From assembly GCA_947259215.1 (NCBI GenBank), contig CAMYLJ010000007.1:1-64000 (forward strand): a stretch of 64,000 nt of DNA, given 5' to 3'. The notes beneath the pieces were generated by a model. The model had not been told where the DNA came from. It worked only from the letters and a program-made list of their open reading frames with translations, and did not search any database. The stretch comes from an uncultured delta proteobacterium (GTDB lineage: Bacteria > Myxococcota_A > UBA9160 > JAFDET01). Every line of letters begins with the position of its first letter. The stretch's first letter is position 1. Both the position numbers and the translations under genes were made by a program. This document shows positions 1 through 64,000 of this stretch, in pieces.

Positions 1-98
1 GCGTCCTCCCCGAACGGGTAGCTGCGTTCGCGGCTCGCCGCGATCTCGGCACCGCAGTCGGCACAGACGGTGAGTTCTCTGGTCTCCGAGCGATGCAT
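1..98 (-). CDS. Small zinc-ribbon protein, N-terminal part only
   Basis: This is the beginning of a minus-strand gene that runs off the left edge of the window; 32 codons are visible. The start ATG at 98 is preceded by GGAGGA with 7 nt spacing, which decides it over an ATG five bases upstream in another frame. Residues 12-15 are CADC, half of a zinc-binding knuckle, followed by a charged stretch. Short proteins starting with such a CxxC are often zinc-ribbon or regulatory proteins, but the second metal-binding half lies outside the window, so no function can be given. Confidence 0.5.
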   Translation of the reverse strand, partial: MHRSETRELTVCADCGAEIAASRERSYPFGED

Positions 99-525
99 GC
101 GTCATTCCTCCAACGGGCGGAACGTTCGCCCACGTCGCCAATGGTACAACTCGCCTTCACGCGCCGGAACTGCGTCTCGTCGGGCGGCCCTCGCTCCAGG
201 CTCGAAGGCGATGCTGCGGGGAGCCAGGACCGTGGCTGTGGCGTTCGGTCCCGTCTCCGCGGGCCCCAGCGTGGCTGCAAGCCACAGCGCCGTCGTGCCG
301 CGCGCAGCGGATCCTTGTGGCCTCGCCATCCACTCGGACACCCACCAGCCGGGGCATCTGGCATACGCCGACGAGCTCGGCGTGGGTGTGGCCCGTCGCG
401 GCTGCGTGCGAAAGGCGAACGTGGTGAACGCGCTTCCGGTGACGAAATGCCTGGCCCGGCTCAAGGACGCAGGCGGGGCGCGGAGACGGCGGCGCAGGAG
501 ACGGAGCCAGCCGGCGGCGGCCGGC
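99..525. other. Gene-free stretch beyond the ornithine operon
   Basis: About 430 bases with no convincing gene. Open frames exist on both strands, but their translations are rich in Arg, Ala and Pro, have no ribosome binding site and match no family I know. The only structure seen is a stem-loop (stem 509-515 with 520-526) directly after the alanine racemase stop codon. The regulatory region of the leftmost gene must lie just above position 98. Confidence 0.6.
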
Positions 526-526
526 T
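509..526 (-). terminator. GC hairpin at the end of the ornithine operon
   Basis: A perfect 7-bp stem (AGCCGGC / GCCGGCT, 4-nt loop) starts within the alanine racemase stop codon and lies where a terminator for the minus-strand operon would be expected. There is no run of T after it, so it may act with Rho or only protect the 3' end. Confidence 0.35.
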
Positions 527-1671
527 CAGTGCGCCGGGCCGCCAGCCACGGCGATGCGCGGGACGCGCGCCGCGATCCGGGTCACCACCTCGTAGGGGAT
601 CGTGTCGAGCGTTTCGGCGAGGGCGTCGGCCGTGACGGCCTCGGCGCCCCGGCGGCCGAGGAGAACGACCTCGTCGCCGAGCGCCACGCGGCCGCGGAGG
701 GCGGTCACGTCCAACAGGCATTGATCCATGGTGATGTTTCCCACCTGCGGGCAGGGCACGCCGCTGACCAGGAAACGCACCCGGTTCGAGAGGGCGCGGG
801 GGAGCCCGTCCCCGTAGCCGACCGGAACGGTCGCGATCAGCGAGGGACGCCGCGTGTGGAAAATGTGGCCGTAGCTCAGGCCGGTGTTGGCGGGCACCTC
901 CTTGAGCAAGGTGATGCGGGTCGTCCACTCGAGTACGGGTTGCAGCTCGCGGACGCGCGGATTCTGGATCTCGGCCGAGGGAGCGAGGCCGTAGATCGCG
1001 ATTCCCGGCCGCACGGCGTCGAAACGCGCGTCGGGCAGGTCGAAGAGGGCCGCGCTGTTGGCCATGTGGACCACCTCGAGCCCCGGCTCGCCGCGCGCCT
1101 GCTCCGCGACCTCGCGGAAGCGCGCGAGCTGCGCCAGCGACCACGACTTGTCCGCCTCGTCGGCGCGCGGAAAGTGGCTCATCAGGCCGCGCACCGAGAC
1201 CTCTGGGTGGGCGCGGAAGCGCTCCAGGTAGGTCGGGACGTCACTGCGCGGGATGCCCACCCGGCCCATGCCCGTGTCCACGTTCAGGTGCACGCAGACG
1301 CGGCGGCCGGTGCGCTCGGCGGCCGCCGCCAGGGCCTCGATCGTGTCGAGGCGCGAGACGGCGGGCTCGAGGTCGTGGGCCACGATCGCGTCCGCGTGCT
1401 CCGGCAGACTGGGCGAGAGCAGCACGAAGCGCGCGCGGATGCCTGCCCGGAGGAGCGCGATGGCCTCGGGCGCGTGGGCCACGCACAGGGTCCCGCAGCC
1501 CAGGCTGACGAGCCGGCGCGCCACGATCTCGGCGTCGTGGCCGTAGGCGTTGGCCTTGATCGCGGGCCACAGGGGTCGGCCGTCCGCCAGCTCGCGGAGG
1601 AGACGCACGTTGGAGTCGAGGGCGTCGAGGTGCACGTGCGCCCGAGTGAGGTGCAGGGCCTCGGCGGTCAC
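526..1671 (-). CDS. alr: Alanine racemase, last gene of the ornithine operon
   Basis: 381-residue fold-type III PLP racemase of usual length. The PLP lysine is K39 in AIKANAYGH, the DTGMGRVG segment is at 132-139 and the second catalytic base is Y267 in GLSYGH. GTG start at 1671 overlaps the orr stop by 4 nt (GTGA), so the two are translationally coupled. In the cell it interconverts L- and D-alanine. The ornithine pathway encoded upstream ends with a thiolase that releases D-alanine, so this copy probably makes L-alanine for deamination to pyruvate, besides any role in peptidoglycan supply. The family is sure; the catabolic role is inferred from the operon. Confidence 0.92.
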   Translation of the reverse strand: MTAEALHLTRAHVHLDALDSNVRLLRELADGRPLWPAIKANAYGHDAEIVARRLVSLGCGTLCVAHAPEAIALLRAGIRARFVLLSPSLPEHADAIVAHDLEPAVSRLDTIEALAAAAERTGRRVCVHLNVDTGMGRVGIPRSDVPTYLERFRAHPEVSVRGLMSHFPRADEADKSWSLAQLARFREVAEQARGEPGLEVVHMANSAALFDLPDARFDAVRPGIAIYGLAPSAEIQNPRVRELQPVLEWTTRITLLKEVPANTGLSYGHIFHTRRPSLIATVPVGYGDGLPRALSNRVRFLVSGVPCPQVGNITMDQCLLDVTALRGRVALGDEVVLLGRRGAEAVTADALAETLDTIPYEVVTRIAARVPRIAVAGGPAH

Positions 1672-2753
1672 GGCGCAGCTGGCGCGCCGACGAGGCGCTT
1701 CTCCACGTAGGCGGAGTCCATTGCGGCCAGCAGCGCAGCGTAGCTCGGCGCGAAGACGAGCTCGTCGCCGACGCGCACGTCTCCCCGGGCCTGGGTCACG
1801 TCGACGATCAGGTAGTCGCTCGAAGCCCCGAGCACCTCGACGCGCGGGTCGAGCGGAACCAGGCCTTCGGGGGTGACGTCCTCGCGTCCGACGTCGAGGA
1901 GGGCGCGGTCCCTCGCGCCGCGGTCCTCGAAGCGCGGCGCTTCCCCGAACGCGTCCTCGGCACGCTCGCCGATTGGAAACGAAGGCTTCCGCTTGAGCTC
2001 GATGACCTCGGTGTGCAGGAGGAAGGCGTCCTGATGGGTTCCAGGCCAGGGGGTCCGGTGGACGGTCTCGCGACCGAGCAGGATCGCCTCACCGATGCGC
2101 AGGTGGTTCACGCGCGCCGGCATGCGGCCAGCCGCGACCAGGGGCAGGGCGCTCGTGTTTCCGCCGGAGATCCAGACGAGCTCGATGCCGAAGGTCTTCT
2201 CGATCTCCAGCGCGCAGTTCACCAGGCGCTGCATGTTCTCCGCCGTCGGGATCACCCCGCCGAAGCAGCTCAGATTCGCGCCCAGGCCGGCGATCCGAAT
2301 CCCCGGCAGCGCCAGGACCTGGCGGACGAAGGGCACCAGGTCGTCGGGCCACACGCCTTCGCGAAGGTCGCCGAGGTCGACCATGACGATGGCCGGGTGC
2401 ACCCGGCCGCGGCGCCGGGCGGCCTGCGAGAGGGCGGCCAGCACCGCGAGCTCGGAGTCGAGGCTCGCGTCCACGGCCTCGACGACCTCCTCCACCCGCG
2501 AGAGCGCGGGGACCCGGAGCATCAGCATGGGAGCGGCGACGCCTGCCTCCCGCAGCCGCCGCACGTTCTCGAGGCGCGACTCCCCGATGGACGAGACGCC
2601 GCCGCGCAACATCGCGTTCGCCACCTCCGGGTGGCCACAGGTGCCTTTGGTGACGCCCGTGACCGAGATGCCGTGTCGGGCACACACGCCGACGATCGCG
2701 CGCGCGTTGTGCTCGAGCTTCGTGAGATCGATCGTCAGGCAGGGACGGCCCAC
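1668..2753 (-). CDS. orr: Ornithine racemase
   Basis: 361-residue PLP racemase of the YhfX/Orr family related to alanine racemases. It converts L-ornithine to D-ornithine, the substrate of the aminomutase encoded just upstream. The PLP lysine is in VTKGTCGHPE near residue 30; the SGGNTSALP segment typical of the family is near residue 180. The chosen start is GTG 2753, whose first base is the last base of the oraE stop (TAGTG); a longer reading frame upstream lies within oraE and lacks family similarity. The length matches characterised Orr proteins. Followed directly by alr. Confidence 0.88.
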   Translation of the reverse strand: MGRPCLTIDLTKLEHNARAIVGVCARHGISVTGVTKGTCGHPEVANAMLRGGVSSIGESRLENVRRLREAGVAAPMLMLRVPALSRVEEVVEAVDASLDSELAVLAALSQAARRRGRVHPAIVMVDLGDLREGVWPDDLVPFVRQVLALPGIRIAGLGANLSCFGGVIPTAENMQRLVNCALEIEKTFGIELVWISGGNTSALPLVAAGRMPARVNHLRIGEAILLGRETVHRTPWPGTHQDAFLLHTEVIELKRKPSFPIGERAEDAFGEAPRFEDRGARDRALLDVGREDVTPEGLVPLDPRVEVLGASSDYLIVDVTQARGDVRVGDELVFAPSYAALLAAMDSAYVEKRLVGAPAAP

Positions 2754-4948
2754 TAGGCGTCCGGCGCCTCGCGCAGGCGGCGCACGATGAAGCTGGCGAC
2801 GTCCTGGCCCGTGGTCCCGCGCCCGAAGCCGGCGTCCATGCCGCACCCGCGGGCCAGATCATCGCTGACCTGGGTGCCGCCGCTGATGAGGAGCAGGCGG
2901 TCCCGGAGGCCGCGCCGGGTCGCGAGCTCGTGGAGCGCCCGCATCTGCTCGCGGTGGACGTCGCGGTGGGTGACGATGGTCGACACCAGCACGACTCGCG
3001 CGTCGTACTCCTCGGCTGCGTCGAGGAGCCGCTCGAGCGGGATCGACGTGCCGAGGTAGTGGCAGCGGAAGCCGTAGCGCTCGATACCCCCGTGCTTGAT
3101 GTCGAGGATCTCCTGCAGGCCGACGGAGTGCTCGTCCTCCCCGGCGGTGGCGGCCACCACGTGAAGGTTGCGCGGCCGGACGAAGGCTTCGATCTCGGCA
3201 TGGGGCAGGCGTGCCTCCTGCTCGGGCAGCACGAGCTCGTCCGCGCGCAGGGCCACGTCGAGCACACCCTTCACCTCGAACACGCTGCCCTCGGCGGGAT
3301 GCAGAACCCGGGCGTGGATGACCTCCGGATCCCGAAGGCCCATGCGCCGCGCGAGCTCGAGGCCGGCCGCCCGGGCGACGTCCGGCTTGTCGGGTACGAA
3401 GAGGGTCACACACACGACACCGTCGCCCGCCTTCTCGACCTCGGGCCGTAGCAGCCCGCGCGCTCGCTCGGTCAGCGGAGCCTCGAGCCGGCGCTCGACG
3501 TTGTCATCAGGATCGAGCTCGTCCACGTAGCGGATCTTGGTGGGATCGCACAGCGTGCAGCCGCCGTAGGCCGAGCAGGCCTTCCCTTCGCTCTCCGCGT
3601 AGACGTTCGCCCCGAAGTGGCTGCACACGGGCGCCCCGTAGCCGGGCTCCCGCGGCACCACGGTCCCCGCTCCCACGCCGGCTTCCGGGTCGCGGGCGAT
3701 GCCGTCGCCACGACGCTCCGGAAAGTAGCCCGAGTCCACGAACTGGCCGCTCTCGACCGCCGCATGGTAGCCACCCTGGTCCAGGACCTCCTGGAGGAAC
3801 AGGACGCCGCGCTCGATCAGCTCACGCACCAACTCGCCGAGGGGGCCGTCGCGACGCATGGCGAGCAACTCGTCCAGACCGTCGAGCCCCATCAGCGTCT
3901 GGCGCGCGGTCTCGACCCCCGCCACGTTGTTGTAGTGCCACGGCACGTTCCGCCCCTCGTCCGGGGTGATCGTGCTCTGCACGTCCGCCGAGGTGAGGCG
4001 CGAGATCAGTGTATCGAGCACGTGGGTGACCGTCGCCTCGCGGGTGTCGGACTCGATGTAGCGCGTGTTCTGCTGGGCGCGGAAGCGGCAGCCGGCGAAA
4101 ACCTCGCGCAGGGCCACCGCGTAGGGCAGGTCGAGGCGCAGCTTCGGCGCCGGGGGCGCCGTCGGCGGCACGGTTGAGAGGGCGATCTGCTCCGCGGGCA
4201 TGCCCACCGCCATCGAGAAGGCGGTGTTCACGGCGTGCTGCACGAAGAGCTCGGGCGTGACCTTCCAGGCCTCTTTCGCCGTGGCGTTGGCGTTGTGGGC
4301 GCCGTCGATCTGGAGCAGCCCGGCGTTGGCCATCACCCGCTTGGCTTCCGCCGCGTCCACGAACGAGCGGTGCACGTTGATGCCGCGGTACAGCGTGTTG
4401 TACTGCGGGTCCTGGTGGGCGCCGTTGACCCCCTCTTCGGCGAAGAGGACCGCCATCTCCGGCCCGGCCAGCCCGCTGACGTAGGAGTGGAAGTTGATGG
4501 GCCGCCCCACCTCGTCCTCGATGGCGTCGAGCGCTTTCCGGGTCGCGCGAAGCTGCTTGCGCGTGATCGGTATTCCACCCACGCCCTCCGGCGTACCCTC
4601 GATCAGGCCGTCGAAGTGGGACTGGCCCGTCGTGCGGATCACCATGATGTGGTCGGCCCCGTGCCACGCGGCCATGCGCATGCGGCGCACGTCGTCCTCG
4701 AAGCGGCCCGAGGCGATCTCGGTGGTGATCGTGACGTCGCACTGGGGGTCGATATCGCCGAAGGCGTGAGCGGAGGGCAGCGGTACCGAGCGGGCCAGTG
4801 GCTCCGATACCTGGGCGTAGCGGAACGGCCCGATGCGCGCGTCCGGCAGGGGGCGCCGCCAGGTCCAGCCCCGACGCCGCGGGCGGTAGTGCTCGAGATC
4901 GCGCAGAAGCTCGCTCAGGTCGAGGCGTTCGTCGGGGCGGAGCTTCAT
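2753..4948 (-). CDS. oraE: D-ornithine 4,5-aminomutase, large subunit OraE
   Basis: 731 residues, the usual length of OraE. With OraS it moves the amino group of D-ornithine from C5 to C4, giving (2R,4S)-2,4-diaminopentanoate, using adenosylcobalamin and PLP. The N-terminal two thirds form the radical TIM barrel; the C-terminal Rossmann domain has the base-off cobalamin motif DEHSVG (D605, H607, G610) and a lysine (K618 in IKHGG) in the position used to bind PLP in clostridial OraE. Starts with ATG overlapping oraS by 4 nt. No reactivating chaperone gene is present in the window, so it must be elsewhere or dispensable. Confidence 0.93.
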   Translation of the reverse strand: MKLRPDERLDLSELLRDLEHYRPRRRGWTWRRPLPDARIGPFRYAQVSEPLARSVPLPSAHAFGDIDPQCDVTITTEIASGRFEDDVRRMRMAAWHGADHIMVIRTTGQSHFDGLIEGTPEGVGGIPITRKQLRATRKALDAIEDEVGRPINFHSYVSGLAGPEMAVLFAEEGVNGAHQDPQYNTLYRGINVHRSFVDAAEAKRVMANAGLLQIDGAHNANATAKEAWKVTPELFVQHAVNTAFSMAVGMPAEQIALSTVPPTAPPAPKLRLDLPYAVALREVFAGCRFRAQQNTRYIESDTREATVTHVLDTLISRLTSADVQSTITPDEGRNVPWHYNNVAGVETARQTLMGLDGLDELLAMRRDGPLGELVRELIERGVLFLQEVLDQGGYHAAVESGQFVDSGYFPERRGDGIARDPEAGVGAGTVVPREPGYGAPVCSHFGANVYAESEGKACSAYGGCTLCDPTKIRYVDELDPDDNVERRLEAPLTERARGLLRPEVEKAGDGVVCVTLFVPDKPDVARAAGLELARRMGLRDPEVIHARVLHPAEGSVFEVKGVLDVALRADELVLPEQEARLPHAEIEAFVRPRNLHVVAATAGEDEHSVGLQEILDIKHGGIERYGFRCHYLGTSIPLERLLDAAEEYDARVVLVSTIVTHRDVHREQMRALHELATRRGLRDRLLLISGGTQVSDDLARGCGMDAGFGRGTTGQDVASFIVRRLREAPDA

Positions 4949-5298
4949 CCGGCGAGCTCTTCCCAGTGGCGGTCTTCGAGGAGGGCGAGTCCTGCGTCGC
5001 GCGGCGTGAGGCCGTGGCGCTGCGCCAGTTCGTGCACGAGCCGGCCGGCGCCGCGACCGAGCAGCCCGCGCTCGTGCAGGCGCCCGACAAGCGTCTTCGC
5101 CTCGGCGCTGCTGAATCCCATCCGCAACAGCACCGAGCGCTCGATGGCCGGCGTCGTATGGGTCCGCGCCTGCTCCACGAGCGGCGCCACGACAAGGCGC
5201 GCGAGGCTCCAGAAGCGCTCGCGGAGCTCCGCGTCCGATAGCTCCCGCAGCGGCGCCCGGCGGCTCTCGAAATCATCCGGTCGTTGGGTGCGTCGCAT
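4945..5298 (-). CDS. oraS: D-ornithine 4,5-aminomutase, small subunit OraS
   Basis: 117-residue helical protein of normal OraS size. It is the small partner of OraE and completes the aminomutase heterotetramer. The centre has the conserved TTPAIERSVLLRMGFSS segment (about residues 48-64), followed by a helix that in OraS proteins contacts the large subunit. It overlaps ortB by 26 nt upstream and oraE by 4 nt downstream, consistent with coupled translation at fixed stoichiometry. Confidence 0.92.
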   Translation of the reverse strand: MRRTQRPDDFESRRAPLRELSDAELRERFWSLARLVVAPLVEQARTHTTPAIERSVLLRMGFSSAEAKTLVGRLHERGLLGRGAGRLVHELAQRHGLTPRDAGLALLEDRHWEELAG

Positions 5299-6697
5299 CG
5301 AGTACCTCCTCCACCATGTCCGCGCTCGCGCGCGTTTCCTCGATCAGGAAGGCCCGGTCGGCGTCGGTCAGAAGCGCAGCGGCGGGCAGCGACTCGGCGG
5401 CGTGGCGCAGGTACGAGCGCCGCACCGCCTCGAGGTCCACGTCCGGCGCCTCGAGCTGCTCCGGACGCTCCGGGATCACGATCGACTGGCCGGGCTTGCT
5501 CTCGTGGGGATCGCCGCGCCGCACCTCGACGCCCATGCGCCGCGCGAGCTCGAGCTGCGGGATCGGGTGCTTGCCCGCCCCCGTGTACTCCGTCTCCTGG
5601 ACCACGACGATGCCGTCCTCGGGCAGCTCGCGCGCGAGCGCGAAGGCGGCCGCCAGCGAGGTGTTGCCGGCGGGACCGCGCTCCATGCCCTCGAGCTCCG
5701 CCAGCACCTGGGTGGCCCAGAAGACCTCGCCCTGGGTGACCGTCACGAAGCGGTCCATGTAGCGCAAGGCGCGGGCGGCGTTGCGGGGGACGTCGGCGCG
5801 GTCGGGCCAGGTGGTGAAGGGCAGGGAGAAGCCGGTGTGGCCCGTCGTGAAGGACTTGCGGTTGAAGTCGCGGTCGGAGGCCATGTGCAGGCCGGCGAGA
5901 TCCACGCTCGCCGCCACGAGCCGCGTCTCGCACGCGCCCGCTGCGCGCAGCCCACGGGCAGTCCCCGTGACGTTGCCGCCCCCCGCGTGGGTTGCGATCA
6001 CCACGTCGGGAAGCCGTCCCGTACGCTCGCGCACCTGCTCGACGAGCTCGACGCCGAGGGTCTCGATTCCGAGGATCGAGTATGGGGTGTAGAGGGAGGC
6101 GTTGAACCAGCCCGTCTCTTCGAGCACGCGCAGGAAGACGTAGAAGAGCTCGGGTCCCACGGAGAGCCGGATCACCTCGGCCCCGTAGGCCTCGCAGGCG
6201 CGGGTCTTCTCCGCGGTCTCCGGCTGCGCGACGCCGCGGCTGTCGAAGGCCTCCTGCACGACGATGCAGCCGAGCCCGGCCTTGGCCGCCTGCGACGCCA
6301 CGGCGGCGCCGTAGTTGCCGCTAGTGGCGGCGACCACGCCCGCGAAGCCCCGACGGCGGGCCTCGTGGATCGAGAGCGAGGCGCGTCGGTCCTTGAACGA
6401 GCCCGAAGGGTTCGCTGCCTCGTCCTTGACGAAGATGCGCGCCCCGCGGCCGGGCGGGGCGGCGCTGCGTGCGAGCGCCGTCACGTTCTCGAGCTCGACC
6501 AGCGGTGTGTTCCCGACCGCGGTCTTCGCCTGGATCCCGCGCACCTCGTCCAGCCCGTAGCCCGTGTCGGCGAGCAGGCGCTCGTAGTCGAAGGCAAGGG
6601 CACCGGTCGCATAGCGCGCGTAGTCGAGTCCGATGGACTCGCGGACGATGGCGCCACGGCGCGCCATCACTTCGGCGTAGCTGGTTCCGACGCTCAT
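5273..6697 (-). CDS. ortB: 2-amino-4-oxopentanoate thiolase, beta subunit OrtB
   Basis: 474-residue fold-type II PLP enzyme, distantly like threonine synthase/cysteine synthase. With OrtA it cleaves 2-amino-4-oxopentanoate with CoA to acetyl-CoA and D-alanine. The PLP lysine is K102 in NPSGSFKDRR; the glycine-rich phosphate loop is HAGGGNVTGT around residue 245. It is unrelated to ordinary thiolases, and the pairing with a ~100-residue OrtA is diagnostic. Start overlaps ortA by 4 nt. Confidence 0.93.
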   Translation of the reverse strand: MSVGTSYAEVMARRGAIVRESIGLDYARYATGALAFDYERLLADTGYGLDEVRGIQAKTAVGNTPLVELENVTALARSAAPPGRGARIFVKDEAANPSGSFKDRRASLSIHEARRRGFAGVVAATSGNYGAAVASQAAKAGLGCIVVQEAFDSRGVAQPETAEKTRACEAYGAEVIRLSVGPELFYVFLRVLEETGWFNASLYTPYSILGIETLGVELVEQVRERTGRLPDVVIATHAGGGNVTGTARGLRAAGACETRLVAASVDLAGLHMASDRDFNRKSFTTGHTGFSLPFTTWPDRADVPRNAARALRYMDRFVTVTQGEVFWATQVLAELEGMERGPAGNTSLAAAFALARELPEDGIVVVQETEYTGAGKHPIPQLELARRMGVEVRRGDPHESKPGQSIVIPERPEQLEAPDVDLEAVRRSYLRHAAESLPAAALLTDADRAFLIEETRASADMVEEVLDATHPTTG

Positions 6698-7008
6698 CGT
6701 TCCGCCTTCCGGGCGGCGATCCGGGCGCGTACCTCGCCGCCGATGGCCTGGAGCTCGGCGATCGGCGCGCCGAATCCGTGAGCGTACGCGGGGTTGACCG
6801 CGACCAGCGTCCCCCGCAGGCGACGGGCGGCGGGAGTGCGGATCTCCACCGTGTCGCCCGGTGCCCCCGGCGCCACGAGGAAGCCCTTGACGCGCATCTC
6901 GAGGGGCACTTGCGCCGTGTCGTCGGGCACCTGCGGCGCACGCTGGCCGGCCTCGAGGACGACGCGGTGGATCTCGACCCAGGTTCCCGCGGCGACCGCT
7001 TCAGCCAT
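6694..7008 (-). CDS. ortA: 2-amino-4-oxopentanoate thiolase, alpha subunit OrtA
   Basis: 104-residue beta-rich protein, usual OrtA length. It is the small subunit of the PLP- and CoA-dependent thiolase; recognisable segments are WVEIHRVVL near the N-terminus, VKGFL in the middle and NPAYAHGFG near residue 75. It has no catalytic PLP site of its own. It overlaps ord by 8 nt upstream and ortB by 4 nt downstream. Confidence 0.9.
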   Translation of the reverse strand: MAEAVAAGTWVEIHRVVLEAGQRAPQVPDDTAQVPLEMRVKGFLVAPGAPGDTVEIRTPAARRLRGTLVAVNPAYAHGFGAPIAELQAIGGEVRARIAARKAER

Positions 7009-8065
7009 GGTCCGGCCTGCGGAGCGGGTCGCGAGTCTGCCGTGCGTCGCCCAGGATCGCCGCCGGGGGCGGCAGGTCGGCGATCGACATCAGCCCCGGA
7101 GCCGCGGCGAGCACGCGCGGGATCGCGTTCACCGCGAGGGCCACCGTGGCGAGGCCGCCCGGGATCTCCGGGCTCCCCGACATGCGCACCGGCGGGGTGC
7201 CGTCGATCTCGATGCGGTCGCCCGTGGCCACGCCCTCGAGCTCGGGATGGACCTGCTGGGGGTGGACGAGGGTGATCGCCGTCCGGCCGGCGACGTGGGC
7301 AATGGCCTCGTGCTCGCAGCCCGCCACCTGGCCTGGCTCGACCGTGACGAAGGGTGTCTCGCGCCGCACCCGCGCGACGATCGGTCTGCGGGTCTCGTCG
7401 ATGCGCTCGACCTCCCAGCCGAGAACGGCGGCAATCATCGCGATGGACTCCCGAAAGCCGAGGTGCCCGAATACGGAGCCATCCTCGACGCCACGCCGGA
7501 ACGCATCCGGCGAGAGGCCGACCCCCTGGGCAGTGAGCACAGTCGGGCCGTAGGGCGAGAGGTCGTTCGTGCGTGTGGCGGTGATGGACGCGACGTCAGC
7601 GCAGACCGCGGTGAGCACGAGCACCAGCAGGTCGAGCACGAAGCCTGGGTTCACGCCCGTACCGAGGAGCGTCGCGCCCCGCGTGCGGGCGAGTGCGTCG
7701 AGGCGGGCGGCCACGTCGGGCGACTGGGCAGCGGGCCAGGCCATTTCCTCCGCGATCGTGATCGCGTTCACCCCGCGCTCGAGGAGCACGGCGAGCTCGG
7801 ATTCGGCGTCGGCGGCGCGCGAGCAGGTGGCCTGGATGGCCACATCGGGTCGCACCTCGTCGCACAGGCGCTCGAGGTCGCTCCGGATCGGGAGGCCCAG
7901 AGGACTCTCCAGCCCGATCGCCGTACCGACGTCGAGACCCGCGCGATCGGTCCGGCGGCCGTGCACGCCGACGAGCGCGAGCCCGCGCTTGCGCCCCAGA
8001 AGGCGCACGATCCCGGATCCCATCTGCCCGGTGCCGAGCACCAGCACCTTCACCGGATCTCGCAT
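7001..8065 (-). CDS. ord: 2,4-diaminopentanoate dehydrogenase
   Basis: 354 residues, first gene of the ornithine operon. It oxidatively deaminates (2R,4S)-2,4-diaminopentanoate to 2-amino-4-oxopentanoate with NAD(P)+. The N-terminal Rossmann fold has GTGQMG (residues 11-16); the middle has ITIAEEMAWP and GTGVNPGFVLD segments typical of this dihydrodipicolinate-reductase-like family. No obvious Shine-Dalgarno is seen, and no cobalamin riboswitch is visible upstream although the next steps need B12. Confidence 0.92.
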   Translation of the reverse strand: MRDPVKVLVLGTGQMGSGIVRLLGRKRGLALVGVHGRRTDRAGLDVGTAIGLESPLGLPIRSDLERLCDEVRPDVAIQATCSRAADAESELAVLLERGVNAITIAEEMAWPAAQSPDVAARLDALARTRGATLLGTGVNPGFVLDLLVLVLTAVCADVASITATRTNDLSPYGPTVLTAQGVGLSPDAFRRGVEDGSVFGHLGFRESIAMIAAVLGWEVERIDETRRPIVARVRRETPFVTVEPGQVAGCEHEAIAHVAGRTAITLVHPQQVHPELEGVATGDRIEIDGTPPVRMSGSPEIPGGLATVALAVNAIPRVLAAAPGLMSIADLPPPAAILGDARQTRDPLRRPDHG

Positions 8066-8440
8066 CCGCCGCCGCCCTCTCGCGCCCTCCCGCGCTCGCG
8101 GTCCCGCGCCGCCTCCACCCTATCGCAGCCGAGCCGCACCGGGTGCCTGCGCTCCGACACGCGCGTCGGTCGAAGAACGCCCCCCGGCCGCTTGCCGGGT
8201 GCGTACTGGCGTCCTCGCCTGCGCCGATTCCGGCGCGATTTCAGCTTGTTAGCCGGGCGTTCGCGCTGAATCGGTTCAGCAGGTCGCGAGTTCGAATCTC
8301 GCCGGCTCGAGCCATGGATCAGCCGGTTACGTTGCGGAACCCCGCCTTCCCGCCCAGAGTCGGCCAGCGTCCCATCCGTCCGGGGCGCCACCCGACTCCT
8401 TCTTGGAGACGTTGCCTGGGGCTGCGTGATGCGCACGAGA
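8066..8440. other. Gene-free stretch with a broken tRNA
   Basis: 375 bases between ord and ndh. No supported protein gene. It must contain the promoter of the ornithine operon (minus strand), but no good -35/-10 pair stands out. The middle holds a tRNA-like 3' half (8265-8314). The minus-strand reading frame across it is a translation artefact of the tRNA T-loop. Confidence 0.7.
8265..8314 (+). pseudogene. Degenerate tRNA 3' half
   Basis: An anticodon-like arm (stem GCTGA 8265-8269 / TCAGC 8276-8280) is followed by a standard variable loop AGGTC, a perfect T-arm (GCGAG, loop TTCGAAT, CTCGC; 8286-8302), an acceptor 3' strand CGGCTCG and then AGCCA. The anticodon loop has only 6 bases (ATCGGT, closest to CGG/Pro), the D-arm is not recognisable, and no 5' acceptor strand lies at the right distance. 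A perfect complement CGAGCCG lies far upstream at 8130-8136. This looks like a tRNA remnant or an attachment-site copy rather than a working tRNA. Confidence 0.45.
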
Positions 8441-9706
8441 TCAGCCTCCGGGTACGCGGTCGGCGCGGCCCACGATGAGGCGCGCGCCGCGGCCGAAGGT
8501 GACGTAGGACCAGGTCCATTGCAGCATTACGAAGAGGCGGTTCTTGAAGCCGGAGAGGAAGTAGATGTGGATCACGAGCCACACCAGCCAGGCGAAGAAG
8601 CCCGCGAAACGCAGCCGGCCCACCTGCGCGATGGCGCGCCTGCGGCCGATGGTCGCCATCTGGCCCTTGTCCACGTAGCGGAAGGGCTCGCGGGGCTTTC
8701 CGCGGAGCTCGCGCTGCAGGTTCCGTGCGACGTGGCGGCCCTGCTGGATGGCCACGGGCGCCACGCCGGGGAGCGGCTCGTCGTCTTCACCCCCGACCCG
8801 CGCCTGATCGCCCATCACGAAGACCTCGGGATGCCCCTTCAGGCTGAGGTCCGTCTCGACCAGCACGCGTCCCTGGCGGTCGAGGGGCACGCCCAGCTTC
8901 TGGTTCAGTGGCGCCGGCCGAACGCCGGCTGCCCACACCACGGTGCCCGCCTGGATCCGCTCCCGGCGCAGCTCGACCCCCTCGGCGTCGATGGCCGTGA
9001 CCGGGCTCTCGGTCCAGATCTGGACGCCCAACGACTCCAGGTCGCGGGCCGCGCGCGCGGCCTGCGCTGCGTCGAAGCTCGGCAGGATGCGTGGCCCCGC
9101 CTCGATCAGGAGCACGCGGGCGCTGGTCGGGTCGATGCGGTCGAAGTCGCGCGCCAGGGTGAACCGGCTCATCTCGCCGAGCGCGCCCGCCAGCTCCACG
9201 CCGGTGGGACCGCCGCCCACCACCACGAAGGTGAGGAGACCGCGCCGGCGCTCGGGATCGGGCTCGATCTCCGCCTGCTCGTAGGCGGTGAGCACCCGCC
9301 TCCGGATCTCGGTGGCCTGCTCCAGTGACTTCAGCCCCGGCGCGAAGGGCGCCCAGTCCTCGTGGCCGAAGTAGTTGTCCTCGGCGCCGCAGGCGAGCAG
9401 CAGGTAGTCGTAGGGAAGCTCGGCGCCATCGGTCCGGATCCGGCGCCCGGCCAGGTCCACCGAGCGGACCTCCTCCTGGCGCACGCGCAGGTTGCGCCGG
9501 TCCGAGAGCAGGCTCCGGATCGGCGCGGAGATCTCGGCGGGCGACAGGCCCGCCATGGCGACCTGGTAGAGCAGCGGCTGGAAGAGGTGGTGATTGCGGC
9601 GGTCGACGACGGTGATCTCGAGCGGCTCGGCCTTGCGACCTCGCGCCAGCGCGCGGGCCGCGTTCAGGCCTGCGAAGCCTGCCCCCACGATGATGACGCG
9701 CTTCAT
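8441..9706 (-). CDS. ndh: Type II NADH dehydrogenase
   Basis: About 421 residues from ATG 9706; a GTG 24 bases upstream is possible but would add a non-conserved tail. Single-subunit, non-proton-pumping NADH:quinone oxidoreductase. The N-terminal FAD-binding motif is VGAGFAGLNAAR, the second dinucleotide motif for NADH is VVGGGPTGVELAG near residue 163, and the FAD-closing GDQA motif lies near residue 300. The C-terminal part is aromatic and hydrophobic, fitting membrane attachment. It stands alone and keeps NADH oxidation independent of proton-motive force. Confidence 0.88.
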   Translation of the reverse strand: MKRVIIVGAGFAGLNAARALARGRKAEPLEITVVDRRNHHLFQPLLYQVAMAGLSPAEISAPIRSLLSDRRNLRVRQEEVRSVDLAGRRIRTDGAELPYDYLLLACGAEDNYFGHEDWAPFAPGLKSLEQATEIRRRVLTAYEQAEIEPDPERRRGLLTFVVVGGGPTGVELAGALGEMSRFTLARDFDRIDPTSARVLLIEAGPRILPSFDAAQAARAARDLESLGVQIWTESPVTAIDAEGVELRRERIQAGTVVWAAGVRPAPLNQKLGVPLDRQGRVLVETDLSLKGHPEVFVMGDQARVGGEDDEPLPGVAPVAIQQGRHVARNLQRELRGKPREPFRYVDKGQMATIGRRRAIAQVGRLRFAGFFAWLVWLVIHIYFLSGFKNRLFVMLQWTWSYVTFGRGARLIVGRADRVPGG

Positions 9707-9766
9707 GCCCGCCAGGGTAGCCGGCCGCACGCTCGCGGGCGCTGCAGATGGCGCCCTGGCCGTGGG

Positions 9767-9939
9767 CTATCTCCTCCGACCCGAACTGCTGCCTCGGCGC
9801 CTGGCTTCCAGCTCGCACGGCGGCGGCTCCGGGATCAGGCCCGCGAACGAGGTGTACGTCTGGAAGGCGTTCTTCGCGAAGCAGTTCCCGTTCGGCGGGA
9901 GGCCCAGCAGGGTGAGGTCGGCTGTGGCAGTCGCGGCTG
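9767..9939 (-). other. Coding-like stretch without a start
   Basis: Downstream of the stop codon at 9940 one minus-strand frame continues with strong G/C third-position bias and an ordinary amino-acid mixture (for example FAKNAFQTYTSFAGLIPEP), unlike typical shadow frames here. It ends at a stop near 9767. There is no ATG, GTG or TTG start with a ribosome binding site. It could be a frameshifted C-terminus of the gene ending at 9940, or a gene relic. Confidence 0.25.
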
Positions 9940-10887
9940 CTAGCTGGGAAGGTCCGGCAGGTCCGGCGGCTGCCCGTCGCTCCGCCCGTCGCGCAGGCCG
10001 AGGGCGTAGCTTCCCTGCCAGACTTCGAGCGCGGCGTCCGCCAGCGCGGCGGCCCGGGCGCGGTCCGGCCGCGCGTCGCCGGCTCCGGACAGCCCGGTCA
10101 GCGCCGTGGCCTCGATGGCCGCCAGGAAGGCCGCCGACAGCTCGAGCAGCTCGCGATACGCCTCGGCCGGGAGTCCCTCGACCGAGAGGCCGGTGCTCCA
10201 GACCAGGCGCCCGTTTCGCACGCCGTGCTCCTGGATGGCGGCGAGCGGCGCGCACAGCTCCTGCCAGGGCTCCTCGTCGGGCGCGCCCGCGCGACGTGCC
10301 ACGGACCAGAGCCCGTCGAGGAGCGGCAGCGGGCGCGTGCGGATCTCGCACCAGAGGAGCCCGCCCGCGCGCGCGAAGTTCGGCATCGGCCGCACGCCTG
10401 CCGGCGGCTCTTCGAGGATCTGCTCCAGGTAGCCGAGGTTGTAGCCGAAGGCGCCCGCCCACTCCGAGAGGCGCGCGCGGCAGTGGGCGACCGCAGCCTC
10501 GTCGTCCTCCGCGGCGCGCAAGCCGGGCAGGGCGGCGGCCACCACCTCGTCGAAGGCGGCTTGGTCCGCCGGCACGGCGAGATCCTTGATGATTCCGTTC
10601 GGCTGGGCGCGCAGGAGCTCGGCCCGCAGCCAGCGGCCCCCGAAGTAGCCGGACAGGTGCAGGATCCACAGGGCGCCCGGCGAAGGCGGCCGGTCGTGGC
10701 CGGTGAGCAGCGCTTCGAAGAGCGCCATGGGCGCAAAGCCGAACAGGAAGCGGGTGGGGGAGGGCGCGGCCGGCTCGCTCGCGCGGTAGCGCGCGGCGAG
10801 CGCGTGCAGGAGCGCCGGGTCGGGCTCCATCGCGGCGTTGGCGAAGAACGGGTGCTCGGGCAGCGCGAGCGCCGGCGCGGTTCCCAC
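9940..10887 (-). CDS. Hypothetical protein, divergent to the Rieske gene
   Basis: About 315 residues if read from GTG 10887; an ATG at 10830 (MEPDPALL) is the other candidate. I recognise no domain. It is mostly helical, with tryptophan- and leucine-rich segments (LWILHLSGYFGGRWLRAELL, GYNLGYLEQILEEPP) and no signal peptide or membrane helix. Its promoter lies in the same 90-bp region as the Rieske gene and the first TetR-type operator, so it may belong to that regulon. A longer reading frame would run across the operator and is rejected. Confidence 0.6.
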   Translation of the reverse strand: MGTAPALALPEHPFFANAAMEPDPALLHALAARYRASEPAAPSPTRFLFGFAPMALFEALLTGHDRPPSPGALWILHLSGYFGGRWLRAELLRAQPNGIIKDLAVPADQAAFDEVVAAALPGLRAAEDDEAAVAHCRARLSEWAGAFGYNLGYLEQILEEPPAGVRPMPNFARAGGLLWCEIRTRPLPLLDGLWSVARRAGAPDEEPWQELCAPLAAIQEHGVRNGRLVWSTGLSVEGLPAEAYRELLELSAAFLAAIEATALTGLSGAGDARPDRARAAALADAALEVWQGSYALGLRDGRSDGQPPDLPDLPS

Positions 10888-10932
10888 GCGTGGACTCCTC
10901 CCCCTTGGCGTGGCCGCGGAGCATAGCCTAGC

Positions 10933-10951
10933 ATCTGACGTAGCGTCAGAT
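10933..10951. promoter_or_regulatory. TetR-type operator 1
   Basis: Palindrome ATCTGACGTAGCGTCAGAT with perfect 8-bp arms, between the divergent starts at 10887 and 10976. Two relatives lie at 13888-13908 and 16688-16706, flanking the gene for a TetR regulator (14707-15351). Confidence 0.7.
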
Positions 10952-10975
10952 TTTCGGAGGCGCGCGATCGCGGCC

Positions 10976-11920
10976 ATGCAGGAGTCCCGCTTCCCGTATC
11001 CCCCCAACCCCAACGGGTGGTTCCGGGTCGCGTACGCCGACCAGCTCGGCCCGGGCGACGTGCTGCCGCTGACGTACTTCGGCAGCGAGCTCGTGCTCTA
11101 CCGGGCCGAGGACGGCACGCCCGCGGTGCTCGACGCCTACTGTCCGCACCTGGGCGCTCACCTCGGGCACGGCGGCCGGGTGGAGGGCGACGGGCTGCGC
11201 TGTCCCTTCCACGCCTGGAAGTGGGGCGCCGACGGCGGCTGCCGGGACATCCCCTACGCCAAGAAGATTCCGCCGCGTGCCCGGATCCGCTCCTGGCCGG
11301 TACGCGAGCGCAACGGGCTCGTGCTGGTGTGGCACCACGCGGAGGGCAAGGAGCCGGAGTGGGAGATCCCGGAGCTCCCGGAGATCGGCTCCGACGAATG
11401 GATGCCGCTCGAGGTGCGTCGCTGGACCGTGAAGAGCCGCTGGCTCGACATGAACGAGAACGCGGTCGACCAGGCGCACTTCCACTTCGTGCACGGAACC
11501 CCGAGCATCCCCGAGGCCGAGGTCGAGGTGGACGGGCCCGTATTGTGCGTCCGCAACGTCCTGCGCATGAGCACGCCCCGGGGCGACATCGACGCCCGCC
11601 TCGTCACCACCGACTACGGGCCCGCCTTCCAGACGGTGCACATCGCTGGGGGCGTGGACACCCTGATGGTGAACACGTCGACGCCCATCGACGACGAGAC
11701 CACGGACGTGAGCTTCGCCTACACGGTGCGCAAGGCGGCCGACGGCTCCCACGAGCGGGTGGGCGCCGCGCGGATCCGCGACCTGGAGCACCAGTTCGAG
11801 CAGGACCGCCCCATCTGGGAGAACAAGACCTACCACGCGCGGCCCATGCTCTGCGACGGCGACGGCGACTTCGGGGCCTACCGCCGCTGGATGCGCCAGT
11901 TCTTCAGCGTGGACTACTGA
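10976..11920 (+). CDS. Rieske non-heme iron oxygenase, KshA/cholesterol-desaturase-like
   Basis: 314 residues from ATG 10976, just after the operator; a longer frame upstream would cover it. Terminal component of a Rieske oxygenase that uses O2 and electrons from a separate reductase (none encoded nearby). The Rieske cluster ligands are C56, H58, C76 and H79 (CPHLGAH and CPFHAW); the mononuclear iron site is in NAVDQAHFHFVHG (H168, H173). The N-terminal half (WFRVAYADQL, LDAYCPHLGAHLGHGG) resembles 3-ketosteroid 9-alpha-hydroxylase KshA and cholesterol desaturases, so a polycyclic or terpenoid-like substrate is likely but not proven. Followed after 2 nt by the amidohydrolase. Confidence 0.87.
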   Translation: MQESRFPYPPNPNGWFRVAYADQLGPGDVLPLTYFGSELVLYRAEDGTPAVLDAYCPHLGAHLGHGGRVEGDGLRCPFHAWKWGADGGCRDIPYAKKIPPRARIRSWPVRERNGLVLVWHHAEGKEPEWEIPELPEIGSDEWMPLEVRRWTVKSRWLDMNENAVDQAHFHFVHGTPSIPEAEVEVDGPVLCVRNVLRMSTPRGDIDARLVTTDYGPAFQTVHIAGGVDTLMVNTSTPIDDETTDVSFAYTVRKAADGSHERVGAARIRDLEHQFEQDRPIWENKTYHARPMLCDGDGDFGAYRRWMRQFFSVDY

Positions 11921-11922
11921 AC

Positions 11923-12750
11923 GTGCCGCGGGTGATCGACGCCTGGGTGAACGTCAACATGGCCGAGCTCGGCCGGCCCGACTACCTGGTCCAGGTGGCG
12001 AAGAACTACTTCAAGCAGGGCGAGGACTTCTTCCGCAACTACTCGATCGAGGAGACGCTGAAGCGGATGGACGAGGCCGGCGTCGAGCGGGCGATCCTGA
12101 CCACGGATCCCGGCCGCCCGTCGGAGCACGTGCTCGCCTTCGCCGAGGCGCATCCCGAGCGCTTCTTCCTGGGCGCGCAGCTGGACCCGCGGCGCGGGAT
12201 GAAGGCGATCCGGGCGCTGGAAGCGTTCCACCGCGAGCACCGGGTCGTGCTGGCGCGCATCACGCCCTTCTACCTGGACATCCCCCCGAACGACGCCGTG
12301 TACTACCCGGTCTACGCCAAGTGCATCGAGCTCGACCTGCCGATCACCATCAACACGGGCATTCCGGGGCCGCCGGCGCCGGGTGAGTGCCAGCACCCGA
12401 TGCACCTGGACAAGGTGTGCCTGCACTTCCCCGAGCTGAAGCTCTGCATGGCCCACGGCGCCGACCCGTGGTGGAGCGTGGCGATCCGCCTGATGCTGAA
12501 GTATCCGCGGCTCCACCTGATGACGTCGGCCTACCTGCCGAAGTACTTCCCGCCCGAGCTGCTGCAGTTCATGAACACCCGCGGTCGGGACAAGATCCTG
12601 TTCGCGTCCGACCACCCCGCGATCCCGATGAAGCGCTGCGTCGAGGAGGCTGTGCGGCTGGACCTGCGGCCGGGCGTGCTGGAGCGTTTCCTGCACGGGA
12701 ACGCGGCCCGCTTTCTCTTCGACGAGGATCCGGATCAGCCCCAGAGCTGA
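11923..12750 (+). CDS. Amidohydrolase family 2 protein
   Basis: 275 residues from GTG 11923. Metal-dependent TIM-barrel hydrolase/decarboxylase of COG2159. It starts with VIDAWVNVNM in the position where many relatives have a DxHxH metal motif, so the first metal ligands appear altered. The middle has NTGIPGPP and HGADPWW (candidate metal or substrate residues), and near the C-terminus FASDHPAIPM carries the usual barrel Asp. Families like this cleave ring or beta-keto acid intermediates. It sits 2 nt behind the Rieske gene and overlaps the convergent acyl-CoA dehydrogenase gene by 16 bp. Confidence 0.8.
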   Translation: MPRVIDAWVNVNMAELGRPDYLVQVAKNYFKQGEDFFRNYSIEETLKRMDEAGVERAILTTDPGRPSEHVLAFAEAHPERFFLGAQLDPRRGMKAIRALEAFHREHRVVLARITPFYLDIPPNDAVYYPVYAKCIELDLPITINTGIPGPPAPGECQHPMHLDKVCLHFPELKLCMAHGADPWWSVAIRLMLKYPRLHLMTSAYLPKYFPPELLQFMNTRGRDKILFASDHPAIPMKRCVEEAVRLDLRPGVLERFLHGNAARFLFDEDPDQPQS

Positions 12751-13859
12751 CGCGCGATCTCGGCCCGGTTCCAGCGGGCGTCGCCGAGATCCAGCGCGCT
12801 GGCCTTGGCGCGCTTGTAGTAGAGCTGCGGCTCCTGCTCCCAGCTGAAGCCGACGCCACCGTGGATCTGGATGCCGGCTTCGGCCACGCGTGCGTAGGCC
12901 TCGGACGCGTAGGCCTTGGCCATGCTGGCGGCGACGGCCGCGTCGGGCTCGCCGGCGTCGAGCGCCCAGGCCGCGTAGGTGCTGGCGGAGCTGGCTCCCT
13001 CGACGGCCAGGAGCTGGTCGGCGCACTTGTGCTGGATGGCCTGGAAGGCGCCGATCGGCCGGCCGAACTGCTCGCGTGCGCGCGCGAAGGCGACCGACAG
13101 CTCGAGCACGCGCCGCGCGCCACCGCTCATCTCGGCCGCGAGCGCGGCGCGCGCGCGGGCCAGCACCCGTGCCAGGACCGGCCAGCCGGAGCCCGGGGCG
13201 CCGAGCAGCGCTTCGCGGGGAAGCTCGACGCCGTCGAGCTCGAGCTCCGCGACGCGGCGCGTGAGGTCGTGCCAGGCGATGGCGCGGATGCGGACGCCGG
13301 GCCGGTCGGCCTCCACCAGGAAGAGGGACAGCGCGTCGTGCGCGCTGCGGCCGGCGACGACGAAGAGATCGGCGTGCTGCCCGTCGGGCACGAAGCGCTT
13401 GCGGCCGGAGAGCCGGAAACCCGAGCCGACCTCGCGCGCGTCGAGCGCGACCGCATCGGCGTCCCAGCGCGCCTCGTCCTCTAGGAAGGCGAGGCTCGCG
13501 CGCAGCTCTCCAGCGGCGAGGGCCGGTAGCACCCTCGCGCGCGCCGCGGCGTCCTCGGACAGCGCCACGGCGGCGCCGGCGAGAACGACGCTCGCGTAGT
13601 AGGGCGCCGGCACGAGCTGGCGCCCGAGCTCCTCCTGCACCAGGCCGAGCTCGAGGGCGCCGAGCCCGGCGCCGCCGTCCGACTCGGCGAAGGGCAGGCC
13701 GAGCCAGCCGAGCTCGGCCATCTGCTTCCAGAGCGCGGGGGGAAAGGGGCGCCCGGCCTCGAACCATTCGCGCGTGCGGGCGAGCGGGCACTCGCGCTCG
13801 ACGAACGCGCGCGCGCTCGTGCGCAGCAGCTCCTGCTCCGGGCTGAAGCGGACGTCCAT
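12735..13859 (-). CDS. Acyl-CoA dehydrogenase
   Basis: 374 residues, FAD enzyme that introduces an alpha,beta double bond into an acyl-CoA. N-terminal helices (SPEQELLRTSARAFVERE), central beta domain and C-terminal helical domain (AFARAREQFGRPIGAFQAIQHKCAD, then IHGGVGFSWE) are all present. The catalytic glutamate cannot be assigned by eye. The sequence resembles the diverse set found in steroid and terpenoid catabolism rather than the fatty-acid FadE enzymes; some of those work as heteromers, and no second copy is present here. Its promoter shares operator 2 with the SDR gene. Confidence 0.85.
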   Translation of the reverse strand: MDVRFSPEQELLRTSARAFVERECPLARTREWFEAGRPFPPALWKQMAELGWLGLPFAESDGGAGLGALELGLVQEELGRQLVPAPYYASVVLAGAAVALSEDAAARARVLPALAAGELRASLAFLEDEARWDADAVALDAREVGSGFRLSGRKRFVPDGQHADLFVVAGRSAHDALSLFLVEADRPGVRIRAIAWHDLTRRVAELELDGVELPREALLGAPGSGWPVLARVLARARAALAAEMSGGARRVLELSVAFARAREQFGRPIGAFQAIQHKCADQLLAVEGASSASTYAAWALDAGEPDAAVAASMAKAYASEAYARVAEAGIQIHGGVGFSWEQEPQLYYKRAKASALDLGDARWNRAEIARQLWG

Positions 13860-13887
13860 GTCCCGCCCCGTGCTTGTTGGCCCTGCG

Positions 13888-13908
13888 AATCTGATATAAC
13901 GTCAGATT
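13888..13908. promoter_or_regulatory. TetR-type operator 2
   Basis: Inverted repeat with arms AATCTGA (13888-13894) and TCAGATT (13902-13908) between the divergent acyl-CoA dehydrogenase and SDR genes. Aligned to operator 1, 16 of 19 positions agree, including the flanking TTTTC. Confidence 0.7.
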
Positions 13909-13939
13909 TTCCGCAAGCCCGAGCAGCGGGAGGATTCGG

Positions 13940-14689
13940 ATGCGCTTCGAGGACAAGGTGGCCGTCGTGACCGGCGGCGGCGGCGGCATCGGAGAGGCCT
14001 ACGCCAAGGCCCTCGCCAAGGAAGGTGCGGCCGTGGTGATCGCCGAGCTCAACGCCGACGGCGGCCAGCGCGTGGCGCGCGAGGTCGAGGAAGCCGGCGG
14101 GCGCAGCCTGTTCGTCCAGACGGACGTCTCTTCCGAGGAGTCCTGCCTCGCCATGGGCGAGGCGGCCATCGCCACCTTCGGCGGCGTCGACTTCCTGGTG
14201 AACAACGCGGCGATCTACGGCGGCATGGAGCTGCACAGCCTGCTCACGGTGCCGGTCGACTACTACAAGAACTTCATGGCCGTGAACATGGACGGCTGCA
14301 TCCTGGCCACCCGCGCCGTGCACGCGTCCATGGCCTCCCGCGGCGGGGGCGCCATCGTGAACCAGTCGTCGGCCGCCGCCTGGATGGGCGCGGGCTACTA
14401 CGGCATCGCGAAGCTCGCGATGCACGCCATCACCCACAGCCTGGCCCGGGAGCTCGGGCCGAAGGGGATCCGCGTGAACGCCATCGCGCCGGGTCCGACG
14501 GACACCGAGGCCACCCGCAAGATCGTGCCGGAGTTCATCCGCGACCAGATCCTGTCGTCGATGCCGATCTCGCGCATGGGCACGGTGGACGACATGGTCG
14601 GCGCGGCGCTCTTCCTGCTGTCGGACGACGCCAGCTGGATCACGGGGCAGATCCTGGCCGTCGACGGCGGCCAGATCATGCGCACCTGA
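13940..14689 (+). CDS. Short-chain dehydrogenase/reductase
   Basis: 249 residues, classical SDR. The cofactor loop TGGGGGIG is at 11-18, NNAA near 90, the catalytic serine in QSSAAAW and the YGIAK catalytic Tyr/Lys near 153-157. The N-terminal fold and the acidic residue after strand 2 (IAELN) favour NAD(H). It likely oxidises a hydroxyl group, perhaps on a hydroxyacyl-CoA or ring intermediate of the pathway encoded around it. A good ribosome binding site (GGGAGGA) precedes ATG 13940. The TetR gene follows after 17 nt. Confidence 0.87.
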   Translation: MRFEDKVAVVTGGGGGIGEAYAKALAKEGAAVVIAELNADGGQRVAREVEEAGGRSLFVQTDVSSEESCLAMGEAAIATFGGVDFLVNNAAIYGGMELHSLLTVPVDYYKNFMAVNMDGCILATRAVHASMASRGGGAIVNQSSAAAWMGAGYYGIAKLAMHAITHSLARELGPKGIRVNAIAPGPTDTEATRKIVPEFIRDQILSSMPISRMGTVDDMVGAALFLLSDDASWITGQILAVDGGQIMRT

Positions 14690-14706
14690 GCCGCGCGGAG
14701 ACGGCG

Positions 14707-15351
14707 ATGGCGGCCCGCAAGCCCCAGGACCAGACCGGACGCACCCTGGGCCCGCGCGCGCTCCAGACGCGGCAGCGCCTGCTCGAGGCCACCGAGGCGC
14801 TGCTGGATCAGCGCAGCGTGCGCGAGATCCGCGTGGTGGAGATCGCGCGCAAGGTGGGCACCTCGCCGGCCACCTTCTACCAGTACTTCCGCGACGTGGA
14901 GGAGGCGATCCTGCAGCTGGTGGAGCAGGCCGCCGAGGACCTGCCCGCCATCGTCGAGCGGATGGAGGGGCCGTGGCAGGGCGGGCGCGGGTTGGACACG
15001 GCGCGCGCCATCTCCGATGCCTTCGTGCGCCACTGGGACACCCACGGCGCGGTGTTGCGGGTGCGCAACCTGAAGGCGGAGGAGGGAGATCGCGCCTTCC
15101 GCCGGGTCCGCCAGGCCGCGCTCGCGCCCGTGGTGGAACGCCTGGCGCGCGTGGTGGAGGAGCACCAGAAGGCGGGCAAGGTCTCGCAGGAGATCTCTGC
15201 CTGGGCGGCGGGCTCCTCGATCATCGCCATGCTCGAGCGCATGTCGTCGTACCACGCCATGTTCGAGCGTGCCGGCGTGACCCGTGCGCAGCTGGTGGAG
15301 ACCTGCGCCCGCATCCTGCACCAGACGGTGACCGGTCGGCAGGTGGCCTGA
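14707..15351 (+). CDS. TetR-family regulator, likely local repressor
   Basis: 214 residues. The N-terminal helix-turn-helix spans about 22-70 (VVEIARKVGTSPATFYQYF); the rest is a helical ligand-binding domain. It is co-transcribed with the SDR gene. Three related palindromes in the promoters of the surrounding genes (10933, 13888, 16688) make it the obvious candidate binder, including its own promoter, and the ligand is probably an acyl-CoA intermediate as for KstR-type regulators. This regulon is inferred from the repeats. Confidence 0.88.
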   Translation: MAARKPQDQTGRTLGPRALQTRQRLLEATEALLDQRSVREIRVVEIARKVGTSPATFYQYFRDVEEAILQLVEQAAEDLPAIVERMEGPWQGGRGLDTARAISDAFVRHWDTHGAVLRVRNLKAEEGDRAFRRVRQAALAPVVERLARVVEEHQKAGKVSQEISAWAAGSSIIAMLERMSSYHAMFERAGVTRAQLVETCARILHQTVTGRQVA

Positions 15352-15354
15352 GGC

Positions 15355-16662
15355 TCAGCGCCCGGCGCCCTCGTCCGGCGCCAGCTCGAGCTGCTTGCGC
15401 TGGGCGTCGATTCGTTCGGCGAGCGTGTCGCGATCGCGGTCGATCTGCGCCTCCAGCTCGATGCGTAACGCCTCCCGCCGCGCTAGCGCCTCTGCGTCGA
15501 GGGCCGCCCGACGATCGACGAGGGTCGGCGGCAGCTCCGTCGGCGGCGCGTCGAGCCGGCGAATCAGGGTGACCCGGGTCCCGCCCTCCGCGCCGTCGCT
15601 GGAACGCGCGCGGATCTCGATCTCGTTGGGGCCGGGATCGAGGCCGACCAGGGCGTCCCAGCGGCCGTCGGGATGGAGCGTGCTCGCGAGAGCGTCCCGG
15701 TCCGTCGTGCCGTTGCGTACCGCGATCGACTCCACCTCGCCGAGCTGCAGGGTCGGGAGGATGTCGGGCAGGATGCTGGGGTCACTCACCGGGATGAAGC
15801 TGCCGTCCGTGCGATCGGCCATCTCGACCAGGGCCAGGGGCCCCGCCAGGGCCATCTGCCCGATGCCGTAGCTGTGGATGCGGATTCCGTAGGCTGCGGC
15901 CCGGCCGATCTGTGCCAGGACGGCTCTCACGTTCTCTTCGGGGAAGCCCGGATAGGGCAGGGTCGGGGCGCCGTCGGTCAGGAACACGATCGCCTTGCGG
16001 GTTCGCAGGTCGAAGTCGCTCTCGCTGCCGGGACCGCCGACCAGCTCCGCGACGGCGCGCTCGAGACCGGCCGCCATGTTCGTGAGACCCCAGGGTCCCC
16101 GCTGGAGGATCGAGTCCAGAGCGGTCGCCACGGCGGCCCGGTCGCGGCTCAACGGCACCACGGTCGTTGCCGGCGGGCGCTGGAGGTAGGCGCTCATGCC
16201 GTGCCGCGATGCGAGCACCGTCCCGGAGAACGTCACGACACCCACGCGCACGACCTTGGGGTCGAGGGCCGCGAGCAGGGCGCGCGCGGAGTCCACCTGC
16301 ACGGCCAGGATAGATCCCTCGCGCGCGGCCCAGCGGTCGCGTGTCCCGCGCCGGCGGAGCTTCCGGTCGGCCTCGGGCTGCGCCGGTTCCTTCGTAGAGC
16401 CCGAGACGTCGATCACGATGACCACGTCGAAGGGGGCGCTGCCGCGCACGGCCAATGCGTTTCCGGCCAGAAAGACGGGCGCGTCGCCGGCGTGGACGCT
16501 GTCGGGGGTCGGGTACTCCACCTGGACGAGCGGTGCTCCGGCCGGCAGCGGAGCGTCGCGCACGATCTCGGGCTCCGGCCACGGCCGCGGCGGTGTGGGA
16601 ACTGCGCAAGCCGCGGCCAACGCCAGGCTGGCCGCGAGCCGGGAGAGATCGCGCAGCGGCAT
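15355..16662 (-). CDS. Von Willebrand factor A-domain lipoprotein
   Basis: About 435 residues from ATG 16662. The N-terminus is a lipoprotein signal with lipobox LAAAC. A VWA domain starts near residue 75 (VVIVIDVSGST, the MIDAS DxSxS motif), with LTDGAPTLP later, followed by a beta domain and a C-terminal coiled coil rich in Arg, Glu and Leu. Such proteins bind divalent cations and mediate surface protein contacts. It converges on the TetR gene with only 3 nt between stops. It shares the promoter region holding operator 3, so it might be co-regulated, though it has no evident metabolic role. Confidence 0.75.
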   Translation of the reverse strand: MPLRDLSRLAASLALAAACAVPTPPRPWPEPEIVRDAPLPAGAPLVQVEYPTPDSVHAGDAPVFLAGNALAVRGSAPFDVVIVIDVSGSTKEPAQPEADRKLRRRGTRDRWAAREGSILAVQVDSARALLAALDPKVVRVGVVTFSGTVLASRHGMSAYLQRPPATTVVPLSRDRAAVATALDSILQRGPWGLTNMAAGLERAVAELVGGPGSESDFDLRTRKAIVFLTDGAPTLPYPGFPEENVRAVLAQIGRAAAYGIRIHSYGIGQMALAGPLALVEMADRTDGSFIPVSDPSILPDILPTLQLGEVESIAVRNGTTDRDALASTLHPDGRWDALVGLDPGPNEIEIRARSSDGAEGGTRVTLIRRLDAPPTELPPTLVDRRAALDAEALARREALRIELEAQIDRDRDTLAERIDAQRKQLELAPDEGAGR

Positions 16663-16687
16663 CGCCCGATGGTACGGGCCCAGCCGA

Positions 16688-16706
16688 ATGTGACGCACCG
16701 TCAGCT
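16688..16706. promoter_or_regulatory. TetR-type operator 3 (degenerate)
   Basis: ATGTGACGCACCGTCAGCT keeps the core TGACG-n3-CGTCA of operator 1 and 15 of its 19 bases. It lies 22 bp upstream of the DUF35 gene start and between it and the divergent lipoprotein gene. Confidence 0.55.
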
Positions 16707-16727
16707 CTCGGCTAGCCTGCGACGGCC

Positions 16728-17141
16728 ATGGCCGAGGCCCCGTTCCGCGTGCTCCCGAAGCTCACGCCCTTGAGCGAGCCCTTCTGGACCGGCGGGGAGC
16801 ACGGCGAGCTGCGCTTCCTGCGCTGCACGGCGTGCCGCAGCTGGGTGCACCCGCCACAGCCCGTCTGCCCGGGCTGTTACGAGAAGCGGCTCGAGCCCGA
16901 GGCCGTCTCGGGTCGGGCCCACGTCTACTCCTTCACGGTGAACCACCAGGCCTGGATCCCGGGCCTGGACGAGCCCTACGTGATCGCCATCGTCGCCATC
17001 GACGAGGACCCCAGCCTGCGACTGACGACCAACCTGGTCGACTGCGCACCCGACGCCGTGACGATCGGCATGCCGGTGCAGGTCGTCTTCGAGCCGCGCG
17101 ACGACGTCTGGATCCCGCTCTTCCGCCCGGCGGACGCGTGA
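16728..17141 (+). CDS. DUF35 / OB-fold zinc-ribbon protein
   Basis: 137 residues. An N-terminal helix (LSEPFWTGGEHGELRF) leads into a rubredoxin-like zinc ribbon (CTAC ... CPGC, about residues 33-50) and a C-terminal OB fold. Such proteins pair with thiolase-like subunits; in bacterial steroid degradation the DUF35 protein ChsH2 and the thiolase-like Ltp2 form a retro-aldolase that removes propionyl-CoA. The next gene overlaps by 4 nt and is thiolase-like, so the two most likely form one complex. Confidence 0.87.
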   Translation: MAEAPFRVLPKLTPLSEPFWTGGEHGELRFLRCTACRSWVHPPQPVCPGCYEKRLEPEAVSGRAHVYSFTVNHQAWIPGLDEPYVIAIVAIDEDPSLRLTTNLVDCAPDAVTIGMPVQVVFEPRDDVWIPLFRPADA

Positions 17142-18346
17142 CGGAGATCCTGGAGCGCCGCGCCGCCATCACCGGCATCGGACAATCCCAGGTCGGCCGG
17201 CGCCTGTTCCGCGATCCGCTCGAGCTGACCCTCGACGCCTGCCTCGCGGCCATTGCCGACGCCGGGCTCGAGCCGGCCCAGATCGACGGGCTGGCCACCT
17301 ATCCGGGAGCCACCGGTCCGGCCGGCTTCTCGGGGGCGGGCATCACGGAGGTGCACGACGCCCTGCGGCTCGAGCTCTCCTGGTACGAGGGCGGGATGGA
17401 GTCGCCCGGGCAGCTCGGGTCGGTCATCAACGCCTGCATGGCGGTGGCCTGCGGGCTCGCGACCCACGTGCTCTGCTTCCGCTCGGTGTGGGAGGCCACG
17501 GCGGCCGCGAAGACCGGCGCCATCGGCGTGGCGGCGGCGGCCGGAGGGGGCGGGCGCGCGGGCGGCGTTCGCGCCTCCGGCGCCATGCAGTGGAGCTTGC
17601 CCTTCCGCGCCTTCTCGGCCGCCAACTGGATCGCCCTCTACGCCCAGCGCCACTTCCACGAGTACGGCACCACGAAGGAGCAGCTGGGACAGATCGCCTT
17701 GAACGCCCGCCGCAACGCCGCCGGCAATCCGAGCGCCGTCTACCGCGACCCGCTGAGTCTGGAGGACTACCTGGAAGCGCGGGTGATCTCGACGCCCTTC
17801 GGGCTCTACGATTGCGATGCTCCGTGTGATGGTGCGACGGCCGTCATCGTGTCCCGGGCCGAGGTGGCGGGCGACTTGCGCCGGCCGCCGATCCGGGTGG
17901 AGGCGGTCGGCTCCGCGCTGCGCGGGCGACCCTCCTGGGACCAGTTCGACGACATGACCACCATGGCCCTGCGCGACGCCGGCGCCATGCTGTGGGAGCG
18001 CACGGACCTGCGCCCCGCGGACGTGGACGTGGCCGAGCTCTACGACGGTTTCAGCTTCATCACCCTGGCCTGGCTCGAAGCCCTGGGCTTCTGCGGCAAG
18101 GGCGAGAGCGGCCCCTTCGTCGAGGGCGGGGCGCGCATCGCCCGCGACGGCGAGCTGCCGCTCAACACCCAGGGCGGCCAGCTCTCGGGCGGCCGGCTCC
18201 ACGGCTACGGCTTCCTGCACGAGGCCTGCGTGCAGCTGTGGGCCGAGGGCGGCGAGCGCCAGGTGACGGCGCGCGAGCCGCAGGTGGCGGTGGCGGCGGC
18301 CGGCGGCGGCCCGCTGGCCTCGTGTCTGCTGTTGACTCGGGGATAG
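17138..18346 (+). CDS. Thiolase-like protein (Ltp2-type lipid-transfer/aldolase)
   Basis: 402 residues from GTG 17138, coupled to the DUF35 gene by a GTGA overlap. Thiolase fold of the SCP2/Ltp2 branch: N-terminal ITGIGQSQVGRR, middle NACMAVACG, and the C-terminal signatures VAELYDGFSF, NTQGGQLSGGRLHGYGF. Ltp2 enzymes use tyrosines rather than the usual thiolase cysteines and cleave a hydroxylated side chain (retro-aldol) together with a DUF35 partner. A beta-ketothiolase activity cannot be excluded. Confidence 0.83.
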   Translation: MTEILERRAAITGIGQSQVGRRLFRDPLELTLDACLAAIADAGLEPAQIDGLATYPGATGPAGFSGAGITEVHDALRLELSWYEGGMESPGQLGSVINACMAVACGLATHVLCFRSVWEATAAAKTGAIGVAAAAGGGGRAGGVRASGAMQWSLPFRAFSAANWIALYAQRHFHEYGTTKEQLGQIALNARRNAAGNPSAVYRDPLSLEDYLEARVISTPFGLYDCDAPCDGATAVIVSRAEVAGDLRRPPIRVEAVGSALRGRPSWDQFDDMTTMALRDAGAMLWERTDLRPADVDVAELYDGFSFITLAWLEALGFCGKGESGPFVEGGARIARDGELPLNTQGGQLSGGRLHGYGFLHEACVQLWAEGGERQVTAREPQVAVAAAGGGPLASCLLLTRG

Positions 18347-18371
18347 CGGGGGGCCCGCGGGACGTGGAGGC

Positions 18372-19025
18372 TCACGCCGACGACTTCGTTCGCTTGCGCG
18401 GGCGGCGTCTGAGCCACGTGGCCAGGAGCACGAGCCCGACGGCCACGAAGACCGCGCCGGCCCAGATCGGGTGTGTCCGGAGCAGGGCCAGGAAGCCGCC
18501 GCCGAAGAGCACCAGGGTCAGCACGCCCGGGGCGAAGCCCACGGCGCTGCCCAGGACGAAGGGCGCGAAGCCGACGCGCGAGAGGCCGAGCAGCCAGTGG
18601 GCGGGCGGCGCCAGGAAGAAGACCAGGCGTACCACCACGACCGTCACGAAGCCGCGGGTCTCGAGGCGCTCGTCGAAGCGGCGGAAGCGCTCCGGGAGGT
18701 GCCGCTCCACCCACGTGCGCCCGATGCTGCGGGCGAAGGCGAAGCCGACGACGCCCGCTCCGATGGCGCCGAGCCACGAGAACAGCCACGCCTGGCCCAA
18801 CGGCCAGACCGCGACCGCCGGAATCACGAACGCGATCCCGGGCACGCCGAAGGGCTCGAGCAGCGCGAAGAGCGCCACGTAGCCCACGGGGCCCCACGGG
18901 CCGGCCTGCCGGAGCAGCGCCGACAGGCGCTCCCCGTCGAGCCCGCCCAGGGCGCCGGAGGCCGCTGCCGCGCCGACCCCGACCAGCAGCAGGACCGCGG
19001 CCAGGATCGCCAGGTTTCGCGTCAT
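18372..19025 (-). CDS. TVP38/TMEM64 (VTT domain) membrane protein
   Basis: 217 residues, inner-membrane protein of the DedA-like superfamily. Several hydrophobic helices, with a re-entrant segment around GVPGIAFVIPAVAVWPLG (residues 59-76) and a second around FFLAPPAHWLLGLSRVGF. The C-terminus is short and basic (RRRPRKR). Relatives are implicated in lipid scrambling or membrane homeostasis. It follows the PspA gene set on the same strand but with a 36-bp gap to the small gene before it, so whether it joins that operon is unclear. Confidence 0.85.
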   Translation of the reverse strand: MTRNLAILAAVLLLVGVGAAAASGALGGLDGERLSALLRQAGPWGPVGYVALFALLEPFGVPGIAFVIPAVAVWPLGQAWLFSWLGAIGAGVVGFAFARSIGRTWVERHLPERFRRFDERLETRGFVTVVVVRLVFFLAPPAHWLLGLSRVGFAPFVLGSAVGFAPGVLTLVLFGGGFLALLRTHPIWAGAVFVAVGLVLLATWLRRRPRKRTKSSA

Positions 19026-19061
19026 GGCGCGGAGGATCCCGCGCCGCGCATGGCGCCGCTA

Positions 19062-19319
19062 CTACTCGAGCGCCCGGTCCAGGGCTTCGTCGCGCCGGGA
19101 CTCGCCGAGCTCCATGTGGCCGGTCACGCGGTCGCGGACGGCCTCGGTGGGGCGCTGCCGCGGCGCCGCCGGCGCCCCAGGCGTTGCCGGCGTTGCCTCC
19201 TCCACCACGCCCGTGGCTGCGAAGACACCACCGAACGCGCCCTGCATGCCCTCGGTGTAGATCTCGAGGCCGGCCCAGAGGGCGGCCACCATCAGCAGCA
19301 ATCCGAATGCCTTGGCCAT
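19062..19319 (-). CDS. Small single-pass membrane protein next to PspA
   Basis: 85 residues: one N-terminal transmembrane helix (AKAFGLLLMVAALWAGLEIY), a Pro/Ala-rich linker and a charged C-terminal helix (VRDRVTGHMELGESRRDEALDRALE). GGAGGAG lies 9 nt before ATG 19319. I know no family for it. Its place as the last gene of the kinase-regulator-PspA set suggests a membrane anchor or sensor role like that of small Psp proteins, but there is no sequence similarity to PspB or PspC that I can see. Confidence 0.65.
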   Translation of the reverse strand: MAKAFGLLLMVAALWAGLEIYTEGMQGAFGGVFAATGVVEEATPATPGAPAAPRQRPTEAVRDRVTGHMELGESRRDEALDRALE

Positions 19320-19402
19320 CGTGGTCTCCTCCCACCCTCAGAGGAGACATCGGTGGATCGGGGCCGCCGCCTGAGCCGGCTCGGGCGGTGGCCCCGGGCG
19401 GA

Positions 19403-20161
19403 TCAGGCCTCCACGGCCGCGGTTGCGCGGGACTCCGGCAGGGGGATCGCACCGGCGTCGGCGGGCAGCACCTGGGGCCGCAGGCTTCGCTTCAGCTCCT
19501 CCAGCTCCCGGCGGGCAGCGTCCTCGCGCGAGTCCGCGCGAATGCGACGGATGCGGGCGGCCAGGCCCTCGTCGCCCATCTCTTCGTCCAGGTGCCCTTC
19601 GGTGCGCACCCGCGCCACGTGCTCGCGCACGCTCTCCAGCGCGCGCATCTCGCCGTCGAGCGAGAACCCCTCCAGCGCCTCCTGGATGCGCCGCCGCGCA
19701 TGGGCGTTGGCCAGGGTGGCCTGCATGCGCACCTTCTCGCGCTCGAGCCCGCGGATCTCGTCGCGGAAGCGCACCAGGTTGCCCTTGGCCTCGTCGGCCT
19801 CGGCGCGAACCTTCTCGATCTCCTGCTCCGCGCGCGTCAGGTCCTCGGCCACCGCGTGCTTGTGCTCGATCAGCGAGATCGCCTGGCCGTCGCGGCCGCC
19901 CCGCACCGCGGCCCGGATCTCTTCGTGGGTGCGCGCCAGCTCGGCCCGCAGCTCGCCGATCTCGCCGTCGAGCTTGTTGCGCATGTAGAGGATGCCGGCC
20001 ACCGCGCGCTTCAGGTCGGCGTAGTGGCGCGTGCGCTCCTGGATGGCGTCCTCGTAGACCGCGCCGGGGCTCCGCTGCTCGCGCTGGCGCACCCAGCCGG
20101 CGAAGCCGCCGCGCAGCAGCGCGAAGAAGCGTCCGATCGGGCTTCGGGGTCGTCGTGTCAT
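19403..20161 (-). CDS. pspA: PspA/IM30 family envelope-stress protein
   Basis: 252 residues from ATG 20161, which follows the regulator stop by 19 nt. Long amphipathic coiled coil typical of PspA/Vipp1 (about residues 30-200, with AELARTHEEI, EKVRAEADEAKGNLVRFRDEI and related heptads). Such proteins assemble as ESCRT-III-like rods on stressed inner membranes to limit proton leakage. Here the gene sits behind a histidine kinase and an NtrC-type activator rather than PspF, so induction is probably through phosphorylation and sigma-54. Confidence 0.8.
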   Translation of the reverse strand: MTRRPRSPIGRFFALLRGGFAGWVRQREQRSPGAVYEDAIQERTRHYADLKRAVAGILYMRNKLDGEIGELRAELARTHEEIRAAVRGGRDGQAISLIEHKHAVAEDLTRAEQEIEKVRAEADEAKGNLVRFRDEIRGLEREKVRMQATLANAHARRRIQEALEGFSLDGEMRALESVREHVARVRTEGHLDEEMGDEGLAARIRRIRADSREDAARRELEELKRSLRPQVLPADAGAIPLPESRATAAVEA

Positions 20162-20180
20162 GCTCACCTCCCTGCGACGC

Positions 20181-21577
<1,397 letters not shown>

Positions 21578-21581
<4 letters not shown>

Positions 21582-22711
21582 GCGCGGCTCTCCTCGTTGT
21601 CGTGCGGGTGCTTGGGGAAGGTGAGCAGGAACTCGGTTCCCTCGCCCGGCGCCGAGTCGGCGGCGATCGTGCCGCCGTGGGCGTCCACCACCTTCTTGGA
21701 GATCGCCAGCCCGAGGCCCGTGCCGGTCTCCTTCGAGGTGTAGAACGGGCTGAAGACCTTCTGCATGCGGTCGGGATCGATGCCCGGACCGTTGTCGCGG
21801 ACGCGGACCCAGACCTCGCTGCCGGCGAGGTTCTCACCGGCCTGCACCTGGATGCGCGGGGACGGGGTGCCGGCGTTCTGCATCGCGTCGAGCGCGTTGC
21901 CGAACAGGTTGATCAGCACCCGGCGCAGCTTGTCGGGGTCGCCCTTCATCTCGCCGTCGCAGTCGAGCTCGCGCTTCACGTCGACGCCGAGCTGCTCGAG
22001 GCGGTCCCGGAAGGTCTCGAGGGCCGCCTCCACCACGTCGGCCATCTGCATCGGGCGCAGCGCCACGTCCTCTTCGCGAGCGAAGCGCAGCAGGTGAGAG
22101 ATGGAGCGCTCCACCCGGTCGAGCTCGTCGAGCGCCACCTGGGCGTACTCGACGTTGTCGGCGGCCCGCGGGTCCTCGCCCATCTGCTGCACCAGGCTCT
22201 TGGCGGCCGTGATGGGATTGCGGATCTCGTGGGCGATCGAGGCGGAAAGCTCCTCCAGGCTGCGCGAGTGCTCGCCGCGCAGCTCCTGGCGCTGGCGGGT
22301 GGTGGTGTGGGTCACCTGGCGGCTGACCTCCTGGTGGATCCAGCGCTGGCGCAGCTGGGGCGCCATGAGCATGGCCACGTAGTGCAGCCCGAGCCCGATG
22401 CCCCAGGCCATGGCGACGACGAAGGCGGCCCGGAAGCCGGCCACGAACAGCAGGAAGAGGCAGGTGAAGCCGTAGGCCGCGAAGTGCAGCAGAAACGAGA
22501 TCTTGGCGTTCGCGATCCGTTTCGCCTCGCGGTAGGCCCGCTCCTCGGCGCTGAGCTCGCGCCGGGGCTTGCGCGGGGCGTCGCGCTCCCCGGGGTCCCG
22601 CTGCTCCTCGCGCCGGTGGCGTCGGCGCTCGTCGCGCTTTCGGTGACGGATCCGGCGGCGGGGGCCGGGATCCGGGAAACCGGGCGGCGCCCGGTCGAAA
22701 TCGTCGTCCAT
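21578..22711 (-). CDS. Sensor histidine kinase with 2TM domain
   Basis: 377 residues from ATG 22711 (GGAGGG 7 nt upstream). A very basic/acidic N-terminus is followed by a two-helix membrane domain (about 66-115, preceded by EERAYREAKR, the signature of the 2TM domain) with no periplasmic sensor region. Then come the phospho-acceptor helix (H161 in SIAHEIRNP) and a HATPase domain (NLFGNALDA, DNGPGIDP, GTGLGLAI). With so little outside the membrane it should sense membrane state itself or a partner protein, which fits control of PspA. Confidence 0.9.
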
Positions 22712-22799
22712 GAGCCCTCCGGGAGCGGCCGGCGGGCTCCCCGCCAGCTCGGGGAAGCAGCCCTCGTGGATTCTATGCTGCGCCATGCCCCGCCGGAAG

Positions 22800-22816
22800 A
22801 GCAAGCCCCGTGCCCG
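22800..22816 (-). promoter_or_regulatory. Sigma-54 (-24/-12) promoter of the kinase-regulator-pspA operon
   Basis: The minus strand reads CGGGCACGGGGCTTGCT, which matches the consensus YTGGCACGNNNNTTGCW with one difference and has GG and GC exactly 10 bases apart. It lies about 90 nt upstream of the kinase start. The NtrC-type activator of this operon gives a matching partner. Confidence 0.6.
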
Positions 22817-22823
22817 GATCCCG

Positions 22824-22841
22824 GGTTGTTCAAAAACAGCC
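22824..22841. promoter_or_regulatory. Candidate activator-binding dyad
   Basis: GGTTGTTCAAAAACAGCC is an imperfect 18-bp inverted repeat (GGnTGTT / AACAnCC) just upstream of the -24/-12 promoter. It is closer to the promoter than most enhancer sites, so its role as binding site for the NtrC-type regulator is only a guess. Confidence 0.3.
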
Positions 22842-22952
22842 ACTTACGCCGCAGGGGCAGCGTCCTGGCTGCAGCAATCCCGCTTCAGGTGCAGGAGGAG
22901 GGCTGCACCCGAAGCCGGGCGAGCCGGTATCTTCCGGCCCTCCGGAGGACCC

Positions 22953-23279
22953 ATGGATCACCCGAGCCGCATCCGACCCGAGGACCACGCCGCCTACCGG
23001 GCGGACAAGATGGGCAAGGCCACCCTGTTCGAGTCCGAGCGCCTGCTGGTGGGACTGAACTGCTTCGAGCCCGCCCAGGAACACACGCTCCACGCCCATG
23101 CGGGGATGGACAAGCTCTACTACGTCCTCGAGGGCGCCGGCGTCTTCCTGCTAGAGGGGAGAGAGCTGCCGATGGAGCGCGGAGACATGCTGGTGGCACC
23201 CGAGGGCGTGCCCCACGGCATCCGCAACGCCGGAGACGCGCGGCTCGTGGTGCTGGCGGTGCTGGCGCCGGCGCCCTAG
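22953..23279 (+). CDS. Cupin-domain protein
   Basis: 108 residues from ATG 22953, preceded by GGAGGA. Single small cupin barrel: motif 1 HTLHAHAGMDKLYYVLEGAG (residues 46-65) supplies two metal-binding histidines, motif 2 GDMLVAPEGVPHGIRN the third. The usual motif-1 glutamate is not evident. The function of such stand-alone cupins is not predictable. Its TAG stop forms the left end of the two-hairpin element at 23277-23349. Confidence 0.8.
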   Translation: MDHPSRIRPEDHAAYRADKMGKATLFESERLLVGLNCFEPAQEHTLHAHAGMDKLYYVLEGAGVFLLEGRELPMERGDMLVAPEGVPHGIRNAGDARLVVLAVLAPAP

Positions 23280-23349
23280 CAGGCCGAAGCAAGCCGAAGT
23301 CTTGGGTCGGCTTGCGCCGCAAACGGAGCCCATCGGGCTCCGTCAGCTA
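23277..23349. repeat. Two-hairpin convergent element, copy 1
   Basis: 73 bp from the cupin stop codon to the stop codon of the opposing DUF502 gene. It begins with CTAGCAGGCCGA, contains an inverted repeat AAGCCGA/TCGGCTT, then a strong hairpin (ACGGAGCCC-atc-GGGCTCCGT) and ends in CAGCTAG. About 45 bp are identical to copy 2 at 26275-26335 apart from the loop. It probably works as a bidirectional terminator and provides both stop codons. Confidence 0.75.
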
Positions 23350-24045
23350 GGCCGGATCCGCCTGGCCGGCGCCCGGCAGGGGCGCGGAGGCGTCGGCCGC
23401 GGGCGGCGACTCGTCCCCCGGCGCGACGAGCCCCGCGGACATCACCAGCTTGAACGCCTCCTCGACGCTGAGGTCCACCTCGATCAGCTGCTCCTCGGGC
23501 ACCAGCAGGTAGAAGCCCGAGGTCGGATTGGGCGTGGTCGGCACGAAGCAGTTCACCAGGGGCTCGGGGGTCGCGTCCTGGACGATCCCCCGGGTGGGCC
23601 CGGTGGTGAAGGCCAGGGCGTAGAGGCCCTTGCGCGGGTACTCGATCAGCACGACCCGGTTGAAGCGCGAAGCCTGGGTGCTGGCGCCGAAGATCGCCTC
23701 CGCCAGCTGCTTCACCGCCGTGTAGATGTTTCGCGCCACGGGCACCCGCCGCAGCAGGCGCTCCCACAGCCGCACCAGCTCGTACCCGAAGAAGTGTCGG
23801 GCCACCACGCCCATCAGCACGATCAGCATCAGGGTGAAGAGGGCGCCGAGCACCGGGATCGTCGGGGGCTCGTAGCTTCCGGGCAGGACCAGCTTCAGGA
23901 TGCGCGGAAGCAGCAGGTTGTCGAGCCAGCGGACGATGGAGAAGATCGCCCAGACCGTGATGGCGATCGGCGCGAAGAACAGCAGGCCGGCGACGAAGTA
24001 GCGACGCAGGGCCTCGCGGATGGCGACGAAGACTCGCCGGATCAC
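23347..24045 (-). CDS. DUF502 membrane protein
   Basis: 232 residues from GTG 24045. Two transmembrane helices near the N-terminus (YFVAGLLFFAPIAITVWAIF, and VLGALFTLMLIVLMGVVA), then a soluble beta-rich domain with PVARNIYTAVKQLAEAIFG, VLIEYPRKGLYALAFTT and TPNPTSGFYLLVPEE, the hallmarks of DUF502. The family is widespread and of unknown function. The start is 7 nt after the stop of the PqqA-like peptide gene, so the two are probably co-transcribed. Confidence 0.88.
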   Translation of the reverse strand: MIRRVFVAIREALRRYFVAGLLFFAPIAITVWAIFSIVRWLDNLLLPRILKLVLPGSYEPPTIPVLGALFTLMLIVLMGVVARHFFGYELVRLWERLLRRVPVARNIYTAVKQLAEAIFGASTQASRFNRVVLIEYPRKGLYALAFTTGPTRGIVQDATPEPLVNCFVPTTPNPTSGFYLLVPEEQLIEVDLSVEEAFKLVMSAGLVAPGDESPPAADASAPLPGAGQADPA

Positions 24046-24052
24046 GGCGGGC

Positions 24053-24205
24053 TCAGAAGAGCGGTCGCTCGTCCCCGTCGTCCGGCACGTAGGAGGTGAT
24101 CTCGCAGTCGAGCGAGATCACCTCGAAGGCGGGGGCGGCCCAGCTGCGGGTCTCCCGGGGATGGGGCGACGAGGCCGCCGCCGGCTCGCGTGTGCGTCGA
24201 TCCAT
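24053..24205 (-). CDS. PqqA-like precursor peptide
   Basis: 50-residue peptide from ATG 24205, too short for ordinary gene calling. The core resembles the PQQ precursor PqqA: a tryptophan and proline (SWAAPAFEV) followed by CEITSY, in which E35 and Y39 are spaced exactly like the Glu and Tyr that PqqE cross-links (ExxxY; known PqqA peptides read EVTSY or EVTMY). The N-terminal 20 residues are a charged leader. No pqqB, C, D or E is in the window, so the modifying enzymes would have to be encoded elsewhere. An AT-rich TATAAA-like box (minus strand, about 24214-24220) lies just upstream. Similarity was judged by eye. Confidence 0.5.
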   Translation of the reverse strand: MDRRTREPAAASSPHPRETRSWAAPAFEVISLDCEITSYVPDDGDERPLF

Positions 24206-24241
24206 GGCGGGGATTTATAGCACAAGGCCCGGGTCGCTTCG

Positions 24242-25381
24242 TCACGCGTGCTCGCGCTGGCGCAGCTCGATGGCGTGCACCAGGGTCTCGCGCGTCACCG
24301 CGCCGACGATCCGGCCGGCGTCCACGATGGGGATCTGGTTCAGGTCCCGGCTGCCCATGGTCACGAGCAGGTCGCGCACGGGCGCGTCGAGGCCGGCGGT
24401 GACCAGCGCCTCGACGGGGGTCGCCACCCGTGACACCGGCGTCGTCTCCCAGGCGTCGGGATCGAGGCGCCGCACATCGGAGAGGGTCACCAGGCCGGCG
24501 ACCTCACCGGCCTGCTGCACCAGCGCCCAGCGGCGGCCCCGCATCACCAGCTCGCGGGCAAAGTGGGCCACGCTGCTGTCGGCTTCGAGCCGGGCCGGGA
24601 TCGGCCCCAGGATGTCGCGGGCACAGAGTCCGCGCAGGCTGGCGTCGAGCTCCACCTGCCGCACGGCGCCCCCGGCCAGGGCGAGCAGCATCCAGCCGAT
24701 GAAGGCGAACCACAGCCCGGACACGGGGCCGGCGCCGAGACCCAGGGCCTGCATGGTCGGCACACCCATCACCTCGAGCGCCCCGAGGGCGATGAAGGCG
24801 TAGGCGACGATCTGGCCGGTGCCTGCGGCCGTGCGCGTGGCGCGGGCCGCGTCTCCCGTGATGGCCCACAGCACCGCCCGCAGCACGCGGCCGCCGTCCA
24901 GCGGGAAGCCGGGGATCAGGTTGAAGAGCGCCACGATCAGGTTCACGTCTCCGAGCCAGCCCGTGAGGAAGCGCACCGGCGCAGCCTCGGGGAGCGCGCG
25001 GGTCGCGGCCGTGAAGGCGAGGGCCAGCAGCCCGCTCACCACCGGGCCCGCGATGGCGATCTCCATCTCGGCGCGCGGGTCGTCCGGGTCCCGCTCCATC
25101 AGGGCGACGCCCCCGAAGACGAAGAGCGTGATGGACTTCACGGGAACCCGGTGCCGGATCGCGAGCACGCTGTGGCCGAGCTCGTGCAGCAGGATCGAGG
25201 CGAAGAAGAGCAGGGCGGCCGCGGCGGCGAACCCCAGGCGCAGCTCGCCACTCCAGTCGGGCGCGATGCCCCGGAGCTGGGTCTCGAGCATCCAGAACAC
25301 CAGCCCGAAGATGATGAGCCACGTCGGATGCAGGTAGATCGGGATCCCGAAGATCCGTCCGATGCGGAAGCCGCCGACCAT
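24242..25381 (-). CDS. Site-2 protease family (M50) membrane metalloprotease with CBS domains
   Basis: 379 residues. Six or so membrane helices with the zinc motif HELGH (H66, E67, H70) and the third ligand D162 in FPLDGGR. The C-terminal 130 residues form two CBS domains (ARDILGPIPARLEADSSV and SRVATPVEALVTAGLD). This is the SpoIVFB/Rv2625c-type group of intramembrane proteases that cut membrane-bound substrates, with CBS domains likely sensing adenine nucleotides. The substrate is unknown. Confidence 0.9.
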   Translation of the reverse strand: MVGGFRIGRIFGIPIYLHPTWLIIFGLVFWMLETQLRGIAPDWSGELRLGFAAAAALLFFASILLHELGHSVLAIRHRVPVKSITLFVFGGVALMERDPDDPRAEMEIAIAGPVVSGLLALAFTAATRALPEAAPVRFLTGWLGDVNLIVALFNLIPGFPLDGGRVLRAVLWAITGDAARATRTAAGTGQIVAYAFIALGALEVMGVPTMQALGLGAGPVSGLWFAFIGWMLLALAGGAVRQVELDASLRGLCARDILGPIPARLEADSSVAHFARELVMRGRRWALVQQAGEVAGLVTLSDVRRLDPDAWETTPVSRVATPVEALVTAGLDAPVRDLLVTMGSRDLNQIPIVDAGRIVGAVTRETLVHAIELRQREHA

Positions 25382-25493
25382 TGGCCGGAGGTCTAGCGCA
25401 GTAGCGCCGGGCAGGTTGGGCGCCGGCAGGCTCCCCCGGGGGCAGGGTGACGACTCAGGAGCCGCAACCGCGCCCGGATAAATCGCCCTCCCG

Positions 25494-25523
25494 TTGACAC
25501 TTCTGATGCCAGCTGACTACCTA
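25494..25523 (+). promoter_or_regulatory. Promoter of the PEP-CTERM gene
   Basis: TTGACA at 25494-25499 is followed after 17-18 bases by a weak -10 (CTACCT or TACCTA). The -10 overlaps the dyad at 25521-25536, so a factor bound there would compete with or recruit RNA polymerase. Confidence 0.4.
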
Positions 25524-25536
25524 CCCATCAGGGTAG
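25521..25536. promoter_or_regulatory. CTACCC-ATCA-GGGTAG operator
   Basis: Perfect 6-bp inverted repeat with a 4-bp centre, about 75 bp before the PEP-CTERM gene. TACC/GGTA dyads are the type of site bound by NarL/FixJ-LuxR regulators; the regulator is not in the window. Confidence 0.4.
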
Positions 25537-25611
25537 ACCTAGTCGGCCGCTGGGCCGAAGAGCCGCCGTTCCCTGGGACGGGAATCGCATCCACTGCGGA
25601 GGCGATCCACG

Positions 25612-26277
25612 ATGCGTTCTTTGGGTTCGGCGGCGGTGTTGTGCTTGGCGCTCGTGGCGCTCGGGGTGGGGGGAGCCGCTCAGGCGAACTCCACGGTCGG
25701 GGAGTCCAAGACCTTCCTGGAGCTCCTCGAGGGCGAGACCCTCATCTCCGGCAACGGGCAGCTCCTCTTCAGCAACTTCGGGTTCACGGAATTCGACCAC
25801 CTCCCCGAGCATCTGAGCCTGTACACGGTCTCGGCCCTCGAGGACGGGATCCGGATCCAGGGTCCCCTCACGGCCGGCCGCCGCGGCGCGCAGCTGAGCA
25901 TGATGTACGCGGTGAGCGGCATCGGCGAGGCGCTGATCGAGGACGCGCACCTCGAAGTCTTCGCCACGGGCACCGGGGGCGTGGCCGTGGTCGACGAGTG
26001 GCTGTTCGTCCACCAGGGCGAGAACCTCCTGCCGGTGGCCCAGATGCAGGCCCAGGTCGACGAGGTGCCGGGGCGCGCGACGGACGAGGCCTGGTTCGAG
26101 CCCGTGCGGGAGCTCTGGGTCAAGAAGGACATCGTCCTGGAGGGTGGGCCCGAGACGCAGGTGTCGGTCGAGTACGTCGACCAGCGCTTCAGCCTGGTTC
26201 CGGAGCCGGCCGGCTGGGGGCTGCTCGGGTTCGGACTCCTGGGCCTCTGGCGCCAGGGCGGGCGTCGGCGCGGCTAG
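25612..26277 (+). CDS. PEP-CTERM sorting-domain protein
   Basis: 221 residues. N-terminal Sec signal peptide (cleavage after AAQA near residue 25), a beta-rich middle domain that I cannot place, and a C-terminal tripartite sorting signal: VPEP at about 196-199, a hydrophobic helix (GWGLLGFGLLGLW) and a basic tail RRRG. Such proteins are cleaved and anchored or released by an exosortase; one is encoded at 27792. GGAGG precedes ATG 25612. They are usually made together with exopolysaccharide. The gene ends inside the repeat element. Confidence 0.85.
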   Translation: MRSLGSAAVLCLALVALGVGGAAQANSTVGESKTFLELLEGETLISGNGQLLFSNFGFTEFDHLPEHLSLYTVSALEDGIRIQGPLTAGRRGAQLSMMYAVSGIGEALIEDAHLEVFATGTGGVAVVDEWLFVHQGENLLPVAQMQAQVDEVPGRATDEAWFEPVRELWVKKDIVLEGGPETQVSVEYVDQRFSLVPEPAGWGLLGFGLLGLWRQGGRRRG

Positions 26278-26332
26278 CAGGCCGACCCAAGGTCGGCTTG
26301 CGCCGCAAACGGAGCCCGAAGGGCTCCGTCAG

Positions 26333-26335
<3 letters not shown>
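26275..26335. repeat. Two-hairpin convergent element, copy 2
   Basis: 61 bp from the stop codon of the PEP-CTERM gene to the stop codon of the opposing GH1 gene. Hairpin 1 is GCCGACC-caa-GGTCGGC, hairpin 2 ACGGAGCCC-gaa-GGGCTCCGT, the end CAGCTAG. Apart from the first hairpin arm it is the same element as at 23277-23349, in the same relation to its neighbours. Confidence 0.75.
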
Positions 26336-28621
<2,286 letters not shown>

Positions 28622-28622
<1 letters not shown>

Positions 28623-29695
28623 TGGGCGAAGCCGTCGAGTCGCCGCTCGCCCTGGCCAAACGCGTGAAGGAGGTCGCGCTCGCGCTGGGCTTCGATCGCG
28701 CGGGCGTCGCGCGTGCCGGGCCGCTGCCGCAGCCGGAGCGCCTGGGGGAGTGGCTCGCGCGCGGCTACGCGGGCGAGATGGCGTGGCTGGAGCGCCGCCG
28801 CGAGGAGCGCCTCGACCCGCGGCGCGTCCTGCCGGGCGCGCGCAGCGTGGTGGCGGTGGGCGTGGTCTACGAGCCAGCGTCGCGCGCGCCGGCCGCCGCG
28901 GCCAGCGGGGACGTGTCGCGCTACGCCGGCGGCGACGACTACCACGAGGTCCTGGGCGAGCGACTGCGGGCGTTGGGAGACGCGCTCGAGGCCCTGGCCG
29001 GCCGGCCCGTGGCGAGCCGCGCGTACGTGGATACCGGCCCCTTGCTCGAGCGAGCCTGGGCGGCGCAGGCGGGCCTCGGCTGGCAGGGCAAGAACACCTG
29101 CCTGATCGACCCCGAGCTCGGCTCCTACCTGTTTCTCGGCGCGCTGCTGACGGACCTCGAGCTCGCCGCGGATCGGCCCGCAGCCGACCACTGCGGCACC
29201 TGTCGTGCTTGCCTCGACGCCTGTCCGACCGACGCCTTCCCCGCGCCCTACGTCCTCGATTCGCGCCGCTGCATCGCCTACACGACGATCGAGCTGCGCG
29301 GCGCGATTCCCGAGGAGCTGCGCGCCGGCCACGGCGACCGGGTCTTCGGCTGCGATCTCTGCCAGGAGGTCTGTCCCTGGAACGGCCGGCGGGGGAGGGC
29401 GCTGCCCCCGGATCCGCTCGGTCTGCGCGAGCGCCTCGAGCCGCGTCCCGAATGGCGGCGGCCCAGCCTGGCGTGGCTCCTCGGGCTGGACGAGGACGCC
29501 TGGCGCGCCGCGACCCGGCGCACGGCGCTGCGCCGCGCGAAGCACCGCGGACTCCTCCGCAACGCGCTGGTGGCGGCGGGCAACTCCGGAGATCCCGGGC
29601 TGGCGCCGCTCGTGCGCCGGCACGCCGAGGGCGCCGACCCGCTGCTGGCCGAGCACGCGCGCTGGGCCCTGGCCCGGCTCTCCGAAGGCGCGTGA
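28622..29695 (+). CDS. queG: Epoxyqueuosine reductase QueG
   Basis: 357 residues. Cobalamin-dependent iron-sulfur enzyme for the last step of queuosine synthesis in tRNA (anticodon position 34). Central DUF1730 part (YVDTGPLLERAWAAQAGLGW, GKNTCLI), then two [4Fe-4S] clusters (CGTCRACLDACPTDAF and CDLCQEVCPWN, about residues 198-255) and a C-terminal HEAT-like helical tail (RNALVAAGNSGD). It depends on B12, like the ornithine aminomutase. Confidence 0.93.
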
Positions 29696-29705
29696 GGCCG
29701 GGGGC

Positions 29706-30248
29706 TCAGCGGGGCCGGCGGGCCGCGAGGCGCGCCAGGTGTTGGGGGCGCGGCCCGGGCGTCGGCCCCTCGCGATAGGAGATCTCCTCGAGCTCCGAGA
29801 AGAGCGTCCTCAGCTCTCCCTCTCGGAGTAGAAACGCAGGATTTCTCGGGCCGTAGGCGAGCTCTCTCTGATGTCTCGTGAAGGTCTCGTAGAGCAGGAG
29901 TCCGCCCGGGGCGAGGGCCTCCACGATGGCCGGGGCCAGGGGACGAAAGAGGAAGCGGAACACGAGGATCACGCCACAACTTCCCGCACGCACTGGGATT
30001 CCGTGGTCGCTTTCCAGGTCTGCCCGCACCGGCGCCAGGGGCAGGCCACGCCGGCGCGTCTCGCTGGAAAGCGCTGCCAGGGCCTCGGGATCGCGGTCGA
30101 TGGCGACGCACGGAAGCCCGCGCTCCGCCAGCGCCAGCGCATGGCGGCCCCGGCCGCAGGCCAGGTCGAGCACCGGACCGAGACGCGCTGCGCGGGCAAT
30201 CGCCTCGTGCTGCTCCGCGAGGAGTCCGGACGGCTCAGCCTGCTCCAC
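29706..30248 (-). CDS. SAM-dependent methyltransferase, class I
   Basis: 180 residues. SAM-binding motif I LDLACGRGRHALALA (about 27-41), the acidic strand-2 end VAIDRD, and motif IV region GVILVFRFLFRP. Short, TehB/UbiE-like single-domain enzyme; substrate unknown. It overlaps the phosphodiesterase gene by 14 nt and is probably translated with it. Confidence 0.82.
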   Translation of the reverse strand: MEQAEPSGLLAEQHEAIARAARLGPVLDLACGRGRHALALAERGLPCVAIDRDPEALAALSSETRRRGLPLAPVRADLESDHGIPVRAGSCGVILVFRFLFRPLAPAIVEALAPGGLLLYETFTRHQRELAYGPRNPAFLLREGELRTLFSELEEISYREGPTPGPRPQHLARLAARRPR

Positions 30249-31041
30249 GGCGGGCGTCCAGGGCGGCCACCACTCGGCCCGGGAAGTCGCTCATCACGCC
30301 GTCCACGCCGAGGTCGAGGAGCCGCTCGATCTCGGCGGGCTCGTTGATGGTCCAGACGTGGACGTGCAGCCCGTAGGCGTGGGCGTGGGCCACGAACTCG
30401 GGCGTCACCAGCGAGCGGCCCGCGACCTCGGGCGGCACCTGGAGCGCCATCGGGCCGGGCGGCGGCGGCACGCCGTCGAGCGCGGCGCGCACGAAGCCGA
30501 GCACGTCGCCCGCCGAGGCGCCTACCGCCACCGGCACGCCGGTCTTCTCCACGTGATCGCGCAGCGCCGCCATGATCCGGTCGTCGGCGGCCGCCAGCAG
30601 CGTGCGCTCGGCGCGGTCGGCGACCCGCTCGAGCGTGCGCTCCAGCAGCCCTGGCGTCGCCGCCTTGATCTCCAGGTTGAAGCGCATGTCGGGAAAGGCC
30701 TCGAGGGCCTCGGTCAGGCTCGGGATTCGCAGCCCCTGGCCGCGGAAGGGGTGCGAGCGCCCGCCGTCGGGCGTGAAGCCGTGCCCCGCGTCCAGGCGGC
30801 GCAGCTCCTCCAGGCTGCGGGCCGCCAGCGGTCCCGAGCCGTCGGTCGTGCGGTCGAGGTCCGCGTCGTGGTGGATCACGACCTCGCCGTCCCGGCTCAG
30901 GTGAACGTCGCTCTCCAGGATCGCCACGCCCACGTCCACGGCGCGCCGGAACGACTCCAGCGTGTTCTCGGGCACCTCGCCGGCGGCGCCGCGATGGCCG
31001 ATCGGGATCGGGGTCGGCAGATCGAAGTACGGGTGCGGCAT
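30235..31041 (-). CDS. Glycerophosphodiester phosphodiesterase
   Basis: 268 residues, GDPD TIM barrel without a signal peptide, so cytoplasmic. Catalytic residues are in GHRGAAGEVPENTL (about 15-28), LESDVHLSRDG and VIHHDADLDRTT. It hydrolyses glycerophosphodiesters from phospholipid turnover to sn-glycerol 3-phosphate and an alcohol. It diverges from dcd with 23 bp between the starts. Confidence 0.9.
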   Translation of the reverse strand: MPHPYFDLPTPIPIGHRGAAGEVPENTLESFRRAVDVGVAILESDVHLSRDGEVVIHHDADLDRTTDGSGPLAARSLEELRRLDAGHGFTPDGGRSHPFRGQGLRIPSLTEALEAFPDMRFNLEIKAATPGLLERTLERVADRAERTLLAAADDRIMAALRDHVEKTGVPVAVGASAGDVLGFVRAALDGVPPPPGPMALQVPPEVAGRSLVTPEFVAHAHAYGLHVHVWTINEPAEIERLLDLGVDGVMSDFPGRVVAALDARRGAG

Positions 31042-31064
31042 CCCCGTACCGTATCATCCCCCGC

Positions 31065-31577
31065 ATGTCGGTCCTGACCCGCGACGCCCTGCGCGCCGAG
31101 CTCGACTCCGGTCGGGTGGCGATCGATCCCTTCCAGCCGGATCAGGTGGGCCCCGCCTCGATCGACCTCAGCCTGGGCAACGAGATCCGGGTGATGGAGC
31201 CCGGGGCGAGCGTGATTCCGATCGAGGAGGACGTGGACTACCGGGACCACACCCGCCTGCTCCCGCTGGGCAACGGCTACGAGCTGGGGCCCGGCGAGAC
31301 CATTCACGGCATCACCCACGAGCGCATCACCCTGCCGGAGGATCTGTGCGGATTTCTCGAAGGCCGGAGCCGGTTTGCGAGACTGGGTCTCATGATCCAC
31401 GTGACCTCTGCCTTCGTGCAGCCGGGGGTCTCGAGCCATCAGGTCCTGGAGATGAGCAACCTGGCCGGGCATCCGCTCGGGCTCGTGCCGGGCGTGCGCC
31501 TGTGCCAGCTGGTGCTGATGCGCACCGAGGGCAGCGCGGCCTACCGCGGTCGCTTCTGGGACCAGGACCGCGTTTAG
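31065..31577 (+). CDS. dcd: dCTP deaminase family protein
   Basis: 170 residues, shorter than the E. coli enzyme (193). Converts dCTP to dUTP for thymidylate synthesis. The family core EGRSRFARLGLMIHVTSAFVQPG (about 98-120) and the catalytic VLEMSN (Glu) are present. The TAG stop is supplied by the left end of the palindromic element at 31575-31740. Bifunctional dCTP deaminase/dUTPase activity is possible. Confidence 0.87.
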   Translation: MSVLTRDALRAELDSGRVAIDPFQPDQVGPASIDLSLGNEIRVMEPGASVIPIEEDVDYRDHTRLLPLGNGYELGPGETIHGITHERITLPEDLCGFLEGRSRFARLGLMIHVTSAFVQPGVSSHQVLEMSNLAGHPLGLVPGVRLCQLVLMRTEGSAAYRGRFWDQDRV

Positions 31578-31740
31578 GAGCCGGACCCAGGATGGGGCAC
31601 AGCGTCCGGACGCCGATCCATCCCCGCTGGCTGCGTTGCGCTCCCTGCGCCGTGGCTACGGCCATGGCTCGGTCGCGCGCCTTGCCAGCGGGGCGTCTCG
31701 GCGCCCGGGCCGGCGCACCCCATCCTGGGTCCGGCTCCTA
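31575..31740. repeat. Palindromic element between dcd and dtd
   Basis: 166 bp framed by perfect 23-bp inverted repeats (31575-31597 and 31718-31740). The inside continues as an imperfect stem, with CCCCGCTGGC near 31622 matching GCCAGCGGGG near 31684. It fills the interval exactly: dcd takes its stop codon from the left end and dtd starts 5 bp after the right end. As RNA it would form one long hairpin. It resembles a MITE or REP-like palindromic unit; no transposase is nearby and no target duplication is evident. Confidence 0.75.
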
Positions 31741-31744
31741 ACCC

Positions 31745-32194
31745 GTGCGCGCCGTGGTGCAGCGCGTGCGCCGCGCGGCGGTCCGGGTCGAGGGCGAGAC
31801 CGTGGCCGAGATGGGTCCGGGTCTCCTGGCCCTGGTGGGCGTGGCGCGCGAAGACGGACCGGACGCGGCACGTGAGCTGGCGCACAAGCTCGCCCACCTG
31901 CGGATCCTCCCGGATGATGAAGGGCGCATGAACCGCTCCCTTCTCGAGGCGGGCGGAAGCCTGGGCGTGGTGTCGCAGTTCACGCTGCTCGGCGACGCGC
32001 GCAAGGGCCGGCGACCGGCCTTCACCGAAGCGGCGCCGGGCGCGGCGGCGGAAGTGCTGGTCGACGCCGTGGCCGACGAGGCACGCGCTCTCGGCGTGCG
32101 CGTGGTGACGGGTCGCTTCGGCGCGTCCATGGACGTGGATCTCGTGAACGCCGGCCCGGTCACGATCCTGCTGGACACGGCCCGGCGTTTCTGA
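31745..32194 (+). CDS. dtd: D-aminoacyl-tRNA deacylase
   Basis: 149 residues, usual length. Removes D-amino acids mischarged on tRNA. Both active-site motifs are present: SQFTL (about 78-82, in LGVVSQFTLLGD) and the Gly-cisPro motif NAGPVT (134-139). GTG start at 31745, 5 bp after the palindromic element. A quality-control enzyme for D-amino acids is of interest in an organism whose ornithine pathway generates D-ornithine and D-alanine. Confidence 0.93.
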   Translation: MRAVVQRVRRAAVRVEGETVAEMGPGLLALVGVAREDGPDAARELAHKLAHLRILPDDEGRMNRSLLEAGGSLGVVSQFTLLGDARKGRRPAFTEAAPGAAAEVLVDAVADEARALGVRVVTGRFGASMDVDLVNAGPVTILLDTARRF

Positions 32195-32281
32195 GACCCC
32201 GCGTCTTGACCGGTCGCGCGGAGAAACCCACACTCTGGGGCATGGGGCGCGGCGCTGGATGCGCCGCAAGAGAGGTTCACA

Positions 32282-32689
32282 ATGAGAGATCGCATGCAGG
32301 GAAGGCTGCGAGGGCTGGTCCTCGCGGCGCTGGTGACGGGGCTCTTGTCTGTGGCGCCTGCGGCGCACGCCGAGAGCGCGGCCCGCGAGGCGGGCATCGG
32401 GCTGGGCTCGTTCTTCGGCTCGCTGGTCTACGGGCCGGTGAAGATGATCTACGCGGCCGGTGGGCTCGTGGTGGGTGGCTTGGCGTACGTGGTGTCGGGC
32501 GGCGACGGCGAGGTCACCGGGCCGATCATCAACGCCTCGGTTCGCGGGGACTACATGATCACGCCGGACCACATCCGCGGCGAGAAGGAAGTGGCGTTCA
32601 TCGGCCGGTCGCCCGAAAACCAGGCCGCGCGGTCCCAGGCCCAGGCACAGACGCAGCAGGAGAGCTGGGAGCCGCCGCCGGACTTCTAG
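32282..32689 (+). CDS. Exported glycine-rich protein of unknown function
   Basis: 135 residues. A Sec signal peptide ends near residue 30 (APAAHA), followed by a hydrophobic glycine-rich hairpin (GLGSFFGSLVYGPVKMIYAA and GLVVGGLAYVVSGG), a short conserved-looking segment (ADYM-like GDYMITPDHIRGEKEVAFIG) and a Gln-rich tail. I recognise no family; an outer-membrane or periplasmic glycine-zipper protein is plausible. Confidence 0.65.
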   Translation: MRDRMQGRLRGLVLAALVTGLLSVAPAAHAESAAREAGIGLGSFFGSLVYGPVKMIYAAGGLVVGGLAYVVSGGDGEVTGPIINASVRGDYMITPDHIRGEKEVAFIGRSPENQAARSQAQAQTQQESWEPPPDF

Positions 32690-32772
32690 TCGGGTCCCCG
32701 GGGTTCGCCCCCGGGGAGCGGCCGCGGGCTGGAACCGCGGGCCCGGTCGGGCGATCCTAGGACCGGGTGCCA

Positions 32773-33549
32773 ATGAGCGGATTCGAGTCCGTCGGAGTCT
32801 GGGCTGCGTTCGGAGCGGGAATGCTCTCGTTCCTGTCTCCCTGCGTGATGCCGCTCATGCCGGCGTATCTCTCCCTGATTTCGGGGCTTTCGGTCGAAGA
32901 TCTGCAGGACGCCGAGGGCCAGGAGGGCCTGCGCCGCCGGGTCATGACGGCGTGCCTCGGCTTCGTGGCGGGCTTCTCGACGGTCTTCATCGCGCTCGGC
33001 GCCTCGGCCACGATGATCGGTCGGGTGCTGCGTACCTGGGACGTCGAGGTCTTCGGCCTGGTGATCGGCATCCCGCAGCTGGCCGGTGCCGTCATCATCC
33101 TGATGGGGCTCCACATTGCCGGGCTGCTGCCGATCCACGTCTTCTACCGCGACACGCGGGTCCAGCTGGAGTACCGCCGGCGCAGCCTGTTCGGCACCTA
33201 CCTGGTGGGTGCCGCCTTCGCGTTCGGCTGGTCACCGTGCGTGGGACCGATCCTGTCGGGCATCCTCACCATGGCCGCGGCCCGCGACACGGCGCTCGAG
33301 GGTGCCGGCATGCTGGCCGTCTACTCGGCCGGGCTCGCCGTGCCCTTCCTGCTGACGGGCTGGAGCATCGAGGCCTTCTTCCGCGTCTTCCAGCACATGA
33401 AGCACCACTTCCGAAAGCTCGAGGTCGCGTCGGGCACGCTGCTGGTGGCCATCGGCGTGCTGGTCATGACCGACCAGCTCACGCGCTTCAACAGCTACTT
33501 CGTGTTCCTGAACCGGCTCGTGACGACACTCGAGCAGACGCTCCTCTAG
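32773..33549 (+). CDS. ccdA: CcdA-type cytochrome c biogenesis/thiol transporter
   Basis: 258 residues from ATG 32773 (a GTG 6 bases earlier is equally possible). Polytopic inner-membrane protein with the paired redox cysteines in LSPCVMP (near the N-terminus) and WSPCVGP (middle), which carry electrons from cytoplasmic thioredoxin to the periplasm. The downstream TlpA-like lipoprotein is the natural acceptor, so the pair should reduce periplasmic disulfides, for example apocytochrome c. Confidence 0.9.
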   Translation: MSGFESVGVWAAFGAGMLSFLSPCVMPLMPAYLSLISGLSVEDLQDAEGQEGLRRRVMTACLGFVAGFSTVFIALGASATMIGRVLRTWDVEVFGLVIGIPQLAGAVIILMGLHIAGLLPIHVFYRDTRVQLEYRRRSLFGTYLVGAAFAFGWSPCVGPILSGILTMAAARDTALEGAGMLAVYSAGLAVPFLLTGWSIEAFFRVFQHMKHHFRKLEVASGTLLVAIGVLVMTDQLTRFNSYFVFLNRLVTTLEQTLL

Positions 33550-33568
33550 GAGCGCTCGGAGGACCCGC

Positions 33569-34114
33569 GTGATTCGTGCACCCCGACCGCTGTGGACCCT
33601 GGGCCTGGCCCTGGTGCTCGCGTGCGGCGCCGGCGGCGAGGGGGCGGCGCCGGTCGGCGAGGAGGCCGCGGCGGCGAACCCGGCCCCGGACTTCAGCCTT
33701 TCCGACCTGGACGGCAACACGGTGGAGCTGTCCGCCCTGCGCGGCCAGGTGGTGGTGATCGACTTCTGGGCCACCTGGTGTCCGCCCTGCGAGTTCCAGA
33801 TCCCGGTCCTGAACGAGGTCTACGAGGCGGAGCGCACGGCGGGGGTCGAGATCCTCGGTGTGTCCGTGGACACCGAGGGTCCGGACGTCGTGCGCGCCTA
33901 TGTCGAGAAGCACGGCGCCAGCTACCCGATCCTGCTGGGCAGCGAGAAGCTGGCCCGCCAGTTCGGGGCGCCGGGCTTTCCGGCGCTGATCCTGGTGGGA
34001 CCCGACGGCGGGATCGAGCAGATCCACGTGGGCCTGATCGAGGCGCCGGAGCTGCGGGAGGCGATCGCCGACTTGCGGGGAGACCCGGTGCCCGCGGCCG
34101 ACGAGCCCGCCTGA
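33569..34114 (+). CDS. TlpA-like thioredoxin lipoprotein
   Basis: 181 residues from GTG 33569. Lipoprotein signal with lipobox LVLAC (C19), a low-complexity Ala/Glu linker, then a thioredoxin fold with WCPPC (C71/C74), and the cis-proline in GFPALIL near 136. Periplasmic, membrane-anchored disulfide reductase of the TlpA/ResA group. It follows ccdA after 19 nt and probably takes its electrons from it. Confidence 0.9.
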   Translation: MIRAPRPLWTLGLALVLACGAGGEGAAPVGEEAAAANPAPDFSLSDLDGNTVELSALRGQVVVIDFWATWCPPCEFQIPVLNEVYEAERTAGVEILGVSVDTEGPDVVRAYVEKHGASYPILLGSEKLARQFGAPGFPALILVGPDGGIEQIHVGLIEAPELREAIADLRGDPVPAADEPA

Positions 34115-34148
34115 GAGCCGCCTAAAGCGAGCGGCAGAATCGGTCGAA

Positions 34149-34176
34149 AGCGTCTCCGGAGCCCTCTGGAGGCGCT
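34149..34176 (+). promoter_or_regulatory. Hairpin that hides the CRP-like gene's ribosome binding site
   Basis: AGCGTCTCC (34149-34157) pairs along all 9 bases, one of them G-U, with GGAGGCGCT (34168-34176), leaving a 10-nt loop. The right arm contains the Shine-Dalgarno GGAGG and touches the GTG start, so translation should need the stem to open. Confidence 0.5.
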
Positions 34177-34809
34177 GTGAGCAGCCAGCCCGCCGATACC
34201 CAGTTCGAGGTGCGCCGCTCTCACGAGCGGAGCTTCGACGCTGGCGAGATCGTCTTCGACGAAGGGGACGGCGGGGAGCTCTTGTACGTCATCCAGAGCG
34301 GCGAGGTGGAGCTGACCCGGGGGACTGCCTCCGGACGCCGGCTGGTGGGGCGCCTCGGCCCCGGTGAGTTCTTCGGCGAGATGAGCGTGGTCCTGGGCGG
34401 AGAGCGCCGCATCCGCGCCACGGCCGGGACGAGCCTGCGCCTGGTCGAGGTGGATGGGCGCACCCTCGAGGACATGTGTGTCCAGCGACCCGAGGTCGCC
34501 ATCCGCATGATCCAGCGTCTCGCCGGTCGCGTGATCGACCTGGAGAAGCGCCTGGCGGCCCTCGGCAGCGACGACCTGCTGCCGCCCATGGTGCGGGTAC
34601 TGCTGCGCCTGGCCGAGCCGCGAGGCGGGGGAGCCCACATCGAGACCAGCCTGCGCGCGCTGTCCGACGAGTCCGGTCTGTCCATGCGCGAGGCGCACCG
34701 CGCCCTGCAGCAGCTGTTCGACGAGAAGGTCCTGCGGCTCGCGGACGACGCCCTCGAGGTGGACGACCTGGAGGCCGTCGCGGCCGTCCTGGACCACGGC
34801 GCGGACTGA
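34177..34809 (+). CDS. CRP/FNR-superfamily cyclic-nucleotide-binding protein
   Basis: 210 residues from GTG 34177. The cyclic-nucleotide-binding jelly roll covers about 15-125 (FDEGDGGELLYVIQSGEVEL; GEFFGEMSVVLGGERRIRATA, where GEMS and the Arg are the phosphate-binding positions), then a dimerisation helix and a C-terminal winged-helix part (ALSDESGLSMREAHRALQQLFDEKVLRL). No FNR-type cysteines, so cAMP or another nucleotide rather than oxygen is expected. The start codon lies against a hairpin covering its ribosome binding site. Confidence 0.83.
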   Translation: MSSQPADTQFEVRRSHERSFDAGEIVFDEGDGGELLYVIQSGEVELTRGTASGRRLVGRLGPGEFFGEMSVVLGGERRIRATAGTSLRLVEVDGRTLEDMCVQRPEVAIRMIQRLAGRVIDLEKRLAALGSDDLLPPMVRVLLRLAEPRGGGAHIETSLRALSDESGLSMREAHRALQQLFDEKVLRLADDALEVDDLEAVAAVLDHGAD

Positions 34810-34824
34810 AATCGTCCCGCGGGT

Positions 34825-34852
34825 TTGACCCCCCAGCGACGGGTTTGATAGC
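34825..34852 (+). promoter_or_regulatory. Possible lptD promoter
   Basis: TTGACC (34825-34830) and GATAGC (34847-34852) with 16 bases between, in the 132-bp interval before lptD. The -10 is weak. GGGTTTGA occurs twice here, 20 bases apart. Confidence 0.3.
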
Positions 34853-34941
34853 GTTCCACCGGCTGCGCGGGGGGGCGCAAACTGCCGGGCTCTCGACTTC
34901 ATTCGGCTGCTTCCGCGCGTCGGGCGTTCGTCGCACTCGCC

Positions 34942-37521
34942 TTGGCGGCGTTCGTGGCGCTCGCCGCCGGCGCCGTGCGCGCCCAGCCCCTAGGCGGGCT
35001 CGATGCCGGGGGCGGCGCGCTCGACATCACCGCCGACGCGGTGGAGTTCGAGCAGGCCCGGAACGTCTACGTGGCCCGCGGCAACGTGGTGATCCGCCAG
35101 GAAGAGCGGGTCTTGAAGGCCGACTGGGTGGTGTTCCAGAACGCCACCCGCCACGGTCTGGCCAGCGGGAACGTGGTGCTGGAGGACGGGCCGGACCTCC
35201 TCTACGCCGACTTCCTGCAGTTCAACATCGACACCCTCCAAGGTGTGGTGTTCGACGGTGTCATCACGAACAACGACACCGGCTTCCGAATGGAGGGGGA
35301 GGAGATCCGCAAGACCGCGGAGCAGACCTACGTCTTCGAGGACGGGCTCTTCACCACCTGCCGCTGCCCGGACGAAGGCCGGGACCCCTGGGCCATCGAG
35401 GCCGCGACGGCGAACGTCGAGGTGGGGGGCTACGCGGTCACCAAGAACAGCAAGGTGAAGATCCTCGGGGTACCGGTGCTCTGGCTCCCCTGGTTCGTGT
35501 GGCCGGTGAAGAACCAGCGCCAGAGCGGGTTCCTCTTCCCGACCTTCTCGGCCGGACAACGTTCGGGAGCCGAGCTCGGCGTGCCCCTCTTCTGGGCGCC
35601 GCGGGAGGATGTGAACGTGATCCTGGAGCCCACCTGGTCCGGCAAGCGCGGATTCATCCTGAAGGGACTGACCGAGTACCTGATCGGCGAGGACGGGAGC
35701 GGCACCATCTTCGGCTCGATGATTCCCGACGACCAGGACATCGAGAATCCCGACTCGGTCGCGACCCCCTTCGACTCCTTACGCGGGGGCATCGCCTTCG
35801 AGCACAAGCAGACCCTGCCCTGGTGGGACCTGAAGTTCCGGGCCCTGGGCGCCATCGTGTCCGACAACCAGTACCCGTTCGACATCCAGGAATTCCGCAG
35901 CTTCCGGCGCGACCGTTGGATCGAGTCCCTGGCCTCGTTGACGAAGCACTTCGGCGAGTACGGCTCGCTCGGCGCCTTCACGGCGGTGCGCTGGGCCGAC
36001 GACCTCCAGAGCCCGGACAACGAGGACCGCGACGAGTTCCTGATGCAGCGGCTGCCAGAGGTCCACCTCACCCAGGCCGCGGCTCCCTTCCCGTGGTGGG
36101 ACCGCCTCGTGACGTCCTTCGACCTCGACTACACCCACTACTGGCGCCAGACCGATCCGCGTGAGCTGTATCCGACCGCGGTGGACGTGGACGGCGTCTT
36201 CCTCGACACCGGAATCGACGCCCTCCCGGACGGCGTGGAGCGCAACCAGCAGGGCGGCCTGGTCACCCTCGGGGGCGTGACCGACGGATCGATCATCTTC
36301 CCGGACGGCACCACCATCACCGCCGCGGACATCCTGGCGGAGAGTCCCGACATCGATCCCATGGAGCTGGCGGACCTCTTCAATCCCGACCAGAACGTGG
36401 ACAACTTCCCGCCGGGACCGGAGCGGAACGCGCGCTTCGACGAAGGCGAGCCCATCGCCGACAAGGGGCACCGGCTGCTGGTGAACCCCCGCATCGCGGC
36501 GCCCTTCCGCCTGTTCGGGGGTCTCGAGGTGTATCCCGAGGTGGGCTACCACGGGACCTTCTACCAGAGCGACAACCTGGGCTTCAGCCAGCGCAGCCTG
36601 CTCATGAGCAAGATCGATCTGCGCACGCGGCTCACCAAGCGCATCAACTTGCCCTTCGAGCAGGGCACGCTGGAGCACGTGCTCGAGCCCAAGTTCAGCT
36701 TCTTCTCCGTGCTGGACCTCTCCTCGGACACCCTCACGCCGATCTTCCTGCCGGAGACCGCGGTGCCCCAGCGGCGCATCCGCCAGCTCAGCCTGGACAA
36801 CGTGCTGCGGGACCCGGCGGATCGGGTCCGCCAGATCAACGGGGCGGTCCTCGGGGTTTCGAACCGTTTCTACACCCTGGAGCCGGAGCCCGAGCATGCG
36901 GCAGCCGGCGAGGAGCCGGAGGAGGGGTTCCTCTGGGTGCCGACCCGCCTCTTCGGCGACGTCAGCGCGTCGGTCGAGTACCGCACGTCCGACTCGGAGT
37001 GGGGCTGGTTCGTGGTCGACGGGACCCTCTTTCCGTGGGGCCGGGTCCGCACCCGGTTGAACGTGAGCTGGGACATCGAGAACAGCCAGCTCGCCGAGGG
37101 GCTCTTGGACGCCAGCTGGAGCCACGAGTCGGGCCACGACGTGTCGATCCGCTACCGCTTCCTCCAGGACGTGCCCCAGTTCTTCGAGGACTTCAGCGGC
37201 CGCGACGATCGCTTCGAGGAGTTCGACGGCGACGTCAACACCATCAACCAGATCGAAGTCGGCCTGCGCTGGGCCGTCACCCGGCACTGGGCGGTGCTCT
37301 ACGACGGGATCTACGACCTCGAGCAGAGCATCTTCCTGACCAACCAGGGCGGGGTGGAGTTCATCTCCAGGTGCCGCTGCTGGGCCATCCAGTTCCTGTT
37401 GGAGAACGACCGCAATACCGGGATCCAGTTCGGGTTGCGCTACACGCTGATCGGGCTCGGCGACGACACGGTCCGCCCCTTCCGGGGCGGCGCCTTGGGC
37501 GTGCTGGGCTCGGGCCGCTAG
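34942..37521 (+). CDS. lptD: LPS-assembly protein LptD
   Basis: 859 residues from TTG 34942. Outer-membrane beta-barrel that, with LptE, inserts lipopolysaccharide into the outer leaflet. A signal peptide (ALAAGAVRAQP) leads into an OstA jelly-roll domain (ITADAVEFEQARNVYVARGNVVI, about 30-120) and a large C-terminal barrel. In place of the E. coli cysteines there are two CRC pairs, C139/C141 and C811/C813. The true start may lie further up: in-frame codons before 34942 add RRAFVALAL, a fitting n-region, but only a CTG (34882) is available after the last in-frame stop at 34849. No lptE or surA is adjacent. Confidence 0.88.
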   Translation: MAAFVALAAGAVRAQPLGGLDAGGGALDITADAVEFEQARNVYVARGNVVIRQEERVLKADWVVFQNATRHGLASGNVVLEDGPDLLYADFLQFNIDTLQGVVFDGVITNNDTGFRMEGEEIRKTAEQTYVFEDGLFTTCRCPDEGRDPWAIEAATANVEVGGYAVTKNSKVKILGVPVLWLPWFVWPVKNQRQSGFLFPTFSAGQRSGAELGVPLFWAPREDVNVILEPTWSGKRGFILKGLTEYLIGEDGSGTIFGSMIPDDQDIENPDSVATPFDSLRGGIAFEHKQTLPWWDLKFRALGAIVSDNQYPFDIQEFRSFRRDRWIESLASLTKHFGEYGSLGAFTAVRWADDLQSPDNEDRDEFLMQRLPEVHLTQAAAPFPWWDRLVTSFDLDYTHYWRQTDPRELYPTAVDVDGVFLDTGIDALPDGVERNQQGGLVTLGGVTDGSIIFPDGTTITAADILAESPDIDPMELADLFNPDQNVDNFPPGPERNARFDEGEPIADKGHRLLVNPRIAAPFRLFGGLEVYPEVGYHGTFYQSDNLGFSQRSLLMSKIDLRTRLTKRINLPFEQGTLEHVLEPKFSFFSVLDLSSDTLTPIFLPETAVPQRRIRQLSLDNVLRDPADRVRQINGAVLGVSNRFYTLEPEPEHAAAGEEPEEGFLWVPTRLFGDVSASVEYRTSDSEWGWFVVDGTLFPWGRVRTRLNVSWDIENSQLAEGLLDASWSHESGHDVSIRYRFLQDVPQFFEDFSGRDDRFEEFDGDVNTINQIEVGLRWAVTRHWAVLYDGIYDLEQSIFLTNQGGVEFISRCRCWAIQFLLENDRNTGIQFGLRYTLIGLGDDTVRPFRGGALGVLGSGR

Positions 37522-37524
37522 CCG

Positions 37525-37556
37525 AGCCGCGTCCGGCGAAGGGGCGCCGCGCGGCT
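37525..37556 (+). terminator. Hairpin after lptD
   Basis: Stem AGCCGCG (37525-37531) / CGCGGCT (37550-37556) with an 18-nt loop, right behind the lptD stop. No T-run follows; the right arm touches the candidate trp promoter. Confidence 0.3.
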
Positions 37557-37584
37557 TGACTCCGCCGCGGCCCTTTGATTCACT
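37556..37584 (+). promoter_or_regulatory. Possible promoter of the trpEGDCF operon
   Basis: TTGACT (37556-37561), a 17-bp spacer and TTCACT (37579-37584), about 65 bp before the trpE start. I see no Trp-rich leader peptide or attenuator between it and trpE. Confidence 0.35.
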
Positions 37585-37648
37585 CCGCGCAAGATCCCGG
37601 AATTCCACTTGAATTACCCAGGGGCCGCGGGGCCCCGACGAGGCCAGC

Positions 37649-39136
37649 GTGCTCCGTCCCGCACAGGATGCGTTCGAACGACTCGCCCGTCCCGGGAGCC
37701 TCGTGCCCGTGATGCGCGAGATCCTGGCGGACCTGGACACCCCCCTGTCGCTGTTCCGGAAGGTCGACGACGGGCGCAGCAGCTTCCTGCTGGAGTCGGT
37801 GGAGGGCGGCGAGAAGTGGGGCCGCTACAGCTTCATCGGCGTCGGGGCGCGGGCCATCTTTCGCGCCCGCGGCCGCGAGGTGGAGTGGAGCGAGGGGGAC
37901 GAGGTCCGCCGCGAGACGGTGACCGGCGATCCCCTGGTCGGCCTGCGCGAGCGGCTTGCCCGCAGCCGTCCGCTCTTGCCGGAAGGCGTGGACCTGCCGC
38001 GATTCATGGGCGGCGCCGTCGGCATGGTGGGATACGAGTGGGTGCGGTTCGTGGAGCGCATCCCCGACGAGAACCCGGACCAGGTGGGGCTGCCCGACCT
38101 GTGGTTCGTGATTCCCGACGTGGTCATCGTCCATGACCGGGTGCGCCACACGGCGCAGCTCGTGCGCATGGTCGAGGTGCGCGAGGGGGACGACCCGGCG
38201 GCGCTCCATCGCGAGACGGCCGGGATCCTCGAAGACGTGGTGCGCCGGCTGCGGAAGCCCCTGCCCGAAGAGCCCGCGCGGCCGCCGCTGCGGGCTCCGA
38301 TGGACGTCCATCACAGCGTGACCCGCGAGCAGTATCACGAGATGGTGAAGCGGGCCAAGGAGTACATCGAGGCGGGCGACGTCTTCCAGGTGGTGCTGTC
38401 CCAGCAGATGCGGCTGCCGCTCCAGGTGGATCCCTTCACGATCTACCGCCAGCTGCGCGCCATCAACCCGAGCCCCTACCTGTTCTTCCTGCGCTGCGAG
38501 GGTCCCGTGCTGATCGGCGCGTCTCCGGAGGTGCACGTGCGCCTCGACCACGGCCGCATCGACCTGCGCCCGATCGCCGGGACCCGGCGGCGGGGCGACA
38601 CCCCCGAGCAGGACGCGGCGCTCGAGCGCGAGATGATCGAGGATCCGAAGGAGCGCGCGGAGCACGTGATGCTGGTCGACCTGGGTCGCAACGACGTCGG
38701 CCGCGTGGCGGAGATCGGCTCGGTGGACGTGAACGAGTTCGGGGTGGTGGAGCGCTACTCCCACGTCATGCACCTGGTCTCGAACGTGCAGGGCCGGCTG
38801 CGGCCGGAGTGCGACTGGCTCGACCTGCTGCGGGCCACCTTCCCGGCCGGCACCCTCTCCGGGGCGCCCAAGGTGCGCGCGATGGAGATCATCGAGGAGC
38901 TGGAGAACGTGCGCCGCGGTCCGTACGGCGGCTGCGTCGGCTACGTGGACTACTCGGGCAACATGGACACGGCCATCACCATCCGCACGATCGTGGCCAG
39001 CGAGGAGTCGATCTTCGTGCAGGCCGGCGCAGGGATCGTGGCGGACTCCGACCCCGAGTTCGAGCACCTCGAGTGCCAGAGCAAGGCGCGCGCCCTGGTG
39101 CAGGCCATCGACCTGGCCCGCGAAGGCGTGGAGTAG
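37649..39136 (+). CDS. trpE: Anthranilate synthase component I
   Basis: 495 residues from GTG 37649. Converts chorismate and ammonia (from TrpG) to anthranilate, the first step of tryptophan synthesis. The N-terminal regulatory half has the LLES motif ([10 protein letters not shown], residues 45-54) that binds feedback tryptophan; the C-terminal chorismate-binding half has [36 protein letters not shown] and [13 protein letters not shown]. First gene of trpEGDCF. Confidence 0.96.
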
Positions 39137-39149
39137 GACGGGTGCGGCG

Positions 39150-39725
39150 GTGAAGCTGCTGATGATCGATAACTACGATTCCTTCACGTACAACCTCGTC
39201 CAGTACCTGGGTGAGCTCGGTGCGGACGTGGACGTCTTGCGCAACGACGTGGCTGAGGCCGCGGAGCTGGTGGAGCGTCGTCCGGCCGGCCTCCTGATCT
39301 CGCCGGGCCCCGGGGATCCCGACGACGCGGGGGTCTCCGAGGCGGCGGTAATCGCGTTTGCCGAGGCCGGGGTGCCCGTGCTCGGGGTCTGCCTGGGGCA
39401 CCAGGCCATCGGGACCGCCTTCGGTGGGCGGATCGTGCGGGCCAGGAACCTGATGCACGGCAAGACCTCGCCCATCGAGCACGACGGCGACGGCGTCTTC
39501 CGCGGACTCCCCTCGCCCTTCGAGGCCACGCGCTACCACTCGCTCGTGATCGAGGAGGCGAGCTGCCCGGACGTGCTCCGGGTGACGGCGCGCTCGTCGG
39601 ACGGCGAGATCATGGGCGTGCGTCACTGCTCGCTTCCGGTCGAGGGCGTGCAGTTCCACCCGGAGTCGATTCTGACCGAGGTGGGCAAGCCGCTGCTGGC
39701 CAACTTCCTGGAGCGCTGCGCGTGA
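39150..39725 (+). CDS. trpG: Anthranilate synthase component II (glutamine amidotransferase)
   Basis: 191 residues from GTG 39150. Class I glutamine amidotransferase: nucleophile C81 in GVCLGHQAI, and the His/Glu of HPESILTE near 173. It hydrolyses glutamine and passes ammonia to TrpE; it may also serve para-aminobenzoate synthase, as is common when only one copy exists. It lies 13 nt after trpE and overlaps trpD by 4 nt. Confidence 0.95.
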
Positions 39726-40750
39726 AGGTGTCGGAGGCCGTCGCGGTCGCGGCCGCGGGTCGCGAGGTGGAGCCCCGCCTGCTGGAGGAGGCCTTCGGCG
39801 AGATCGCCGATGGCAAGGCCAGTCCGGTCCAGATCGCGAGCCTGCTGGTGGCCCTGCGCACCCGCGGCGAGACGGTGCGCGAGATCGTGGCGGTGGCGCG
39901 CGCACTGCGCGCCCGGGCGGAGCGCGCTCCCGCGGCGCCGGCTGGCGCCGTCGACACCTGCGGAACCGGCGGCGACGGGTCCGGCACCTTCAACGTCTCC
40001 ACCGCAGCGGCGTTCGTGGTGGCGGGGGCGGGCGTGCCGGTGGCCAAGCACGGCAACCGCGCGGCCTCGAGCCGTGCGGGCAGCGCCGACGTGCTCGAGG
40101 CCCTGGGGGTGCGCGTGGACCTGCCGCTGGCCGCGGCCTCCCGCATCCTGGCGGAGGTCGGGATCGCCTTCTTCTTCGCGCGCCGGGCCCATCCCGCCAT
40201 GCGCCACGTGGCGCCGGTGCGGGAGGAGCTGGGGATCCGCACGCTCATGAACTGCCTGGGACCCCTGTTGAACCCGGTGGGGGTCCGACGCCAGCTGGTG
40301 GGCGTCTACGCGCCGGAGCTGGTGGAGCCGCTGGCCGCGGCCCTGGGCGAGCTCGGCGCCGAGTGCGCGCTGGTGGTGCACGGCAGTGACGGCCTGGACG
40401 AGATCACCACCACCGGGCCCACGGCGGCTGCGCTCTGGGACGGAGCCGCCGTCGTGTCGCTCACCCTGGATCCGGCTGCCCTCGGGATGGCCCGGGCCCG
40501 CGCCGATGCGCTGCGGGGCGGCACGCCCGCGGAGAACGCCGACCTCTTGAGCCGGGTGCTGGCGGGAGAGCCCGGCGCGCCCCGGGACCTGGTGCTGGCC
40601 AACGCCGGCGCCGCCTTGTGGGTCGCGGGCCGCGGCGCGGACTGGGCGGAGGGCGTCGAGGCCGCACGCGAGAGCCTCGATTCGGGCGCGGCGCGCGAGC
40701 GGCTCGCGGCGCTGGTGCGGGCGAGCGCCGAGGCGGAGGCGGGGACGTGA
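39722..40750 (+). CDS. trpD: Anthranilate phosphoribosyltransferase
   Basis: 342 residues from GTG 39722. Transfers phosphoribose from PRPP to anthranilate. Signatures: [17 protein letters not shown] (PRPP loop, near 78-94), [21 protein letters not shown] (near 108), and [10 protein letters not shown]. Overlaps trpG and trpC by 4 nt each. Confidence 0.96.
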
Positions 40751-41532
40751 CGATCCTGGACGAGATCCTCGCCCGGAAGCGGCGAGACCTGGACGCGGCG
40801 CGGGAGTGCCTCGCCCCGGAGGATCTCGCCGCCCAGGCGGAGGCCGCGGCGTACGCACCGCGCGGCCTGCGCGCGGCGTTGCGCGACGGGCCGCGCCCGC
40901 GCGTGATCGCGGAGCTGAAGCGCCGCTCGCCGAGCAAGGGCGTGATCCGGCCGGACTTCGATCCCGTGGCCTGCGCCAAGGACTACGCCCAGGCTGGCGC
41001 CGCGGCGATCTCGGTGCTGACCGACGGGCCCTATTTCGGCGGCAGCCTGGCGGACCTGGGCGCCGTCCGCGCCGCGGTGGAGCTGCCGCTGCTGCGCAAG
41101 GACTTCCTGATCGACTCCTACCAGATCGACGAGGCCCGGGTGGCGGGCGCCGACGCCGTGCTCCTGATCGTGGCGGCGCTGACGCCGGACTTCCTGGCCC
41201 GGCTCCGAGGGCGCGCGGCGGAGCGCGGGCTGGACGCGCTGGTGGAGGTGCACGACGAGGGCGAGCTCGAGGTGGCCCTGGCCGCCGGTGCGGACCTGGT
41301 GGGCATCAACAACCGGGACCTGCGCAGCTTCCAGGTGGACCTGGCCACGAGCGAGCGCCTGGCCGGGCGGGTGCCGGAGGGGGTGGTCGTCGTCGCGGAG
41401 AGCGGCATCTTCGAGGCGGCGGACGTGGCCCGGCTGGAGGCGGCCGGAGCCCACGCCGTGCTGGTGGGCGAGTCGCTGATGCGGGCCGCGGACGTAGGCG
41501 CGGCCTTGCGACGACTGCGAGGGAACCCGTGA
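40747..41532 (+). CDS. trpC: Indole-3-glycerol phosphate synthase
   Basis: 261 residues from GTG 40747, coupled to the trpD stop (GTGA). TIM barrel enzyme that closes the indole ring. Visible motifs are VIAELKRRSPSKG (catalytic Glu and Lys), LLRKDFLIDSYQI (catalytic Lys), GINNRDLRSFQVD and VAESGI. A longer frame upstream lies within trpD. Not fused to trpF. Confidence 0.95.
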   Translation: MTILDEILARKRRDLDAARECLAPEDLAAQAEAAAYAPRGLRAALRDGPRPRVIAELKRRSPSKGVIRPDFDPVACAKDYAQAGAAAISVLTDGPYFGGSLADLGAVRAAVELPLLRKDFLIDSYQIDEARVAGADAVLLIVAALTPDFLARLRGRAAERGLDALVEVHDEGELEVALAAGADLVGINNRDLRSFQVDLATSERLAGRVPEGVVVVAESGIFEAADVARLEAAGAHAVLVGESLMRAADVGAALRRLRGNP

Positions 41533-42161
41533 GCGGCAGCGTGCGGATCAAGATCTGTGGTGTGAGGCATTCTGACGACGCGGCCGCGGCGGTGGACGCG
41601 GGCGCGGATCTGGTCGGACTGAACTTCGTGCCGGACTCGCCCCGTTGCCTGGAGCTCCGCGACGCCGAGGCCGTAGCGCAACGGGTGGAGGGCCAGATCG
41701 AGCGCGTGGCGGTCTTCCGGGACGCGTCCCTCCAGGAGATCCAGCGCGTGCTGCGTCGCATCGACGTGGAGCGTGTGCAGCTCCACGGCCAGGAGGATCC
41801 CGAGGACGTGGAGGCGCTCGACCTGCCGGTCATCAAGGCCCTGCGCGGCGCGGACCGCGAGACGGCCGAGCAGTTTCCGGGCAGCATCCTGCTGCTGGAT
41901 CACCCGACGGAGGGCGGGGGCCGCGGCAAGGCGTGGCCCTGGAGCCAGGCGGCCGATCTGATCGGCGACGGCTACGACGTGATCCTGGCCGGAGGCCTTC
42001 ACGCGGACAACGTGGGCTCCGCCATCGCGGACCTGGGCGACCTGCTGCCGTGGGGCGTGGACGTCGCCACCGGGGTCGAGGGTGACGGCTACCGCAAGGA
42101 TCCTGCCCGGATCAAGGCCTTCATCGAGGCCGTGCGCCAGGCGGAGGAGAGCCCGGAGTGA
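41529..42161 (+). CDS. trpF: Phosphoribosylanthranilate isomerase
   Basis: 210 residues from GTG 41529 (GTGA overlap with trpC). Performs the Amadori rearrangement before indole ring closure. Catalytic Cys in KICGVRHSDDA and catalytic Asp in WGVDVATGVE are present; VQLHGQED is the usual middle motif. Last gene of the plus-strand trp operon; it converges on trpA with 27 bp between the stops. Confidence 0.94.
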   Translation: MSGSVRIKICGVRHSDDAAAAVDAGADLVGLNFVPDSPRCLELRDAEAVAQRVEGQIERVAVFRDASLQEIQRVLRRIDVERVQLHGQEDPEDVEALDLPVIKALRGADRETAEQFPGSILLLDHPTEGGGRGKAWPWSQAADLIGDGYDVILAGGLHADNVGSAIADLGDLLPWGVDVATGVEGDGYRKDPARIKAFIEAVRQAEESPE

Positions 42162-42188
42162 AGGGCGAGGTGGACGCGCGGGCCGCCG

Positions 42189-42974
42189 CTACGTGGCCTG
42201 CGCCTCGAGTCCGCCCCGCAGGCCCGCCACGAAGTCAGCCACCGCCTCCACGCCCCGCTCCTCCATTACGCGGATCGTCTGCGTCCCGACCACGGCGATG
42301 TCGGCCTTCCCGCGCAGGGCGTCCACGTCCCGTTGGTCCTTCACGCCGAACCCGAGCGCGAGCGGCAAGGACGTGGCTGCGCGGCAGCGCGCCAGGTAGG
42401 CATCGAGCTCGGCCGAGAAGTCGGTCTCCGCGCCGGTCACGCCCTTGCGCGCCACGCAGTAGACGAAGCCGCGGGCGTGTCTGGCGATCTCCGCCATGCG
42501 CGCGTCGGAGGTGCGCGGCGAGAAGATGAAGATCGGGTCCAGGCCCGACTTCGCCATGGCCTCCAGGTAGCCCGCGCCCTCCTCGGGCGGGAGGTCCGGC
42601 ACGATCGCGCCCCGCAGCCCCGCCGCGGCCATCCGACCGACGAACTCGTCGACGCCGCGGCGGAAGAGGACGTTGTAGTAGCTCATCAGCACGAACGGGA
42701 TATCGAAGCGGCCGGCCACGTCCTCCGCGAAGCGCAGACAGCGCTCCACCCGCGAGCCCGCGTGCAACGACTCCTGGTTCGCCCGCAGGATCACGGGACC
42801 GTCGGCGATCGGCTCGGAGAAGGGGATCTGGAGCTCCATCAGATCCACGCCGGCCTCCACCATGGCCTCCACCACGCGGAGCGAGTCGTCGAAGCTCGGA
42901 TAGCCCAGGACGATGTGGGTCATGAGCAGGATGTCGCGCTCACGCAGGCGCTCGCGCAGGTGTTCCTCAAGCAT
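42189..42974 (-). CDS. trpA: Tryptophan synthase alpha chain
   Basis: 261 residues from ATG 42974, overlapping the trpB end by 8 nt. Cleaves indole-glycerol phosphate to indole. Catalytic E47 in MELQIPFSEPIADGP and D127 hinge-region Asp in IVPDLPPEEG stand near the positions of E49 and D130 in Salmonella TrpA (one of them shifted); the phosphate loop GFGVKDQRDV is near 215. It belongs to a gntR-trpB-trpA operon separate from the other trp genes. Confidence 0.95.
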   Translation of the reverse strand: MLEEHLRERLRERDILLMTHIVLGYPSFDDSLRVVEAMVEAGVDLMELQIPFSEPIADGPVILRANQESLHAGSRVERCLRFAEDVAGRFDIPFVLMSYYNVLFRRGVDEFVGRMAAAGLRGAIVPDLPPEEGAGYLEAMAKSGLDPIFIFSPRTSDARMAEIARHARGFVYCVARKGVTGAETDFSAELDAYLARCRAATSLPLALGFGVKDQRDVDALRGKADIAVVGTQTIRVMEERGVEAVADFVAGLRGGLEAQAT

Positions 42975-44199
42975 CGTCGTACTCCGCCGCCTTCTGGCGC
43001 ACGAACTCGCGCCAGCCGGGGTCGTCGAGTGCATCCGCCACGGTGAAGATGTCCTTGTCGCCCCGCCCGGACTGATTGATCACGATCACATCGTCGGAAG
43101 AGAGCGTCGGCGCCTCCTCGAACGCGCGCACGAAGGCGTGCGCGGACTCGAGCGCCGGGATGAGCCCCTCCTTGCGCAGGGTGAGCGTCATGGCGTCGAC
43201 CACCTGCTTGTCGGTGGCCGCCTCGAAGCGCACGCGCCCCGTCTCGCGCAGGTGGGAGAGGATGGGCGAGACCCCCACGTAGTCGAGGCCGGCGGCCACG
43301 CTGTGCGTCTCGCGCATCTGCCCGTCCGCGTCCTGCAGGAAGAAGGTCTTGTAGCCCTGGGCCACGCCCACCGACGCGTCGTCCGAGGCCAGCCGTGCGG
43401 CGTGCTCGCCGGTCTCGAGGCCGTGGCCGCCCGCCTCCACGCCCACGAGCTCGACCCCGGCGTCCTCCAGGAAGGCGCTGAAGATGCCGAGGGCGTTCGA
43501 TCCGCCGCCCACGCAGGCGTAGATCCGCTTCGGCAGGCGGCCGGCCTCCTCGAGCACCTGGCGTCGCGCCTCCCTCCCGACGATCGACTGGAACCAGGTG
43601 ACCATGGCGGGGAAGGGGTGAGGCCCGCAGGCCGTGCCGAGGACGTAGTGGGTGGTGTCCATGTTCGTCACCCAGTCGCGGAACGCCTCGTTGATCGCGT
43701 CCTTCAGGATGCGGGTGCCGTCGGTCACGGGCACCACCTCGGCCCCGAGCTGCTCCATCCAGAAGACGTTCGGGCGCTGGCGCGCCACGTCCACCTCGCC
43801 CATGTAGACGGTGCACTCCAATCCGAAGCGCGCGGCCATGGTGGCCGTGGCCACGCCGTGCTGCCCCGCGCCGGTCTCCGCGATCACCCGCTGCTTCCCC
43901 ATGCGCTTCACCAGGAGCCCCTGGCCCATGACGTTGTTGGCCTTGTGGGCGCCGGTGTGGTTCAGGTCTTCGCGCTTGACGTAGATCCGAGCGCCCCCGA
44001 AGTGCCGCGTCAGGTTCTCTGCGTAGGTGAGCGGCGTGGGGCGCCCCGAGTAGTTGGCCATCAGCGCCTCGTACTCCCGGAGGAAGTCCGGGTCGGCCTG
44101 CGCTGCGGCGAACGCCTCGGTCAGCTCGTCGAAGGTGGGTACGAGGATCTCGGGGATGTAGGCACCGCCGAAGTCGCCGTAGTAGCCGCGCTCGCGCAT
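42967..44199 (-). CDS. trpB: Tryptophan synthase beta chain
   Basis: 410 residues from ATG 44199, preceded by GGAGG and overlapping the GntR stop by one base (TGATG); the longer frame upstream runs through the regulator gene and is not real. PLP enzyme joining indole and serine. PLP lysine K86 in HTGAHKANN, catalytic Glu in ETGAGQHGVA, phosphate loop CVGGGSNALG. Canonical TrpB1 type with COMM-domain residues for TrpA contact. Confidence 0.96.
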   Translation of the reverse strand: MRERGYYGDFGGAYIPEILVPTFDELTEAFAAAQADPDFLREYEALMANYSGRPTPLTYAENLTRHFGGARIYVKREDLNHTGAHKANNVMGQGLLVKRMGKQRVIAETGAGQHGVATATMAARFGLECTVYMGEVDVARQRPNVFWMEQLGAEVVPVTDGTRILKDAINEAFRDWVTNMDTTHYVLGTACGPHPFPAMVTWFQSIVGREARRQVLEEAGRLPKRIYACVGGGSNALGIFSAFLEDAGVELVGVEAGGHGLETGEHAARLASDDASVGVAQGYKTFFLQDADGQMRETHSVAAGLDYVGVSPILSHLRETGRVRFEAATDKQVVDAMTLTLRKEGLIPALESAHAFVRAFEEAPTLSSDDVIVINQSGRGDKDIFTVADALDDPGWREFVRQKAAEYDDA

Positions 44200-44930
44200 C
44201 AGGAGCCTCCGAGGGTCTGGGAGAACACCAGCCGGTCCGTCCGGCAGGCGAGCTCCGCGTAGATGGCCTGCGGCGCGCCCGGGAAGTGGAGCGTGCGCTT
44301 CACCAGCAGCAACGGCGCCCCGTTCGCCAGGTCGAGCTGCTCGGCGCGACGCCCCTCCGCGCGCGCCACCCGGAAGTTCTGGTCCGCCGACGCCGGACGC
44401 AGGTGGTACTGGTCGGCGACGAGTCCCGAGAGCGAGCCCCCGGCGAGCGAGTGGCGGTCGAGGTCGGGGAAGCGCTCGCGGTCGAGGTAGAGGTCCTCGA
44501 GCAGGACGGGCTCGCCGGACACGCGCGAGAGCCGCGCCAGGAACCAGGCCTCCCGACCCGAAAAGGGGTTCTCCGGGTCGGGCTCCACGTGCACGAGGCG
44601 CGTGCGCTGCACCAGCGCGCTGCGCACCGGCACGCCCCCCTCCTCGAAGGAGGCCAGCGTTCCCGCGAGGGAGAAGAGGTCCACGCGCTCGGGCGGCTCC
44701 ACCACGTAGGTCCCGGAGCCGCGCCGCCGCTCCAGGCAGCGCCGCCGCACGAGCAGGTCGGTGGCCTGGCGCACCGTGGGCCGGCCGATCCCGAAGGTCC
44801 GCGCCAGCTCGGGCTCGGAGGGGATGCGGGTCCCCGAGGGGTAGTCGCCCGAGCGGATGCGCCGCTGCAGGAAGTCTGCGAGCTGGTGGTAGAGGGGCAG
44901 GGGCGAGTCGGGATTCAGGGCGTACGCCAT
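44199..44930 (-). CDS. GntR-family (HutC/UTRA) regulator of trpBA
   Basis: 243 residues from ATG 44930 (a TTG at 44975 would lie in the operator). An N-terminal winged helix (LYHQLADFLQRRIRSGDYPSGTRIPSEPELARTFGIGRPTVRQATDLL) and a C-terminal UTRA effector domain (FLARLSRVSGEPVLLEDLYLD). It is translationally coupled to trpB and preceded by a 28-bp palindrome over its -35 box, which suggests autoregulation together with trpBA. HutC-type ligands are often amino-acid or sugar-phosphate related; here an indole pathway intermediate is possible. Confidence 0.87.
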   Translation of the reverse strand: MAYALNPDSPLPLYHQLADFLQRRIRSGDYPSGTRIPSEPELARTFGIGRPTVRQATDLLVRRRCLERRRGSGTYVVEPPERVDLFSLAGTLASFEEGGVPVRSALVQRTRLVHVEPDPENPFSGREAWFLARLSRVSGEPVLLEDLYLDRERFPDLDRHSLAGGSLSGLVADQYHLRPASADQNFRVARAEGRRAEQLDLANGAPLLLVKRTLHFPGAPQAIYAELACRTDRLVFSQTLGGS

Positions 44931-44946
44931 GGCGGGGCTCGGACCG

Positions 44947-44975
44947 AATCTTGACCGATCTTGATAAATTGTCAA
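44947..44975 (-). promoter_or_regulatory. Promoter of the gntR-trpBA operon
   Basis: On the minus strand TTGACA (44975-44970), 17-bp spacer, AAGATT (44952-44947). The -35 box lies inside the palindromic operator. The predicted leader is only about 10 nt and I see no Shine-Dalgarno before ATG 44930. Confidence 0.5.
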
Positions 44976-44988
44976 GACAACTTATCAA
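44961..44988. promoter_or_regulatory. 28-bp palindromic operator of gntR-trpBA
   Basis: 13-bp arms with 12 of 13 positions complementary around a 2-bp centre (outer arms TTGATAA / TTATCAA). It is AT-rich in a very GC-rich genome and covers the -35 box, so binding should repress. The size and symmetry fit a GntR dimer site. Confidence 0.65.
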
Positions 44989-45040
44989 ATCGCGATTCTG
45001 TCGTCTCGGGCCGCGGCGCGGCGGAGGGCCCGGCGAACGC

Positions 45041-45661
45041 CTAGGCGGCGTCCTCGTCGGCGAGTTCGCGGTAGAGGGCCTCGACCTGGCGTCGGGTCTC
45101 CTCGGGCGTGCCCGAGTTGTCGATCACGCGGTCGGCCAACGCGCGCTTCTCGTCGAGCGGCATCTGGGCCCGGATGCGTGCGCGGATCTCGTCCGGGCTG
45201 GCAGCGTCCCGGGCCACGGCGCGAGCCAGCTGGACGTCCTCCGGCACCCACACCAGAACGATCGCGTCCAGGCCGAAGCCGCCGCCGCCCCGGGCGCGGC
45301 CCTCCAGCAGCAGCGGGATGTCCAGCACCACCACGGGTGCGCCCGCGGCCCGCGCAGCCTCCAGCCGTCGGGCCATCTCGACCCCGGTGGGCGGGTGCAC
45401 GATGGCGCCGAGGCGAGCCCTCGCCTCCGCGTCGTCGAACACGCGGTCGGCCAGGGCCTTGCGGTCGAGCGCGCCGGCGGCGTCCAGGATCTCCGGGCCG
45501 AAGGCTTCGGCCAGGGCGTCCAGCATGGGCGCACCCGGGGCCTGGAGCTCGTGGACGATCGCGTCGGCGTCGATCACCACCGCCCCGAGCTCCGCCAGCA
45601 CGGTGGCCACGCTGCTCTTGCCGGAGCCGATGCCGCCGGTGAGTCCGATCACCCGGGTCAC
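45041..45661 (-). CDS. coaE: Dephospho-CoA kinase
   Basis: 206 residues from GTG 45661. Last step of coenzyme A synthesis: phosphorylates the 3'-OH of dephospho-CoA. P-loop GLTGGIGSGKSSV (residues 6-18), DADAIVHEL (substrate Asp), and the lid region AARDAASPDEIRARIRAQ. GTGA overlap with the preceding GGDEF gene. Confidence 0.94.
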   Translation of the reverse strand: MTRVIGLTGGIGSGKSSVATVLAELGAVVIDADAIVHELQAPGAPMLDALAEAFGPEILDAAGALDRKALADRVFDDAEARARLGAIVHPPTGVEMARRLEAARAAGAPVVVLDIPLLLEGRARGGGGFGLDAIVLVWVPEDVQLARAVARDAASPDEIRARIRAQMPLDEKRALADRVIDNSGTPEETRRQVEALYRELADEDAA

Positions 45662-47325
45662 CCCGGAAGCATAGCGAGGCCGTCGGGCTGGTCGGACTCT
45701 CCGTCCGCCACCACGCAGTTCTTGCCTTCGGCCTTCGCGCGGTAGAGCGCGCGGTCGGTCGCCAGGAAGAAGGCCTTGCGATCCCCGCGGTAGAGGGCGA
45801 CGCCGATCGAGATGCTCACGTGCGTGAGCCGCAGGGCCTCGTCGACCAGGATCGGCGTCTCGAGGACGGCCAGACGCAGCTTCTCGGCCAGTGCGATCGC
45901 GCCTTCCAGGTCCGTCGAGGCCAGCACCACGAACTCCTCGCCTCCGTAGCGGGCCAGCAGGTCGTTCTCGCGCACGTTGGCGTTCATGACCTGGCCGAGC
46001 CGCACCAGGATCGCGTCGCCGGTGCTGTGGCCGTAGCGGTCGTTCAGACGCTTGAAGTCGTCGATGTCGATCAGGAGCATCGCCAGCGGCTCGCCGCTGC
46101 GGCCGACCCGCTTCAGCTCGCGGGTCAGGTGGTCCTGGAAGAAGCGGTGGTTGTGGAGCTTGGTGAGCCCGTCAGTGATGGAGAGCTGGGCCAGCACCTC
46201 GTTCGCCGCCTGCAGGGCCTGGTTCTGCGTGCGGAGCTGGCGCTGGGCGGCTTCGATCTCCACCTGATCGTCGCTCAGGGTGCGCGCCATGGCGTTGAAG
46301 GTGCGCGTGAGCTCGCCGATCTCGTCGTGGCCGGGTGGCTCGGGCACCTCGACCGCGCGGTCGCCGTCGGCAATGCGCCGCGCCCCGTGCCAGAGCGACC
46401 ACACGGGGCGCACGATCCGGTCGGTGAGCCGGTAGGCGAGCGCCGCCAGCAGCAGCACGATCACGCTGTCGAGCAGAAGGATCCGCCAGAGCACGGGGAG
46501 CACGGGCTGGAAGCCTCGGTCGAGCTGCGCGACCACGGCCACGTGCCAGCCGAGGTGCCCCAGCGGCTGCAGCGAGGCGAGTCGGGCGCTGCCGTCCGCG
46601 GCGCGGTACTCGAAGGGCCCGGCTCCCGGGAGCGATTCCAGGGGCAGGGACGCGTCGGTTGCGGGCTCCGTGGCGCCCGCGAAGAGGATGACCCCGTCGG
46701 CGTCGAGCACGTAGCCGCGGCCGACGCCCGGAAGCGAGTCGGGCGGGAGCGCGCGCAGGAAGACCCGCTCGTCGATGCGACCCACGAGCCAGGCGCCGAC
46801 GCCGTCGTCGGAGCGTGCGACGGGCGCCACCGCCAGCGCGTGGCTGCGTCCGTCGTGGCGCACCGCGTGCAGGCCCGGCGCCAGCAATCCGCGCCCGAAC
46901 TCGCGCGGGTAGGGCGGCGGGCCGTGGCTGGCGCGCACCGCCCCGTCGGGTCCGACGAGCCAGAGCGCGTCCAGGCTGCCGCCCTCCCCGCCGGCCCGCG
47001 CCAAGGCGGTGTGGAGCGCGCTGCGGGGCACGGCGCGCCCGGCGGCATCGCGGCCGGCCACCGCGCGCAGGATCGGATCCGCCGCCGACTGCTCCACCTC
47101 GCGCAGGGCGGCCGCAAGCCCGGCGTCCAGGCGCTCCGCGGTTCGCGCCAGGCTCCCGGCCAGGGCCTCCTCGACCACGTCCCGGAAGAATCCCCGCGTC
47201 TGGTCGAGGCTTCCCCAACCCACGACGCCGGCCCGCACCGCCAGGGCCAGCAGGACGAAGACCGCGACCTTGGCGGGGAGTCGGCGCAGAGGCCGTTCGG
47301 GCGCAGGGCTGTGCCGTAACGGCAT
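45658..47325 (-). CDS. Membrane-bound diguanylate cyclase
   Basis: 555 residues from ATG 47325 (GGAGG about 10 nt upstream). N-terminal transmembrane helix (VAVFVLLALAVRAGVVGW), a periplasmic sensor region of about 240 residues of dCACHE type, second helix (ILLLDSVIVLLLAALAYRL), HAMP domain, coiled coil, then a GGDEF domain (about 395-545) with active-site YGGEEF. The enzyme should make cyclic di-GMP from two GTP, controlling surface attachment or exopolysaccharide. The RxxD inhibitory site is not obvious. Confidence 0.9.
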   Translation of the reverse strand: MPLRHSPAPERPLRRLPAKVAVFVLLALAVRAGVVGWGSLDQTRGFFRDVVEEALAGSLARTAERLDAGLAAALREVEQSAADPILRAVAGRDAAGRAVPRSALHTALARAGGEGGSLDALWLVGPDGAVRASHGPPPYPREFGRGLLAPGLHAVRHDGRSHALAVAPVARSDDGVGAWLVGRIDERVFLRALPPDSLPGVGRGYVLDADGVILFAGATEPATDASLPLESLPGAGPFEYRAADGSARLASLQPLGHLGWHVAVVAQLDRGFQPVLPVLWRILLLDSVIVLLLAALAYRLTDRIVRPVWSLWHGARRIADGDRAVEVPEPPGHDEIGELTRTFNAMARTLSDDQVEIEAAQRQLRTQNQALQAANEVLAQLSITDGLTKLHNHRFFQDHLTRELKRVGRSGEPLAMLLIDIDDFKRLNDRYGHSTGDAILVRLGQVMNANVRENDLLARYGGEEFVVLASTDLEGAIALAEKLRLAVLETPILVDEALRLTHVSISIGVALYRGDRKAFFLATDRALYRAKAEGKNCVVADGESDQPDGLAMLPG

Positions 47326-47662
47326 GGGGGGGAGGCCTCCGGGCACCAGCCGCGGGCGCCCGTAACCCGTTTCGGCCAGACGGCGGCTCGACTTGAACGC
47401 CAGAGGAACAAAAAAGTCAAGAAAACCAGATACTTGAAGCGACGTATCGGATGGCCCTCAGTGTTTCATCCCATGCAGTTGCCGGAGCCGGATAACCCCT
47501 TGCCACTGCGACACAATCTGCTGGAGAAGCGATTGCACCGGGCCGGGGGCTCGGATATATTGCGCCAGTCTTTTCAGGGGGTTAGCGGGGAAATTCGCCG
47601 CTGTGCGCCCGTCCTCGTGGGCAGCGGCCGAGCTTCCGTCGGACCGGAGCCCGGGGTGATCG
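47326..47662. other. Divergent regulatory region between the GGDEF gene and pheA
   Basis: 337 bases, clearly less GC-rich than the surroundings. It contains the pheA promoter (47533-47561). Towards the GGDEF gene only a poor TTGACT-17-TTCAAG pair (about 47413) is seen. A 78-codon frame starting at TTG 47434 overlaps pheA, has no ribosome binding site and no run of Phe or Tyr codons, so I do not call a leader peptide. Confidence 0.6.
47533..47561 (+). promoter_or_regulatory. Promoter of the pheA-hisC-tyrA operon
   Basis: TTGCAC (47533-47538), exactly 17 bases, TATATT (47556-47561). The best sigma-70 match in the window, with the start site expected near 47568, about 95 nt before pheA. Confidence 0.6.
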
Positions 47663-48823
47663 ATGAGTGAGCACCGTCAGCCGAGCGGAGCGTCGGTGGC
47701 GGCCGGTGACGCCGGCCGCACGGCCCTGGCTCGTCTGCGCGAGGCCATCGACGCCGTCGATCGCGTGATCCTCGCGCAGCTGAACGAGCGCGCGCGTCTG
47801 GTGCAGGAGGTCGGCCACATCAAGGCGGGCGAGGGCACGCCGGTCTACGACCCCTCGCGCGAGCGCGCGATCGTGCGCCGGCTGGCCGAGGGGAATCCGG
47901 GCCCGTTCCCCGACGCCGCACTGGCGCCGGTGTTCCGCGAGATCATCTCGGCCACCCGCTCCCTCGAAGCGCCGGTGAGGGTGGCGTGCCTCGGGCCCGA
48001 GGGAACCTTCTGCCATCAGGCGGCCCGGGCGCGCTTCGGGGCCCAGGCGGACTTCACGCCCGTGGCGACCATCGCCGACATCGTTTCCAGCGTCGAGCGC
48101 GAGCGCGCCAGCTTCGGCGTGGTGCCCGTGGAGAACACCACCGAGGGGGTGGTGACCGAGACGCTGGACCGCATGGCGTCGACGGAGCTCGTGGCCTGCG
48201 GCGAGATCGTGTTGCGCGTGTCGCACCAGCTGCTGTCCCGGAGCGGCCGACGCGAGGACGTGCGTCGGATCGCCTCCCATCCGCAGCCCCTGGCCCAGTG
48301 CCGGGAGTGGCTCGACCGCGAGCTGCCGGGGATCGAGCGCATCGAGACCGCGAGCACCACGGCGGCGGCGTTGTTGGCCAGCGAGGACCCGAGCGTGGCC
48401 GCGATCGCCAGCGTCCTGGCCGGCGAGGTCTACGACCTGTCCACGGTGGAAGAGAGCATCGAGGACCAGCGCGACAACACGACCCGCTTCCTGGTGCTGG
48501 GGCACGAGCTCGGGGCGCCCAGCGGGAACGACCTCACCTCCGCGGTCTTCACGGCGCGCAAGGACGAGGCCGGGGCGCTCTACCGACTGCTCGAGCCCTT
48601 CGCCCGCCACAGCGTCAACCTGACCGCCATCCACATCCGCCCGATCAAGGGGAAGCCCTGGGAGTACCTCTTCTTCGTGGACATGGAGGGGCACTGCCGC
48701 GACGCGGCCGTGGCCCGCGCCCTCGGCGAAGCCGCCGAGCGCGCCTTCTCGCACCGGGTGGTGGGCTCCTTCGCCCGCGCGACCGGGCGACCGGGCCCCG
48801 AGGCCGGCGAGGAGGCGCCGTGA
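47663..48823 (+). CDS. pheA: Bifunctional chorismate mutase / prephenate dehydratase
   Basis: 386 residues from ATG 47663. The chorismate mutase domain (about 20-100: LREAIDAVDRVILAQLNERARLVQEVGHIK) makes prephenate, the dehydratase domain (about 105-290: CLGPEGTFCHQAA, VPVENTTEGVVTETLDRM, DNTTRFLVLG) makes phenylpyruvate, and a C-terminal ACT domain (AVFTARKDEAGALYRLLEPFARHSVNLTAIHIRPIKGKPWEYLFFVD) should bind phenylalanine for feedback. GTGA overlap with hisC. Confidence 0.95.
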   Translation: MSEHRQPSGASVAAGDAGRTALARLREAIDAVDRVILAQLNERARLVQEVGHIKAGEGTPVYDPSRERAIVRRLAEGNPGPFPDAALAPVFREIISATRSLEAPVRVACLGPEGTFCHQAARARFGAQADFTPVATIADIVSSVERERASFGVVPVENTTEGVVTETLDRMASTELVACGEIVLRVSHQLLSRSGRREDVRRIASHPQPLAQCREWLDRELPGIERIETASTTAAALLASEDPSVAAIASVLAGEVYDLSTVEESIEDQRDNTTRFLVLGHELGAPSGNDLTSAVFTARKDEAGALYRLLEPFARHSVNLTAIHIRPIKGKPWEYLFFVDMEGHCRDAAVARALGEAAERAFSHRVVGSFARATGRPGPEAGEEAP

Positions 48824-49929
48824 GCCTGGCGAAGCGCGTGAAGCCGCACATCGCGGCGTTGGAGCCCTACCAGCCGGGCAAGCCGATCGAAGCGCTCGAG
48901 CGCGAGCTCGGGATCCAGGACTCGGTGAAGCTGGCCTCGAACGAGAGTCCCTGCGGCCCCTCGCCGCGGGCGGTGGCAGCCCTGCGCGAGGCGCTGGATT
49001 CGGTGCACCGCTACCCGGACGGCGCGAGCTTCGAGCTGCGCTCCAGCCTGGCCCAGCGCCTGGAGGTGGGTCCCGACCAGCTGGTCTTCGGCTGCGGCTG
49101 CGACGAGCTGCTGGAGCTGCTGGCCAAGGCCTTCCTGGGTCCGGGAGACGAGGTCGTCTACGCGTGGCCGTCCTTCGCCATGTACCCGATCGTGGTGCAG
49201 GGCATGGGCGCGACGTCGCTGAGGGTGCCGCTCGATGCGGAGATGGTGCACGACCTCGACGCCATGGCGGCTGCGGTGACCCCGCGCACGCGGATCGTGA
49301 TCGTGTGCAATCCCAACAACCCCACGGGCACGAGCGTGGGAGCCGAGGCGTTCGAGCGCTTCGCGACGAGCCTCCCCGATGACGTGGTGCTGGTCGTCGA
49401 CGAGGCCTACGTCGAGTACGTGCGCCGGCCCGACTTCCCCGACGCCCGATCCTGGGTGGAGCGGCGTCCCGGGACTGCGGTCTTGCGCACCTTCTCCAAG
49501 ATCCACGGCCTTGCGGGCCTGCGCATCGGCTACGCCATCGCGGACCCGGAGCTGGCGAGCTACCTGGAGCGGGCGCGCCACCCCTTCAACGTGAACCGGC
49601 TGGCGGAGGTGGCGGCGCTCGCCGCGCTGGACGACCAGGAGCACCTGGAGCGGGCGCGGCGGATCAACCGCGAGGGCATCGCCTACCTCGAGCGCGAGCT
49701 GCGGGCGCTGGGGTTCGAGGTCTGGCCGAGCGACGCGAACTTCCTGCTGGTGCGGGTCGGGTGGGATGTCTACGAGCCGCTCCTGCGGGAGGGGGTCATC
49801 GTGCGCCCCATGGCGGCGTTCGGCCTGGAAGACTGTGTGCGGCTCAGCGTGGGCCTGCCGGAAGAGAACGAGCGCTGCGTGAAGGCGCTGCGGCGGCTGC
49901 TCGAGGCGCGGCGGCAGGAGGACGCATGA
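48820..49929 (+). CDS. hisC: Histidinol-phosphate/aromatic aminotransferase
   Basis: 369 residues from GTG 48820. Fold-type I PLP enzyme: SNESPCGPSP, CNPNNPTGT, DEAYVEY and the PLP lysine in TFSKIHGLAGLRIGY (near 228). Placed between pheA and tyrA, so besides histidinol phosphate it probably transaminates phenylpyruvate/hydroxyphenylpyruvate or prephenate. No other his gene is nearby, which supports the aromatic role. Confidence 0.93.
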   Translation: MSLAKRVKPHIAALEPYQPGKPIEALERELGIQDSVKLASNESPCGPSPRAVAALREALDSVHRYPDGASFELRSSLAQRLEVGPDQLVFGCGCDELLELLAKAFLGPGDEVVYAWPSFAMYPIVVQGMGATSLRVPLDAEMVHDLDAMAAAVTPRTRIVIVCNPNNPTGTSVGAEAFERFATSLPDDVVLVVDEAYVEYVRRPDFPDARSWVERRPGTAVLRTFSKIHGLAGLRIGYAIADPELASYLERARHPFNVNRLAEVAALAALDDQEHLERARRINREGIAYLERELRALGFEVWPSDANFLLVRVGWDVYEPLLREGVIVRPMAAFGLEDCVRLSVGLPEENERCVKALRRLLEARRQEDA

Positions 49930-50879
49930 GCGCGCGGATTCGCACGCTGGGCGTCGTCGGGCTCGGATTGCTGGGCGGGTCGGTGGCGCGCGCGGCCCGG
50001 GAGCGCGGGCTGGCGGAGCGGGTGGTGGCCACCGGGCGCCGTACCCGGGCCCTGGAGGATGCGTTGGCCCGGGGCATCGTGGACGCGGTGGTGCCCGTGG
50101 AGGAGGTCGGCCAGGGGGCGGACCTGCTGGTGCTGGCGACCCCCGTCGGCACCATGCACGATCTGCTGCGGCGGGCTGCGCCGCCCCTCGGCGCTGGCGC
50201 CCTGGTGACCGACGTGGGCAGCGTGAAGGCCGTGCTGGCCGACACGCTCCCGGGTCTGCTCCCGCCGGGCGTCGAGTACGTCGGTGCCCACCCGATGGCG
50301 GGCAGCCACGAGCGCGGTGTCGAGCACGCCCGCGCGGACCTCTTCCAGGGGGCGCCCTGCATCGTGACGCCGTCACCGGACGCGGCGCTCGCGGCGGTGG
50401 AGCGCGTCGAGGCCTTCTGGCGCGGGCTCGGCGCACGGGTCGTGCGCCGGACGCCTGCGGACCACGACGCCGAGGTGGCCTGGACCAGCCACCTGCCCCA
50501 CGCGCTGGCCTTCGCCTTCGCCCGGGCCCTGGCGGACGCGCCCGCCGACGCCCGCGAGGTCCTGGGCGGCGGCTTCCACGACTTCACCCGCATCGCCCGC
50601 AGCGACCCGGGGCTGTGGACCGACATCCTGACGGCCAACCGCAAGGCCCTGGCCGGGCCGCTCCAGCGGGCGGCCGAGCGGCTGAGCGAGCTGGCCCGGC
50701 GGATCGAGGCCGGCGACGGCGACGCCGTGGAGCGCCTGCTCGGCGAGGCGCGCGAGGCCCTGGCGGCCCTGGCGCCGAACCGCGAGATTCCGACGCCCGA
50801 ACCGGGGGCGCAAACCCGGAAATCCAGCATTGCGAAAGGAGCCGCTCCAGCCGGAGCGGACGAGACCAAACCAACATGA
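49926..50879 (+). CDS. tyrA: Prephenate dehydrogenase
   Basis: 317 residues from ATG 49926 (ATGA overlap with hisC). NAD(P)-dependent oxidative decarboxylation of prephenate (or arogenate) on the way to tyrosine. Rossmann motif VVGLGLLGGSVARA, DVGSVKAVLADTL, GAHPMAGSHERG and the catalytic/structural His region are present; no mutase or ACT domain. The last 35 residues are polar and unrelated, because the frame reads through the rpsA leader until a stop overlapping the rpsA start. Confidence 0.92.
   Translation: MSARIRTLGVVGLGLLGGSVARAARERGLAERVVATGRRTRALEDALARGIVDAVVPVEEVGQGADLLVLATPVGTMHDLLRRAAPPLGAGALVTDVGSVKAVLADTLPGLLPPGVEYVGAHPMAGSHERGVEHARADLFQGAPCIVTPSPDAALAAVERVEAFWRGLGARVVRRTPADHDAEVAWTSHLPHALAFAFARALADAPADAREVLGGGFHDFTRIARSDPGLWTDILTANRKALAGPLQRAAERLSELARRIEAGDGDAVERLLGEAREALAALAPNREIPTPEPGAQTRKSSIAKGAAPAGADETKPT
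50842..50859 (+). promoter_or_regulatory. rpsA leader hairpin
   Basis: CCGCTCC-AGCC-GGAGCGG, a perfect 7-bp stem directly after AAAGGAG and 17 nt before the rpsA start, inside the tyrA 3' end. S1 mRNAs are often translated without a strong Shine-Dalgarno and autoregulated through leader hairpins; this may be such a structure. Confidence 0.4.
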
Positions 50880-52585
50880 ATGAAGAAGCAACCCAGTCCG
50901 GCGGAGGCAGTTTCGCCGAGCTCTTCGAGCAGAGCGCGCAGCGGGTCAAGGAAGGCGAGTGCATCCGTGGCCGCGTGATTACGATCGACGACGACCACGT
51001 GCAGGTCGACATCGGGTTCAAGTCCGAGGGGCTGATCGCGACGTGGGAGTTCATGGACGACGACGGCACGCTGCTCGTCAGCGTGGGCGACGAGGTCGAC
51101 GTCCTGGTCGAGGACTCGGAGGACCACGAGGGACGGATCGTCCTCTCCAAGGAGAAGGCCGATCGGCTCAAGATCTGGGACCAGATCAGCGGCGCCTACG
51201 ATCGCGACGAGGCGGTCGAGGGCACCATCATCACCCGCGTGAAGGGCGGTCTCTCGGTCGACATCGGGGTGAAGGCGTTCCTGCCCGGATCCCAGGTGGA
51301 CCTGCGGCCGGTTCGGAATCTCGAGCAGATGGTGGGGACGCGCCACCAGTTCAAGATCATCAAGTTCAACAAGCGCCGGGGGAACATCGTGCTCTCGCGG
51401 CGGGCCCTGCTCGAGACCGAGCGCAAGAAGCTGCGGTCCGAGACCCTCGAGACCCTCGAGGAAGGCCAGATCGTGGACGGCGTGATCAAGAACATCACGG
51501 ACTACGGCGCCTTCATCGACCTGGGCGGCATCGACGGGCTGCTCCACGTCACCGACATGTCGTGGGGTCGCGTCAACCACCCGAGCGAGCTCTTCCATGT
51601 GGGCGACGAGATCAAGGTCAAGGTCCTGAAGTTCGACGCCGAAAGCGAGCGGGTCTCCCTGGGGCTGAAGCAGATCCAGCCGGACCCGTGGGTGGACGCG
51701 GCCATGCGCTACCCGATCGGAATGCGGATCCAGGGCAAGTGCGTCTCCCTCACGGACTACGGCGCGTTCGTCGAGCTGGAGCCCGGGGTCGAGGGTCTGG
51801 TGCACGTGTCGGAGATGTCGTGGACCAAGCGCATCAAGCACCCCTCGAAGGTGGTCTCGGTCGGAGACGAAGTCGAGGCGGTGGTCCTCGACGTGGACGA
51901 GGGCAATCGCAAGATCTCGCTCGGCATGAAGCAGATCGAGCCCAACCCCTGGCAGATGATCGAGGAGAAGTACCCGGTCGGAACCAAGGTGAGGGGTCAG
52001 GTCCGCAACATCACGAACTTCGGCGTGTTCGTCGGGCTCGAGGAGGGCATCGACGGGCTGGTGCACGTCTCCGACGTCTCCTGGACGGAGCAGATCAAGC
52101 ACCCGAGTGAGAAGTTCCAGAAGGGCGACGAGCTCGAGGCGGTGGTGCTGAAGATCGACAAGGAGAACGAGAAGTTCTCCCTGGGCATCAAGCAGCTCGA
52201 GCCGAATCCGTGGGACGACATCCAGAAGAAGTACCCGGGCGGCAGCGAGATCGAGGGTCCGGTGGTCAACGTGACCGACTTCGGCGCCTTCGTCCGTCTG
52301 GAGGACGGCGTCGAGGGCCTGGTGTACGTGTCGGAGATGGCCGCGGAGCGGGTGGAGAAGCCCTCCGACGTGGTCAAGGAGGGCGACACCGTCAAGGCCA
52401 TCGTGGTGCGCGTGGATCCGGCGGAGCAGAAGATCTCGTTGTCCATGAAGGCGGTGCATGATCGGGACGAGCGGGAGGCCCTCAAGCAGATGGCCGCCCA
52501 GCAGTCGACCAGTCAGAAGGCGACGCTCGGAGACCTGCTGGCCGAGAAGCTGGCCGAGAAGTCCGAGCAGTCTTCGGAGGAGTGA
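50876..52585 (+). CDS. rpsA: Ribosomal protein S1
   Basis: 569 residues from ATG 50876, the normal size for a six-domain S1. Six S1/OB repeats follow each other (first at about 25-90; repeats 3-6 have the strong KGxVxxxTDYGAFVxLEPGVEGLVHVSEMSW pattern in pieces such as NITDYGAFIDLGG and VTDFGAFVRLED). Binds mRNA on the 30S subunit. It directly follows tyrA, without the aroA and cmk genes that often lie between them. Confidence 0.95.
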   Translation: MNEEATQSGGGSFAELFEQSAQRVKEGECIRGRVITIDDDHVQVDIGFKSEGLIATWEFMDDDGTLLVSVGDEVDVLVEDSEDHEGRIVLSKEKADRLKIWDQISGAYDRDEAVEGTIITRVKGGLSVDIGVKAFLPGSQVDLRPVRNLEQMVGTRHQFKIIKFNKRRGNIVLSRRALLETERKKLRSETLETLEEGQIVDGVIKNITDYGAFIDLGGIDGLLHVTDMSWGRVNHPSELFHVGDEIKVKVLKFDAESERVSLGLKQIQPDPWVDAAMRYPIGMRIQGKCVSLTDYGAFVELEPGVEGLVHVSEMSWTKRIKHPSKVVSVGDEVEAVVLDVDEGNRKISLGMKQIEPNPWQMIEEKYPVGTKVRGQVRNITNFGVFVGLEEGIDGLVHVSDVSWTEQIKHPSEKFQKGDELEAVVLKIDKENEKFSLGIKQLEPNPWDDIQKKYPGGSEIEGPVVNVTDFGAFVRLEDGVEGLVYVSEMAAERVEKPSDVVKEGDTVKAIVVRVDPAEQKISLSMKAVHDRDEREALKQMAAQQSTSQKATLGDLLAEKLAEKSEQSSEE

Positions 52586-52586
52586 C

Positions 52587-52907
52587 ATGACCAAGAGCGG
52601 GCTGATCGAGAAGGTCGCCGAGAAGACCCCCCACATCTCGAAGAAGGACACCGAGGTGGTGGTCAACACCATCTTCGATGCCATGACGGACGCGCTCAAG
52701 AAGGGCGAGCGGATCGAGATCCGGGGCTTCGGGAGCTTCCAGGTCAAGGTGCGCGAGGCCCGCGAGGGGCGGAATCCGAAGACCGGCGAGGAAGTCCAGA
52801 TTCCGGCCAAGCGCACCCCGTTCTTCAAGGTGGGCAAGGAGCTGAAGGAGATGGTCGACGGCGAGCCCGCCGCGGCGGCCGCCGGCGGCGAGCGGGTGCG
52901 CGCCTAG
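52587..52907 (+). CDS. ihfB: Integration host factor beta / HU-family protein
   Basis: 106 residues from ATG 52587, two bases after rpsA. DNA-bending histone-like protein: N-terminal helices, GFGSFQVKVREAREGRNPKTGEEVQIPAKRTPFFKVGKEL arms with the intercalating proline in RNPKTGE, plus an Ala-rich 15-residue tail. The position after rpsA is typical of ihfB. Sigma-54 activation such as that proposed at 22800 often depends on IHF bending. Confidence 0.9.
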   Translation: MTKSGLIEKVAEKTPHISKKDTEVVVNTIFDAMTDALKKGERIEIRGFGSFQVKVREAREGRNPKTGEEVQIPAKRTPFFKVGKELKEMVDGEPAAAAAGGERVRA

Positions 52908-52932
52908 TCGCGCCGGCGGGCAGGAGAGCGGG

Positions 52933-53307
52933 ATGCACATCGTTCGCCGGCTGTTGCTGCTGGCTCTGCTCGGGGCGGTCGTCTGGGCCGGGGTTCAGTT
53001 CGTACGCACGAACGAGTCCCCGGTCACCGTGGATCTCCTGCTGACGCAGATCAGCGGGGTGGCCCTGTGGCTGACCCTGCTGGTGGCCTTCGGCCTGGGG
53101 GCGGTCCTGGCGGCTGCGCTCTGCCTGTTCGAGGTGGCCCGCTACGGCATGGTGGCCCGGCGCTACCGCAAGACCGCGGCGCGCCTGGAGTCGGAGATCC
53201 ATCAGCTTCGCAACCTGCCGTTGGCGGATGAGGGCGGCGTCCCGGAAATCGCCGGCGAGCCGAGCGTGGTGGCTCCTCCGGGAGGGCCGGCGGCGAGCAG
53301 GGGGTAG
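52933..53307 (+). CDS. lapA: LapA-family inner membrane protein
   Basis: 124 residues. Two transmembrane helices (RLLLLALLGAVVWAGVQFV and GVALWLTLLVAFGLGAVLAAALCLF) joined by a short loop with NESPVTVDLL, then a cytoplasmic coiled coil (RYRKTAARLESEIHQLRNLP) and a Pro/Gly tail. This is the DUF1049 pattern of LapA, which with LapB adjusts LpxC stability and lipopolysaccharide level in enterics. Follows ihfB, as in many proteobacteria. Confidence 0.85.
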   Translation: MHIVRRLLLLALLGAVVWAGVQFVRTNESPVTVDLLLTQISGVALWLTLLVAFGLGAVLAAALCLFEVARYGMVARRYRKTAARLESEIHQLRNLPLADEGGVPEIAGEPSVVAPPGGPAASRG

Positions 53308-53308
53308 C

Positions 53309-54339
53309 GTGCGTTGGCTGCGGCGACGAACGGTCCCCCCCGGACGGCGGTCCCCGCGCAGCGGCGAGGAGGCCGTGCGCCGGGCGCTGTTGGCCGTGCT
53401 TGCGCGCGATTTCGGGCGTGCCGAGGAGCTGCTGGCGCACACGGTGCGCCGCGACTCCGAGGACGTCGAGGCGTACCTGGCGCTGGCCCGGGTCTATCGC
53501 CAGCAGGGCGAGATCGGTCGCGCCATCCACGTGCACCAGAACCTGCTCCTGCGCCAGGACCTGGCGGAGCCCCTGCGCCGCGAGGCGCTGGCCGAGCTGG
53601 GCGCGGACTTCCGCCAGGGTGGATTCCTGCGTCGGGCGATCGCGACCTACGAAGAGGTGCTGGAGCAGGACGCACGTCAGCGGGAGGCGCTGGCGTCTCT
53701 GGCCCGGCTCTACCGCGACGTGCGCGAGTTCGAGAAGGCGATCGAGATGGAGCGGCGCCTGGCCCGGCTCGAAGGCCGCGACGTCGGAGCGCTGGAGGCC
53801 GAGCTGTGGGCCGAGGTGGCGGAGACGGCGCGCGGCGACGGTCGCGTCAGCGACGCGCGCCGGGCCCTCAAGCGCGCGCTGCGTCGGGATGGGAAGTGCG
53901 TGCGGGCCTGGGTGGCGCTGGGCGACGTCGAGTCCGATCGGGGACGGCCGAAGGCGGCGCTGCGGGCGTGGCAACGCGTGCCGCAGCTCGACCGACGCGC
54001 GGCGATCGCGGTCTATCCGCGGGTGGATTCGGCCTTCGCCGCGCTCGGCCGCGACGCGGACCACGAAGCCTGGCTCGCGGGGCTGATCGAGAGTGATCCG
54101 GACGACCCGGGCGCGCGGCTGGCCCGGGTTAGGCGACTGGCGGCGCGCGGCGCACCCGACGAGGCGGTGGCCGAGGCGCGCCGGCTGCTCGAGCGCCATC
54201 CCGAAAACCTGGAGACACACGGCACGCTCGGTCGCATCCTGCTGGCGGAGCACCGGGACAGCGAGGCGGTCAAGGAGTACGCCGAGTTCCTGGAGGCGCT
54301 GGAACGCGCGGGCGTCCTGCTCCCCCGGGAGTCCAGCCG

Positions 54340-54343
<4 letters not shown>
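53309..54343 (+). CDS. lapB: LapB-like TPR protein
   Basis: 344 residues from GTG 53309, directly behind lapA. About eight TPR repeats (for example AYLALARVYRQQGEIGRAIHVHQNLLL and EALAELGADFRQGGFLRRAIATYEEVL). Position and repeats match LapB/YciM, but two hallmarks are missing: there is no N-terminal transmembrane helix and no C-terminal rubredoxin-like CxxC domain. It may therefore act as a soluble partner of LapA or have another role. Confidence 0.72.
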
Positions 54344-57029
<2,686 letters not shown>

Positions 57030-57033
<4 letters not shown>

Positions 57034-58190
57034 GGCCCAGGCGGACCGCCCGGGGGCTGCTCCTCGCCGCCGCGGCGTTGCTGCTCCTCGGCGCGGAGCG
57101 TCCGCCCGGCCTGGGCGACGTGCGCGACGTGCGCCACTGGTCCTACGCGTCGTACACCCGCATCGTGATCGAGCTGACGCGCCACGCGGAGGGTCCGATC
57201 CGGCGCCTGCCGGCCAACGCCGCCGCCGGGCGTCCCGAGCGCCTCTACCTCGACCTGCCGGGCATCTGGGTGGGCAAGCGCTTCGGCGACCCGATCCGGG
57301 TCGACGACGGGCTGCTGCGGGGCGTGCGGTTGGGCCAGAACACCCTGCGAACGACGCGCGTGGTGCTGGATCTCGATCGCTACCAGCGGCACCGGGTGCT
57401 CCTGCTGCGGAACCCGGAGCGCGTCGTGATCGACGTCTTCGGCCCCCGTTCCCCGATTCCCGATTCCGGCGACGCTCCGCTGCCCGTGGACGTGCGCGGC
57501 GTGGGGACGGTGGTGCTCGACCCGGGCCATGGCGGACGCGATCCCGGCGCCATCGGTGTGGGCGGGGTGCGCGAGAAGGACGTGACCCTGGACCTGTCGC
57601 GGCGGGTCAAGCGCCGGCTCGAGGAGCGCGGATTCCGGGTGGTGATGACCCGCGATCGCGACCGCAGCCTGTCGCTCGAGGAGCGGACCGCCGTCGCGGC
57701 CGGCTCGGGCGGTGACGTCTTCGTCTCGATCCACGCCAACGCTTCGCGGCGGCGGGCAGTGCGCGGCGTGGAGACCTACTATTTGGATGTCAGCAACGAA
57801 CGCCAGAGCCTGCGGGTCGCCGCCCGCGAGAACGGTGTCTCTCCCCGGGAGTTCGATGCCCTGGACCGCACCCTGGCGCGCCTGCGGGTGGCGGAGAACT
57901 CGGACTACTCCGGGTTGCTGGCGAAGCTCGTGCAGCGCCGCGTCATCGGAGGAGTGGGGGGGCGCTACCGCGACGTGGAGGACCTGGGCGTCAAGAAGGG
58001 CCCCTTCTACGTGCTGTTCCTCTCGAGCATGCCGTCGATCCTGTTCGAGGCGGGCTTCCTGACCAACCGCAGCGAAGCCGCCCGGCTGCGCAACGGCAGC
58101 TACCTGGACCGCGTGGCGGACGAGCTGGCACGGGCGATCGGCATGTATCGGGACCAGGTCGGCACCCGGGTGGCCCGGGGCACGCCGTGA
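57030..58190 (+). CDS. amiC: N-acetylmuramoyl-L-alanine amidase with AMIN domain
   Basis: 386 residues from GTG 57030. Signal peptide (LLLAAAALLLLGAE), AMIN domain (about 30-150) that localises the enzyme to the septum or envelope, and an Amidase_3 zinc domain: VLDPGHGGRDPGAIG (zinc His near 166), REKDVTLDL (zinc Glu), FVSIHANAS (zinc His), LFEAGFLTN (catalytic Glu). Periplasmic cleavage of stem peptides from peptidoglycan for daughter-cell separation. Confidence 0.93.
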
Positions 58191-60886
58191 CGGGCTCGAG
58201 CGTGCTCGAGCGTCACCTGCCCGACGAGGTGGTGTCGGACGAGGCGGCGCTGGTGGCCGGCGTGCGGGCCTACCTGGCCGAGGTGCGGGTGGAGCTGGAG
58301 GAGCTCCACCTCGAGTCGCGCTCCGGCCGGGTGGTGAACGAAGCCTACAGCGATCGCATGGACGAGCTGCTGGAGCAGCTGTTCGCGCTGGCCCGCGCGG
58401 CCGCCGGGGTCGGGGACCGCGCGGACCGCCTGGGACTGGCGGCCGCGGGGGGCTACGCCCGGCGCGAGCTCTGCCTCGAGTCCGACATCGACCTGCTGCT
58501 GCTCTACCGCGGCCAGGCGGACGCCGCGGTGCGCGGCGTGGCCGAACATCTCCAGCGCTGGCTGTGGGACGCCGGTCTCGTCGTCGGGGCCGCGACGCGC
58601 ACGCTGGAAGAGACCTTGAGGATCGCCGCCGAGGACGGCACGGTCCGCACCGCCGTGCTGGACGCCCGGCACGTGGCCGGCTCACGCGACCTGGTGGACG
58701 AGCTCGACGCCGCGCTGCGGCTCCAGCTCCACGCGCGAGCGGCCGAGCTGATCGACGAGCAGCGCCGGGGAATGCAGGATCGGCACACGAAGTACGGGGA
58801 GTCCCTCTACCTCCTCCAGCCGAACGTCAAGGAGGGAGTCGGCGCCTTGCGCGACTACCACGCGGCCTGGTGGTCGGCGCGCGTCGTTCACGGAAGCGTC
58901 CACTCCTTCATGGACCTGGCCGCCCTCGACCTGCTGACGGAGGCGGAGCTGGTGGCGTACGCCGTGGCGCTCGACTTCCTGTGGCGGGTGCGGAACGAGC
59001 TGCACCGGCTGACGGGTCGTCGCACCGACCAGCTGGCCTTCGATCTCCAGGAGCGCCTGGCGGAGAGCTTCGGCTATGCGGATCGCGAGGGGCCGGAGCT
59101 GCCCGTCGAGCGATTCATGGGGGACTACTACCGGGCGGCGCGCAGCGTGCAGAGCACCTCGGAGCTGCTGCTCGACCTGTGCGATCTGCACACGCGACCG
59201 GCGGACGCCGTGCGCGAGACGCGGGAGGTGGAGGAGGGCTTCCGCCTCAGCGACGAGCAGCTGGAGATTCCCCACCCGACCTTTCTGGCCGAGCATCCCT
59301 TCCGCCTGATCCGGGCGTTCGAGGTGGCCCAGGGCTACGGCGTCCCCCTCTCGCGCATGGCGGCCCGCCTGGTGCGCGAGAACCTGGGGCTGGTGAACGA
59401 CGCGTTCCGGCGGGATGCGGCGGTCGCTGCCTGCTTCGAGCGGATCCTGCAATCGGAGGAGCGCGTGATGCGCACGCTCCTCGCCATGAACGACGCGGGC
59501 CTGCTGGGCGCCTATCTGCCCGAGTGGGATCACATCGTCTGCCGCTGGCAGCAGGTGATCTACCACACGTACACGGTGGACGTGCACTCGATCTTCGTGG
59601 TGGAGGAGCTGCGGAGGCTGTGGCGCGGGAAGTACGAGCTCGACATGAGCGAGCTGACCGCGATGATGCGGGCGGTGGAGGATCGCGTGGTGCTCTTCCT
59701 CGGCTGTCTGTTCCACGACATCGGGAAGGGGCTGGGCGGCGACCACTCGCACAAGGGCACCGAGCTGGCGCGGCAGGCCTTGGAGCGGATGGGCATGGAG
59801 CCCGAGCGGCGCGAGCGCGTGGCGTTCCTGGTGGAGCACCACCTGCGGATGTCGCACCTGGCCCAGCGGCGCGATCTCTCCGATCCCAAGCTCATCGTCG
59901 ATTTTGCGAGGACCGTGGGCGACCGCGAGAACCTGCGCAACCTCTACCTGCTCACCTTCGCGGACATCCGCGCCTCGTCGCGGTCGGCCTGGAGCGATTG
60001 GAAGGGTCAGCTCCTGACCGAGCTCTTCGAGCGCACGTCCGAGTTCCTGGAGACGGGCGACGACGATCCCCGGCGCGCGGTCGAGCTGATCGAGGCGCGG
60101 GTGGAGCGGCGCCAGGAAGCTGCGCGCCGGGAGCTGCGGGCCCTGGGGGTGGCCGACTCCAAGATCCAGGCCTACTTCGACGACATGCCGCGGCGCTACT
60201 TCGTGGCGCACTCGGCCCAGCAGATCGCCCGCCACGCCATGGTGGTGGTCTCCTTCCGGCCCGACCGCGTGGTCACGACGCGCGTCCGTTCCATGCGGGG
60301 CGACTTCTCCGAGCTGATCGTCGTCACGCGAGACGTGCACGCGCTCTACGCCAAGGTGGCCGGCGTGATCACGGCACGCTGGATCAACATCCTCGGCTCC
60401 CACGTGTACACGAGCCGCTCGGGCCTGGCCCTGGAGGTCTACCGCCTGACGACGCCCGCGGGCAGTCCCGAGGAGCGCCGCGACGTCTGGCGCGGCCTCG
60501 AGTCGGCGCTGCACCACGTGCTGTCGGGTGTGGTGGAGGTGGAGGAGCTGCTGGCCCGCCGCCGGCGTCCGCTGGGCGCCGCGGAGTCGCCGTCCCGAGA
60601 GCCCGTGACGGTGAGCGTCTCCAACGCCGAGTCCGACTTCTACACGATCGTCGACATCTCGGCGAACGATCGCCTGGGGCTGCTCTACGACCTGACCCGC
60701 ACCATCGCCGACGCCGGCCTCGAGATCTACATCTCGAAGGCGTCGACGATCCTGGACCAGGTCGCCGACACGTTCTACCTGAAGGACGCGGACGGCAAGA
60801 AGATCCTCGATCGCACGCTGTTGGACGCGTTGCGCGAGGCGCTGTTGCAACAGGCGCTCGGGTCCCGGGAGACGACCGGTGCCTGA
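58187..60886 (+). CDS. glnD: PII uridylyltransferase / uridylyl-removing enzyme
   Basis: 899 residues from GTG 58187. Central nitrogen sensor that uridylylates PII at low glutamine and reverses this at high glutamine. Nucleotidyltransferase domain GGYARRELCLESDIDLLLL (about 89-107), HD hydrolase domain (HTYTVDVHSIFVV, FHDIGKG, HSHKGTE, about 465-525) and two C-terminal ACT domains (VVVSFRPDRVVTT...; IVDISANDRLGLLYDLTRTI). The glnB/glnK target is not in the window. Confidence 0.95.
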   Translation: MTGSSVLERHLPDEVVSDEAALVAGVRAYLAEVRVELEELHLESRSGRVVNEAYSDRMDELLEQLFALARAAAGVGDRADRLGLAAAGGYARRELCLESDIDLLLLYRGQADAAVRGVAEHLQRWLWDAGLVVGAATRTLEETLRIAAEDGTVRTAVLDARHVAGSRDLVDELDAALRLQLHARAAELIDEQRRGMQDRHTKYGESLYLLQPNVKEGVGALRDYHAAWWSARVVHGSVHSFMDLAALDLLTEAELVAYAVALDFLWRVRNELHRLTGRRTDQLAFDLQERLAESFGYADREGPELPVERFMGDYYRAARSVQSTSELLLDLCDLHTRPADAVRETREVEEGFRLSDEQLEIPHPTFLAEHPFRLIRAFEVAQGYGVPLSRMAARLVRENLGLVNDAFRRDAAVAACFERILQSEERVMRTLLAMNDAGLLGAYLPEWDHIVCRWQQVIYHTYTVDVHSIFVVEELRRLWRGKYELDMSELTAMMRAVEDRVVLFLGCLFHDIGKGLGGDHSHKGTELARQALERMGMEPERRERVAFLVEHHLRMSHLAQRRDLSDPKLIVDFARTVGDRENLRNLYLLTFADIRASSRSAWSDWKGQLLTELFERTSEFLETGDDDPRRAVELIEARVERRQEAARRELRALGVADSKIQAYFDDMPRRYFVAHSAQQIARHAMVVVSFRPDRVVTTRVRSMRGDFSELIVVTRDVHALYAKVAGVITARWINILGSHVYTSRSGLALEVYRLTTPAGSPEERRDVWRGLESALHHVLSGVVEVEELLARRRRPLGAAESPSREPVTVSVSNAESDFYTIVDISANDRLGLLYDLTRTIADAGLEIYISKASTILDQVADTFYLKDADGKKILDRTLLDALREALLQQALGSRETTGA

Positions 60887-61835
60887 GGCGGGCGCGGCCG
60901 TGTACGCGTCCGTGGACGCCTTCCTGGCGCATGCGGCGGTGGAGCGAGGTCTCGCGCCGCGCACCGTGGAGGCCTACGGGCGCGACCTGGCGCGCCTCGC
61001 CGCCTACCTGGCGGGCGCCGGCGTCGCGCGTCCGGCCGACGTCGAGCGGGAGCACGTGGCCGGCTTCGCCCGCGCGCTCGAGCGCGACGGGCTGGCGCCG
61101 CGCAGCCGCGCCCGGGCCCTGGTGGCCGCCCGGCGCTGGCTGGGGCACTGCGTGGCGCGCGGGGAACTGCCCCAGGACCCCAGCGCAGACGTGACCGCGC
61201 CTCGACTCGATCGCCCGCTGCCCCGGGTCCTGCGCCCCGACGAGACCGAGGCGCTGCTCGCGGCGATCCAGGGCGAGACGCCCCTGCCCCTGCGCGACCG
61301 CGCCATGCTGGAGGTGCTGTACGGGGCCGGGCTCCGGGTGGGGGAGCTGGTCGCGCTGCCGCTTTCCGGCTTGAACCGGCGCGCAGGCCTGGTGCGCGTG
61401 GTCGGGAAGGGCGGGCGGGAGCGGCTGGTGCCGCTGGGCGAGCCCGCGCTGGCGGCGCTGGATCGCTGGCTCTCCGACGGCCGGCCGCGACTGGCCGAGC
61501 GCGCGCGACGGAGCTCGGACGCGGTCTTCCTCTCCAACCGGGGCGCCGGCATGACCCGCCAGAACGTCTTCGCCCGGCTGCGCCAGCTGGCGCTGCGCGC
61601 GGGCCTGCCGAGGGAGAGGATCTCCCCCCACGTGCTGCGCCACGCCTTCGCGACGGACCTGCTCGAGGGCGGGGCCGACCTGCGCGCCGTGCAGGCCATG
61701 CTCGGCCACGCGGATCTCGCCACCACCCAGATATACACCCACGTGAGTCGAAAGCGGCTGCGCGAGACGGTGGAGGCCCGGCATCCGCGCGGACGCGGAC
61801 GCCGGGTTCAGGCGGGGGACCGGCGGAGGTCGTGA
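60879..61835 (+). CDS. xerD: Tyrosine recombinase XerC/XerD
   Basis: 318 residues from GTG 60879, overlapping glnD by 8 nt. SAM-like N-terminal DNA-binding domain and a C-terminal catalytic domain with the Arg in GAGLRVGEL, Lys in GKGGRER, HVLRH, the second His in GHADLATT and the nucleophile Tyr in IYTHV. Chromosome dimer resolution at dif. XerC versus XerD cannot be settled by eye; the glnD neighbourhood matches the xerD of deltaproteobacteria. The chromosomal context speaks against a phage or integron integrase. Confidence 0.9.
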   Translation: MPEAGAAVYASVDAFLAHAAVERGLAPRTVEAYGRDLARLAAYLAGAGVARPADVEREHVAGFARALERDGLAPRSRARALVAARRWLGHCVARGELPQDPSADVTAPRLDRPLPRVLRPDETEALLAAIQGETPLPLRDRAMLEVLYGAGLRVGELVALPLSGLNRRAGLVRVVGKGGRERLVPLGEPALAALDRWLSDGRPRLAERARRSSDAVFLSNRGAGMTRQNVFARLRQLALRAGLPRERISPHVLRHAFATDLLEGGADLRAVQAMLGHADLATTQIYTHVSRKRLRETVEARHPRGRGRRVQAGDRRRS

Positions 61836-63151
61836 GAGCGCCCGCGCTGCGTGATGTCCTGCGCGCCTTGCCCGCTGCCGCGCGCCCGCTGGTCGAGCAG
61901 CTGATCGCCACGGCCGAGGCCCAGGGGGCCGGCTTGCATCTGGTGGGTGGTCCGGTGCGCGATCTCCTGCTGGGGCGTCCGCTCGGCGACGTCGACCTGC
62001 TGGTGGAGCCCGGCCCGAGCGGCGGAGCCGAAGCCCTGGCGCGCGCCGCCGCGCCGGAGGGCGCGCAGATCGTGACCCACGAGCGCTTCGGCACCGTGCG
62101 GATGGAGTGGCAGGACGGCGCCGTCGACCTGGCCGAGGTGAGGCGCGAGTCCTACGCGCATCCGGGTGCGCTTCCGGTCGTCGAGCCGGGCGAGCTCGTC
62201 GAGGATCTCGCGCGGCGCGACTTCACGGTGAACGCCATGGCGGTGCCGCTGACCCGGGACGCCCGGGCGGCCGGCGGCGGCCTGGTGGACCCGGAGGGCG
62301 GTGCGGCGGATCTGGAGGGACGGGTGCTGCGGGTGCTCCACCGGGTGAGCTTTCGCGACGACCCGACGCGCGCCCTGCGCGCCGCGCGCTTCTCGGCGCG
62401 GCTCGGGTTCCACCTGTCGCGGGGTTCGCGCGGCGCGCTCCGCGACGCGCTGCGCGAGGGCGCCTTTGGACGCGTGAGCGGCGACCGCCTGCGGCGGGAG
62501 CTGGAGAAGCTCTTCGACGACGCAGGAGCGGGCATGGATCCCGCGCTGGCCCTGCGACGGCTGCAGGAGTGGCACGTGCTCGGCGCGTTGGAGCCGGGGC
62601 TGGAGCTGCCGCGGACGGCGGTGACGCCCCTGCGGCGGCTGGGTCGCGCGCTCGTCGCACCGTGGTGGTCCTACGCCCGCTTCCAGCCCTGGGCGGCGGG
62701 GCTCGCCGTCTGGCTGGCGCCCCTCGGGCCGGGGCTCCGGCGGCGCGCGCTCCGGCGTCTGGCCGTGCGCGGGGATCGGGCGGTCCGGCTGCTGGAGTTC
62801 CCGCGCCAGCGCGACCGCTGGCTGAGCCAGCTCACGGGCGCGCGCGGGCGCGGCGCCGTGGACCGTGCGCTCCAGGGCAGCGACGAGGAGCGCCTGCTGG
62901 CCCTGGCGGTCTCCGCGCCCGTCCCCGTGCGCCGCCGGGTGGTGCGCTGGGCCGGCGAGGACCGCGGGCGCCGGGCGCTCATCGGCGGTGCGGAGCTCGT
63001 GACGCTCGGGCTCGACGGGCCGGACGTGGGCCGCGCCTTGGAGGCCGTGCGGGCGGCCTGGCTGGATGGCGTCGTCCGCACCCGGGACGACGCGCTGGCC
63101 CTGGCGCGCGAGGTCGCGGGCCGGCGGAGGCCGCGCGCGCGGGCGCGTTGA
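61832..63151 (+). CDS. CCA-adding enzyme / poly(A) polymerase family nucleotidyltransferase
   Basis: 439 residues from GTG 61832 (GTGA overlap). Class II tRNA nucleotidyltransferase fold: HLVGGPVRDLLLGRPLGDVDLLVE (about 36-59, with metal Asp residues DVD), LARRDFTVNAMAV and RVLHRVSFRDDPTRALRAARFSARLGF. The C-terminal half is Arg-rich and lacks a recognisable HD domain. It may add full CCA, or only part of it, or poly(A); some deltaproteobacteria divide these tasks between two enzymes. Confidence 0.88.
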   Translation: MRAPALRDVLRALPAAARPLVEQLIATAEAQGAGLHLVGGPVRDLLLGRPLGDVDLLVEPGPSGGAEALARAAAPEGAQIVTHERFGTVRMEWQDGAVDLAEVRRESYAHPGALPVVEPGELVEDLARRDFTVNAMAVPLTRDARAAGGGLVDPEGGAADLEGRVLRVLHRVSFRDDPTRALRAARFSARLGFHLSRGSRGALRDALREGAFGRVSGDRLRRELEKLFDDAGAGMDPALALRRLQEWHVLGALEPGLELPRTAVTPLRRLGRALVAPWWSYARFQPWAAGLAVWLAPLGPGLRRRALRRLAVRGDRAVRLLEFPRQRDRWLSQLTGARGRGAVDRALQGSDEERLLALAVSAPVPVRRRVVRWAGEDRGRRALIGGAELVTLGLDGPDVGRALEAVRAAWLDGVVRTRDDALALAREVAGRRRPRARAR

Positions 63152-63231
63152 TCGCGCCGGCAGGATCCCCCATACTGGGGTCTCCCTCCCAACCCCTGAT
63201 CACCGCTCCTCCGCGGACCGCGCCAGACGCC

Positions 63232-64000
63232 ATGGAACCCGTCGCCACGGACGCCTCCGGCAGCCGGGCGGGCTTCGAGCCCGCATCCGGAGACGCCTAC
63301 TCGGTGAAGCTCTCGATCTTCGAGGGCCCGCTCGACCTGCTGCTGCACCTGATCCGGCTGAACGAGGTCGAGGTCACCGACATCCCGATCGCGCGGATCG
63401 CGGACCAGTACCTGGAGTACCTGGATCTCCTGCGCGAGCTCGACCTGGACATCGCCGCCGAGTACCTGGTGATGGCGGCCACCCTGGCCTGGATCAAGTC
63501 GCGCATGCTGCTCCCGCCCGACAGCGAGGCCGACGAGGACGAAGGGTTGGATCCGCGGGCCGAGCTGGTGGCGCGCCTGCTGGAGTACCAGCGCTTCAAG
63601 GAGGCCGCCGGCGAGCTCGGCGAGCGCATGCGCCTGGGGCGCGACGTCTTCGCCGCCACCGGTCCCGAGCCCGAGCGGCCGCCGGACGCCGAGCGCGAGA
63701 TCGAGGTGGGTCTGCTCCAGCTGCTCGAGGCCTTCCGCCGGGTGCTGAAGGACGCGCCCCACACCGGCGCGGCCCACGAGCTGGAGTCCGAGCCGGTGAG
63801 CGTGCGCGATCGCATGCTGGCCGTGATGGAGGCGCTCACCGGGGTCGACTCGGTCGAGTTCGGGGCACTCTTCCGCGACGCCGAAGGCGGTGCGGCATCG
63901 CGAACGCTGGTGGTGGCCACCTTCCTGGGCATCCTGGAGCTGGCACGCCTGGCCGCCGTGCGGCTCTACCAGGGTCTGGGCGAGCACGGCGAGCCGCGCG
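63232..64000 (+). CDS. scpA: Segregation and condensation protein A, 3' end outside the window
   Basis: 256 residues are visible from ATG 63232; the frame is open to the window end. ScpA is the kleisin of the bacterial SMC complex. The N-terminal region SVKLSIFEGPLDLLLHLIRLNEVEVTDIPIARIADQYLEY is split in conserved pieces (FEGPLDLLLHLI, then YLVMAATLAWIKSRMLLP), and the C-terminal winged-helix part begins with TLVVATFLGILELARL near 225. scpB is expected next. The 80-bp gap before it holds a small ATCCCCCATACTGGGGTCT dyad. Confidence 0.95.
   Translation, partial: MEPVATDASGSRAGFEPASGDAYSVKLSIFEGPLDLLLHLIRLNEVEVTDIPIARIADQYLEYLDLLRELDLDIAAEYLVMAATLAWIKSRMLLPPDSEADEDEGLDPRAELVARLLEYQRFKEAAGELGERMRLGRDVFAATGPEPERPPDAEREIEVGLLQLLEAFRRVLKDAPHTGAAHELESEPVSVRDRMLAVMEALTGVDSVEFGALFRDAEGGAASRTLVVATFLGILELARLAAVRLYQGLGEHGEPR

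Follow-up and report, generated by a model that had tools for sequence, protein, structure and literature searches.

PQQ is made from a precursor peptide, PqqA, whose leader is bound by PqqD; PqqE then joins a Glu to a Tyr residue of the peptide, a protease releases the joined pair, and PqqC is among the enzymes that then carry the synthesis through to PQQ (PMC2294125, PMC10906245). In Acinetobacter, changing the Glu to Asp or the Tyr to Phe abolishes PQQ (PMC2294125). The precursor gene usually lies together with pqqBCDE, yet a detached pqqA is, as an idea, already known from Methylosinus trichosporium OB3b, in which an unannotated gene away from pqqBCDE was found by manual review (PMC3615186). 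Likewise, pqqA copy number can depart from the rest of the pathway in the Methylophilaceae (PMC4109929). The peptide gene described here is similarly unannotated and similarly distant from pqqBCDE. However, the Methylosinus PqqA is close to that of Methylobacterium and concerns a single genome, whereas the location reported here is common to many genera; and the Methylophilaceae carry extra copies (3-12 per genome), whereas here one copy has been relocated.

The window analysed, which is the whole stretch of 64,000 nucleotides, encodes on its minus strand a 50-residue peptide that is very probably (roughly 0.93) the PQQ precursor PqqA, encoded away from pqqB, pqqC/D and pqqE. The features of the locus are the following.

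24053 to 24205, minus strand: detached pqqA-type gene, 50 amino acids plus stop; an open frame with homologues in 40 of 80 genomes and 15.3 bits against TIGR02107
24089 to 24142, minus strand: conserved core W22-Y39, WAAPAFEVISLDCEITSY, with PqqA spacing; P25, L32, C34, E35 and Y39 invariant in 29 aligned homologues
24103 to 24101 (E35) and 24091 to 24089 (Y39), minus strand: predicted cross-linked pair, spaced as in PqqA
24056 to 24088, minus strand: C-terminal tail VPDDGDERPLF; P-L invariant and the final F nearly so across the order
24214 to 24222, minus strand: extended -10 promoter-like element TGC-TATAAA, the hexamer's first T lying 14 nt upstream of the ATG
23347 to 24045, minus strand: DUF502 membrane protein gene (PF04367, 113 bits, 6e-33), 7 nt downstream of the peptide gene
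24242 to 25381, minus strand: M50 (site-2-protease family) peptidase with CBS domains (PF02163, PF00571), the upstream neighbour

The frame runs from an ATG at 24205-24203 to a stop at 24055-24053, and its product, MDRRTREPAAASSPHPRETRSWAAPAFEVISLDCEITSYVPDDGDERPLF, contains W22, P25, E35 and Y39. An earlier note on this DNA, which gave no strand, had described a 50-residue frame with W, P and an ExxxY core lying 7 nt before a DUF502 gene; both points are confirmed, the DUF502 gene starting with a GTG at 24045. There is no maturase gene among the immediate neighbours. In a survey of neighbours, DUF502 adjoined the peptide gene in many but not all relatives, often on the same strand, and was not found beside it in 7 of 20 extended loci; the M50 peptidase was adjacent only in a minority. 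A general functional link to either was accordingly rejected, and what is conserved around the peptide across the order is a glucosidase and, often, DUF502.

The peptide frame is a real gene. When 80 genomes of the order (MAGs of the UBA9160-type Myxococcota) were searched at the protein level, many proved to have homologues, and a profile built on the 29 residues of core and tail matched 40 genomes at E 5.5e-7 or better, 39 of these at 2e-13 or better and the best at 5e-19. The order consensus, [WYF]..P.FEVISLxCEI[TS][AS]YAPD...PLF-COOH, is near-invariant in its core and C terminus. Across the 29 aligned homologues P48 and L49 are as invariant as the five core residues listed above, and the N-terminal part varies in both length and sequence; the W of the W..P motif is replaced by Y or F in more than half of the order's copies. 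When 38 copies were compared over the codons of core and C terminus, codon positions 1, 2 and 3 differed by 26, 21 and 40%, a coding signature, although the extraction pattern fixed some residues and the alignment and profile are the cleaner evidence. No relative was recovered by a single-sequence scan of genome contigs; an alignment-based scan gave 34 loci. The MAGs concerned are unnamed or bear the labels Myxococcota, Deltaproteobacteria or Proteobacteria, mostly the first two and including UBA9160, and the name used here for the order was deduced from these labels. Among 379 genomes of the phylum, strong profile matches were limited to this order.

Several traits tie this gene to PqqA. The peptide has the W..P motif at a fixed spacing to ExxxY, with ten residues from P to E, and the aligned homologues retain E35 and Y39 in 29 out of 29 cases, the sole exception (His in G026) coming from a genome that has no PqqE. 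TIGR02107, the PqqA model with which the earlier note had proposed an alignment, fits residues 22-41 without a gap over 20 of its 21 positions; the score, 15.3 bits, fell under the cut-off of 20, which is a detection threshold rather than a biological trait. PqqAs that do sit in operons behave variably against the same model: that of G034 fails (18.2 bits), that of G359 is not reported, and that of G185 passes at 21.0. Apart from its score, the window peptide differs from TIGR02107-type PqqA in a Cys fixed before the Glu, a longer and variable N-terminal part, a conserved tail (APD...PLF) and a gene that lies outside the pqq operon, so that the usual company of pqqBCDE is absent. The invariant C-terminal tail is no known PqqA feature and counts against a plain PqqA identity.

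The profile itself was built without any operon-borne PqqA, and its matches beside pqqB therefore serve as an external test that it recognises PqqA. Outside the order it gave six weak matches, four of which (G185, G226, G359 and G361; E 9e-4 to 8e-3) are PqqA frames beside pqqB in other Myxococcota. These share the core spacing, ending in AEIG[AS]Y, and differ from the window peptide in their position beside pqqB, in an Ala before the Glu and in a variable tail that lacks PLF. The other two matches, in G195 and G227, contain stops and were set aside as noise.

The enzymes are present in the peptide's own genome. Where the earlier note had suggested a search for pqqBCDE, other radical-SAM/SPASM genes and PqqD-like domains, PqqB, PqqC, PqqD and PqqE were all found over their cut-offs: pqqB (335.5 bits, cut-off 245), a pqqC-pqqD fusion (PqqC 278.7, cut-off 240; PqqD 49.1, cut-off 46) and pqqE (470, cut-off 381) sit in a row on one strand of another contig, C35. 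The earlier statement that no pqq enzyme gene is nearby also stands. The C35 cluster contains no PqqA frame, and at E<=10 TIGR02107 finds nothing in the genome other than the window peptide. A potential user of PQQ is encoded on contig C21, a PQQ-dependent alcohol dehydrogenase (TIGR03075, 677.7 bits, cut-off 480) that, as read from its sequence and weak cytochrome matches, has a cytochrome c domain. The separation extends across the order: in a pattern search that extended about 1.5 kb or as far as the contig reached, 29 of 30 PqqE loci were without a PqqA frame, and the peptide is not adjacent to any pqq gene in any order genome examined. Some details of the enzyme loci vary. A QxYxW triad has been reported that is found in PqqE alone (PMC10906245); in its place the PqqE of the window's genome and that of G006 have QLHGW, and that of G078 has QLHGF (see also L122 and L128). 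The pqqC-pqqD fusion is shared with several other genomes of the order, unlike the genus of G055 and G061, whose stretches (L227 and L230) show a cluster of pqqB, pqqD and pqqE in which no pqqC was found.

Across the 80 genomes, 37 have both the peptide and PqqE, 3 the peptide only, 5 PqqE only and 35 neither (Fisher 1.3e-13); counted per genus the corresponding figures are 26, 2, 2 and 14 (p 1.1e-7), with the statistics uncorrected for phylogeny and PqqE counted only over its cut-off. The exceptions were looked at one by one. Four PqqE-only genomes (G025, G055, G070 and G074) also lack a DUF502 match, as does G061, whose PqqE is partial and cut by a contig end; since DUF502 is missing too, the peptide locus was probably left unassembled in all five. 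In the remaining PqqE-only genome, G034, no peptide precedes the DUF502 gene, but a PqqA frame of its own, WRKPVVEETACGCEINCYATSSGLRRPN, immediately precedes pqqD and pqqE. The PqqE of G034 sits among those of other Myxococcota, apart from the remaining 30 PqqEs of the order, which form a group with 100/100 support; judged by this placement, a foreign-type pqqE looks to have been acquired together with its own precursor. As for the peptide-only genomes, the copy in G026 is decayed, with CEITAH in place of the core Tyr, and G044 and G067, both fragmented MAGs, keep an intact peptide with no PqqE over the cut-off. In G067 the peptide occurs close to the end of each of two contigs of the one MAG (L182 and L025), which may reflect duplication or a splitting of strains in the assembly.

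G005 and G007, congeners of the peptide-positive G006, have no PqqE over the cut-off, and at the syntenic site before DUF502 they retain the promoter, the ATG and an 18-residue remnant (MNVLHRHTAGESEEQPLL in G005) in which the tail end is kept and the core deleted. In G008 and G027 the peptide is gone and only a TGCTATA motif is left before DUF502. Such remnants and promoters in genomes without PqqE indicate that loss of the peptide accompanies the missing enzyme while the neighbour stays, a natural experiment that ties an unannotated short gene to an enzyme. In G008 (L267; the G027 locus is L260) the motif lies about 13 nt before the GTG of DUF502 and may now drive DUF502 itself.

These observations bear on what else the peptide could be. 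The earlier note had offered, besides a detached pqqA, the substrate of another radical-SAM maturase, that is, a new ribosomally made peptide. The genome does encode other SPASM proteins, on C38, C6 and, weakly, C49 and C39, and the tail is unlike that of known PqqAs. However, those SPASM proteins that were tested fit no peptide-maturase model at cut-off, the only other PqqD-domain match over its cut-off is marginal (C19, 23.2 bits), the out-of-order profile matches adjoin pqqB, and the peptide comes and goes with PqqE; we regard a different maturase as highly improbable and this part of the earlier proposal as unsupported. Equally hard to credit is a role in regulating DUF502 translation, as a leader peptide or short upstream frame. 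Such a role would suit a frame placed 7 nt before DUF502 and sharing its strand in many relatives, yet DUF502 is missing beside the peptide in the loci mentioned above, genomes without PqqE retain DUF502 and lose the peptide, and it is the peptide core, not a spacing, that is conserved. That the frame and its ExxxY arose by accident, conceivable for something so short in a genome rich in G+C and in spurious frames, is refuted by its conservation at the E values given above in half of the genomes surveyed, its coding-type substitution and its conserved promoter, and has a negligible probability.

The reading as a detached pqqA, in contrast, is borne out by the invariant ExxxY core, by a genuine PqqE and pathway in the genome, by a PqqE locus that lacks pqqA, by the co-occurrence and joint loss with PqqE, and by the profile matches beside pqqB in other Myxococcota. 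The two findings that the earlier note had named as speaking against a modified precursor, a core not conserved in relatives and a genome with no maturase, were not made: the core is conserved and PqqE is present.

The gene also appears to have its own means of expression. Of 39 distinct copies, 33 have TGCTA ahead of the start, and in 28 of 39 homologues it comes with a -10-like hexamer that begins 12-15 nt before the ATG, an arrangement seen at 0.43% of ATGs in related loci. The corresponding binomial value of 1e-57 should be read as indicative rather than exact, since the copies share ancestry and the most favourable ATG was picked for each. Five copies have a spacing of 29-33 nt instead, several of them with a purine stretch resembling a ribosome-binding site. 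With the hexamer 12-15 nt upstream, transcription would begin on the ATG or no more than about three bases from it, and the mRNA is predicted from this spacing to be leaderless or nearly so. A separate strong promoter fits the need for an excess of PqqA, which in Klebsiella is ~20-fold over PqqC or PqqE (PMC2294125); in Methylosinus, pqqA expression is far above that of the other pqq genes (PMC3615186).

Taken as PqqA, the peptide would work as follows. A strong extended -10 promoter of its own would drive the gene, whose transcript probably has no leader. By analogy with the family, from which we infer the chemistry of binding, cross-linking and excision, a PqqD domain would bind the peptide, PqqE (a radical SAM/SPASM enzyme) would join E35 to Y39, and a protease would cut the joined Glu-Tyr pair out. 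PqqB and PqqC would then complete PQQ for quinoprotein alcohol dehydrogenases, the C21 enzyme being one example. A more speculative and rather unlikely extension is that the order evolved a distinct PqqA subtype, in which the tail APD...PLF-COOH is a dedicated signal and the relocated leaderless gene sets the precursor supply apart from the enzymes. If so, the tail might signal, for example, to the protease that excises the joined pair, or for turnover of the spent peptide.

As far as the literature searched shows, four things would be new: the order-wide relocation, a divergent sequence that scores under the detection cut-off, an expression that is probably leaderless, and the near-invariant tail. 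Genomes of this order appear to have pqqBCDE without a precursor, and their PQQ autonomy would be misjudged from annotation; the peptide gene, and the profile that finds it, supply the missing precursor for this uncultured order. The fixed tail also offers a handle on the protease step of PQQ synthesis in genomes that have no recognised pqqF.

A minor observation concerns the intergenic DNA of the window. The 23-base sequence GGCTTGCGCCGCAAACGGAGCCC occurs exactly twice, at 23309-23331 and 26295-26317 (plus strand), each time inside longer similar intergenic stretches, and translated traces of it are also present in the C35 locus (L093), which suggests a dispersed repeat family of this genome.
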